From Candidatus Sungiibacteriota bacterium (lineage in GTDB: Bacteria > Patescibacteriota > Minisyncoccia > Sungbacterales > HO2-52-23), in assembly GCA_016180435.1 (NCBI GenBank), contig JACPBG010000005.1, positions 1 to 37,012 on the forward strand: DNA of 37,012 nt, written 5' to 3'. Shown in pieces: positions 1-37,012 of the stretch. The position numbers and the translations under genes are program-made. A model generated the notes under the pieces. That model ran no database searches and was not told where the DNA came from. It saw only the letters and a program-made list of their open reading frames with translations. Position 1 is the first letter of the stretch. Every line of letters starts with the position of its first letter.

Positions 1-1
1 G

Positions 2-99
2 TTGTTCATACACGCGAATTATCCTGAAAATCATCAAATTTGTCGCATATTTACAAGAATATTTTCAAAGGTCGCCAACCAAATTTTTCCCACTAACCC
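2..99. repeat. 98-bp terminal inverted repeat, left copy
   Basis: Positions 2-99 are the exact reverse complement of 36915-37012. Identity breaks at position 100 (G here, A on the other side). The left copy ends 15 bases before the SH3/CHAP gene and the right copy ends about 25 bases before the binding-protein gene, so each faces into a gene start. It may be a duplicated promoter region, a genomic inverted repeat at which assembly stopped, or a real terminal repeat. Confidence 0.95.
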
Positions 100-113
100 G
101 TACTTATCCACAT

Positions 114-923
114 ATGCCAAACTGGTTAAAAAACTTAATAAACTTGTTGACTAAGATACAACTCCAACCCCATTCGCCGACCGTTGAGGAGAAGTCCATC
201 GAATTACTTCCAGAATTCACGGCCAAAATACTCTATGTGAATTCCGAGATCGGTTTAAGTGTCCGTTCGTTGCCGGATGTTGCTAGTACAAAACTCGGCG
301 CAATTCCACACGGCACCGAGGTGGCGGTGTTGCAGGAGCAAGGCAAATGGTTTGAGATCAAAACAGACAATTTGAAAGGATGGGTTAGCTCGGTTTATCT
401 AGGAGAGGAAAAACCAGTAGAATCACAAAAGCGCGCGGTAAAAGAAGATGCGCGGCAGGAACTTCCAGAATTCAAAATAGGAGTTGCAAATAATGCTCGT
501 GACCCAAATACTCTCAAGGTGCGTAAAATTATAAATTATGAATTTAGTTTAAGTTTTGAGGAGGATGAATTACAGTGTACAGAATATGTACAATACAGAA
601 CCTCGCAAGCAGGAATTAATATAAAATGGCCAACCAAAACTGGCCGTAATGGGGGAAGCTGGGCAAATATATTTGAGATGCACGGACTCTATAAAGTGTT
701 GGATGAGCCGAAGGCCGGCTGTGCCATGAGTTTTACAACCGGGTTTAGAACGCTGGCGATGAATAGAACTGGGCATATTGCTTTCGTGGAGCAAGTAATG
801 GAGGACGGATCGGTAAAAATCTCCGAGGCAAATTGGCCACCACCCGGCAAATATAATGAGCGGGTCGTACCAGTATCAGAGTGGCGAGATAAATATAAGT
901 GTCGCTTTGTAGATTTTTCATAA
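114..923 (+). CDS. SH3b-CHAP domain protein, putative peptidoglycan amidase/peptidase
   Basis: A 269-residue protein. Residues about 38-97 form a bacterial SH3 domain (SVRSLPD, HGTEVAVL, GWVSSVYL), usually a cell-wall binding module. Residues about 150-269 form a CHAP domain with the expected order of catalytic residues: Cys155 in QCTEYV, His221 in GHIAFVE and a late polar residue in SEANW (Glu238/Asn240). CHAP enzymes cleave peptidoglycan peptides. No signal peptide is visible, which is odd for a wall enzyme; release by lysis or non-classical export is possible. The ATG at 114 follows the left terminal repeat directly. The fold assignment is firm; the substrate is inferred. Confidence 0.82.
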   Translation: MPNWLKNLINLLTKIQLQPHSPTVEEKSIELLPEFTAKILYVNSEIGLSVRSLPDVASTKLGAIPHGTEVAVLQEQGKWFEIKTDNLKGWVSSVYLGEEKPVESQKRAVKEDARQELPEFKIGVANNARDPNTLKVRKIINYEFSLSFEEDELQCTEYVQYRTSQAGINIKWPTKTGRNGGSWANIFEMHGLYKVLDEPKAGCAMSFTTGFRTLAMNRTGHIAFVEQVMEDGSVKISEANWPPPGKYNERVVPVSEWRDKYKCRFVDFS

Positions 924-972
924 ACTCTACACCCTCACCCCGAAGGAGCGTAAAATTGTTGAGAGTTCCTAG

Positions 973-1116
973 GTGTCGAAAATAAGGTATAATTATTTTA
1001 CTAATCCAACCACCCAATTTGAGGTCCCGCCGTCCGAAAAAATCGCTGAGATTTTCCCGAAAATGCGTTCGGATTTCGTTCAGGAGGAACGTCCAAGATT
1101 GGAAGTATCGAGGTGA
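973..1116 (+). CDS. Possible small 47-residue protein
   Basis: An open frame from GTG at 973 to TGA at 1116 encodes a basic 47-residue peptide with KIAEIFPKMRSDF near its middle. A TATAAT box lies at 988-993, inside this frame, so the true start could be further in (an ATG lies at 1062). I do not recognise a family. The frame is open over the whole gap between neighbouring genes, which is the main support. It could instead be the 3' remnant of a larger gene. Confidence 0.3.
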   Translation: MSKIRYNYFTNPTTQFEVPPSEKIAEIFPKMRSDFVQEERPRLEVSR

Positions 1117-1159
1117 CCAAAGAGAGCGAGAAATAGAAACCTAAACGCCGCACTTGTCT

Positions 1160-1819
1160 ATGAAAAAAAGAAATATAGTAGATGATAAATTTAGATCATA
1201 TTCCTGGGTTTTCTTTGCTCAGGGTTATTTTAATTTGGCAGCACTAGCTTGCCAGAAATTGTTAAATTCCGAAGAGAAAGCACGCAGTAAATCTGATGGG
1301 TTAAATATTCCATATACCCCCGACAGCTTATTTGTTCCAATTTTGTTTAACATAAAGCATGGTATTGAAATTTTTATCAAAACTGTAGATTCATTTGCAT
1401 TTGGAGAATATACCGATGGTCATGACATCAACGACTTATTTACTGAATTGAATAAAAAAATAGATAAAAAAAGGTTTGTTGCTCCTCCTCCACAATTCTA
1501 TAATTCGATAACTCAAAGAGAAATCAATAACCTGCCGCAGAAATTGGGAGAAATCAAACCACTTATTTCCTACTTCTATTATCTAGACATATTAAGACCA
1601 AAAGTTGGGCAATACTATAAAATTATAGATACAAAAAATGATGTTTTGAGATATCCGGATAATAAAGCTGGCATTCAGATTGACTGGAACACAGTTCTTA
1701 TTAGTCAAATTAGAAAATCTGATATAGAGGAAATTTTTAAAAAGCTCCGTAAATTAAGTGAGTTATTTAACGACGTAGCATGTGACGTTGCCAGACTAAC
1801 TGGCCAACAAAAAAATTAG
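1160..1819 (+). CDS. HEPN-like domain protein
   Basis: A protein of about 219 residues. The ATG at 1160 is preferred over the in-frame TTG at 1154. The segment NIKHGIEIFIKTVDSF followed by DGHDINDLFTEL resembles the helix pair of HEPN-type proteins, where a His in the second half (HDI/HDL) is typical. HEPN proteins are often RNases or toxin components. The classical RxxxxH motif is not evident, so catalytic activity is doubtful. Base composition is AT-richer than neighbouring genes and the first of seven 32-bp palindromes follows at 1831, consistent with an accessory region. Assignment rests on one segment only. Confidence 0.5.
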   Translation: MKKRNIVDDKFRSYSWVFFAQGYFNLAALACQKLLNSEEKARSKSDGLNIPYTPDSLFVPILFNIKHGIEIFIKTVDSFAFGEYTDGHDINDLFTELNKKIDKKRFVAPPPQFYNSITQREINNLPQKLGEIKPLISYFYYLDILRPKVGQYYKIIDTKNDVLRYPDNKAGIQIDWNTVLISQIRKSDIEEIFKKLRKLSELFNDVACDVARLTGQQKN

Positions 1820-1830
1820 GAGAATAAAAA

Positions 1831-1862
1831 ACATTCTCACATTCTGCAGAATGTTAGAATGT
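1831..1862. repeat. 32-bp four-half-site palindrome, copy 1
   Basis: Two direct copies of the 8-mer ACATTCTN followed by two inverted copies (CAGAATGT, TAGAATGT). This copy has one uncompensated change (TCTC for TCTA). It covers the expected -35 region of the next gene, whose -10-like TAAAAT is at 1865-1870 and whose ATG is at 1877. Confidence 0.9.
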
Positions 1863-1864
1863 TG

Positions 1865-1870
1865 TAAAAT
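1865..1870 (+). promoter_or_regulatory. Candidate -10 box before the tethered HTH gene
   Basis: TAAAAT lies six bases before the ATG at 1877 and three bases after palindrome copy 1. This implies an almost leaderless transcript and a promoter whose -35 region would be covered by a protein bound to the palindrome. Confidence 0.45.
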
Positions 1871-1876
1871 GAATTT

Positions 1877-2215
1877 ATGACTACAATTTTAATTTCTATC
1901 TCCATTAGCGCGGCGATAGTTGTTTTTGCGGTTATCGTCGCATGGCGGGAGGCGAAAAAATACGGCACGAGCGCCAAGGAAGAATTTGTCGGTATATGCA
2001 GGTCAGCGGTTGAAACGGCTTCGCAAAAGGAGGGGCGAAAGCAAAAGGCGCTGGCTATGTTTGCGGACAAACCAGCACTTTCTAACGCTGAAATTCGTGA
2101 GGCGCTCGGCGTATCCAGCCGTACGGCCGTGCGCTATCTTGATGAACTGGAGGCCGAAGGTAAAGTGAAGCAAGTCGGCAAAATCGGCCACGCCGTCACC
2201 TATCGTTTAAAATAA
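1877..2215 (+). CDS. Membrane-tethered winged-helix DNA-binding protein
   Basis: A 112-residue protein. Residues about 3-23 are one hydrophobic helix; a charged linker follows, then a winged helix at about 63-112: KALAMFADKPALSNAEIREALGVSSRTAVRYLDELEAEGKVKQVG, ending in a GHAVTYRLK wing. The recognition helix is the SSRTAVRYLDEL segment. It is probably a transcription regulator held at the membrane. Palindrome copies 1 and 2 lie immediately before and after it, and its TAA stop overlaps copy 2 by one base, so it is one of two candidate binders of the palindrome and may autoregulate. Family-level match to MarR/ArsR-like folds only; the signal sensed is unknown. Confidence 0.75.
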   Translation: MTTILISISISAAIVVFAVIVAWREAKKYGTSAKEEFVGICRSAVETASQKEGRKQKALAMFADKPALSNAEIREALGVSSRTAVRYLDELEAEGKVKQVGKIGHAVTYRLK

Positions 2216-2246
2216 CATTCTAACATTCTGCAGAATGTTAGAATGT
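2215..2246. repeat. 32-bp four-half-site palindrome, copy 2
   Basis: Perfect dyad with the TAAC/GTTA type centre-flank. It begins on the last base of the stop codon of the tethered HTH gene and lies 41 bases before the small acidic ORF at 2287. Confidence 0.92.
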
Positions 2247-2286
2247 TTTTGAATACGCCAGGCGGGTGGCGCATTGAAAAAGCCCT

Positions 2287-2439
2287 ATGTACGAAGAAAA
2301 AGAACGGCCCCGATACCATCCGCTTTCTGCGGAGCTACGGGGCAAGCAAAAAGAAATACGGGAAAAATTGGAAAGCGAGGGGCTTGATCCTAATGAGTTT
2401 GACGAGGATGAACAAGAAGAACTCGCCGACCTTCTTTAA
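2287..2439 (+). CDS. Small acidic/charged protein (50 residues)
   Basis: ATG at 2287 to TAA at 2439. The product begins MYEEKERPRYHP, has a long charged helix (KQKEIREKLE) and ends in an acidic tail (DEDEQEELADLL). Its first 27 codons are repeated in diverged form at 3500, where the protein sequence is conserved better than expected for noncoding DNA (MDEERERLRYHP), so this reading frame is likely real. No known family is recognised. It lies between palindrome copies 2 and 3 and may be a small partner of the neighbouring regulators. Confidence 0.55.
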   Translation: MYEEKERPRYHPLSAELRGKQKEIREKLESEGLDPNEFDEDEQEELADLL

Positions 2440-2547
2440 TCAAATATGGTCAAGGTAATTCAAAAAGATAATAAGGAGTTATACCAGTGCTTGCCCCGTT
2501 AAGAGCTGTAATTTAGAAATCACCGCTCACGCCGAGGAAAATAAATA

Positions 2548-2579
2548 ACATCCTTACAAACTTGAGAATGTAAGGATGT
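2548..2579. repeat. 32-bp palindrome, divergent copy 3
   Basis: Same length and position logic as the other copies. The outer half-sites are ACATCCTT and AAGGATGT, changed symmetrically on both arms. The inner left half-site is degenerate (ACAAACTT against GAGAATGT). The region 2440-2759 otherwise holds no gene; it contains this copy, copy 4 and a CCCCAGTAGTAG hairpin. Confidence 0.75.
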
Positions 2580-2604
2580 TGCGGGGCAACAATCAGGCAA
2601 AATA

Positions 2605-2636
2605 ACATTCCAACATTCTGCAGAATGTTGGAATGT
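2605..2636. repeat. 32-bp four-half-site palindrome, copy 4
   Basis: Perfect dyad of the CAAC/GTTG type: the T-to-C change in the left arm is matched by A-to-G in the right arm. It lies 123 bases before the NYN gene. Confidence 0.92.
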
Positions 2637-2678
2637 TGTGAATACGCCCCTCCAGAGGCGGGCAGGCACCCCGGAGGA

Positions 2679-2713
2679 CCCCAGTAGTAGAACGCAAAGC
2701 GTTCACTACGGGG
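2679..2713. repeat. CCCCAGTAGTAG hairpin repeat, copy A
   Basis: A 35-bp imperfect inverted repeat (left arm CCCCAGTAGTAGAACGC, right arm GCGTTCACTACGGGG). It is identical to 10376-10410 except for the three loop bases (AAA here, TCC there). Confidence 0.85.
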
Positions 2714-2759
2714 CAAGGATTAAGATTGTTGAAAATAATTTAATTGATACAATGTAAAT

Positions 2760-3344
2760 ATGTTTTCCCTTAATTCTAAAAATCAAGCAGTGAACGCGGT
2801 CTATGTGTTTATTGATGCATCAAATGTTTGGAATGCGGTCAAGTCGGTAAAAAAGTTTATTGAATACAAAACTCTTAAAGATTATTTTGGGAAGAACTTT
2901 AACGCGAATAAGGTTGAAATTTTTTATTATGACGCTTATCCCAAGGCCGGAACAAGAGATTACGACTTGGATGGAAAACATAAATTCTTTACCTATCTTA
3001 AGAAAGGACTTGGTTTTATCGTAAGAAAAAAAGAATTAAAAAGGATCTCTGTCATTGGCGAGAGTGGAGAGTCTATTATAGAAAAAGGAAATATGGATGT
3101 GGAGATAACGATTGACGCAATACATAACATCCAGAAATATAGCATAGCGATCTTTTTTAGTGGCGACGCCGATTTTCTGGCACTGGTGAATTATTTGAAA
3201 AACGCCGGTAAAAAGGTTTACATTTTTTCGTCAAAAGACAACATTTCTCACGAACTAAAAACTGGCGGGGATGGTTATTTTGATTTGAAAGACATACATG
3301 AATTTTGGGGTAAAGATTTAAAACATCGGGAAAAACCAGCATAA
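2760..3344 (+). CDS. NYN (LabA/DUF88-type) domain ribonuclease
   Basis: A 194-residue single-domain protein of the PIN-like NYN family. The acidic residues that bind metal are in place: Asp19 in VFIDASNVWN, Asp113/Asp119 in the NMDVEITIDA segment, and Asp136/Asp138 in FFSGDADFLALV. The closing strand KKVYIFSS is also typical. NYN proteins are predicted RNases in RNA processing or decay. A TACAAT box at 2748-2753 lies just before the ATG at 2760, again suggesting a nearly leaderless mRNA. A stable hairpin at 3351-3374 follows the stop. Confidence 0.85.
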   Translation: MFSLNSKNQAVNAVYVFIDASNVWNAVKSVKKFIEYKTLKDYFGKNFNANKVEIFYYDAYPKAGTRDYDLDGKHKFFTYLKKGLGFIVRKKELKRISVIGESGESIIEKGNMDVEITIDAIHNIQKYSIAIFFSGDADFLALVNYLKNAGKKVYIFSSKDNISHELKTGGDGYFDLKDIHEFWGKDLKHREKPA

Positions 3345-3350
3345 ACGAAA

Positions 3351-3374
3351 GCCACCCTCAATTAAGAGGGTGGC
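3351..3374 (+). terminator. Hairpin after the NYN gene
   Basis: GCCACCCTC and GAGGGTGGC form a 9-bp stem with a six-base loop seven bases after the stop codon. No U-tract follows, so it may be an mRNA 3' end stabiliser rather than an intrinsic terminator. Confidence 0.5.
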
Positions 3375-3499
3375 CCTGGGATGTATAACCCTAACGGTTC
3401 TATGGCTAGAACCGAAAGACATTATCAGTATAGCAAGCGCTCGGTAGAAGTCAATAGTTATCCACACTAACTAAAAGCAAGGATTTTATAGATAGTTTT

Positions 3500-3640
3500 A
3501 TGGACGAAGAAAGAGAACGGCTCCGATACCATCCGTCTTCCCATATCGTTGCCCCCGGCGAGCTACGGGACAAGAAAATTAGGTTAAAAAACATTCTAAC
3601 ATTCTGCAGAATGTTAGAATGTTTTTTTGCGGGAAAATGA
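3500..3640 (+). pseudogene. Diverged, truncated copy of the small 2287 gene
   Basis: The frame from ATG 3500 starts MDEERERLRYHP, matching MYEEKERPRYHP of the 2287 gene, and both share GELR(D/G)K about 20 residues on. This copy has an insertion (SSHIVAP) before that point. Its reading frame then runs into palindrome copy 5, which replaces the charged C-terminal half, and it ends by overlapping the next gene. It looks like a duplicate interrupted by the palindrome rather than a working gene. Confidence 0.45.
3591..3622. repeat. 32-bp four-half-site palindrome, copy 5
   Basis: Perfect dyad of the TAAC/GTTA type, ending about 30 bases before the likely start of the ThiS-like/Cys-cluster gene. 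It is followed by a run of seven T, so in RNA it could also act as a terminator. Confidence 0.92.
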
Positions 3641-3651
3641 TGAGAGTAAAC

Positions 3652-4614
3652 ATGAAAAAACAAAAGTCAATTAGGATTCGGATGGCGTATCTTACCAAAA
3701 ATCTGGCCAAGATCGTTGGTAAAAAGAAAGAAGTCATCCACCTGCCTGCAGGATCGCGTTCCGGAGATTTTATTGATTTTATGATTGAGCGCTATCCGCA
3801 AGTTTTTGAAAAATACGGACCCGGGTATCTCGGATTTACGCGTAATGGAGAAAAGCCCAAGGTATTAATGCTTCTTCAAGATGGAGACCAATATGAATTT
3901 GCCGACTGGACCGATGAAGAAATTCGAATGGACGATACGGCCAAGCGCCTAAGTGAGTTAGGAGCGGTGATGGAGCTTCCGCACGGAGAGTTTAAGCCGC
4001 CGGCCTGGTGGGAATGTACGTGGCGAAGGGTAGCATGCGGCAAAGATGATTGTTCTATTTGCGGCAAGATTAAACAAGACCGCCTGCGTCATATCATGAA
4101 AGGAGAGGACCCGGATGACATGAAAAGCGCTTTTGAGGATGTGGGTAATTCACTTGCCGGAGCGCTCAGAATGCTTAAAGAACAAATGGAAGAAGCGGGG
4201 ATCGAGCTTGAAAATGTCGGCGAGGCGGAAATGGAAGAGCCGCCTAAGCCGGAAGAGTTCCCTTTATATCAAAAAGTAAGTATGTGGAGGCAGGAGGCCG
4301 AGGTTCTGGCGGATTCTGCCGAGCAATCGGAGAGTTTATGGCTTGCTACCGAAGCGGCCGCCGACTTTCTGTGGTACAAAAATACGTTGGCGGTCAAAAC
4401 CTATCGCCAGCTTTGCAACCGTTGGCACCTTGCAAGAGGCGACAAGTACGGAGAGTTTGACCTTCAGTATACCGGGTATGTGCTGGAAGAATGTATAAAA
4501 ATTCTCAAACAGTCGCTCGCTCAACTTTCGGAATTAAATTCGCCGCAAAAAGGAGGATTGATGATCGCGCTTACACGCCTGGCTGATTTAGAAAAACAAA
4601 TCCTTGAAATTTAG
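3652..4614 (+). CDS. Unknown protein: MoaD/ThiS-like N-terminus, Cys cluster, helical C-terminus
   Basis: About 320 residues from ATG 3652; in-frame ATGs at 3637 and 3640 are alternatives. Residues about 5-80 look like a beta-grasp (MoaD/ThiS-like) domain: a KNLAKIVGKKKEVIHLPAGS start, then GFTRNGEKPKVLMLLQDGDQYEF, resembling the NGE...LxDGDxVxF pattern. A terminal Gly-Gly is absent, so sulfur-carrier function is unlikely. Next is a likely zinc cluster with four cysteines (WECTW, ACGKDDCSICGK). The remaining ~200 residues are helical and acidic, ending in a tetratricopeptide-like stretch. It is preceded by palindrome copy 5 and followed by copy 6. I cannot assign a function. Confidence 0.6.
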   Translation: MKKQKSIRIRMAYLTKNLAKIVGKKKEVIHLPAGSRSGDFIDFMIERYPQVFEKYGPGYLGFTRNGEKPKVLMLLQDGDQYEFADWTDEEIRMDDTAKRLSELGAVMELPHGEFKPPAWWECTWRRVACGKDDCSICGKIKQDRLRHIMKGEDPDDMKSAFEDVGNSLAGALRMLKEQMEEAGIELENVGEAEMEEPPKPEEFPLYQKVSMWRQEAEVLADSAEQSESLWLATEAAADFLWYKNTLAVKTYRQLCNRWHLARGDKYGEFDLQYTGYVLEECIKILKQSLAQLSELNSPQKGGLMIALTRLADLEKQILEI

Positions 4615-4630
4615 ATTACACCCTCCCGTA

Positions 4631-4662
4631 ACATTCCAACATTCTGCAGAATGTTGGAATGT
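4631..4662. repeat. 32-bp four-half-site palindrome, copy 6
   Basis: Perfect dyad of the CAAC/GTTG type, positioned where the -35 of the ArsR-like gene should be. A TATATT-like -10 lies at about 4677-4682 and the ATG at 4689. Confidence 0.92.
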
Positions 4663-4688
4663 TACTTTAACTGTGTTATATTGGAGAT

Positions 4689-4958
4689 ATGGGGAAAACT
4701 TCAAAACAACTGGAACGTTATTTTAAGGGCGCGGCTAATCACCGGCGGATTGATATTTTGCGTACAGTTGAAAGGAATGACGGGATTACGGTTGAAGAAA
4801 TTGCGGAGGCGCTGGAAGCAAATTTCAAGACCATTTCTCAACACACCAAATCGCTTGTCCAAGCCGGACTTTTGAATAAAAAATATCGTGGCCGCGAGGT
4901 AGCGCACTCGCTTTCTCCGTACGGCAAATTCTTTATTAGATTTATGAAAACATTCTAA
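4689..4958 (+). CDS. ArsR-like winged-helix transcription regulator
   Basis: An 89-residue protein consisting almost only of a winged helix: RRIDILRTVERNDGITVEEIAEALEANFKTISQHTKSLVQAGLLNKKYRGREVAHSLSPYGKFFI. The recognition helix FKTISQHTKSL and the RGREVAHSLSP wing fit the ArsR family. The metal-binding ELCV-type motif is missing, so it is probably not a metal sensor. It is flanked by palindrome copies 6 (over its promoter) and 7 (its TAA stop lies inside copy 7). A dimer of this protein is the simplest candidate for binding the paired half-sites and for self-repression. Binding is inferred, not shown. Confidence 0.82.
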   Translation: MGKTSKQLERYFKGAANHRRIDILRTVERNDGITVEEIAEALEANFKTISQHTKSLVQAGLLNKKYRGREVAHSLSPYGKFFIRFMKTF

Positions 4959-4981
4959 CATTCTGCAGAATGTTAGAATGT
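4950..4981. repeat. 32-bp four-half-site palindrome, copy 7
   Basis: Perfect dyad of the TAAC/GTTA type. It contains the stop codon of the ArsR-like gene and ends 29 bases before the tspO start, so it could control tspO. Confidence 0.92.
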
Positions 4982-5010
4982 CGTGTGGTGCGCGAGGCGG
5001 ATTCATACGC

Positions 5011-5520
5011 ATGAGCAACCCCTTCAAATTGGTTATTGCGATTGGTGTTTCGGAATTGGCCGGAGTGATCGGCTCGGTTTTTACCGTTTCCGCGATTCCA
5101 AATTGGTATGCTGGGCTCGTGAAGCCGGCATTAAATCCTCCTGCTTGGGTATTCGGGCCTGTGTGGACAACGCTTTATGCGCTGATGGGTATTGCGGCAT
5201 GGCTTGTGTGGAATCAATGGAGTCAAGGTAGTCCTTCGACACGGCTCAGGGTAAAAACAGCTTTGGCCGTTTTTGGCCTGCAGCTGTTTTTAAATGCCAT
5301 CTGGTCAATTATTTTCTTTGGTTCGACTTCGCTCACCATAAACGGCCTTAACAACATAGGCATTGCGTTAATTGACATAATTTTGCTCTGGCTCGCAATC
5401 GTCTGGACAATGGTTGTCTTTTACAAAATCTCAAAGCCGGCGGCCTATCTGCTTCTGCCATATATTCTCTGGGTGAGCTTTGCCGCTTATTTAAACTACT
5501 CGATTTGGATGCTCAACTGA
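5011..5520 (+). CDS. tspO: TspO/MBR family tryptophan-rich sensory membrane protein
   Basis: 169 residues from ATG 5011; an upstream in-frame ATG at 4978 lies within the palindrome and is rejected. Five hydrophobic helices with TspO signatures: IPNWYAGLVKPALNPPAWVFGPVWTTLYALMGIAAWLVW, then LFLNAIWSIIFFG and LPYILWVSFAAYLNYSIWMLN. TspO proteins bind porphyrins and related ligands in the membrane. The loop between helices 2 and 3 holds an in-frame insertion (SPSTRLRV) encoded by a palindromic element at 5230-5251. It follows the ArsR-like regulator directly and may be its target through palindrome copy 7. Confidence 0.92.
   Translation: MSNPFKLVIAIGVSELAGVIGSVFTVSAIPNWYAGLVKPALNPPAWVFGPVWTTLYALMGIAAWLVWNQWSQGSPSTRLRVKTALAVFGLQLFLNAIWSIIFFGSTSLTINGLNNIGIALIDIILLWLAIVWTMVVFYKISKPAAYLLLPYILWVSFAAYLNYSIWMLN
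5230..5251. repeat. CCTTCGAC..GCTCAGGG palindromic element inside tspO
   Basis: The core CCTTCGACACGGCTCAGGG matches, as reverse complement with two substitutions, the intergenic element at 10487-10506. It sits in frame in a loop-coding part of tspO. Confidence 0.65.
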
Positions 5521-5550
5521 AAATCTACCAGTAATTCACGATCTTGAATG

Positions 5551-5648
5551 GCGACCCGCCTTCGCTAAAGCTACGGACGGGCAAGAATGTTGCCGGGAAT
5601 CTGCCAAATTGCGGTTCTCCGCCTTCGTTAAAACTTCGGCGGACAAGT
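5551..5648. repeat. Two CCGCCTTCG..CGGACGGG-type hairpins
   Basis: The gap between tspO and the next operon holds two related hairpins, at about 5551-5583 (CCCGCCTTCGCTAAAG, then CTACGGACGGG) and about 5617-5648 (CCGCCTTCGTTAAAAC, then TTCGGCGG). The same family appears at 9328-9355 and, in frame, inside infB. Confidence 0.6.
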
Positions 5649-5681
5649 AAATGCGTGAAGCGCGCGGAGCAAAAGCATGAT

Positions 5682-5710
5682 TTTACGAACAGTGTTTTAA
5701 TTGATATACT
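5682..5710 (+). promoter_or_regulatory. Candidate promoter of the DYNSSRSNTS operon
   Basis: TTTACG at 5682-5687, a 17-base spacer, and TATACT at 5705-5710. The ATG at 5718 follows so closely that the mRNA would have a very short leader. Confidence 0.55.
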
Positions 5711-5717
5711 AAAAGTA

Positions 5718-6152
5718 ATGAGATTTACGCCTAAAAAAATTGCAATATTGATTGCGGGAACGGTGTTTACTGCCGGACTCGCGGCGGGTTTTGTCATCTC
5801 CGCCTTTGCGGCTGATGATTACAACAGCTCAAGGTCAAATACTTCAATATCAGTAGCAAACATACCAATAGCAAACAAACATGTTGGAGACATTCTTTTG
5901 CGTTACGACATTGGCGGGGCGGAAATAAATAAAGTGACAGATGCTCTCGCTCGAGGTATCAGTAAAGTTGATCTTAAGGCGACCTTGGTTGCAATCGGAA
6001 TAAACGAAGAAGGCATTCAGGCAGTTTTTACAAAACTTGATGAGCTTGGCGCCGGAGATACTCCGCAAGCCGCAACAGGAACGGTCACTGATGACAATGT
6101 TCCGCCAAAAACCGGACTTGATCGGGAGAAACGTCGCAACCCGCAGCAGTAA
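5718..6152 (+). CDS. Secreted protein with DDYNSSRSNTS motif, unknown function
   Basis: 144 residues from ATG 5718. Residues 1-32 are a signal peptide with a basic start (MRFTPKK), a hydrophobic core and an ...SAFAA cleavage-like end. The mature N-terminus is ADDYNSSRSNTSI, which recurs as the C-terminus of the next protein. The rest is a small helical region (VTDALARGISKVDLKATLVAIGINEEGIQAVFTKLDEL) and a charged tail. First gene of a three-gene operon (gaps of 17 and 2 bases). No enzymatic motif is seen. A role in the envelope or a surface structure is inferred from the signal peptide and neighbours. Confidence 0.65.
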   Translation: MRFTPKKIAILIAGTVFTAGLAAGFVISAFAADDYNSSRSNTSISVANIPIANKHVGDILLRYDIGGAEINKVTDALARGISKVDLKATLVAIGINEEGIQAVFTKLDELGAGDTPQAATGTVTDDNVPPKTGLDREKRRNPQQ

Positions 6153-6169
6153 ATCGAGAAGTCAAGCGA

Positions 6170-6751
6170 ATGAACGGCAAAGTTTCTGCCCCTGCCGCGG
6201 GAGAAATTATTGAAATCAAAGATGGCGACGACATGACCATACAGAGGGCTCGTGAGGCCGCAAAAGAGTTGCGTGATAATTTCCGGAAAAACGTGAAAAC
6301 AACAATAGGTCATGTGGACCATGGAAAAACGGCGCGCATCGCCGTCGCCCACGGCAAGGGACTAAGGATGCTCAATCGTTTCCGCTCGGCAATGGCCAGG
6401 TTTGACCATATTTTAAGCCGGCTGGAATCGCGGATTGAAAAAATGAGAATTGAAATTGAAGCTGAAGCGCGAGCGACTGGTGAGATAGTGAGTCAATTTC
6501 CGCCACGCAACACAGCTATTCTTATTGAAAAAGCAAAAAATATACAGATTGAAAACGAGGCAAAGATGGAAGAGCTTAAGGCGAAATACGAATCGCTGCT
6601 TTTGGGCGAAAATGCAGGGGGAATCGCGAAAGAAGCCCGCGCGCTGGCCACAGAACTGAAAACAGACATAGAAAACCTTCGCGCTATAATTATTGAGATA
6701 CATACACAAGCCGACGATTACAATAGTTCCAGATCAAATACCAGCATATAA
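6170..6751 (+). CDS. Coiled-coil protein ending in ADDYNSSRSNTSI
   Basis: 193 residues, mostly charged alpha-helix with coiled-coil character (SRLESRIEKMRIEIEAEA and NIQIENEAKMEELKAKYESLL). No signal peptide is visible from this ATG, although the start is uncertain. The last 13 residues repeat the motif at the mature N-terminus of the preceding protein, with different codons. Residues about 46-53 read GHVDHGKT, the P-loop of translational GTPases, but no other GTPase motif follows, so GTP binding is unlikely. It is two bases from the next gene and clearly co-transcribed. Confidence 0.6.
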   Translation: MNGKVSAPAAGEIIEIKDGDDMTIQRAREAAKELRDNFRKNVKTTIGHVDHGKTARIAVAHGKGLRMLNRFRSAMARFDHILSRLESRIEKMRIEIEAEARATGEIVSQFPPRNTAILIEKAKNIQIENEAKMEELKAKYESLLLGENAGGIAKEARALATELKTDIENLRAIIIEIHTQADDYNSSRSNTSI

Positions 6752-6753
6752 TC

Positions 6754-7092
6754 ATGACTATAAACAAAAACACATTTATTATTGCAATCATTATTCTTGT
6801 TGTTATCGCAGGAGGAATATTATTTTTCTTGAATCGCGGCCCTTCGTATCAAAAGGAATCCATTACGATTGAGCAGGATTTGACGCCGATTGAACTTTCT
6901 CCAGAAGAGCAACAAGTGCTTCAAGCCGAAGGACTCTCCATTCCTTCTGGAGAAGATGCGCTTGCAGAGAAGTTGCAAATCGTGCGTTCTTCCGACGAGC
7001 TCGGCGCCATTGAGGCCGACCTCAACGAAACAAATCTTTCAGAACTTGACGCCGAACTTAAAGCGATTGAGAACGATCTTTCGGGATTATAA
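6754..7092 (+). CDS. Membrane-anchored acidic small protein
   Basis: 112 residues: a short cytoplasmic start, one hydrophobic helix (about 8-27, FIIAIIILVVIAGGILFFL), then an acidic extracytoplasmic region with repeated Leu-rich helices ending in SELDAELKAIENDLSGL. Third gene of the operon; an intrinsic terminator follows at 7122-7150. Probably part of the same envelope complex as the two preceding proteins. No family recognised. Confidence 0.6.
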   Translation: MTINKNTFIIAIIILVVIAGGILFFLNRGPSYQKESITIEQDLTPIELSPEEQQVLQAEGLSIPSGEDALAEKLQIVRSSDELGAIEADLNETNLSELDAELKAIENDLSGL

Positions 7093-7121
7093 TCATAAAA
7101 CTAAGGGGCGAGCTGTTCCCG

Positions 7122-7157
7122 CAAAAAACTCCCAACACGGGAGTTTTTTGCTACGGC
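7122..7157 (+). terminator. Rho-independent terminator of the three-gene operon
   Basis: CAAAAAACTCCC, a five-base loop, then GGGAGTTTTTTG: a perfect 12-bp A/T-flanked stem, working in both directions. Confidence 0.88.
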
Positions 7158-7185
7158 TCCGTCAAATTCGGGGCAACCCGGCTTA

Positions 7186-7441
7186 ACAACCAGCATGAAT
7201 TAGGCGATAATAGTTATGCTGGTTGGTTTGCGTAAAATTTCAGGGTTTCCTCGCCCCGTTAGAAGTCGCGCTCGCGATGGGGTCGCGAGTCCGAAGGACC
7301 GCGGCGCGGCTACTTCTAACGGGGCAAGTTGATAACGGTGTGCCAATTTTACCCCGTTAGATAGCAGAGCATCTAACGGGGCGGGCAATTCTTTCAGAAC
7401 CTGGTTCCCCGCCTGCGCCGAGGCTACGGCGGGCAGGCATT
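7186..7441. repeat. Gene-free stretch packed with hairpin elements
   Basis: No gene is visible from 7093 to 7497. It holds an AACCAGCAT/ATGCTGGTT inverted repeat (about 7189-7227), a CCCCGTTAGAAG/CTTCTAACGGGG element with inner GC-rich repeats (about 7253-7325), a CCCCGTTAGAT/ATCTAACGGGG hairpin (about 7352-7382) and a CCCGCC/GGCGGG hairpin (about 7409-7436). The CCCCGTTAG arm is shared with the element at 10437-10475. Confidence 0.6.
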
Positions 7442-7463
7442 GGGTTCGCGTTAAGTCCACATT

Positions 7464-7490
7464 TTGATATATGATTCTTTAAGATATAAT
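7464..7490 (+). promoter_or_regulatory. Promoter of the MscS-like gene
   Basis: TTGATA at 7464-7469 and a perfect TATAAT at 7485-7490 with a 15-base spacer; the ATG is at 7498, giving a near-leaderless transcript. Confidence 0.6.
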
Positions 7491-7497
7491 AAGATCA

Positions 7498-7986
7498 ATG
7501 ATTTCAGCTTATTATCAATTCATTCCGTCTATTTTGGAAAAGCTTCCGACTGCGGTTGGCATATTTTTGATTTTTATCCTAGCCGGGATTTTGGCACGGA
7601 AAATAATTGTCCGGATCGGAAAACAAAGTTCCGCGCACGAGGCGTTTTTATTTGCCGGACAAGCCGTTAAATATGCCTTTTTCGCAGTCGGGCTCATGTT
7701 CGCGGTAAATATGTTTGAAATCAATGTCTCGGCTATTTTTGCCGGACTCGGAGTTACCGGAATTGTTCTCGGATTTGCTTTGCAAAATACTCTTTCAAAT
7801 GCGGTTGCCGGAGTTTTGATTCTTACTTCACGCTTGGTCAAGCCCGGTGATCATATCGCGGTTGCCGGATTTGATGGTAGAGTGGAGGAAATAGGGCTCC
7901 GCTATACCACGCTTGATTCCGCCGACAGGAAAATTCTTGTTCCCAATTCTTTACTCTCCACCAATGCGGTTACGATTAAAAAATAG
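7498..7986 (+). CDS. Small-conductance mechanosensitive channel (MscS family, short form)
   Basis: 162 residues. Two or three N-terminal hydrophobic helices are followed by the MscS pore helix and beta domain: SAIFAGLGVTGIVLGFALQNTLSNAVAGVLILTSRLVKPGDHIAVAGFDGRVEEIGLRYTTLDSADRKILVPNSLLSTNAVTIKK. The Gly/Ala-rich pore helix with ALQNTLSN is diagnostic. It stops where the beta domain ends, so the large C-terminal cage domain (about 100 residues in typical MscS) is missing. It would release osmolytes during osmotic downshock. It has its own promoter and is followed by a hairpin at 8003-8041. Confidence 0.9.
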   Translation: MISAYYQFIPSILEKLPTAVGIFLIFILAGILARKIIVRIGKQSSAHEAFLFAGQAVKYAFFAVGLMFAVNMFEINVSAIFAGLGVTGIVLGFALQNTLSNAVAGVLILTSRLVKPGDHIAVAGFDGRVEEIGLRYTTLDSADRKILVPNSLLSTNAVTIKK

Positions 7987-8002
7987 CGGCAAGCCCCGCT
8001 TT

Positions 8003-8041
8003 GGGACTGTTGCAGCAGAAATGGTATTCGGCAACAGTCCC
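8003..8041 (+). terminator. GGGACTGTTGC hairpin after the MscS gene
   Basis: Perfect 11-bp arms GGGACTGTTGC (8003-8013) and GCAACAGTCCC (8031-8041) with a 17-base loop, between the MscS and CYTH genes. There is no U-tract, so it is a hairpin element or weak terminator. Confidence 0.5.
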
Positions 8042-8049
8042 TTAATGTG

Positions 8050-8553
8050 ATGAAACGAGAAATAGAATTAAAATTTATCACGCATGATTTCACGCCTATC
8101 CGGCGGCGGCTTAGAAAACTCGGCGCAAAGTTAAAATGGTCCGGCAAAGAAAAAAACCGGTATTTGGATACGCGGGAAAAGGATTTGTTAAAAAAGGGAA
8201 TTGTTCTTCGTTTGCGTATTGCCGGAGACCATCGGCTTACTTTGAAAGCAAATTCAACCCATCATATATTCAAATCAGCCGATGAATACGAAATTTCAAT
8301 AAGCGATGCGGAAGAAACCCAAAAATTACTTGCGCATCTGGGATTTCAGAAATGGTTAGCATACTCTAAAACGAGAGAATGCTGGAAATTACGCGGGGCG
8401 GATATTACGCTTGATTCCCTGCCTTTTGGTAAATTCGTGGAAATAGAGGCGTCACCGGATAAAATCCGTGCGCTTGCCGAAAAACTCGGACTTTCATTTG
8501 TCAAAAGCACCACGAAGTCATATATTGAGTTATTGAGAGAACATTCAAAATAA
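8050..8553 (+). CDS. CYTH domain protein (class IV adenylate cyclase / triphosphatase-like)
   Basis: 167 residues from ATG 8050; an adjacent GTG at 8047 is an alternative. It has the N-terminal ExExK signature (REIELKF), NRYLDT in the second strand pair, basic strand residues (VLRLRIAGDHRLTLKA), acidic residues in YEISI and FVEIEA, and a closing KSYIELL. CYTH enzymes act on triphosphate substrates in a beta-barrel tunnel (CyaB-type adenylate cyclase or thiamine/inorganic triphosphatase). The exact substrate cannot be read from sequence. The tRNA-like remnant begins five bases after its stop. Confidence 0.85.
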   Translation: MKREIELKFITHDFTPIRRRLRKLGAKLKWSGKEKNRYLDTREKDLLKKGIVLRLRIAGDHRLTLKANSTHHIFKSADEYEISISDAEETQKLLAHLGFQKWLAYSKTRECWKLRGADITLDSLPFGKFVEIEASPDKIRALAEKLGLSFVKSTTKSYIELLREHSK

Positions 8554-8557
8554 TTTT

Positions 8558-8576
8558 GCCGGGGTAGCTCATCTTG
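8558..8576 (+). pseudogene. 5' part of a tRNA-like remnant, interrupted by the GIY-YIG cassette
   Basis: GCCGGGGTAGCTCA at 8558-8571 matches the acceptor and D-stem of a tRNA (compare GCCGGGCTAGCTCA of tRNA-Phe at 8895). The continuation AGCAGAGCGCGGATT appears only after the cassette, at 8868-8882. No anticodon 3' side, T arm or acceptor 3' strand is found, so the tRNA is a broken remnant. Confidence 0.6.
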
Positions 8577-8595
8577 TCCCCCACCTATCAAGGAT
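8577..8595. repeat. 19-bp inverted repeat, left end of GIY-YIG cassette
   Basis: TCCCCCACCTATCAAGGAT at 8577-8595 is the perfect reverse complement of 8846-8864. The pair brackets the GIY-YIG gene and lies within the tRNA-like remnant. Confidence 0.9.
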
Positions 8596-8603
8596 AAAAA
8601 TTT

Positions 8604-8867
8604 ATGTATTACGTATATATTCTTCAAAGTAAGCGAGATGACTCTATTTATATAGGTTATACCCCCGATTTAAGAAAAAGGATGCAAGAGCATGAAAAAG
8701 GACGTGTATTTTCTACGAAAAACATGCGACCGATTGAGTTAGTATATTACGAAGCATACAAAGATAAATCTGATGCAGTAAAACGTGAACAGGCGTTAAA
8801 ACTCCACAAGAAGGCACTTGCTCAATTGAAAAATAGAATTTCACAATCCTTGATAGGTGGGGGATGA
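8604..8867 (+). CDS. GIY-YIG endonuclease domain protein
   Basis: 87 residues. The signature is MYYVYILQS followed by YIGYT (GIY-YIG halves), then LRKRMQEHEKGRV with the catalytic Arg, and a Glu in the MRPIELVYYEAY strand, as in the UvrC/homing-endonuclease superfamily's compact single-domain (YhbQ-like) group. The enzyme would nick or cut DNA. The gene is bracketed by a perfect 19-bp inverted repeat, the right arm of which encodes its C-terminal LIGGG, and the whole unit splits a tRNA-like sequence in its D-loop. This layout suggests a small mobile cassette, which is inference. Confidence 0.88.
   Translation: MYYVYILQSKRDDSIYIGYTPDLRKRMQEHEKGRVFSTKNMRPIELVYYEAYKDKSDAVKREQALKLHKKALAQLKNRISQSLIGGG
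8846..8864. repeat. 19-bp inverted repeat, right end of GIY-YIG cassette
   Basis: ATCCTTGATAGGTGGGGGA, the exact reverse complement of 8577-8595. It overlaps the last codons of the GIY-YIG gene. Confidence 0.9.
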
Positions 8868-8882
8868 AGCAGAGCGCGGATT
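8868..8882 (+). pseudogene. Continuation of the tRNA-like remnant after the cassette
   Basis: AGCAGAGCGCGGATT corresponds to the end of a D-loop, the GAGC side of the D-stem and the 5' strand of an anticodon stem. The match stops where the inverted repeat around tRNA-Phe begins. Confidence 0.5.
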
Positions 8883-8894
8883 AAAACCCAAACT

Positions 8895-8966
8895 GCCGGG
8901 CTAGCTCACCGGCAGAGCGCTGCCCTGAAGAGGCAGGCGTACCCAGTTCGACTCTGGGGCCCGGCA
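8895..8966 (+). tRNA. tRNA-Phe(GAA)
   Basis: A 72-base cloverleaf: acceptor GCCGGGC/GCCCGGC, D-stem GCTC/GAGC, anticodon stem CTGCC/GGCAG with loop CTGAAGA (anticodon GAA), T arm CCCAG-TTCGACT-CTGGG and discriminator A. CCA is not encoded. The acceptor stem extends outward in DNA: AAACCCAAACT upstream pairs with AGTTTGGGTTT downstream, giving a long closing helix in the precursor. Confidence 0.93.
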
Positions 8967-9013
8967 GTTTGGGTTTAACAAGGAACATGGCGTAGGGAGT
9001 TTGACTTGTCCCG

Positions 9014-9135
9014 CACCGAATTTCGACTTTTTCGGGTTGCCTCGAATAAGCTGGCGAGATAAAGTTTATATATGGGAAAAAGGGATTTCGAGCCGAATGG
9101 TCACTAAAGCAACAGTCGAAATTCTGGTGGCGGGA
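9014..9135. repeat. Long inverted repeat with ~80-base interior
   Basis: GTCCCGCACCGAATTTCGAC (about 9010-9031) is matched by the reverse complement of GTCGAAATTCTGGTGGCGGG (about 9115-9135) with two single-base indels. The interior has weaker inner pairing. No coding frame of note crosses it. Part of the 514-base gene-free stretch 8868-9381. Confidence 0.55.
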
Positions 9136-9221
9136 TTCTCCCCTCCGGCATTTATTCATTTTTAAACGTTAAAAATTGTGCTTATGTAAAACTCAGCCGC
9201 ACCGCTCAAAACCGCAAAAAA

Positions 9222-9355
9222 CTCCGGGTAGTACAACCCGCGGTTGACTACGAGGCAGGCCTGGGAAAAAACACTTGCCTCACTGAAGTTCTGGAGAAGC
9301 GGGTCGGCTCGCTGTGCCCATCCGAAACTTTAGCGTAGGAGGGAACCATATTTTG
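9222..9355 (+). other. Candidate structured RNA region (three-way junction plus hairpin)
   Basis: CTCC (9222-9225) can pair with GGAG (9293-9296) around two adjacent hairpins: GTAGTACAACC/GGTTGACTAC (9228-9251) and GAGGCA/TGCCTC (9252-9281). A CCCATCC/GGAGGG hairpin of the CTAAAG family follows at about 9328-9355. It lies 27 bases before the 9382 gene, so it could be a leader element or a separate small RNA. I could not match it to 6S RNA, SRP RNA, tmRNA or RNase P RNA. Confidence 0.35.
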
Positions 9356-9381
9356 AATTTGGGAAAAGAAATTTTTTTCAT

Positions 9382-10350
9382 ATGAACCATAGAGGTTTTA
9401 TAAATGTAGTTTTAGTTGTTATTGCTGTAGCCATAATTGGCACGGCTGGCTATTTTGTTTTCGTGAGAAAAACGGAACCAGTTATTCAAAAACCTCAGTC
9501 TAACCAAGTTCCGACACCAACACCAATCCCTACTCCAACCCCGACACCGATTCAAGCACCCATTAATCAACCGACCCCCACACTGCAAGATCAAACAATA
9601 AAATGGAAACTATATGAAAATAAAGAATTAGGTTTTTCTATACAATATCCTTCAGATTGGACACAAACAGATTTAATTCAAGCTAACGACGAACTCATTT
9701 TCAGCTTTAAGGATACCAGGAATACAAATTTCAGAATTTCTTATGTTAAAAATGATCCTCAATATGATCTAAAAGTAGACTCTGGTTTAGGAGAGGGCAT
9801 GTCTCCTATAAGAATTGGCGGCTATAATGGCGGCATAGTAAGTTTACATGCGTCTACAAAAAGGTATAACGGAGATGAAATAAGTTTTGAACTCATCCCA
9901 GCTTCTTCTGATGTATCCCTATTTAAGAAATTGCTTGCAACGGTTAAATTCAATGAAGTCAATATACAATATGCAAATTCAGAGACAGAAAAGCGGGATG
10001 AAATTAAAAACAAAAATTTAAAATTCACCATGCAAACTCTAGAATTTTACTTTGATAAAAAGGGCCTTTATCCAAGCAACTTGTCTGATCCAGAAATCGA
10101 TCCGAAAATACTTTCTTCTTACGGAGTTGATATTAATAGTTTAACAACTTTTGCATACAGTCCTACTCCTGATAGAAAAAATTATCATATTGGCGTTACT
10201 TTCGAAACTGTTACAAGCAAACAAATTCGTTTTGATGACGACTTTAATTCTTTAAAATCAGGTTTCACAAATGGCTTTGATGGCTATGATCTCAAGAAAT
10301 GTCGTAGTCAAGATAAAGGGATGGCATGCGATGATTTTAAAGTGCAGTAG
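9382..10350 (+). CDS. Anchored surface protein: TM helix, Pro/Thr linker, PsbP-like and pilin-like domains
   Basis: 322 residues. One N-terminal membrane helix (about 7-27), a linker of PT repeats (about 42-70), then a PsbP/MOG1-like domain starting KLYENKELGFSIQYPSDWT. The C-terminal part (about 205-322) resembles the soluble half of type IV pilins or pseudopilins: RDEIKNKNLKFTMQTLEFYFDKKGLYPSNL, then YSPTPDRKNYHIGVTFE. This suggests a secreted, membrane-held protein exposed at the surface. Both domain calls are from pattern only. Codon use is AT-rich compared with nearby core genes. Confidence 0.65.
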   Translation: MNHRGFINVVLVVIAVAIIGTAGYFVFVRKTEPVIQKPQSNQVPTPTPIPTPTPTPIQAPINQPTPTLQDQTIKWKLYENKELGFSIQYPSDWTQTDLIQANDELIFSFKDTRNTNFRISYVKNDPQYDLKVDSGLGEGMSPIRIGGYNGGIVSLHASTKRYNGDEISFELIPASSDVSLFKKLLATVKFNEVNIQYANSETEKRDEIKNKNLKFTMQTLEFYFDKKGLYPSNLSDPEIDPKILSSYGVDINSLTTFAYSPTPDRKNYHIGVTFETVTSKQIRFDDDFNSLKSGFTNGFDGYDLKKCRSQDKGMACDDFKVQ

Positions 10351-10375
10351 ATATAATTTGGCCGCCAAAGAAAAA

Positions 10376-10410
10376 CCCCAGTAGTAGAACGCTCCGCGTT
10401 CACTACGGGG
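10376..10410. repeat. CCCCAGTAGTAG hairpin repeat, copy B
   Basis: 35 bp, identical to 2679-2713 except for the loop (TCC versus AAA). It follows the 9382 gene by 25 bases and may help end its transcript. Confidence 0.85.
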
Positions 10411-10436
10411 CATGCTTGAAATTATGGGGGGACTTC

Positions 10437-10506
10437 CTCGCTCCGTAGATGAGCAAAGCTCTATCTAACGGGGCGAAATGCGTCTGCCCTGAGCGGAGTC
10501 GAAGGG
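10437..10506. repeat. CCGTAGAT/ATCTAACGG hairpin and CCCTGAGCGGAGTCGAAGGG element
   Basis: Two adjacent palindromic elements fill the gap before tRNA-Gly. The second, at about 10487-10506, is the intergenic relative of the element found in frame inside tspO. Confidence 0.65.
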
Positions 10507-10540
10507 TTCGGACTAATTTAAGAATACTGCATTTTATAAC

Positions 10541-10611
10541 GCGGGTATGGTTTAATGGCAGAACAGCTGGTTGCCAATCAGCTGACGGCGGTTCGATTCC
10601 GCCTACCCGCA
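10541..10611 (+). tRNA. tRNA-Gly(GCC)
   Basis: 71 bases: acceptor GCGGGTA/TACCCGC, short D-loop with GG, anticodon stem GCTGG/TCAGC with loop TTGCCAA (anticodon GCC), T arm GGCGG-TTCGATT-CCGCC, discriminator A, no encoded CCA. A GCAAAATTTTAC/GTAAAATTTTGC hairpin follows directly (about 10610-10635) and could terminate the transcript. Confidence 0.94.
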
Positions 10612-10706
10612 AAATTTTACAGAGTAAAATTTTGCGAGGCTCGCTTCGCCCACAGGGCGAGCGGCCCGCACTCTATTTTAGGTATTCTGCAATTTAGCAA
10701 AATGAA

Positions 10707-11213
10707 ATGGATATTATTTCACATGGTTTGTGGGGCTCCATAGCTTTCGGCCGTAAAAACAAAAGAAGTTTTTGGAAGGCTTTCTTATTCGGGATCGCGC
10801 CCGATTTTTTGGCGTTTGCCCCGCTTTTTATTCTGATTTTTTCAGGGATCATTGAGCGCCCGCCTATTCCTCCGGTGGAGCCGCCGGATACCTCGCTTAT
10901 CCCCCAATTTGTTTATCAGATATATAATGTAACTCATAGTTTGATAATATTCGTTGCTGTTTTCGGATTATTGTGGCTGATTTTACGGAGGCCCGTATGG
11001 GAATTGGGCGCGTGGGGTTTGCATATACTTCTTGATATACCCACGCACTCCTATAAATTTTTCCCTACGCCTTTTTTGTGGCCGATTTCGGATTTTAAGG
11101 TTAATGGCGCGGGCTGGGCAGAACCGTATGTTTTCTTTCCTAATGTAATACTGCTTTTGATCCTTTATTTGTGGTTTTATTTTATACGACCGCGGATTAA
11201 AGCGGCGAAATAA
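10707..11213 (+). CDS. DUF457/YdjM-like membrane-bound metal-dependent hydrolase family protein
   Basis: 168 residues with four hydrophobic segments. It carries conserved His/Asp motifs typical of this family: MDIISHGLWG at the N-terminus, GIAPDFLAF, NVTHSLIIF and HILLDIPTHS. These residues are thought to bind metal near the membrane; substrates are not established. The ATG at 10707 starts exactly at the DIISHG motif. Transcription ends near the nested inverted repeat at 11214-11318. Confidence 0.78.
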   Translation: MDIISHGLWGSIAFGRKNKRSFWKAFLFGIAPDFLAFAPLFILIFSGIIERPPIPPVEPPDTSLIPQFVYQIYNVTHSLIIFVAVFGLLWLILRRPVWELGAWGLHILLDIPTHSYKFFPTPFLWPISDFKVNGAGWAEPYVFFPNVILLLILYLWFYFIRPRIKAAK

Positions 11214-11318
11214 ATCCCCACACCTTCCTGCGAAGTATTAAACCCCGTAGGAAGGATTTTTATAACGCCCATTCGTCCCCGTAGCAAGCTATGGGGTATT
11301 CTGGGAAGGTGTGGGGAT
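11214..11318. repeat. Outer 15-bp inverted repeat enclosing inner hairpins
   Basis: ATCCCCACACCTTCC (11214-11228) and GGAAGGTGTGGGGAT (11304-11318) are perfect arms around inner CCTTCCTGC/GTAGGAAGG-like and CCCCGTAGC/GCTATGGGG hairpins. The left arm begins on the base after the stop codon of the preceding gene. The same layout, ending GATAAAC, recurs at 28053-28155. Confidence 0.8.
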
Positions 11319-11431
11319 AAACATTCCGTTAATCATATTAAATGAATTCTCCAGCTATGGGCTCACGCCCGTGTTTTTCCCGCCTTTGGCGAGGCTCGCC
11401 CCTGGCGGCTGGTGAGAGGATAAAGCATTGA

Positions 11432-11460
11432 CTTCCACAGCGATATTTGATAAGTTTGAT
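11432..11460 (+). promoter_or_regulatory. Candidate promoter of pyrF
   Basis: TTGACT (about 11429-11434) and TAAGTT (about 11452-11457) with a 17-base spacer, followed by a clear GGGAGG ribosome binding site seven bases before the pyrF ATG. Shine-Dalgarno sites are uncommon among the genes here. Confidence 0.45.
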
Positions 11461-11489
11461 TAAGTTCTATTTTTTTTGGGAGGCGTCTA

Positions 11490-12218
11490 ATGAAATCAAA
11501 AGAACGGCTTATTGTGGCTCTGGATGTTGACGATCCGACTTGGGCTCTGGAACTTGTGAATTGGCTTGCCAATGAAGTCGGGATGTTTAAAGTCGGCAAA
11601 CAGCTTTTTACCAGAGGCGGTCCGGATTTAATTCGGTCAATCCTAAAGCAAAAACCGGTTTTCCTGGATCTTAAATTCCATGACATTCCCAATACTGTGG
11701 TTAAAGCCAGCCTTGAAGCTATGCGTTTGGGTGTTTCGATGTTCAATGTTCACGCATCGGGCGGCAAGGAAATGATGAGTGCTTCATCCGCAGCTCTTTT
11801 AAAAGAGGCGCTGGAGTGCAATAAACAAGCGCCATTGGCGCTTGCCGTAACCATGCTTACGAGTTTGGATCACAAGAAACTCGAAGAGGTGGGTCTTGTG
11901 CCGGCGCCAGACGTGGTTGTCAAAATGGCGTTGGCTGCACAAGAGTGCGGAATGGGTGGAGTTGTGTGTTCTCCACTTGAAGTACGAGAAGTACGACAAG
12001 CATGTAATTCCGGTTTTATGGTAGTGACAGCGGGTATTCGACCATCCGGGTCGGCAAAAAATGATCAGGAAAGAGTGGGAACGCCCGGCATGGCCATAGA
12101 GAACGGCGCCAATTACCTCGTGGTAGGACGGCCGATTATTGAAGCGGATGACCCCGTAGCGGCCGCCCAAAACATAGTTGAAGAAATTTCATTTGCGCTG
12201 GACAAAACCGGTAGATGA
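11490..12218 (+). CDS. pyrF: Orotidine 5'-phosphate decarboxylase
   Basis: 242 residues, a full-length class I OMP decarboxylase, which makes UMP from OMP in the last step of pyrimidine synthesis. Motifs in order: LIVALDVDDP at the N-terminus, the catalytic FLDLKFHDIPNTV (Asp-x-Lys...Asp tetrad), HASGG, TMLTSL, then the phosphate-binding VTAGIRPSG...QERVGTP and YLVVGRPI near the end. The start is set by GGGAGG upstream of ATG 11490. No other pyr genes are in this window. A strong terminator follows at 12235-12266. Confidence 0.96.
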   Translation: MKSKERLIVALDVDDPTWALELVNWLANEVGMFKVGKQLFTRGGPDLIRSILKQKPVFLDLKFHDIPNTVVKASLEAMRLGVSMFNVHASGGKEMMSASSAALLKEALECNKQAPLALAVTMLTSLDHKKLEEVGLVPAPDVVVKMALAAQECGMGGVVCSPLEVREVRQACNSGFMVVTAGIRPSGSAKNDQERVGTPGMAIENGANYLVVGRPIIEADDPVAAAQNIVEEISFALDKTGR

Positions 12219-12234
12219 TATTTTATTTGAATTT

Positions 12235-12266
12235 GTGCACAGAAGGCAATTCTGCGCACTTTTTTT
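12235..12266 (+). terminator. Rho-independent terminator of pyrF
   Basis: GTGCACAGAA and TTCTGCGCAC form a 10-bp stem with one A-C mismatch, followed by seven T. Confidence 0.88.
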
Positions 12267-12269
12267 ACG

Positions 12270-12298
12270 TTGCTAAAATCAATATTCAATGATATTAT
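12270..12298 (+). promoter_or_regulatory. Promoter of the nested tRNA locus
   Basis: TTGCTA at 12270-12275, a 17-base spacer, TATTAT at 12293-12298. It lies about 40 bases before the 5' half of the interrupted tRNA-Gly-like gene, so both tRNAs would be in one transcript. Confidence 0.65.
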
Positions 12299-12370
12299 AA
12301 CATTAAAAAATAGCATCGGTCTTTACCGTCGGAAAACGGTGGGTTCGCCTAATGGTAGGGCACTGGTCTT

Positions 12371-12494
12371 CCCCGTACTAAAAATTTGGAAGGGTGCCTG
12401 AGTGGTTGAAAGGGACGGTCTTGAAAACCGTTATATCCGCAAGGGTATCGTGGGTTCGAATCCCACCCCTTCCGATCCAAATTTTAGTACGGGG
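12371..12494. repeat. Inverted repeat directly flanking tRNA-Ser
   Basis: CCCCGTACTAAAAATTTGG (12371-12389) pairs with CCAAATTTTAGTACGGGG (12477-12494) with one bulged A. It brackets tRNA-Ser and shares the first two G of that tRNA. Confidence 0.88.
12388..12474 (+). tRNA. tRNA-Ser(UGA), nested
   Basis: 87 bases, class II tRNA: acceptor GGAAGGG/CCCTTCC, D arm CCTGAGTGGTTGAAAGG, anticodon stem ACGGT/ACCGT with loop CTTGAAA (anticodon TGA), long variable arm, T arm GTGGG-TTCGAAT-CCCAC, discriminator G, no encoded CCA. It looks fully functional. It lies between the two halves of another tRNA. Confidence 0.95.
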
Positions 12495-12635
12495 CAAGGA
12501 AAACAAGCGGGAGAAATCCCTTGCAGGTTCGAGCCCTGCACCCACCGCTTTCCGACGGAACAAAGAAAACCGGCGAAGAAATCCCCCTTTTAATTAAACT
12601 GGAATTTTAAGGCAAAGTGCGGTATAGTTATATTC

Positions 12636-13112
12636 ATGACTGAAGTACCGCCGAACGCCTTTTTTATTTTAGCCGGAATTGTTGTTCTGGCCTTGATTTG
12701 GCTTACCGCCAATGTATTGGATCTTAAGAAAAAAATCGGGGTGCTTTTTGGGACAAAAGATGGCGGAGGCGGGAATATCGAGCAGGAGACGCTGCGTCGC
12801 CTTGCTAAAACCGAGGCAAAAATTGAGAATTTGGAGCCGCGGATGAATTTGCTCGAATCGGTCTCTAAAATAAGCGTGCAAAAAGTAGGATTTTTGCGTT
12901 TTAACCCGTTTCAGGATACAGGCGGAGACCAAAGTTTTATTTTGGTAATGCTTGATCGTGAAAATAACGGCGTTGCCGTATCTTCACTTTATTCACGCGA
13001 GGGTACCCGGCTTTACGCCAAAGAAATTTCCGCCGGCAAATCAAAACATCCGCTTTCGGCCGAAGAGAAAAAAGTGTTGGAAGACACAATAAGCAAAAGA
13101 ATTAAGAATTAG
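12636..13112 (+). CDS. DUF4446 family membrane-anchored protein
   Basis: 158 residues. An N-terminal hydrophobic helix (about 8-27) is followed by a coiled region (ETLRRLAKTEAKIENLEPRM) and the DUF4446 core: VQKVGFLRFNPFQDTGGDQSFILVMLDRENNGVAVSSLYSREGTRLYAKEISAGKSKHPLSAEEKKVL. The FNPF..TGGDQSF and SLYSREGTRLYAK motifs are characteristic. Function unknown. A 13101-13165 AATTAAGAATTA/ATAATTCATAATTC repeat separates it from infB. Confidence 0.85.
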   Translation: MTEVPPNAFFILAGIVVLALIWLTANVLDLKKKIGVLFGTKDGGGGNIEQETLRRLAKTEAKIENLEPRMNLLESVSKISVQKVGFLRFNPFQDTGGDQSFILVMLDRENNGVAVSSLYSREGTRLYAKEISAGKSKHPLSAEEKKVLEDTISKRIKN

Positions 13113-13165
13113 GAATTAAGAATTAAGCCAAACGCCATAATTCATAATTCATTATTCATAATTCG
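13101..13165. repeat. AATTAAGAATTA / TAATTCATAATTC inverted tandem repeat
   Basis: Short tandem AAGAATTA units are followed by their inverted versions (ATAATTCAT), giving a long imperfect AT-rich hairpin between DUF4446 and infB. Confidence 0.6.
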
Positions 13166-13175
13166 GAATGAGCTT

Positions 13176-14720
13176 TTGCAAAAAAAAGTTGGCACAAAAG
13201 AGAACAAACAAAATTTTATCCGTCCCCCCATTGTCGTTGTGATGGGCCATGTTGATCATGGGAAAACCACGATTTTGGACTGGTATCGGAAAACCAAAGT
13301 TGCGGAAGGGGAAACCGGCGGCATTACCCAGCATATTGGCGCGTACCAGATAAATGTCGGCAACCCTCCTTCGTCAAAGACTACGGCGGGGCAAAGAAAA
13401 ATAACTTTTATTGATACTCCCGGACATGAAGCATTTTCCAAATTACGTTCCCGCGGGGCGCGTGCGGCAGACATCGCTATTTTGGTGGTAGCCGCGGATG
13501 ACGGAGTCAAACCTCAAACCAAAGAAGCCATCCAGATTATCCGTGAAAATGGACTCACTTTTGCCGTGGCGATAAATAAAGTTGATAAGCCCGGAGCCAA
13601 TGTTGAACGGGTGAAGCAGGAACTCGCCAAAGAAGAAATACTTGTTGAGGGTTACGGCGGAAATGTGCCTTCGGTTGCGATCAGCGCCAAAACCGGCGAG
13701 CATATGGATGATTTACTGGAAGTCATTTTGCTTTTGGCAGAATTGGAAGAGCTTGCATCCGATCCGCAGAAAAATGCCGAAGGTATTGTGGTGGAGGCGC
13801 ATATGGATCCGCGCCGCGGGGTGACGGCCACGCTTTTGGTTCTGGATGGGACTTTGAAAAAGCAGAATGTTTTGGCGGTCGGACGAGCGGTGGAGACCAT
13901 GAAAATTTTTGAGGATTTTTTGGGGAATCCGATTGAGACGGCCGGTCCATCCTCGCCGGTACGCACCATCGGATTCGCAGGAGTTCCTACATCCGGCGAC
14001 AAATGGTTCGCGTTTGGCACGCAGGGAGAGGCGGAAAAAATTGTCGCATCTCTTCCGGCCGAGGAGAGCAAAAAAAATGCATCAGCCGCGTCATCGCCGG
14101 AAAAAATCGTATTTAATTTGATTTTAAAAACCGACGTTTTCGGCTCTAAAGAGGCCCTGGAAGATGCGCTGGCCAAATTCGGCACGGACGAGGTAGTTCT
14201 AAAAATTTTAAAAAGCGAGGTGGGGGATATTAATGAATCTGACGTGAAACTTGCCATGGCGACCAAGCTTGTCACCATTGTCGGATTCAAAGTTAAAATT
14301 GATCCCGCGGTCCGCACCCTTGCCGATAATGCAAAAATTCGCATCATCTCCGGGGGAATAATTTATGAACTTTTGGATATGGTTAAAGAAAAGATCTCGG
14401 AAATGCTCCCGCCTGAAATCCGGCGCATGGATCTGGGGCGCGTAAAAATTCTGAAATTGTTTAAAAAAGACGGAAACAAACAAATTATAGGCGGACGGGT
14501 GGATGATGGGCGGATCAAGAAAGGAGTTTTATTCGAGGTCAAGCGGTTGAAAGAGGGTGTCGGACGCGGCACTTTGCTGGATCTTCAGCAAAACAAAATT
14601 TCTACATCCGAAGTCATAAAGGGCCTTGAGTGCGGAATGTCGGTTGATTCGGCAACGACTATCGAGCCCGGAGACGTACTTGAAATATACGAGGAAGAGG
14701 TGATAAAGAGAACGCTTTAA
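13176..14720 (+). CDS. infB: Translation initiation factor IF-2 (short form)
   Basis: 514 residues from TTG 13176; no better ATG is in frame. It carries fMet-tRNA to the ribosome using GTP. GTPase motifs: GHVDHGKT (24-31), [10 protein letters not shown] (48-57), DTPGHEAF (80-87) and NKVDKPG. Domains II, III and the C-terminal fMet-tRNA binding domain follow ([39 protein letters not shown]). The long N-terminal domains of model IF2 are absent, as is usual in reduced genomes. Between the G2 and G3 motifs about 11 extra residues ([11 protein letters not shown]) are encoded by a palindromic element at 13363-13391. Confidence 0.96.
13363..13391. repeat. In-frame palindromic element in infB
   Basis: CCCTCCTTCG and CTACGGCGGGG arms flank TCAAAGA. 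It belongs to the CCGCCTTCG..CTACGG family seen between genes at 5551 and 7409 and encodes [10 protein letters not shown] in a surface loop ahead of the G3 motif. Confidence 0.7.
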
Positions 14721-14858
14721 GCATGTCAATATAGTTTTTAGACACGGACGATTTTGCCCAGCGGCAAAATCGCCTAAGGGTCGGACAAGTTTTCTCCGCC
14801 CTTGGCGTAGAACCATGCAAACTTGTCCTCCCATTGTCTAAAAACCATATTGATATGC
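14721..14858. repeat. Cloverleaf-like nested inverted repeat between infB and rbfA
   Basis: 24-bp outer arms (14721-14744 and 14835-14858; two non-Watson-Crick positions, one of them G-U) enclose a perfect hairpin CGATTTTGCC/GGCAAAATCG (14749-14772) and a second stem GGACAAGTTT/AAACTTGTCC (14783-14828) that itself contains CGCC/GGCG. It starts on the base after the infB stop. It could end infB transcription or be processed. Confidence 0.85.
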
Positions 14859-14894
14859 TTATCGTACGGAGGGAAAGAAAAATTTTCATAATGT

Positions 14895-15245
14895 ATGGCT
14901 TCAGAACGAAGAATTGAAAAATTAAATAATTTATTGCGCGAGGAAATCGCTAAAATCGTTGACCGTGAATTGGAATTTACCGAGGGTGCCTTGGTAACTA
15001 TTACGCGCACCGATATCTCGGAGGATTTATATTACGCCGCGGTATTTTTTTCTGTTTTTGGCGGAGAAGCCAAAAAGATACTCGAAATTCTGCAAAAAAA
15101 TGTTTATAATATCCAGCAGATATTGAACCGCAAGCTTCGCATGCGGCCGGTTCCGAAAATTCGTTTTGAGATTGACCACGGCGAGAAAAACCGCGAGGAT
15201 ATCGAGCAAAAAATTGCGGAATTAAAACGGAGGGGAGAATTATGA
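14895..15245 (+). CDS. rbfA: Ribosome-binding factor A
   Basis: 116 residues, the typical RbfA KH-like fold: SERRIEKLNNLLREEIAKIVDRELEF, then TITRTDISEDLYYAAVFFSVFGGE, LNRKLRMRPVPKIRFEIDHG. It matures the 30S subunit by binding 16S rRNA. ATG 14895 is used; ATG 14891 is in another frame. It follows infB, the classical neighbour, separated by the nested inverted repeat. tRNA-Cys starts four bases after its stop, so they may be co-transcribed. Confidence 0.94.
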   Translation: MASERRIEKLNNLLREEIAKIVDRELEFTEGALVTITRTDISEDLYYAAVFFSVFGGEAKKILEILQKNVYNIQQILNRKLRMRPVPKIRFEIDHGEKNREDIEQKIAELKRRGEL

Positions 15246-15248
15246 AAT

Positions 15249-15321
15249 GGCACGATGGCGAAGAAGTTAACGCGGCGGTCTGCAAAACCGCTATACGAGG
15301 GTGCGAATCCCTCTCGTGCCT
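15249..15321 (+). tRNA. tRNA-Cys(GCA)
   Basis: 73 bases: acceptor GGCACGA/TCGTGCC, D-stem GCG/CGC, anticodon stem GCGGT/ACCGC with loop CTGCAAA (anticodon GCA), T arm GAGGG-TGCGAAT-CCCTC, discriminator T as required for Cys, no CCA. Two loop oddities: the T-loop reads TGC instead of TTC, and the D-loop AAGAAGTTAA lacks the usual GG pair. Confidence 0.9.
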
Positions 15322-15349
15322 TGCCAAATTTATGAGATAGGGATATTTT

Positions 15350-15432
15350 GCCGAGGTGGCGGAAAGGTTTACGCAGAGGACTTAAAATCCTCGGTTCGAA
15401 AGAACTTGTGGGTTCGAATCCCACCCTCGGCA
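15350..15432 (+). tRNA. tRNA-Leu(UAA)
   Basis: 83 bases, class II: acceptor GCCGAGG/CCTCGGC, anticodon stem GAGGA/TCCTC with loop CTTAAAA (anticodon TAA), variable arm, T arm GTGGG-TTCGAAT-CCCAC, discriminator A, no CCA. 28 bases after tRNA-Cys. Confidence 0.94.
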
Positions 15433-15447
15433 TTTCAAAAAATATTC

Positions 15448-15894
15448 ATGGGCAAAACGTCAAAAATATTCATCCCGTTACCACGCAAACCCTCGGGTGT
15501 AACCCCGTGGAGGAAGTGGAATTCCGTTTCGCGAAGCGTCCTGATAGAAACTACGGGCGTAAGCCCGTGGGTAACGGGATTCATAGAAACCCTGCCGATT
15601 CTTTTCGGAATATTTTTGTCGTATTTATTTTGGGAAAATACATTTCTACTTTTTATTATTTATATGGTACTGACATTGGGCCTTATCAATTTTCACAAGG
15701 ATAAAACCGAATTTATAATTTTTGCATACGGAATTTTAATCGGGATTATCGTTGAAGTCATCGGTACGCAGGTCAGCGGATATCAGTCGTTCACAAGGCC
15801 CGATTTTGGCGGTATCCCGATGTGGCTGCCAATCGCGTGGGGGTATGGGTTTATAGCCATGAAAAGAATAGGCCTTATTCTCAAGGAATTATGA
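15448..15894 (+). CDS. Small integral membrane protein, carotenoid-hydratase-like motif
   Basis: About 148 residues from ATG 15448. Four hydrophobic helices (LPILFGIFLSYLFW, FLLFIIYMVLTLGLINF, FIIFAYGILIGIIVEVIGT, MWLPIAWGYGFIAM). The end, YQSFTRPDFGGIPMWLPIAWGYGF, resembles the DUF422/CruF pattern of a Pro before a PLAW-type helix, but the match is weak. Codons 8-44 pass through nested hairpin elements (15469-15580), so the N-terminal 40 residues are probably insertion-derived or the real start lies further in. Its TGA overlaps the next ATG. Confidence 0.55.
   Translation: MGKTSKIFIPLPRKPSGVTPWRKWNSVSRSVLIETTGVSPWVTGFIETLPILFGIFLSYLFWENTFLLFIIYMVLTLGLINFHKDKTEFIIFAYGILIGIIVEVIGTQVSGYQSFTRPDFGGIPMWLPIAWGYGFIAMKRIGLILKEL
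15469..15580. repeat. Nested inverted repeat across a gene 5' end
   Basis: ATCCCGTTACC(C)AC arms (15469-15482 and 15567-15580) enclose CTCGGGTGTAACCCCGTGG and CTACGGGCGTAAGCCCGTGG hairpins. The frame of the membrane protein stays open across all of it. Confidence 0.7.
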
Positions 15895-16475
15895 AAAGAG
15901 TTTTTATCGTTCACGGAATTTATGGCCATCCTCAAGAGGGCTGGTTTCCATGGCTTAAAGGCGAACTAAGCCAAAGAGGATTCCGGGTGCGAATTTTAAA
16001 AATGCCCCGTGCTGATAAACCGGAAATCGGACGGTGGATTTCTTATCTGGCCAAAGCCGTAGGAGACGCGGATGAAAATACATTTTTCGTAGGACATAGC
16101 GTCGGATGCCAAGCAATTTTGCGATATTTAGAGCGTTTGCCTAAGGGACAAAAAGCCGGAGGGGCAATTTTGGCGGGCGGATGGTTTGTGTTAGCCAACC
16201 TTGAGCCGGAAGAAGAAAAAAAATTGAAGCCGTGGATCAAAACATCCGTAAATTTTAACAAAATAAAGCTTCGTACTAATAAAATTGTTGCAGTTTTTTC
16301 CGATAACGACCCTTATGTGCCGCTTAATAAAAATAAAAAGATTTTTGCTGGAAAGCTAGGCGCAAAAATCATGATAGTTAATCGCAAAAGCCATTTCAGC
16401 GGAGAAGATGGGATTAAAAAATTACCCGTTGTATTAAAACAACTTCTTCTATTAAACAATAAAAATGTTGCGTAA
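15891..16475 (+). CDS. RBBP9/YdeN-type alpha/beta hydrolase
   Basis: 194 residues; ATG 15891 overlaps the previous stop (ATGA). Motifs: RVFIVHGIYGHPQEGWFPWL (oxyanion strand), FVGHSVGCQAIL with nucleophile Ser in GHSVG, ILAGGWF, FSDNDPYVPL with the acid Asp, and KSHFSGEDG with the catalytic His. All three triad members are present. Small serine hydrolases of this family act on esters or lipids; substrate unknown. Confidence 0.88.
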   Translation: MKRVFIVHGIYGHPQEGWFPWLKGELSQRGFRVRILKMPRADKPEIGRWISYLAKAVGDADENTFFVGHSVGCQAILRYLERLPKGQKAGGAILAGGWFVLANLEPEEEKKLKPWIKTSVNFNKIKLRTNKIVAVFSDNDPYVPLNKNKKIFAGKLGAKIMIVNRKSHFSGEDGIKKLPVVLKQLLLLNNKNVA

Positions 16476-16571
16476 ATGCCTAAAATATGGTATGTTTTCC
16501 GCATCAAGCGAGAAACCGGAATCAGGTTAATTCCGTTATAAATAGCAGCCGGCTCGCTGAAAACACCCGTT

Positions 16572-17177
16572 ATGGCGCATTCTTACTTTGACGATTTTGC
16601 GCAAAAAGAAACGCGCGATATCGCTAAGATGAAGGACGAAGAAATTCTCCGGGCATCTCTTCAGGAACCGGCGCTTTTTGAGATATTGGTGGAAAGGCAC
16701 GAAGGGCCTTTGACGCGTGCGGCATACCGCGTGGTGCGTAACAAAGAGGAATCGCAAGATATTGTACAGGAGGCATTTGTCAAAATGTATAAAAATGCAG
16801 AGAAGTTCCAGAAACTTGAGGGAATCCAATTTAAGTCCTGGGCCTACAAGATTGCGATAAACACCGCGATCACCCATTACCGTAAATTTAAAAAAGGCGA
16901 GTTTTTGACGGATGATCCGGCGATCTACGAAAAACCGGACGAGGAAACTCCGGATGTGCGGTATTCCTTTGCAGCCGACGCCAAAGCCACGGTTGCCAAG
17001 GTTCTTGAAAAAATGCCGGATCACCTGCGCACAGTGCTGGCGCGGTATTATATAGAAGATAAATCGTATAAAACTATTGCCGAAGAAGAGAAAATTTCAA
17101 TTCCAACCCTGAAGATGCGCCTGTTCCGCGCCAAAAAAGTTTTTAGGGATTTGAGTAATGAAGATAAGACAATCTAG
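16572..17177 (+). CDS. ECF-type RNA polymerase sigma factor
   Basis: 201 residues. Region 2: LFEILVERHEGPLTRAAYRVVRNKEESQDIVQEAFVKMYKNAEKFQ...FKSWAYKIAINTAITHYRK (about 35-110). Region 4: LEKMPDHLRTVLARYYIEDKSYKTIAEEEKISIPTLKMRLFRAKKVFRDL (about 145-195). Regions 1 and 3 are absent, as in extracytoplasmic-function sigma factors. The small membrane protein 26 bases downstream is the obvious candidate for an associated regulator, though it lacks a recognisable anti-sigma domain. A TATAAT at 17179-17184 suggests a separate start for that gene. Confidence 0.93.
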   Translation: MAHSYFDDFAQKETRDIAKMKDEEILRASLQEPALFEILVERHEGPLTRAAYRVVRNKEESQDIVQEAFVKMYKNAEKFQKLEGIQFKSWAYKIAINTAITHYRKFKKGEFLTDDPAIYEKPDEETPDVRYSFAADAKATVAKVLEKMPDHLRTVLARYYIEDKSYKTIAEEEKISIPTLKMRLFRAKKVFRDLSNEDKTI

Positions 17178-17203
17178 GTATAATTATATCGGGTAGTGAA
17201 AAC

Positions 17204-17581
17204 ATGGAAGAAACCATAGAATATCCATCATCCAAAAGATTCAAAGGTGAAATTTTGCGCCGGGTTTATCGCATCTGGCTTTTTCGCAAAATGCTGCCCG
17301 TTATAATCGCGGAAGTTGTCGGACTTGCGGCCATACTTTATATATTTAGCCGTACTGTTTTTATTCAGAGAGTGCTGGAGAATGCTTTGAGCGCTTCTTT
17401 TTCCGGCCCAACCGGGATTCTATCTTTCGGCGTGGCGGCGTTTTCTTCTGCCTCGGGCGCGACCCAAATTCTAAGCGTCATAATTTTGGTTCTGATCGCT
17501 TTTATTTTACGCCATCTAACCCAAGCCCTGCTCCGGCTCATTTTAGTGAAAGAAAATTATTTTGAGTTGATCAAAAAATAA
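17204..17581 (+). CDS. Small membrane protein next to the sigma factor
   Basis: 125 residues: a basic cytoplasmic N-terminus (about 30 residues, KRFKGEILRRVYRIWLFRKM) and two hydrophobic segments (PVIIAEVVGLAAILYIFS and TQILSVIILVLIAFILRHL) linked by a Gly/Ser/Ala-rich loop. No zinc finger or ASD-type anti-sigma motif is visible. The position after an ECF sigma gene makes a membrane regulator plausible but unproven. The pseudouridine synthase starts two bases after its stop. Confidence 0.7.
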   Translation: MEETIEYPSSKRFKGEILRRVYRIWLFRKMLPVIIAEVVGLAAILYIFSRTVFIQRVLENALSASFSGPTGILSFGVAAFSSASGATQILSVIILVLIAFILRHLTQALLRLILVKENYFELIKK

Positions 17582-17583
17582 TT

Positions 17584-18324
17584 TTGAATACCGTAAAAAT
17601 TATTCATAAAGATCCGGATTTCTTGGTTATAAACAAGCCACCGGGGCTTCCGGTGCACGGAGGCGATAGAGTGCGGGGGGAAACCCTCGTTGATTTTTTA
17701 GTTGCGCGCTATCCCGAGATTAAAACTGCCGGCGATGATCCGATTTTACGCCCGGGCATTGTGCATCGCCTTGATAAAGATACGTCCGGGGTCATGGTGG
17801 TTGCGCGCAATCAAAAAACATTTGAGGCGCTCAAAGATATTTTCAAAAACCGCCTTGCTGAAAAAATTTATTGGGCCGTGGTCTGCGGATTACCCGAAAA
17901 ACGCGAAGGAATAATAAATTATCCCATAGGGCGGCTGATCAGAAATCCTCTGAAGCGCGGAGTGAATATCTATAGGGGTTCAACCCCTGTAGATACAGGG
18001 ATTGAACCCCTGCAAATTAGAATCCGCGGAGAACGCGAAGCGTTAACAAAATATAAAGTTTTGAGATCCGGGGAAAATTATTCATTGCTTGAGGTTGTTC
18101 CTAAAACAGGCCGTATGCACCAAATCCGCGTGCACCTTGCCGCGATTAACCATCCCGTCGCGTGTGATAAAATCTATGGCGGAAAAAATGTATGCTGTCC
18201 CCCAGGAACCTCGCGCCAGCTATTGCACGCCCGCTCCATCTCGTTTAGTTACCCGGAGGGCCGCAAACTTCATTTTGAAGCCGACCCGCCGGAGGATTTT
18301 TCTCAAGCGCTCATGATTTTATGA
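17584..18324 (+). CDS. RluA-family 23S rRNA pseudouridine synthase
   Basis: 246 residues from TTG 17584. Motifs: IIHKDPDFLVINKPPGLPVHGG, the catalytic GIVHRLDKDTSGVMVVARN (Asp in HRLDKDTSG), IYWAVVCGLP, and the C-terminal VVPKTGRMHQIRVHLAAINHPVACDKIYGG. It isomerises uridine in rRNA or tRNA; the target position cannot be told (RluC/RluD-like without an S4 domain). About 13 extra residues (RGSTPVDTGIEPL) are encoded by a 38-bp palindrome in a loop between conserved blocks. Confidence 0.93.
   Translation: MNTVKIIHKDPDFLVINKPPGLPVHGGDRVRGETLVDFLVARYPEIKTAGDDPILRPGIVHRLDKDTSGVMVVARNQKTFEALKDIFKNRLAEKIYWAVVCGLPEKREGIINYPIGRLIRNPLKRGVNIYRGSTPVDTGIEPLQIRIRGEREALTKYKVLRSGENYSLLEVVPKTGRMHQIRVHLAAINHPVACDKIYGGKNVCCPPGTSRQLLHARSISFSYPEGRKLHFEADPPEDFSQALMIL
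17974..18011. repeat. 38-bp palindromic element in frame within the pseudouridine synthase
   Basis: Left arm AGGGGTTCAACCCCTGTA, right arm TACAGGGATTGAACCCCT; one mismatch in 18 pairs. It contains a smaller AGGGGTT/AACCCCT palindrome in the left arm. Confidence 0.85.
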
Positions 18325-18537
18325 AGCTCCACGTACATCTAAGGCAAAAATCTTCAGGTGGATCTTGATGATTTCACCCACGCGCTTGATTTACGATCGT
18401 ATATAGTTCCGGTCCTTTTTGGCAAGAACTCTTGTGTATAGTAGTATATGCGAGGCACTTGTCTATACGAACACTTGATCATTTGGGCTACAGGTACTAT
18501 ATTGCTTTTATGGGTCTTTGAGTTCTGGAGAAAGTGG

Positions 18538-19398
18538 ATGAGATTTGAGTGGTTACTAGTTCCGCTTTGTCTTTTTTTTGGAGGATGTTTCATGAATCAA
18601 GAACATAGTTTGTTCTGGGGAGAATTTGTTGTAGCGCCGGATGGTATTTATACCTATGCGCATTATTACGAACATCCGGCAACGAAACGTCGTGTCATAT
18701 TTGTCGGAATGAATCACGGCGGCGATAAAGAATATTTTGAATCAGCTGCAAAGATTCTCGAAGATGCCGAGGTGGTTTTATATGAAGATTTGCCTCGCGA
18801 TCAGAATGAAGATGAAAGTGAAGCTCGTAGAAGCGCGGAAGAAGATTTGCACAAGCTTTCGAGTGAGAATATAGACGAAGCTTTTTATCCCGCCATACGA
18901 ACGTATTTCAGAAAGGTGCGTGAATATCTACGCCTCGTAAGTGAGGGTAGTATGTTTGATTATTCCAAATCAGGTTGGGAGTCCGGGGATGCCGAGTTTT
19001 TTGTGCGGCTTAAAAGTGATGAAACTCTTCATCGGTTTTTGGGCGAACAGCAAAAAAATCTTATCCATATTGCGCCGGAACGTAAACGAGAAGTGGTTAA
19101 ATATGTAAAAAGGGCGTTAAAAGGTATCGAGAGCGGACGGTTTACTAAAAAAGATCTCGGTGATGGATTTGTATTTTTTTGGTCTGATGAGAATTTGGTT
19201 AGTATAATTCTTGATGCGTTAGGTAAGCCGCGCGATGAGATTGTGTTGGGGCGGTTTGATAAAATCGTACGAGAGCGAAATCCACGTGTGGTCGGGATAA
19301 AATTCGGCGCGGCGCATATCACTTATCAAAGAAAGTTGCTGGAACAGCGTGGATACGTTTTGCAACGCTCGGTCAAGCTTAAAAATTTGTCATTTTAG
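18538..19398 (+). CDS. TraB/Tiki-superfamily lipoprotein
   Basis: About 286 residues from ATG 18538, chosen because GGAG lies seven bases upstream and the product then begins with a lipoprotein signal (MRFEWLLVPLCLFFGGC, Cys17). The frame is open back to 18448. Superfamily motifs: RRVIFVGMNHGGDKEYFE early (Asn-His near the first strand), VVLYEDLPRD, and RNPRVVGIKFGAAHITYQRKLLEQRGY at the end (the GAAH segment matches the typical GxxH). Members include TraB, GumN and Tiki proteins with proposed metalloprotease activity. It would act outside the membrane. Confidence 0.72.
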   Translation: MRFEWLLVPLCLFFGGCFMNQEHSLFWGEFVVAPDGIYTYAHYYEHPATKRRVIFVGMNHGGDKEYFESAAKILEDAEVVLYEDLPRDQNEDESEARRSAEEDLHKLSSENIDEAFYPAIRTYFRKVREYLRLVSEGSMFDYSKSGWESGDAEFFVRLKSDETLHRFLGEQQKNLIHIAPERKREVVKYVKRALKGIESGRFTKKDLGDGFVFFWSDENLVSIILDALGKPRDEIVLGRFDKIVRERNPRVVGIKFGAAHITYQRKLLEQRGYVLQRSVKLKNLSF

Positions 19399-19421
19399 AG
19401 CGGTCATGTCGCTCTTTTTTT
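19397..19421 (+). terminator. Rho-independent terminator after the TraB-like gene
   Basis: AGAGCG, a seven-base loop, CGCTCT, then seven T. It begins inside the stop codon. Confidence 0.88.
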
Positions 19422-19435
19422 ATTTCAAAATGTAC

Positions 19436-19464
19436 TTGCGGTAAATAAATTCATATGCTATAAA
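19436..19464 (+). promoter_or_regulatory. Promoter of rplS
   Basis: TTGCGG at 19436-19441, a 17-base spacer, TATAAA at 19459-19464; the rplS ATG is at 19472, so the leader is very short. Confidence 0.6.
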
Positions 19465-19471
19465 GGATTTT

Positions 19472-19858
19472 ATGGTAGTAACTGCAATAGAAAAATCGCA
19501 TCTTCGTTCCGATCTTCCTGATATTAAGCCGGGTGATACCGTGCGTGTGATCCAAAAGGTCAAAGAAGGCGATAAAAACCGGCTGGTAAAGTTCGAGGGA
19601 CTGATTTTGGCGCGAAAACACGGGCATGGCATTTCAGGCACATTCACGGTTCGTAAAGTGGTGGATGGTATTGGCGTGGAGCGCATATATCCGATTCACT
19701 CCCCGACTATAGAGAAAATCGAGATTTTGCGTCGTTCCAAAGTGCGGCGCGCCAAGCTTTATTATATTCGGGATAAAGCGGCACGCGAGGTGCGGCGCAA
19801 AATGAAATCGTTGCGTTTTGAAACTTCGGTCGCGGTGCCGACCGAGACCGCCTCTTAA
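19472..19858 (+). CDS. rplS: 50S ribosomal protein L19 (bL19)
   Basis: 128 residues, slightly longer than the usual ~115 because of a Thr/Ala-rich tail. Conserved blocks: [82 protein letters not shown]. It lies at the 30S-50S interface. Monocistronic: its own promoter and a terminator at 19887-19908. Confidence 0.97.
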
Positions 19859-19886
19859 AAAAGCAGGAATTAAGATGTAAAATACT

Positions 19887-19908
19887 AAGGAGGCGTATGC
19901 CTCCTTTT
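19887..19908 (+). terminator. Terminator hairpin between rplS and tRNA-Leu
   Basis: AAGGAGGC-GTAT-GCCTCCTT followed by TT: a perfect 8-bp stem, ending one base before the tRNA. Confidence 0.7.
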
Positions 19909-19909
19909 C

Positions 19910-19993
19910 GCGCGGGTGCTGAAACCGGTAGACAGGCCAGCTTGAGGGGCTGGTGTCCGCAAGGACGTGGAGGTTCAAATCCTCTCCCGCGCA
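19910..19993 (+). tRNA. tRNA-Leu(GAG)
   Basis: 84 bases, class II: acceptor GCGCGGG/CCCGCGC, anticodon stem CCAGC/GCTGG with loop TTGAGGG (anticodon GAG), variable arm with TGTCC/GGACG, T arm GGAGG-TTCAAAT-CCTCT, discriminator A, no CCA. Confidence 0.93.
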
Positions 19994-20036
19994 TTTTTAT
20001 CCAAAACCCGCCTGCAGGCGGGTTTTGGATAAAAAT
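19993..20036. terminator. 44-bp perfect palindrome, terminator after tRNA-Leu
   Basis: ATTTTTATCCAAAACCCGCC pairs perfectly with its reverse complement through the CTGCAG centre. T-runs on both sides would allow termination on either strand. Confidence 0.8.
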
Positions 20037-20204
20037 GCTGTAATTATACACTTTGCACGAACTTTCTTTGAACGGAACTAAGGAAGCCCCCCGCCGCCGC
20101 AAGCTGACGCTCGCCACCCCACAAAAAAGTTTTCTTCGCTTTTCCTGATTTGCGCGCGCCGTCAGTTTCGCTCAAAAAAGGTTCGGATTTCGTCAAACAA
20201 ATTA

Positions 20205-20238
20205 ATCTAAAAACTGCGCCGGTGCGCAGTTTTTAGAT
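20205..20238. terminator. Terminator of the minus-strand HTH gene
   Basis: ATCTAAAAACTGCGC/GCGCAGTTTTTAGAT with a four-base loop. On the minus strand it overlaps the gene's stop codon. The gap 20037-20204 holds no gene. Confidence 0.75.
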
Positions 20239-20865
20239 ACGAAGCTTATTGATCAATTTCTCATGCGGATACTCCAGAATGTCGCGCAGAAATTTATCAT
20301 ACATATCCATTCGATAGCTGAATTCTTTGGTGTCCATAAGCGTATAGCGAACCGGCTTTCCGAGATTGGCCTCAACGCCGCCCAGAAATCTTTCAAACCT
20401 TCCCCGTTTTATGCCGTTTCCCACCACCAATAAATCAGTCCGGCAATTGTCATTATTTAAAAATATACCGGAGATCACAGCGAGTTTAACGCCTTTACCG
20501 AGAGATCTGATTTTCTTAATGATCTTTTGTTTAGACGCGATGGATGCCCGCGTAAAAAGAAAACGAAGTTCGGATAAAAGTTCAAAATTGGGATTAGCGA
20601 AATAAACTAATACTTTGCGAATACGGAATTTTAACACCCTGTCCCTTTTCAGTATAGGAGAAATTGTCTGTTTAAGCGCTATTCTTTTTTGCTTTATAAC
20701 GCCTATCCGTAAAAATTTTTTCAATTCGTTCCGTACAATCGGCTGTTGTAGCCCGCTCCGGCGCACAATTTCTTCCAAAGGCAAAAGTTCAGCTGAATTC
20801 CGCATAAATATGCGCAAAATCCGCACTTTAGGCATTGATTCAAATAGTAATTCGAGGGTATCCAC
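20233..20865 (-). CDS. Winged-helix regulator fused to nucleotidyltransferase-like domain
   Basis: 210 residues. Residues about 1-60 form a winged helix (VRILRIFMRNSAELLPLEEIVRRSGLQQPIVRNELKKFLRIGVIKQKR). The C-terminal part, KLAVISGIFLNNDNCRTDLLVVGNGIKRGRFERFL...VRYTLMDTKEFSYRM, has the fold pattern of minimal nucleotidyltransferases (strand, GxF, then xDLLVVG), but the GS and paired acidic residues needed for catalysis are mostly missing. It is therefore probably a binding or regulatory domain. Downstream of rplL on the same strand, separated by a nested inverted repeat. Confidence 0.72.
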   Translation of the reverse strand: MDTLELLFESMPKVRILRIFMRNSAELLPLEEIVRRSGLQQPIVRNELKKFLRIGVIKQKRIALKQTISPILKRDRVLKFRIRKVLVYFANPNFELLSELRFLFTRASIASKQKIIKKIRSLGKGVKLAVISGIFLNNDNCRTDLLVVGNGIKRGRFERFLGGVEANLGKPVRYTLMDTKEFSYRMDMYDKFLRDILEYPHEKLINKLRI

Positions 20866-20873
20866 ACAATATT

Positions 20874-21058
20874 ATGCCAATCTACAAATCTTATGCCAAT
20901 TTAGCTAATTGCGAATCGTTATTATTCGAGCTTGTGGCTAGGCACTTTGGGCCGCCATCCCGGCCGACTTAGGTCGGCCTAGGGATCGAGAATATGCGTT
21001 AAGGGTATTTTCTCGATTTCACCCGAAGAATATTCATTCGCAATTTGTAGATTAGCAT
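20874..21058. repeat. Nested inverted repeat between rplL and the HTH gene
   Basis: Right arm 21036-21058 matches the left arm 20874-20915 apart from one substitution and an 18-base insertion in the left arm, which itself repeats ATGCCAAT. Inner hairpins: GGCCGACTTAGGTCGGCC and a TCGAGAATA/TATTTTCTCGA stem. It probably ends rplJ-rplL transcription. Confidence 0.7.
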
Positions 21059-21087
21059 TAAATTCGCATCGGATTGGCATCACTGCT

Positions 21088-21465
21088 TTATTTTATTGTC
21101 ACTGTTGCTCCGGCCGCATCCAACTTCTTTTTCATTTCCTCCGCATCTTCCTTGGACAGTCCCTCTTTCACCATTTTTGGAGCAGCATCCGCCAAGTCCT
21201 TGGCTTCTTTAAGGCCCAAACTCGTAATTTCGCGCAGAGCTTTAATAACTTGAATTTTTTGTCCGCCGGCACTCGTTAATTCAACGCCAAAAGACGTTTT
21301 TTCCTCTTTCTTTTCTTCTTCTCCACCGCCTGCGGAAGGTGCTACGCCAACCATCATGGGCATAGCGGCTGATACGCCGAACTTTTCTTCCAGCGCCTTT
21401 ACAAGCTCGGATAGCTCAAGCACAGACATCCTCTCAACTGCCTCAATAATTTGTTCCTTATTCAT
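21088..21465 (-). CDS. rplL: 50S ribosomal protein L7/L12 (bL12)
   Basis: 125 residues starting at MNKEQII (ATG at 21465), matching the usual L12 start; an upstream in-frame ATG at 21477 is rejected. N-terminal dimerisation domain ([28 protein letters not shown]), Ala/Gly/Glu hinge, and C-terminal domain [70 protein letters not shown], which recruits translation factors. It follows rplJ on the minus strand after a gap holding an ACACAAAT/ATTTGTG inverted repeat. Confidence 0.97.
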
Positions 21466-21556
21466 GATAATACACACAAATCCACAAATGTATACACGAA
21501 TCCACGAATACGTATTAGTGGATTGGTGTGCTAATTTGTGAATTAGTGTACAAAAA

Positions 21557-22072
21557 TTACTTATTATCTTTAATTTTACTTAACACCATAACCAAATTCC
21601 TCATATTCCCTCCCAGCACGGTCACAAGACCGCGTATGGGGGATTGCAGGGCACCGACCAATTGTGCCAAAAGAACTTCTCGGGATGGAAGCCTGGCAAG
21701 CGCCACAACCTGTTTGTCGCTTAAAATTTGATCATTCAAAATCCCCGCAAGAATTTTAAATGTTTCATTTTCTTTCGAAAATTTAAAAAGGGTTTTAGCC
21801 GCAGACACTTCATCTTCATAACCAAAGGCAACGCCCAATTCTCCCCGTAAATCCTTGGTTTTTAAGGCCATACCGCCCTCGGACAAGGCGCGGTCAAAAA
21901 ACGTTTTTTTGGCAACTTTATATTCACCGCCGGATTTCCTAAGATTTCTCCGCAAAGATTGAAGTTTTGCCACGGATACCCCGTGAAGATCGCTGAAAAT
22001 CGCGATTTTTTTACGCGAAAATTTATCGGCAAGGTTCTTGATAATTTCAGATTTTTTCTGTTTCGTAATCAT
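21557..22072 (-). CDS. rplJ: 50S ribosomal protein L10 (uL10)
   Basis: 171 residues. Conserved L10 blocks: [123 protein letters not shown]. It anchors L12 dimers on the ribosomal stalk. The ATG at 22072 has no Shine-Dalgarno site. Instead, a strong AGGAGG serves an in-frame nine-residue leader ORF ending 15 bases upstream. An L10-type RNA leader precedes it. Confidence 0.97.
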
Positions 22073-22087
22073 AAAAAATAGGCGTAT

Positions 22088-22117
22088 CTACGCCAAAGAC
22101 AAGCCGGAACGGCTCAT
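22088..22117 (-). CDS. Leader peptide MSRSGLSLA upstream of rplJ
   Basis: On the minus strand AGGAGG (22122-22127) is followed after four bases by ATG and nine codons, then TAG. The ORF is in the same frame as rplJ, 45 bases upstream. A GGCGTA/TACGCC hairpin with a T-rich tail covers the stop and lies just before the rplJ ATG, so translation of this peptide could affect a terminator or feed ribosomes into rplJ. Confidence 0.4.
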   Translation of the reverse strand: MSRSGLSLA

Positions 22118-22149
22118 AAGACCTCCTGCAAAATAACATTTCTACTGCA

Positions 22150-22250
22150 ATTTCAGAATTTTGGCTGCAAACGGCTCATCGCTCGTTGGCGTATATATAC
22201 CATATATGCCGCCTCGCGCTTCGCCATTTTCGCACAAAATTCTGAAATTT
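22150..22250. repeat. Inverted repeat in the rplJ leader
   Basis: ATTTCAGAATTTTG (about 22150-22163) and CAAAATTCTGAAAT (about 22236-22249) form perfect 14-bp arms around a region with inner pairing (GGCGTATATA/TATATGCC). It lies between the L10 leader core and the rplJ translation start. Confidence 0.7.
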
Positions 22251-22268
22251 CGTCACGAAAGCTTATTA

Positions 22269-22348
22269 TGCAGAAGGCCTATATTTCCTGGATAGGACTT
22301 ATGGCATTTTTCTATTGAGCCAAGTTTGGCTCCGCCCGCCTATTGTCT
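22269..22348 (-). promoter_or_regulatory. L10 leader (autoregulatory RNA of rplJ-rplL)
   Basis: On the minus strand CAAAGACAATAGGCGGGCGG is followed by a GAGCCAAACTTGGCTC hairpin and then CCTATCCAGGAAATATAGG. This resembles the ribosomal L10 leader consensus (GACAGTAGG early and CCTRCCGAGG late) bound by the L10-L12 complex. Assigned by pattern from memory; a covariance search would settle it. Confidence 0.6.
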
Positions 22349-22356
22349 TTGGAAGC

Positions 22357-22383
22357 TATATAAAAAGTGTATTATCTTATCAA
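22357..22383 (-). promoter_or_regulatory. Candidate promoter of rplJ-rplL
   Basis: Minus strand TTGATA (22378-22383) and TATATA (22357-22362), 15-base spacer. It lies at the very end of mltG and directly upstream of the L10 leader. Confidence 0.5.
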
Positions 22384-23454
22384 TCACCTTGTCAAGTATC
22401 TGGCCTTGGCTTTATTGTGCTCTTCAAGGGTCTTGGAAAATATCGTACGCCCGTCCGATGCAGAAAGATAATAAAGATATGGTGATTCTTTGGGATAAGT
22501 AGCCGCTCTGATCGCGGAAATCCCCGGATTGGACACGGGGCCCTTAGGCAATCCGCGATATTTATAGGTATTATAAGGCGAATCTATTTTCGTATCCTCA
22601 ATTGAAACTTTATAATTATCAGACATTGGCCGCGTATTGTTTGTCATTTGCCGCTTAATGTAGGCAATCGTTGCGTCCACCTGAAGCGGCATACCGGATT
22701 TTATTCTTTTCCATAAAATTCCGGAAACAAGAGCGCGATCTTCCTCCGAAACAACCTCTTTTTCGATAAGCGAAGCCATAGTCACTATTTCATAAAGTGT
22801 TTTTTTCTGCAGGAATACTTCTTGGCGCAGTTCCGGCGTAACTTTCTTGCCGAAATTTTCAAGCATTTTGGCAACTATTTCTTCGGCTGATGATCCAATA
22901 AAAATACGATAAGTATCGGGGAAAAGATACCCTTCAAGCCCGGCAATATCCGGTATGTCCGGCAAGAAATCAACCGCGCCAAGGCGCACCGCGCTTCCCG
23001 GACCGGTAGCTTTCTCCCATGCATCACGCGACAATATATTTTCTTTCTCAAAATATTCACCTATTTCTTTGGCGGTCCATCCTTCGGGAATGGTAATAGT
23101 GCGCTCCAGGGCGCCGCCCCTTAATAGATCTCTAACGATATCCCGCACCGACCGTGCGCTTCTAAATGTGTACTCACCGGGTTTTAAATCCGAGGCCGCA
23201 CCTATAAGTGATACATATGTCACAAAAATCCACTTGGAGCGGATTATTCCTTCGCGTTTTAATAATTCGGCGATTTGCCGCGAACCCATGCCCGGCGCGA
23301 TTTCCGCACGTGTCGCATATATTTGTTTGGGGGAATAAATTTCATAAACAAAAACCATGATAATTATTAAAAAAATGGCAATACCCCAAATTAATTTTGC
23401 GGATTTTTGTATTCCTCCAATATCATCTTGTTCAGATTGCTGATTTTGATCCAT
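22384..23454 (-). CDS. mltG: Endolytic murein transglycosylase MltG (YceG family)
   Basis: 356 residues from ATG at 23454 (MDQNQQSEQ); the upstream extension to 23526 overlaps pcm. One N-terminal membrane helix (WGIAIFLIIIMVFVYEI), a LysM-like part (GMGSRQIAELLKREGIIRS...LKPGEYTF) and the catalytic domain with TIPEGWTAKEI, GLEGYLFPDTYRI, TMASLIEKEVVSEEDRALVSGILWKR (catalytic Glu in IEKE), MPLQVDATIAY, YNTYKYRGLPKGPVSNPG. It cleaves nascent glycan strands. 15 bases after pcm, likely co-transcribed. Confidence 0.95.
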   Translation of the reverse strand: MDQNQQSEQDDIGGIQKSAKLIWGIAIFLIIIMVFVYEIYSPKQIYATRAEIAPGMGSRQIAELLKREGIIRSKWIFVTYVSLIGAASDLKPGEYTFRSARSVRDIVRDLLRGGALERTITIPEGWTAKEIGEYFEKENILSRDAWEKATGPGSAVRLGAVDFLPDIPDIAGLEGYLFPDTYRIFIGSSAEEIVAKMLENFGKKVTPELRQEVFLQKKTLYEIVTMASLIEKEVVSEEDRALVSGILWKRIKSGMPLQVDATIAYIKRQMTNNTRPMSDNYKVSIEDTKIDSPYNTYKYRGLPKGPVSNPGISAIRAATYPKESPYLYYLSASDGRTIFSKTLEEHNKAKARYLTR

Positions 23455-23468
23455 TTTTAATTTTGCGT

Positions 23469-24113
23469 TTAATTTTGCGATATTAAAGGCACAAATGCAA
23501 ATCCCGGAAATTCTTTTTCGTCCCACTCGGTTTCGGACTTTTTAATAAACAGCCAAATTGATCCGCCAACCGGCGCCACGATTTTACCGCCTATTTTTAA
23601 CTGATCGCGCCAGGATTGCGGAATATCTTTGGATGCGGTAGCGGCTGCAATGATTTTATCATATGGTCCCGCGGGGATATTGGCAGTAGCATCCAGGCAA
23701 TAAAATTTTACTCGCCCCGATTTTATAAAACCATATTTTTCCAGATTGTTCTTCGCAAAATCGCAAAGCGCCTTTATCCGTTCAACCGCAGTCACGCTAC
23801 TACAGGCAATAGTAGGGTCAGACCCTACTATGTGGGTGAGAAGGGCTGTTTGCCAGCCGGAACCCGCTCCGACATCAAGAATTTTCTCTCCCGGCCGGGG
23901 ATCAAGCAATTCAAGCATAAACGCCACGGTCAGGGGCTGGGAAATCGTCTGGTCATATCCAATGGGCAGGGGATAATTGCCATAGGCCTCGCGGGCATAT
24001 TCCGGCAAAACGAAATCCGCCCTATCAATTGCGCGAAATGCTTCAATAATCCGCGGAGTTTTTAGATAGCCCGCGGATATTAATTCTTGAATAAGCGTTT
24101 CTTTTGTAGGCAT
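23469..24113 (-). CDS. pcm: Protein-L-isoaspartate O-methyltransferase
   Basis: 214 residues. SAM-dependent repair of isoaspartyl residues in damaged proteins. Motifs: FRAIDRADFVLPEYAREAYGNYPLPIGYDQTISQPLTVAFMLELLDPRPGEKILDVGAGSGWQTALL (motif I DVGAGSGWQT), and later YDKIIAAATASKDIPQSWRDQLKIGGKIVAPVG. Between motif I and the VERI strand, about ten extra residues (GSDPTIACSS) are encoded by a palindrome at 23810-23830. Upstream of mltG on the same strand. Confidence 0.94.
   Translation of the reverse strand: MPTKETLIQELISAGYLKTPRIIEAFRAIDRADFVLPEYAREAYGNYPLPIGYDQTISQPLTVAFMLELLDPRPGEKILDVGAGSGWQTALLTHIVGSDPTIACSSVTAVERIKALCDFAKNNLEKYGFIKSGRVKFYCLDATANIPAGPYDKIIAAATASKDIPQSWRDQLKIGGKIVAPVGGSIWLFIKKSETEWDEKEFPGFAFVPLISQN
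23810..23830. repeat. 21-bp perfect palindrome in frame within pcm
   Basis: TAGTAGGGTC-A-GACCCTACTA, perfect 10-bp arms. On the coding strand it supplies IVGSDPT, in a loop where other Pcm proteins go straight from the helix to the VYSVER-like strand. Confidence 0.8.
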
Positions 24114-24152
24114 TTATTCTAATATACAGTTTTGCCGACAATAAATAAAATA

Positions 24153-24176
24153 CCGTTCCGATATAAACCGAAACGG
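24153..24176 (-). terminator. Hairpin terminator after the patatin gene
   Basis: Minus strand CCGTTTCGG...CCGAACGG-like stem (24153-24176) followed by TATTTTATTT, between the patatin stop and pcm. Confidence 0.55.
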
Positions 24177-24186
24177 CCCAAAGGCA

Positions 24187-25422
24187 TTAAATCTCATTTT
24201 CAAGGTATTCCTCTAACCGATCCCTGCTCATGAGGCGGAGATTATATCTATCCGGATTATCGAATAATTCCTCCATGGCTTCAGTGCCGTCTTTATCCTG
24301 AAATTTCATGGCTTCCGGACTTATCTTCAGAAAATCAATTTCCGGATGCCAGGATTTGGGACGCGTGATAAAAAAATCAACATGCCGAATTTTGGCTTCG
24401 CGCCACGCCGAATACATTTTTTCCTTGGCGTGGTTATAAAGCGACGTATAAATATCCTCCAGCGCTATGCGTTCAGCCGCATCTTTCAGATTGTTTGAAG
24501 CGCTGACCAACACCCGGCGCGCAATCCGATGCGGATTCCAAAAAACAAAAATAGTTTTGCAGCCGGAAGCAAATGCCTCGCGAAATGGCAGGGGATCAAC
24601 GATCCCGCCATCCACATACCATTCGCCTCGAATCCAAACATGCTCAAAATAATTGCGCAGTGCGGCCGATGCCACCGTATAATTGAAGACAGTTTCAAAA
24701 ATTTCCTTGCGTTGTTCCGGCGAAGCCGCATTAATGTCGCAAAAATCCCGATTGGAGAAAATTACCCGGTGCATATCTTTCTCCCGCGCAGCCAAAATAT
24801 TCCAGTTAATCGAACTTCTGATAACTTTTTCGTAATCAATCAGCGGTTTTAAAACCGTCACCAGCGGAGAAATGTCCAAAAACGGAGTAACGCTATTCCA
24901 GTCAAATGTTCCGCTGTGCGAACGAAGTTTTTCGATGCCCCGGCCTTTAGCGTGCGGAATGGGCTCATCCAAAGAAACATCGGTATTAAGCCAAAGATAT
25001 AAAAGCGTTGCCGGAATTTTTCCAAAAAGAAGCCATACGGAGCGGCCGAGATGTTTGACTTGAGTCAGGCAATCGGCGGCGGCCTCGCGCAACCCTCCGG
25101 GATGATCGTGAAATGGAGAATGAGGACGGTTTTCAAGCAGATTAAACAACATTAAATGGTACGACGGCCGCAATTGGTAAATTTTCGATGCTGAGGTTAT
25201 ATGCGTATGCCAAATCCATTCGGCCTTTTCAATGCCCGCCATTCCCGGCTGTTCAACCAAGGCAAGAGCGGTAAAACTTGCGGCCGAAGTGCTTGTAATT
25301 CCCTCGGCTATAAATCCTTTTTGAGCAGCGACCTTCATGCGGGAGATTTGAGATTGCACTTTTGCTCCCCCGCCTGTCGCAATCCAGTATGAATTCTTAT
25401 CAATGCGGTCGAGGGATGACAC
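24187..25422 (-). CDS. Patatin-like phospholipase family protein
   Basis: 411 residues. Patatin motifs: WIATGGGAKVQSQISRMKVAAQKG (oxyanion GGGAK), a nucleophile-elbow segment GITSTSAASFTAL, and the catalytic Asp in WYVDGGIVDPLPFREAF (DGG). The elbow reads STSAA where patatins have GxSxG, so both glycines are replaced; Ser is kept. Activity as a lipase is therefore likely but not certain. It would release fatty acids from lipids. It is divergent from the thiolase-dehydrogenase fusion with a 175-base shared promoter region, which suggests a linked role in fatty-acid use. Confidence 0.82.
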   Translation of the reverse strand: MSSLDRIDKNSYWIATGGGAKVQSQISRMKVAAQKGFIAEGITSTSAASFTALALVEQPGMAGIEKAEWIWHTHITSASKIYQLRPSYHLMLFNLLENRPHSPFHDHPGGLREAAADCLTQVKHLGRSVWLLFGKIPATLLYLWLNTDVSLDEPIPHAKGRGIEKLRSHSGTFDWNSVTPFLDISPLVTVLKPLIDYEKVIRSSINWNILAAREKDMHRVIFSNRDFCDINAASPEQRKEIFETVFNYTVASAALRNYFEHVWIRGEWYVDGGIVDPLPFREAFASGCKTIFVFWNPHRIARRVLVSASNNLKDAAERIALEDIYTSLYNHAKEKMYSAWREAKIRHVDFFITRPKSWHPEIDFLKISPEAMKFQDKDGTEAMEELFDNPDRYNLRLMSRDRLEEYLENEI

Positions 25423-25486
25423 TTTTATTCCCGCCTGTTTTCAAAGCACCTACTTTGTCCTTACTGCTACCGCCGAATTTTTGCAA

Positions 25487-25565
25487 TTTGACATTTTATG
25501 TATTTGTTTCATTAAAATTCGGGGTAAGATTTTTCATTGACTCCCAATTTTTCCGGTGGTAAAGA
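25487..25565 (+). promoter_or_regulatory. Candidate promoters of the thiolase-dehydrogenase gene
   Basis: Two candidates: TTGACA at about 25487-25492 with TAAAAT about 19 bases on, and TTGACT at 25537-25542 with a 17-base spacer to TAAAGA (25560-25565). The ATG is at 25598. Confidence 0.5.
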
Positions 25566-25597
25566 GGGGGTAGATGCCTTGAAAAATAAGAAATTTT

Positions 25598-28042
25598 ATG
25601 AGTTTGGAAAAAATCGTGATTGTTGAGGCGGGACGTACTCCGTCCGGAGCGCATATGGGCTCTTTCAGAGATGTTCCGTCCGAAAAGCTGCTTGCCGAAT
25701 GTTACAAATGGGTCATCAAAAAAAGCGGGGTTGACCCCGCACTTATTGATGAAGTAATAGCATCCAACTGTTGGGTTAAAAGTTCAGCGCCGAATGTGGG
25801 GCATGTTGCTTGGCGTCTGGCAAACCTTCCGCAAGAAGTTCCTTGCTCTACCATACAACAAAACTGCGGATCAGGTACGCGGGCAATTATCACGGCAGCA
25901 GAAAAAATTCTTGCCGGTGGCGCCGAGATAGTGTTGGTTGGCGGCACCGAAAATATGTCGGAAGTTCCGCATTATGTTGTCGGAGCGCGTTCCGGACGAA
26001 AACTCGGAAATTTTACGCTCGTTGACGCGCTTAACGAAGGATTGTCGGATTCGCTGGCCATAGATGAAATAACCAAAACCAAAGCGCTTTACTGGCAAAT
26101 CGCAGAAAATAGCGTGAAAAAATGGAAAATTACAGCCGAAAACCAGAATCGCTACGCCGTCGAATCCCATCGCAGGGCATACGACGCAACCCAAAAAGGT
26201 ATTTTCCATCCGCGCATGATACCTATATTGAACCGTACTGTCGACGAAACTATCCGGGCAAAAATTAGCGAACAATTCGCCGGTGTATATCCCTTACTCG
26301 AGAAAATATTCCATAAAGAGGGGGGAACTATAACTCCTTTTAATTCTTCTCCGATTTGTGACGGCGCCGGGGCCCTGCTCGTAATGTCAGAATCACGCGC
26401 CAAAGCCCTTGGACTGCAGCCGCTGGCGGAAATTGTCGCATACGCAAGCGTAGGCGGAGATCCTTATTTCATGGGAGAACTTCCGGTTCTGGCAATCCAA
26501 AAAACTCTTACTAAAGCGGGACTCACTGCCAAAAATATTGATTTCCTCCAACTAAACGAGGCCTTTGGCGGACAAACCCTGGCTTGCCTTAAACAACTGC
26601 CTTTTTCCGAAGAGCAAGTTAATCCGTTAGGCGGCGCAATTGCACTCGGGCATCCAATCGGCGCAAGCGGAATCGCCCGTACCGTAGATTCCATAACTAT
26701 TTTTGAAAATACGGATGCCAAATATATCATGGTGGCATTTTGCATCGGCGGAGGACAAGGCATTGCGATGCTTCTTAAACGCCCGGAAATGCTCTCCATA
26801 GCTCCACGTAAGAGAACACGTTTAATCGGCACAGTCGGAATACTGGGCAGCAACGGAACCATGGGCAATGGAATCCACATCTGGCTGGCGCGGCAGGGAG
26901 TGCCGTCAGTAAGATACGAAAATACGCCGGAACTCACCGAATCGGCACGCAAAAAATTCGAGGAACAAATTGACAGCTATGCGGAGCGAGGCAAAATCTC
27001 CGCAAGCGAGGCATCCAATCAAAAGTCCCTTGTAAATTCCGCATCAAGCTTAAAGGATCTTGCAGATTGTGATCTTATAATCGAGGCGATTCCGGAAAAT
27101 ATGGACCTGAAAAAGGAAATTTTTCGGGAACTTGATAGAATCGCCAAACCCGATGCGATTTTGGCATCCAATACATCCTCGCTTTCCATAACTGAACTCG
27201 GAGCCGTGACCAAACGCCCCAATCAAGTCGTCGGAGTGCATTTTTTCAATCCGCCCAAAAGTATGAGGTTGGTTGAAATAAATATCGGAAAAGAAACTTC
27301 GCCTGAAATCGTATCTTCCGTAGAACAGTTTATACGGGAGCGAATCCAGAAAGACCCCATCTTTGTCAAAGATTCCCCGGGTTTTTACGTAAACCGCGCA
27401 CTGGCCGCACTTTTACTTGAAGGAGTTTACGGCATCTCGCGAACCGAGGCCGAGCCCAAAGCCATCGACGAATGTATGAAAAAATTCGGATGGCCCGATA
27501 CCGGATGCTTCTGGCTGCTGGATTGGCTCGGACTTCCTCTGGTGCAAGACGTTCTTTCGGTTCTTTACAAAGAATTCGGCATACGCATGGCTATTCCGCA
27601 TCTTATTAGCATCATGAACGCGGAAGGACGCAAAGGAGAAAAGTGGGGAGCCGGATTTTATGATTACGGATCGCGGGAAAATCTAAAATCCCTGAATGAA
27701 ATATTGAACATTCATTTTCCGGACAGAGCGTACGCCGATCCGGAAAAAATTTTTAAGCTAATGATGTATCAATTCGTCGGCGAATCGGTGCGGTGCCTGG
27801 AAGAAGGAATTATTTCCTTAGACGACATCGGAACCGGAGCGCGCTTTGGCATAGGGTTCCCGTATGAAAGAGAAAATCCGCTTAAGTGGGCGGACGAAGA
27901 AGGGCTTGGTAAAATTGTGGAAATAATGGACGCCGTGCGGCAGGAAACCGGGGACTCGCGCTATGACGCGCCGCAGATGCTCCGCGAATACGCCGAGTCC
28001 GGAAAAACATTTTTCAGCTCGCTCGAATCCCTAGTCTGGTAA
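25598..28042 (+). CDS. Fusion: thiolase + 3-hydroxyacyl-CoA dehydrogenase
   Basis: 814 residues. Residues 1-395 are a complete thiolase: Cys90 in IQQNCGSGTRA, LNEAFGGQ (320-326), His352 in GHPIGASGIAR, Cys382 in FCIGGGQG. Residues about 405-800 are a 3-hydroxyacyl-CoA dehydrogenase: Rossmann GILGSNGTMGNGI (414-426), IIEAIPENMDLKKEIF, ASNTSSLSITEL, His548 in GVHFFNPPKSMRLVEI, and SPGFYVNRAL. All catalytic residues are present. It would carry out steps 3 and 4 of beta-oxidation in one chain. In model bacteria the dehydrogenase is fused to the hydratase and thiolase is separate, so this pairing is unusual. The Rossmann loop has one extra residue. Confidence 0.93.
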   Translation: MSLEKIVIVEAGRTPSGAHMGSFRDVPSEKLLAECYKWVIKKSGVDPALIDEVIASNCWVKSSAPNVGHVAWRLANLPQEVPCSTIQQNCGSGTRAIITAAEKILAGGAEIVLVGGTENMSEVPHYVVGARSGRKLGNFTLVDALNEGLSDSLAIDEITKTKALYWQIAENSVKKWKITAENQNRYAVESHRRAYDATQKGIFHPRMIPILNRTVDETIRAKISEQFAGVYPLLEKIFHKEGGTITPFNSSPICDGAGALLVMSESRAKALGLQPLAEIVAYASVGGDPYFMGELPVLAIQKTLTKAGLTAKNIDFLQLNEAFGGQTLACLKQLPFSEEQVNPLGGAIALGHPIGASGIARTVDSITIFENTDAKYIMVAFCIGGGQGIAMLLKRPEMLSIAPRKRTRLIGTVGILGSNGTMGNGIHIWLARQGVPSVRYENTPELTESARKKFEEQIDSYAERGKISASEASNQKSLVNSASSLKDLADCDLIIEAIPENMDLKKEIFRELDRIAKPDAILASNTSSLSITELGAVTKRPNQVVGVHFFNPPKSMRLVEINIGKETSPEIVSSVEQFIRERIQKDPIFVKDSPGFYVNRALAALLLEGVYGISRTEAEPKAIDECMKKFGWPDTGCFWLLDWLGLPLVQDVLSVLYKEFGIRMAIPHLISIMNAEGRKGEKWGAGFYDYGSRENLKSLNEILNIHFPDRAYADPEKIFKLMMYQFVGESVRCLEEGIISLDDIGTGARFGIGFPYERENPLKWADEEGLGKIVEIMDAVRQETGDSRYDAPQMLREYAESGKTFFSSLESLVW

Positions 28043-28052
28043 AAATAGGCAA

Positions 28053-28155
28053 ATCCTCCCACCATGGGCTTACGTCCATGGTCTTTATCTATTCGCTTCG
28101 CGGACTCACTCCATTCACCATTTATCTTACGCCCGCGGTTTTCTGGTGGGAGGAT
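28053..28155. repeat. Outer 12-bp inverted repeat enclosing inner hairpins
   Basis: ATCCTCCCACCA (28053-28064) and TGGTGGGAGGAT (28144-28155) enclose CCATGGGCTTACGTCCATGG and a TTCGCTTCGCGGA element. Same architecture and same GATAAAC tail as 11214-11318. The whole intergenic stretch 28043-28256 is this element, a terminator and a promoter. Confidence 0.75.
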
Positions 28156-28161
28156 AAACAT

Positions 28162-28184
28162 AACCGTCAAAATGGCGGTTTTTT
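28162..28184 (+). terminator. Rho-independent terminator between the two beta-oxidation genes
   Basis: AACCGTC-AAAAT-GGCGGTT followed by TTTT, a 7-bp stem with one G-U pair. Confidence 0.75.
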
Positions 28185-28187
28185 AAT

Positions 28188-28216
28188 TTGACACTGTTAA
28201 AATCAGATGATAAAGC
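28188..28216 (+). promoter_or_regulatory. Promoter of the hydratase-acyl-CoA dehydrogenase gene
   Basis: A consensus TTGACA (28188-28193) with a 17-base spacer to TAAAGC (28211-28216). The ATG is at 28257. It resembles the second candidate upstream of the sister gene (TTGACT-17-TAAAGA), so the two genes may be co-regulated. Confidence 0.55.
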
Positions 28217-28256
28217 AAAATCAGAAGAACCTTTATAACATATAAAAGGGCCTTGT

Positions 28257-30488
28257 ATGGAAGCTAAATATAAATTCGCCAAAGTGACAGAAGGCAAAAA
28301 CATGGCCATAGTCGAACTCAATCACCTGTTTTTAGAGCCGGAAATGGTACAGGAACTGCTTGATATTTACCGAATACTGGAATCTAAGGAATCCTTGAAG
28401 TATATCGCAACCATTGGTTCCTGTGCCGGCGCTGATTTAAAAGCGATTTGGCGCATGATGCAGGACAACAATACTGAAAAAACCCGTGAAGCGCTGGAGT
28501 TTTACAATAGTTTGACCGACACCATTGCCGCGTCTTCCAAAATCACCATTGGCGGCATGAAAGGTTTTTGCCTGGGGGGCGGAGCGGAAATTTATCTTGC
28601 GCATAAGATTCGTATTGCGTTCCGCGATCTTGCCGTAGGTTTTCCGGAAATCGGACTCGGACTTATACCGGGCATGGGTGGGACCCAGCGCCTGCCGCGC
28701 ATTATCGGAACATATGAAGCGGCACTAATGGTTTTGGGGGGCGGAGAACGGAACTACAGCGCCGAGCAAGCTCATAAGATCGGACTTGCGGATGCGGTTG
28801 CCGAAGGAGATTTTTTAAGATATATCGTGGAGTTTTCCAAAAAGCATGCATCCGGGCAAATCATTTTTTCAAAACATAACCCCTCACTTGATATTAAGAC
28901 AGTGGATCGCGCCGAGAAAGAACTCCATCTTACGCTGGAACGAAAATCTCCGCATGCGGTTAGCGCCATCAAAAAGGCGCTTGTGGCAGGAGTCGGCATG
29001 AATCTTGCCGACGCCCTCAAACTGGAACAAGAACTTTTTGTAGAATTGCTTAATACGGAAGAGGCAAAAATCGGCGTCGGCAATTCACCGCCTGTAAAAA
29101 AACTACGGGAAGAAGCGGCGAAGAGAGAAGAACATGATGCGACTGTAAAGCCCGAAGAAAGACCGGCTTCAATCTCTTTAGAAACCAGTTCTACATTACC
29201 TAATTTCGTCACAAAACCCCAAGATGCAGCGTCAGTATTTTGCGAGCGGGAACTAGCACCAAGAATCCGCGAACTCTTAACTGCGCACTTAACACCTCCC
29301 GCAACGCAAAAAAGCGCATCGGCCCAAGATGATTTCAGTGAACAATATGATATGTGGCGCGATACGGTCCGAAAATTCTGCGAAGAAAAAATCTGGCCCA
29401 AGATCACGCAGATGGAAAAAGAGCGCAGAATTTTCCCGGAAATTATCGCGGGCATGGCGGAAATCGGAATGTTTGGCTGTTGTTTTCCGGAAAAATACGG
29501 CGGAGCAGGCCTTGGCAAAGAAACATATGTAATATGCATGGAAGAATTGGGGTGGTGTTTTGGATCAATGCCGACATTCTACGGATCATCCGTAGGACTT
29601 GCGCTTACCACGCTTGATCACGCCGGGAATCATGAGCAAAAAATGCGCTACTTGGCTCCGGCAATTGAAGGAAAACGGATCGGCGCATTTGCCTTGTCCG
29701 AGCCGGGAGCCGGTTCAGACCCGGCCGCCATGAAAACACGCGCGCGCCCGGAAAAAGATTGCATAATACTTGACGGAAAAAAACGCTTTGTCAGCACCGG
29801 AAAACTTGCTGATTTTCTTGTTACTTTCGCGCAAACCGATCCATTGGGAGGCAACAAAACTCAAGTTGCGCTTATTGTTGATAAAAACATGCCCGGGGTC
29901 TCCATCACGCGCGAGCATATTGATAAAGTCGGACTGTGGGCATCGGATACGGTTGATTTTGCGTTTGATAATGTAAAAGTCCCTTTGGAAAACCAGCTTG
30001 GAGATATTTTTGACGGATTCAAAATCGCTATGCGAACGCTTAATCCCGGACGCATCGGGCTGGGCGCGGCAAATCTTGGCATGATGAAAATTGTGCGAGA
30101 ACTTTCGATGAAAGAAGCTAACACGCGTATTGTTTCAGGAAAACCCCTGATTAATAGTGAACTTTACATGCAATTTATTGCCAATATTTCCCGCGACATC
30201 TATCTGACTGAATGCGCGGTGTATGATGCTATACGACGCATGGACAAAGGCGAAGACGTCAGGGAACTTGCCGCAATTATAAAATACGCGGTTCCAAGCA
30301 TGCTGGGACACAACGTAGATGATGCGTTCCGATTTTTCGGCGGCGATTCGTTTTCGGACAATACTCACCTCATGGCAATCGCCTATCGCGATAAAGGCAT
30401 ACAGGATATTTACGAGGGTCCCAAAGAAATCAATCTTTTGCTGATTTTCAAAGAAGTTTTCAAAAGATTTATGGCATTAATGAGATAA
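28257..30488 (+). CDS. Fusion: enoyl-CoA hydratase + acyl-CoA dehydrogenase
   Basis: 743 residues. Residues 1-285 are a crotonase-fold hydratase: oxyanion GFCLGGGAEIYLAHKIR with Glu111 and VGFPEIGLGLIPGMGGTQRLP with Glu131, both catalytic glutamates of enoyl-CoA hydratase. A charged linker (about 285-358) follows. Residues 359-743 are a full acyl-CoA dehydrogenase: FPEKYGGAGLG, FALSEPGAGSDPAAMKTRA (FAD/substrate), RFFGGDSF, and the base Glu720 in DIYEGPKEIN. It would perform steps 1 and 2 of beta-oxidation. Hydratase-dehydrogenase fusion of this order is not a standard architecture. The FAD electrons need ETF, not seen in this window. Confidence 0.93.
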   Translation: MEAKYKFAKVTEGKNMAIVELNHLFLEPEMVQELLDIYRILESKESLKYIATIGSCAGADLKAIWRMMQDNNTEKTREALEFYNSLTDTIAASSKITIGGMKGFCLGGGAEIYLAHKIRIAFRDLAVGFPEIGLGLIPGMGGTQRLPRIIGTYEAALMVLGGGERNYSAEQAHKIGLADAVAEGDFLRYIVEFSKKHASGQIIFSKHNPSLDIKTVDRAEKELHLTLERKSPHAVSAIKKALVAGVGMNLADALKLEQELFVELLNTEEAKIGVGNSPPVKKLREEAAKREEHDATVKPEERPASISLETSSTLPNFVTKPQDAASVFCERELAPRIRELLTAHLTPPATQKSASAQDDFSEQYDMWRDTVRKFCEEKIWPKITQMEKERRIFPEIIAGMAEIGMFGCCFPEKYGGAGLGKETYVICMEELGWCFGSMPTFYGSSVGLALTTLDHAGNHEQKMRYLAPAIEGKRIGAFALSEPGAGSDPAAMKTRARPEKDCIILDGKKRFVSTGKLADFLVTFAQTDPLGGNKTQVALIVDKNMPGVSITREHIDKVGLWASDTVDFAFDNVKVPLENQLGDIFDGFKIAMRTLNPGRIGLGAANLGMMKIVRELSMKEANTRIVSGKPLINSELYMQFIANISRDIYLTECAVYDAIRRMDKGEDVRELAAIIKYAVPSMLGHNVDDAFRFFGGDSFSDNTHLMAIAYRDKGIQDIYEGPKEINLLLIFKEVFKRFMALMR

Positions 30489-30489
30489 T

Positions 30490-30517
30490 ACGCCGCAATT
30501 TTTGCGGCGTTTTTTTT
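30490..30517. terminator. Rho-independent terminator after the hydratase-dehydrogenase gene
   Basis: ACGCCGCAA-TTT-TTGCGGCGT followed by seven T. Confidence 0.9.
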
Positions 30518-30520
30518 AAT

Positions 30521-30545
30521 AAAAAACGGAGCATACTTACTCCGT
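30521..30545 (-). terminator. Terminator of the Lon-like gene
   Basis: On the minus strand ACGGAG-TAAGTATG-CTCCGT followed by TTTTTATT, directly after the Lon stop codon. Confidence 0.8.
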
Positions 30546-30548
30546 CTG

Positions 30549-33155
30549 TTACTTACGATTTTTAGCGAGATATTCCTGCAGGAGTTGGTTATTAGGGTAA
30601 GCGCGTTCCAGCGCCTTGAACATCGAGGACTCGGGAATAATATGAATCCGGTCTGGTCCTTCCAAAATCTCACGGGTAATATCTTCAATGTCGCGTTCGT
30701 TATCTTTGGGAATAATTGCTACGCGAACTCCTTTTCGATGCGCAACCAAAATTTTTTCGCGTATGTTGCCAACCGCGCTTATAATATCCAGTTTCTTTGT
30801 AATCTCACCGGTTGCCGCCAGAAGCGGGATTTCGGACGTCGGCCGGATAGATTCTTCTACGAGTGCCCCGAAAAGCGCAAGAAATATCGGAACTCCGGCC
30901 GAAGGCCCGCTTTTTAATGTACCTAGATCCGTCAAACTTACGGAAACAAGCATGGGGCCAAATTTTTGTTCAAACTCACGCACCGTATCAAAAAGTATGC
31001 AATTGCGGGAGGTAAGCGCATCCCACGCGATTTTCACTGACTGTTTGACTTCATTTCCTAAATCTTGTTCGCCCGAAGCGTCAACTCCGTATACCACGAT
31101 TTTACGTCCGCCGGGATGATAACCGATTGAAACCTCGACAAAAATTACATGGCCTGTTCCGCTTGAACTCACACAAAGCACCGGCACTACCCCCGGCGGG
31201 AGTGGACCTTGCGGCAACGCACTATCTATAAATGGGGCTTTTCCGCAGTAGATATGAATGTTTTGTTCCGTAATTTCTATAATTTCGGTGGTCGGCGGAT
31301 CATCTGAAAAGATCTTGTCTGCGGTTTTTCTGAATGCGGAGTTAAGGACGCGCTCGAGATTACGCACTCCGGCTTCATCCGTGCGTTCATAGATCATTTT
31401 TAAAATTGCGCCGTTGCTGAAATCAAGATCAAATGTTTTTCCCGCGTGTATTGCCGGAAAACCGTTTTCCTTTTTTTGTTTTGGAATAAGATGGCGCTTG
31501 GCGATCTGAAGTTTTTCCTGCGGGATATAACCCGGAAGTTCCACAACCTCCATGCGGTCTCGAAGGGCCGGAAGCATTGTATCAGTCGTGTTTGCGGTGG
31601 TGATAAAAAACACCCGCGAGAGATCGAACGATATCCTCAAATAATTATCTTTGAATGAGTGATTCTGTTCCGGATCAAGCGCTTCAAGCAGCGCGGATTT
31701 GGGGTCTCCTTTCCAATCACTCCCAACCTTTTCGATTTCATCCAGCATAAATACCGGATTCATGCTCCCGGCGTCGCGGATGCCTTCAATGATTTTCCCT
31801 GGAAATGCGCCCATATAAGTGGATCGGTGGCCTCGAATTTCTGCTTCGTCATGGAGCCCTCCCAGTGAAATTCTTACAAATTTCCGTCCGAGTGCCCGCG
31901 CGATTGATTGGCCAAGCGAGGTTTTTCCCACCCCGGGAGGACCGACCAAACAAAGAATCGGAGATTTTCCCAAAGGATTAAGTTTTCGCACCGCAAGATG
32001 TTCGTAAATTAGTTGTTTTACTTTTTCAAGCCCAAAATGATCATCATTCAATATTTTTTTCACGTCATCTAAATTTTCCGTATCAGTGGTGAAAAAACCC
32101 CACGGCATTCCCACAAGCCATTCAAGGCGTTTTTTGAGTATGTCCTCCGCTATTCCCTGTGTCTGCTCATCTTCTCTGATCTGCCGAAATCCGCGCTCTA
32201 TGATTTTGCGCACATTGGGAGGCATGGAATCCTTTATTTCGTAGTAGCGTATGGAAAGATCATCGTCTTCATCCGCTTTATCGCCATCCGATTGCATCTC
32301 CATACGGGCTTCATATCCGCGCCGATCATAAAGACCGTTCTGAAGAATATTTTGCCAATCGGATGTAAAATACTCCAATACTTGGAGCAATTTTTCCATG
32401 CGGTCTTTGTGATTCAATTCAATGAAGATGTTTTTTACATCAACTGCGACTTCCGACGGAATGTTGCCGTTATTCAGCATCTTGATAAAATCAAGGAAAT
32501 AAAGACATATGGAATCCAAAAGGGTCCCGTATATGTCTCGGGCGGTTTTGGCAAATTCATCCTCCAAGGTTATACCCAGTCCGAGAAAATAATCCATATT
32601 GATCACCGGGGCAAACCCCGAGAAAATCCGCGTCATAATCATGCGAAGCTCATAAAGGCGCGATTTCAGCGTTCCGAGGTGCAACTTAAATTCTTCCGTT
32701 CCCCACTTTTCTTCCGAAATCAACTCCTCTTCCGTTGGCTCCCAAATTCCTTCCCAGGCAAATCCTTTACCCGGAACTTCTATTTTTTTCCCTTCGATCA
32801 CCCGTACTCTGGAAAGAAGTATAACGGACAAAACAAAATATTTCGGAGCTTTCTTTCTCCGCTTTTTATCCTCATGAAACGTGCAGCTCTCCACATATGC
32901 GAGCGTGCCGATACCGGCATCCCCTAAAGGCTGGGAAGGCGGATAAATGATAAGATATTTTCCTGCTTCCGCAATGTCGGCGTTTGAACTGTCCTGCATA
33001 ATCATCAAACTTTGCGGCGTTGGGCGGGAAAATGGCATTATGTTTAAGAATTGAATAATCCTCAAACATGCTGGCGGCTCGGGGATAAATTCAATTTCCG
33101 GAATGACATTTTGCGCCATGGCGTCCGGCTCTATCTTTTTTCGCTTCTTTGACAT
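30549..33155 (-). CDS. lon: Lon-type ATP-dependent serine protease
   Basis: 868 residues from ATG at 33155, chosen because AGGAG lies eight bases upstream; the frame is open to 33347 but that overlaps the ATPase gene. Residues about 1-340 are a diverged N-terminal substrate domain with a long acidic stretch (DGDKADEDDD). AAA+ part: Walker A GPPGVGKT (405-412), Walker B VFMLDEIEKV (468-477). Protease part: Ser752 in SGPSAGVPIFLAL and Lys801 in NIREKILVAHRKGV, the Ser-Lys dyad. It degrades misfolded or regulatory proteins. About five residues are inserted between Ser and TGEIT relative to E. coli Lon. 109 bases after the ABC operon. Confidence 0.92.
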   Translation of the reverse strand: MSKKRKKIEPDAMAQNVIPEIEFIPEPPACLRIIQFLNIMPFSRPTPQSLMIMQDSSNADIAEAGKYLIIYPPSQPLGDAGIGTLAYVESCTFHEDKKRRKKAPKYFVLSVILLSRVRVIEGKKIEVPGKGFAWEGIWEPTEEELISEEKWGTEEFKLHLGTLKSRLYELRMIMTRIFSGFAPVINMDYFLGLGITLEDEFAKTARDIYGTLLDSICLYFLDFIKMLNNGNIPSEVAVDVKNIFIELNHKDRMEKLLQVLEYFTSDWQNILQNGLYDRRGYEARMEMQSDGDKADEDDDLSIRYYEIKDSMPPNVRKIIERGFRQIREDEQTQGIAEDILKKRLEWLVGMPWGFFTTDTENLDDVKKILNDDHFGLEKVKQLIYEHLAVRKLNPLGKSPILCLVGPPGVGKTSLGQSIARALGRKFVRISLGGLHDEAEIRGHRSTYMGAFPGKIIEGIRDAGSMNPVFMLDEIEKVGSDWKGDPKSALLEALDPEQNHSFKDNYLRISFDLSRVFFITTANTTDTMLPALRDRMEVVELPGYIPQEKLQIAKRHLIPKQKKENGFPAIHAGKTFDLDFSNGAILKMIYERTDEAGVRNLERVLNSAFRKTADKIFSDDPPTTEIIEITEQNIHIYCGKAPFIDSALPQGPLPPGVVPVLCVSSSGTGHVIFVEVSIGYHPGGRKIVVYGVDASGEQDLGNEVKQSVKIAWDALTSRNCILFDTVREFEQKFGPMLVSVSLTDLGTLKSGPSAGVPIFLALFGALVEESIRPTSEIPLLAATGEITKKLDIISAVGNIREKILVAHRKGVRVAIIPKDNERDIEDITREILEGPDRIHIIPESSMFKALERAYPNNQLLQEYLAKNRK

Positions 33156-33186
33156 ATCCACTGCTCCTTGCTGTAATATTTCGCAT

Positions 33187-33215
33187 GTCAATGTACCTGC
33201 TATGAGCGTAGCAGG
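33187..33215. repeat. ACCTGCTA/TAGCAGGT hairpin between the ABC ATPase and Lon genes
   Basis: ACCTGCTA and TAGCAGGT arms flank CGCTCA on the plus strand. It may reduce read-through from the ABC operon into lon. Confidence 0.55.
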
Positions 33216-33264
33216 TTTTATAAAAGGAAGCCAGGGGAAAATTTTTAAAGGCGGCGAAATTATA

Positions 33265-34014
33265 TTATTCCCCGAAATAAATTTTTTGCAGACGTTCGTC
33301 GCGACGAACGTCTTCCGGCGCCCCTTCAATATATTTTTGTCCGTCAACCAATACGACGATCCGTTCCGCTAAATTAAAAAGAAATTGCAGATCATGCTCT
33401 ACGATTACTACGGTTCGGCCGTGTTCTTTGGATAGTTTTTTTATCATTTTGCCGAGTGCATCTTTCAGCACGGGTGCAACTCCCGCTGTCGGTTCATCCA
33501 GAAGCAGTAGATTCCCGTGCATGATTTTCAAACGTGCAAGTTCGAGTAGACGTAGCTCGCCTCCTGACAGAACTCCGGCCAGAGATTTTTTGTGCGAAGC
33601 CAGATTTACTTCCTCAAGCGCTGATTCCACTGCGCCCGACATTTTTTTGCGAAATGCCGAAGACATCGTCCACCACCACGGAAAATTTTGGGCGCGTTCC
33701 ACGGCCATTATGATATTTTCTTCAACAGTCATTTCACGGAAAATTCCGGCGTGCTGAAATCCGCGCGCAACGCCAAGCGCCGCGCGTTTGTGGGCCGGCA
33801 GATTCATTGCGTCCTGTCCGTTAATGCTGATGGTTCCGGTATCCACCGGCAAAAACCCCGAAATGGCATTTAACAGCGTGGTTTTTCCGCATCCGTTCGG
33901 TCCGATAATGCCGATCATTTCTCCGCTTTTTACTTCAAGCGAAATATCCTGCAGGATCATCCGCTGTCCTATTTGTACATGTAAATTTTCGAGTGATAAG
34001 ACGGACCTAAACAT
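33265..34014 (-). CDS. livG: ABC transporter ATP-binding protein, LivG type
   Basis: 249 residues. Walker A GPNGCGKTT, Q-loop GFQHAGIFREMTVEENI, signature LSGGELRLLELARLKI, Walker B LLLLDEPTAGVAP, and H-loop VEHDLQFL. The FREMTVEENI and VAPVLKD blocks match the branched-chain amino acid/urea (LivG/UrtD) subfamily. It powers import through the two permeases encoded just upstream. Its start overlaps the LivM stop by eight bases. No second ATPase (LivF) is in the operon, so it may work as a homodimer. Confidence 0.9.
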   Translation of the reverse strand: MFRSVLSLENLHVQIGQRMILQDISLEVKSGEMIGIIGPNGCGKTTLLNAISGFLPVDTGTISINGQDAMNLPAHKRAALGVARGFQHAGIFREMTVEENIIMAVERAQNFPWWWTMSSAFRKKMSGAVESALEEVNLASHKKSLAGVLSGGELRLLELARLKIMHGNLLLLDEPTAGVAPVLKDALGKMIKKLSKEHGRTVVIVEHDLQFLFNLAERIVVLVDGQKYIEGAPEDVRRDERLQKIYFGE

Positions 34015-34858
34015 ATCTTTTTATATATGTATTGCCGAGCGTATAAAATATTAAGATAATAAGCAGTAAACTATAAATTAAACTTCGCAAATACCCGAGT
34101 ATAGATACCGGCAAATTTAAAAATCTCAAAAATTCCGGCAGCAGAACGATTATTACGGTTACGGCAAAAAGCCGCAGAGTTTTAGGAGCGCTTGAAATAA
34201 TGGCGATGGTAAGTATTTGTACCAATAACACCATGCCCCCGAACGTAGGATCAAGGAATTGAACCCGCGAGATGGCAAACACTCCGGATAATCCGATAAA
34301 AATCGATGCAAAAAGCAAAACCATCTGTCCGATGAATTTGGCGGATGTTCCCATGGAAATAAGCGCGATTTTGTTTTCTTTAAGCGCGCGCAGCGATCTT
34401 CCCCATGAACTGTGTATAAAGATTGCTTCAAGCCCCAATGCAAGTCCGGCTATATACATTTCAAAAATAGCGAGATTTTTAAGTGTCTGGCCAAAACCGA
34501 ATCTAGGAACTCCGGCAATACCCAGTACCCCGCCTGTTACCGAATCCCATGAGCGGATCAGGGCATCTACAGCAAGCACGCTTGCCAAAGTGATGACGGC
34601 AAAACTGTCATTGGACATCCGCGCATAAAAAAATGCAAAAATTGCTCCGGCACATGCGGCCAGTGCGACCCCGATGGCAAATGAAGTCCCGAGTGAAATT
34701 CCGGCTTTGGCCGCAATGGCATATCCATAAGCCCCGCCCCATAATGCCACCGGAGCGCCAAGAAATAAAATTCCTCCAAGGCCTATCGTAAGATGACCGC
34801 CTATAGATTGAAGGGTCATTTCCCATACGCGTATTATCGTTGTAAATAAATATCCCAT
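34007..34858 (-). CDS. livM: Branched-chain amino acid-type ABC permease, LivM type
   Basis: 283 residues, about eight membrane helices. LivM-like features: HLTIGLGGILFLGAPVALWGGAYGYAI near the start, IRSWDSVTGGVLGIAGVPRFGF (the TGG..GI..P block), WGRSLRALKENKIALISMGTSAKFIGQMVLLFASIFIGLSGVFAISRVQFLDPTFGG (the permease-ATPase coupling loop and the following helices). Transports branched-chain amino acids or related compounds across the membrane. Overlaps livG; 24 bases after livH. Confidence 0.9.
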   Translation of the reverse strand: MGYLFTTIIRVWEMTLQSIGGHLTIGLGGILFLGAPVALWGGAYGYAIAAKAGISLGTSFAIGVALAACAGAIFAFFYARMSNDSFAVITLASVLAVDALIRSWDSVTGGVLGIAGVPRFGFGQTLKNLAIFEMYIAGLALGLEAIFIHSSWGRSLRALKENKIALISMGTSAKFIGQMVLLFASIFIGLSGVFAISRVQFLDPTFGGMVLLVQILTIAIISSAPKTLRLFAVTVIIVLLPEFLRFLNLPVSILGYLRSLIYSLLLIILIFYTLGNTYIKRYV

Positions 34859-34882
34859 TTGTTTTTTCGCGTGAAATCTGAA

Positions 34883-35755
34883 TTACGCCTCGCGCGTGCG
34901 TTTGGCAAATAATCCGTGCGGCCGCAGTGCTAAAGCGACTACAGCGATCACAAAGACAAAAACCATGCGCCAATTTTCGGAAAATCCGGTGCTAAATCCG
35001 ATTATAAGTCCCGGAATCACGGCAATTACATAAGATGCGACTGCTGTGCCGCGCAAATCCGCAATGCCGCCCATAAGTAGTGCAATAAATGCGGCAATAA
35101 CCAGTTGAAATCCCATGCCGGGAGTTAGGGCCGTATGCCATCCGGCCAGGATAATAACGAGCGCACCCACAAGCGCCGACAGCATATAGGCGAATCTGCG
35201 TACGGTTTTGTTGTTTATTCCATAGGAAGTCGCAAGTGTGGAATTTTCCGCAACGCCCCGCAAAATGCGTCCGGCGGCTGTAAATTGCACCGTGAACCAT
35301 AAAAAAAACGCAAGCGCGGCGCCGAGAATAATCGTGATTACCCCCGGCGTATCAATTTCCACCCCTTTAAACTCAAGAATCGATAAAATTCCCGAATATA
35401 AATTTTTTCCGTCCGTGCCGAAAAATATGGCAATCAGCGATTCTATTATTATACCAAGCGCAAAACTTACTAAAAGCCCCAAGAGCGGTTCGCGCCTCGC
35501 GGCAAACGGCTCAAGAAGCTCTGCCGATAATATGCCAAGAAGCGCGGAAATAAAAATGGCCCAAAGAATAGCCGCAAAAAGCGGCCATTCCGAAATAATA
35601 CCCCAATATAATATGTATGCAGATGCGGCTCCGATTGCGCCTATGCCAAGATGCATTATCCTACTGGATGCGGATACAAGATATAAACCGGCTGCCACCA
35701 TCAGGATTTGCGTTCCCAAAATCAGGCCCTGCAGGATTATAGATGTTGCATACAT
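34883..35755 (-). CDS. livH: Branched-chain amino acid-type ABC permease, LivH type
   Basis: 290 residues, about eight membrane helices. LivH-like blocks: GLILGTQILMVAAGLYLVSASSRIMHLGIGAIGAASAYI, REPLLGLLVSFALGIIIESLI, RILRGVAENSTLATSYGINNKTVRRFAYMLSALVGALVIILAGW (coupling loop with ENSTLATSYGI, the counterpart of E. coli ED..MA...GI) and GMGFQLVIAAFIALLMGGIADLRGTAVASYVI. Partner of LivM. 14 bases after the binding protein gene. Confidence 0.9.
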   Translation of the reverse strand: MYATSIILQGLILGTQILMVAAGLYLVSASSRIMHLGIGAIGAASAYILYWGIISEWPLFAAILWAIFISALLGILSAELLEPFAARREPLLGLLVSFALGIIIESLIAIFFGTDGKNLYSGILSILEFKGVEIDTPGVITIILGAALAFFLWFTVQFTAAGRILRGVAENSTLATSYGINNKTVRRFAYMLSALVGALVIILAGWHTALTPGMGFQLVIAAFIALLMGGIADLRGTAVASYVIAVIPGLIIGFSTGFSENWRMVFVFVIAVVALALRPHGLFAKRTREA

Positions 35756-35769
35756 ATATGAATTTAGAG

Positions 35770-36891
35770 TTAGCGCTGATAGATAGCTTTACCGTCTTCA
35801 ACCATATATATTCCTCCGCGCGAGTCCTGTTTGAAGCTATGCCCGTCAAAACGTATTTCTCCAAGATATCCGTGGAACGTGCGGGTGGAAAGAGCATCGC
35901 GCACTTTTTTCTGGTCGTTGCCAAGTTCCCGGATCAGCGATGTCAAAATATCCAAATCATCAATGGTTGATGCGGTGTAATAGTTGCCAAGCGTCGGAAC
36001 AGGACCCTCGGATTTCTCAAATGCTGCTTTATAAGAAAGAAAAGCGGAGTCAGTTAAATCCGGGGCATCCACAATAATCATTCCATTTGCGAAACTACCG
36101 ACTGCCGCGCGGCTGTTGTCTGCAAGATATGCGAATTGGGTGTATATTTTATATCCGGTCCAGCTTTTCATCTCAGTCAGTTGCTTTAATAAGTTTTCCG
36201 CGGTAATGCCCACATTCGGATTTAAAAGAATGGCATCCGGACCGGCTTGACGTATTTTGGACAGTAAATTGCGGAAGTCAGTTCCTCCTTTGGGAAAAAT
36301 TTCATTGGCAACAACTTTGACATTCGGATATTCGGCGATTTTTTTCTCCCAGACGTTTTTTATGCCGATATTATAGTCGTTTTGCTCGGTTATGATTGCG
36401 ACTTTGGAGAATTTGTTCATCTCCTGCGCCAGTGTTTCTCCAACCACTTGGTCGCTGTACGACAGCGTGAATACATAGGGACTCGCGCCTTCAATGGTCG
36501 GATTGGAGGATCCGAGTGAAAGTGTCAGAGCTTTGCCGTCTTTAGTAAGCGGCGCAATAGCCAGGGTCTCTGAAGAGCAGAAGCCCGCGATCATAATTTT
36601 TATTCCGTCCACGTCCGTCAGTTTCTGAAATGCGTTCACCGCATCAACACCCGAACATTTGCCGTCTTCCCACACAATCTCAAATTTGCTTCCAGCTCGG
36701 GCATTGATTTCTGATAACCGATGCCGTAACAATTTTTGCGCCTCCTGTCCGTAGGCCGCCGCATCTCCGGACAAGGGCCCGATAAATCCGATTTTTACCG
36801 TATCCGATCCCTGGATTTTGCCTTGAAACAAGGTATATCCTCCCCAGATAATAACCGCTAAAATTATTATTCCTAAAATTATTTTTTGCAT
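35770..36891 (-). CDS. livK: Branched-chain amino acid-type substrate-binding protein, LivK type
   Basis: 373 residues. An N-terminal hydrophobic helix (about 4-22) without a lipobox Cys, so it is an anchored or secreted receptor. The Peripla_BP_6 fold follows: VKIGFIGPLSGDAAAYGQEAQKLLRHRLSEINARAG, AGFCSSETLAIAPLTKDGKALTLSLGSSNP, FTLSYSDQVVGETLA, FPKGGTDFRNLLSKIRQAGPDAILLNP, and a late RGGIYMVEDGKAIYQR. It would deliver the ligand to LivHM. The ligand may be an amino acid, short amide or urea; sequence alone does not decide. First gene of the operon; the right terminal repeat lies about 25 bases upstream. Confidence 0.9.
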   Translation of the reverse strand: MQKIILGIIILAVIIWGGYTLFQGKIQGSDTVKIGFIGPLSGDAAAYGQEAQKLLRHRLSEINARAGSKFEIVWEDGKCSGVDAVNAFQKLTDVDGIKIMIAGFCSSETLAIAPLTKDGKALTLSLGSSNPTIEGASPYVFTLSYSDQVVGETLAQEMNKFSKVAIITEQNDYNIGIKNVWEKKIAEYPNVKVVANEIFPKGGTDFRNLLSKIRQAGPDAILLNPNVGITAENLLKQLTEMKSWTGYKIYTQFAYLADNSRAAVGSFANGMIIVDAPDLTDSAFLSYKAAFEKSEGPVPTLGNYYTASTIDDLDILTSLIRELGNDQKKVRDALSTRTFHGYLGEIRFDGHSFKQDSRGGIYMVEDGKAIYQR

Positions 36892-36914
36892 ATTGTTATT
36901 TGTTAATTTCTTAT

Positions 36915-37012
36915 GGGTTAGTGGGAAAAATTTGGTTGGCGACCTTTGAAAATATTCTTGTAAATATGCGACAAATTTGATGATTTTCAGGATAATTCGC
37001 GTGTATGAACAA
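36915..37012. repeat. 98-bp terminal inverted repeat, right copy
   Basis: Exact reverse complement of 2-99. It sits upstream of livK and may carry its promoter (AT-rich core with TTGTCGCATATTTACAAG in the livK direction). Confidence 0.95.

Follow-up and report, generated by a model that had tools for sequence, protein, structure and literature searches.

The tRNA-Ser(UGA) locus in the window analysed here (the whole stretch of 37,012 nucleotides, from the genome denoted G000) is best explained by successive insertions of tiny elements into the gene for tRNA-Ser(UGA). These elements would be relatives of others that encode a GIY-YIG nuclease, would be driven by that nuclease and would survive by supplying the cognate tRNA. 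A probability of roughly 0.7 was assigned to this reading. Coordinates are positions in the window, and all features with coordinates lie on the forward strand.

A complete tRNA-Ser(UGA) was called at 12388-12474 by both ARAGORN and Rfam (61.7 bits in Rfam) and is the sole UGA-reading tRNA-Ser found in a survey of G000. It is bracketed by its own terminal inverted repeat, of which the left copy (CCCCGTACTAAAAATTTGGA, 12371-12390, its final 3 nt being the tRNA start) pairs with 12476-12494; the right copy, TCCAAATTTTAGTACGGGG plus a 4-nt tail CAAG, extends over 12476-12498. To either side lie the halves of an interrupted tRNA-Ser(UGA), at 12338-12370 (5' half, 94% identity to the intact gene of the congeneric genome G001) and at 12499-12547 (3' half, 97% identity). 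Both the D arm and the T arm are retained in these halves, and their acceptor stem is perfect (GGTGGGT at 12338-12344 with ACCCACC at 12540-12546) and lengthened by 10 bp (CCGTCGGAAA / TTTCCGACGG). An initial annotation had described this much correctly: a complete tRNA-Ser(UGA) with its own inverted repeat inside an interrupted tRNA-like gene, the paired acceptor stem with both arms, and the ten-pair outer extension.

An uninterrupted version of the outer gene, which the initial annotation had suggested seeking in close relatives, is present in G001, where the anticodon arm reads CTGGTCTTGAAAACCAG, that of a tRNA-Ser(UGA). The flanks of the insert, 12318-12370 (53 bp, 94% identity) and 12499-12558 (60 bp, 97% identity), are contiguous in G001 and 128 bp apart in the window. 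Because G001 has this uninterrupted copy, the inserted element (terminal repeat, tRNA-Ser(UGA), terminal repeat and CAAG tail) could be delimited to the 128 bp at 12371-12498, in place of the 12373-12500 first proposed, with CTGGTCTT^GAAAACCAG as the empty site. It splits the anticodon loop after CTT and before GAAAAC and, relative to G001, left no duplicated target bases. The rejoined loop reads CTTGAAA and not CTTCCAA, and ARAGORN typed the joined window halves as Ser(tga); the empty site and this typing rule out the assignment of the outer gene to tRNA-Gly(UCC). Its 15-base variable region, which had been counted as a weakness, is CGGGAGAAATCCCTT, an ordinary long variable arm of the serine type. 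The G-A mismatch reported in the anticodon stem does exist, but as a later change (ACCAG in G001, ACAAG in the window) by which a stem pair was lost. Inner and outer genes are divergent in sequence. Of the two interpretations originally offered, the evidence supports the insertion of a tRNA cassette into another tRNA. It does not support a functional interrupted tRNA-Gly with an unusual maturation route, the outer gene being the same isoacceptor as the insert and having lost a stem pair. The nested arrangement is genuine, but there is no spliced tRNA-Gly.

A further layer was overlooked in the first reading. The interrupted tRNA-Ser appears to have been brought by a middle-layer element (TACCGTCGGAAAAC ... 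GCTTTCCGACGGAACAAA, 12324-12564; its counterpart in G001 ends in TCCCGTAGGAAAGC..GCTTTCTGACGGGG), inside which the younger element lies and whose flanks are anticodon-arm remnants of a third, decayed tRNA-Ser(UGA). The 5' remnant CGGTCTT (12317-12323) and GAAAACCGGCG (12565-12575) together make up the anticodon arm of tRNA-Ser(UGA), read as CGGTCTT|GAAAACCG, and the full 3' remnant GAAAACCGGCGAAGAAATCCCCC (12565-12587) resembles GAAAACCAGCGGGAGAAATCCC of G001 (19/22). The nested stretch folds far better than shuffled sequences (z = -6.4), with a long stem in the predicted fold, and the window holds 7 inverted-repeat clusters of such quality against 0.15 expected by chance. Upstream genes are shared by G001 and the window (a CYTH gene, 84% over 64 residues; a YdjM-like gene, 74% over 34 residues), and the two loci are therefore taken to be the same; their downstream sides differ. 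G001 also has both element types, but nested the other way round: the type found innermost in the window (ends CCCGCACTAAAAATTT, start GGAAGGGTG) lies outside in G001, where it is split by the window's outer type. On this comparison, the simplest history would be that of one locus invaded repeatedly by related elements.

The tRNA-Phe locus of the window is interrupted twice. The candidate autonomous form, a GIY-YIG element with a 24-bp end stem (CTTGTCCCCCACCTATCAAGGAT..ATCCTTGATAGGTGGGGGATGAAG, 8573-8869), lies in the D-loop of a decayed tRNA-Phe, and this D-loop (GCTCATTGGCAGAGC) is uninterrupted at the syntenic locus of G001. Its junctions, CTTG|TCCCCCACC..GGTGGGGGA|TGAAG, are the same as those of tRNA elements, and almost nothing is encoded besides the nuclease, a complete single-domain GIY-YIG endonuclease of 87 aa (8604-8867; Pfam PF01541, E = 5.9e-18) whose stop codon falls within the right tail. 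The 5' remnant of the host (8558-8572) matches the 5' half of the G001 tRNA-Phe, and a middle remnant (CAGAGCGCGGATT, 8870-8882) and a 3' remnant (GAACATGGCG.., 8983-9004) were also identified. Between the latter two, the anticodon loop of this broken host contains a tRNA-Phe-carrying element (8883-8982; tRNA-Phe between AAAACCCAAAC and GTTTGGGTTTAACAAG), in which ARAGORN called the tRNA at 8894-8967; working tRNA-Phe is supplied by this element. Elements of the same kind elsewhere in the window comprise an intergenic non-coding element (CTCGCCCCGTTAGAAG..CTTCTAACGGGGCAAG, 7250-7328), a bare short hairpin (TTTACCCCGTTAGAT..ATCTAACGGGGCGGG, 7348-7388) and a second intergenic non-coding element with ends of the GIY-YIG type (TCCCCACACCTTCC..GGAAGGTGTGGGGA, 11213-11319). 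As a separate observation, the G001 tRNA-Phe has a genuine group I intron of 219 nt in its anticodon loop (L062, G001:C42), and its locus is that of the window's GIY-YIG and tRNA-Phe elements.

Comparison of the junctions indicates that ends are shared by elements with different cargoes. Ends of the form CCCCG(Y)AC(TAAAA)../..GTRCGGGG(C/T)AAG (also CCCCG(Y)ACTAAAA..TTTTAGTRCGGGG) are common to Ser, Glu, Val, Lys, Leu and Ile cargoes; ends CCCTCCCACC..GGTGGGAGGG (CTTGCCCTCCCACC../..GGTGGGAGGGTGAAG) are common to Thr, Met, Ile, Val and Ala cargoes; and CCCCGTTAGA../..TCTAACGGGG occurs with Gln, Thr and non-coding hairpins. Ends of the type of the left serine repeat recur beside tRNA-Ile in the genome G029 (L087) and around tRNA-Glu, -Val and -Lys (L120, L121 and L122). 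The consensus of the terminal inverted repeats, C-rich on one side and G-rich on the other, is YTTRCCC..GGGYRAAR. Intact D-loops read CAGYTGGTAGAGC and filled sites CAGCTTG|..|TGAAGTAGAGC, so that in D-loops the CTTG is probably borne by the element and 3-4 loop bases seem to have been replaced. The Ser anticodon loop itself contains CTTG as a target, and because CTTG can derive from either target or element, the exact 4-nt ends of the elements are uncertain. The absence of target duplication rests on the Ser insert and its empty site; possible duplications are TTTA at the Leu element and CAAG at an 8-copy non-coding element.

Small GIY-YIG genes are present in 23/23 genomes of the order, at 1-14 per genome. 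Inverted repeats closely flank 22 of the 29 GIY-YIG ORFs examined in relatives, compared with 4 of 111 control ORFs at these loci (Fisher p = 7e-16), and the active-site residues Y, G, R, H and E are kept in 18/18 relatives. The solved structures nearest to the 87-aa protein are those of UPF0213 (1zg2/1ywl), and SLX1, which is a structure-specific endonuclease, matches only marginally (E 0.19); as far as similarity can assign it, the nuclease fits a single-domain, UPF0213/SLX1-like GIY-YIG endonuclease. Further copies of GIY-YIG elements are located in 23S rRNA and at rnpB, either adjacent to it or inside it, and the genome G019 has a GIY-YIG element and a tRNA-Ala element with nearly identical ends. 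The flanks of GIY-YIG elements pair no better than swapped flanks (6.7 vs 6.4 crossing pairs). General targeting of DNA hairpins or loops was rejected as unsupported, as the GIY-YIG elements as a set are not in detectable hairpins.

These data also bear on a different account of the movement, in which another recombinase, or natural DNA uptake with repair, moves the elements and the GIY-YIG protein is a passenger, a hitch-hiking homing endonuclease. The GIY-YIG genes do occur as cargo between the same end type as tRNAs and non-coding hairpins; G000 contains a single GIY-YIG element of this kind vs many tRNA elements. On the other hand, GIY-YIG is the recurrent protein between such ends, in the proportions given above, and its active site is conserved. 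A Y1 (HUH) transposase was ruled out as the mobiliser, since PF01797 had 0 matches in G000 in a search that was positive in E. coli and 4 other controls. We regard the passenger account as unlikely, though it deserves to be taken seriously.

Two observations on GIY-YIG elements are recorded in their own right. At L069 (G005:C1:294250-295320), tRNA-Ser halves enclose two GIY-YIG genes together with an intact tRNA-Ser(UGA), and every junction has the repeat CCCGCCAGAGGCGGGTCCGCCTTTGGCGG. In three genomes (L142, L162 and L168), GIY-YIG elements have similar flanks (AACC..|GCTCAATTTTGTAGCG), which suggests a common, conserved insertion site.

Under the preferred reading, successive insertion of nuclease-driven elements, each tRNA element is a unit of about 100-240 bp with terminal inverted repeats around one complete tRNA, inserted on the same strand into one of three loops (anticodon, D or T) of a gene that encodes that tRNA. 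Such elements are probably non-autonomous relatives of the ~290-bp GIY-YIG-only elements with the same kind of ends, and we infer that they are mobilised by the GIY-YIG nuclease, which would cut the target or the hairpin ends of the element and so bring about insertion. The host gene would be broken and then decay, and the carried tRNA would become both the working copy and the next target. Given that tRNA genes are mostly single copy, an insertion would survive only with a cognate tRNA aboard; any other insertion into a single-copy tRNA gene would be lethal, which would explain the cognate cargo. Sense orientation would allow the inner tRNA to be expressed from the host promoter, and cleavage of the long stem formed by the terminal repeats would presumably release it.

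The arrangement recurs among the tRNAs of G000. Rfam reported 29 tRNAs above threshold, and the census was built on these search loci; by anatomy, about 10 of the 29 sit within remnants of the same tRNA, namely tRNA-Ser(UGA), Phe, Thr(UGU), Thr(CGU), Met, Leu(UAG), Glu(CUC), Gln(CUG), Ile and Ser(GCU). For tRNA-Lys and Thr(GGU), the left junction only was found. Inserts occupy the anticodon loop in Ser, Phe, Thr, Leu and Glu, the D-loop in Met, Thr, Lys and Ser(GCU), and the T-loop in Gln. Similarity of flanks, measured against shuffled flanks, supports nesting on both sides for Leu, Glu, Ser(GCU) and Ile and on one side for Thr(CGU), Gln, Thr(UGU) and Lys; the remaining cases are junction readings. 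For Ser, Phe and Met these statistics are too weak because the outer copies have diverged, and junction anatomy was used in their place. tRNA-Val, Asn, His, Gly(UCC), Pro(UGG) and Arg(ACG) are absent from the Rfam census of G000 (97.5% completeness), which may reflect assembly gaps or interruption beyond detection.

Beyond this genome, a gapped D-loop junction pattern that required no tRNA was found in 84,980 species at five places, all in Patescibacteria (two Portnoybacteria, one Sungiibacteriota and two unclassified), and a complete same-strand tRNA lies inside 5/5. A right-junction pattern gave 16 matches in 384 genomes of the class vs 1 for the reversed control, all of them tRNA D-loop junctions and four identical to gapped-pattern places; a tRNA is inside 14 of the 16 and a 21-bp bare hairpin in the other 2. 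At L183, Thr(UGU) is nested three levels deep. A left-junction search across the phylum added five more genomes outside the class, mostly with short hairpins beside intact tRNA-Thr. Among hosts with clear boundaries that ARAGORN could type, the rejoined host is the isoacceptor of the cargo for Ser UGA, Gln CUG, Ile GAU, Val GAC, Val CAC, Thr GGU, Thr UGU and Ala GGC, a count from which anticodon-loop hosts rejoined with guessed fill-ins (Thr-UGU, Glu, Lys) were left out, their types being meaningless. Comparison across genomes shows insertion, common ends, cargo that is cognate and in sense orientation, and an association with GIY-YIG. The assemblies are mostly metagenomic, but the nesting recurs in independent ones; cases in genomes related to one another do not count as independent events.

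The condition of the hosts bears on the idea that the nested tRNA acts as an intron, with the outer tRNA spliced and functional and both tRNAs obtained from one transcript. Some outer halves are perfectly preserved (the Val, Thr and Ala cases), the stem between insert and outer gene is extended, and group I introns do occur in tRNAs of the clade, as in G001 tRNA-Phe. Yet the insert has no Rfam intron match, and a group I intron was ruled out, as RF00028 had no match in the window in the same search that finds the one in G001. The outer serine gene has lost its anticodon-stem pair and the outermost layer is only a remnant; because the outer gene is the same isoacceptor as the inner one, splicing would be unneeded, and as that gene is redundant and decaying, splicing is unlikely. 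Hosts of inserts without a tRNA (GIY-YIG or bare hairpin) also fit poorly with splicing: an intact copy is nearby for the D-loop Phe case in the window, for L180/L181 and for L186-L188, and at L189 and L190, with no intact copy in the stretch read, the acceptor stem of the host is broken, its 5' strand being unpaired. We consider the intron account very improbable. Equally improbable is that the nested copies arose locally, through replication slippage or template switching, with the repeats as by-products. Such duplication would suit the long identical stretches between some inner and outer copies (Thr CGU in G000, L137/L173, the Lys 5' half) but not the divergent inner and outer Ser genes, nor the same ends flanking unrelated tRNAs as well as GIY-YIG ORFs and non-coding hairpins in different genomes.

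Several known systems are similar in part. IS200/IS605 and REP/RAYT elements have no target duplication, hairpin-shaped ends and a 4-nt junction motif, all of which are seen here too; the difference is that their Y1 transposase was not detected in G000. Integrative elements at tRNA genes compensate for the tRNA gene they disrupt, but here a whole tRNA lies within a ~130-bp loop insert instead of an integrase-restored 3' end. Like MITEs and DNA transposons, the elements are small and have inverted-repeat ends (12371-12390 with 12476-12494, and also at 8573-8869), and non-autonomous copies share ends with a protein-coding form; unlike MITEs and DDE elements, they show no target-site duplication at the resolved site, the candidate enzyme is a GIY-YIG nuclease and not a DDE transposase, and the gene carried is that of the target itself. 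Group I and archaeal tRNA introns share the anticodon-loop location and differ in that, here, no catalytic core was found, a complete tRNA of the same isoacceptor lies inside and the host decays. Non-intron insertions (IVS), many of them short, occur in CPR rRNA genes, where GIY-YIG ORFs are confined to such insertions (PMC11270868). The elements described here are short as well, lie in structured RNA genes, often at a stem-loop, and may or may not include a GIY-YIG ORF, and GIY-YIG elements with inverted-repeat ends were found here in 23S rRNA; the serine insert is likewise an inverted-repeat insertion within the loop of an RNA gene. A further trait of IVS is removal from the transcript by RNase III; for the serine locus, a long stem is predicted. 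In contrast, the main text of PMC11270868 makes no mention of tRNA or inverted repeats, and no replacement copy of the host RNA is reported for rRNA insertions. The proposed tRNA-carrying element is characterised by a complete tRNA of the host's isoacceptor, on the same strand, between shared inverted repeats, and this is what was found. No description of nested tRNAs or of inverted-repeat GIY-YIG elements was found in the open-access literature.

Insertion with a cognate tRNA would provide a route for invading and replacing single-copy essential tRNA genes without loss of function. It would account for the tRNA fragments, broken or duplicated, that occur in genomes of Patescibacteria, and would give the many small GIY-YIG genes of this group a possible role. 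Interrupted copies will be overlooked or assigned the wrong type when tRNAs are annotated in these genomes. More tentatively, and at somewhat under even odds, Patescibacteria may harbour a mobile class in which the autonomous form is a hairpin-ended, GIY-YIG-only unit of ~290 bp and non-autonomous members carry whole tRNAs, home to the cognate gene and so replace the tRNA set repeatedly. If true, this unit would be among the smallest autonomous mobile elements proposed, and GIY-YIG-driven mobility could be tested directly in E. coli with the ~290-bp element.

Other repeats were observed in G000. A sequence of ~80 bp follows tRNA-Gly(GCC) in the window (10612-10690) and is found again after tRNA-Gly(CCC) on contig 11 (L132, G000 C11), where the copy runs straight into a second small GIY-YIG gene. 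A repeated non-coding element of ~130 bp (CCCCGTCACCAAAATTTTGAC..GTCAAAATTTGGTGCGGGGCAAG) without a match in Rfam is present at L112, L113 and L115-L119 (G000 C1, C7 and C8), mostly embedded in a larger conserved sequence (GACACGACTCG..CTAAGGGTCGG .. CCTCCCATTGTCT); a related form of this larger sequence, lacking the inner ~130-bp element, is located in the window at 14726-14853. Two more long inverted repeats of other sequence types are intergenic in the window, at 20874-21058 and 22147-22251.
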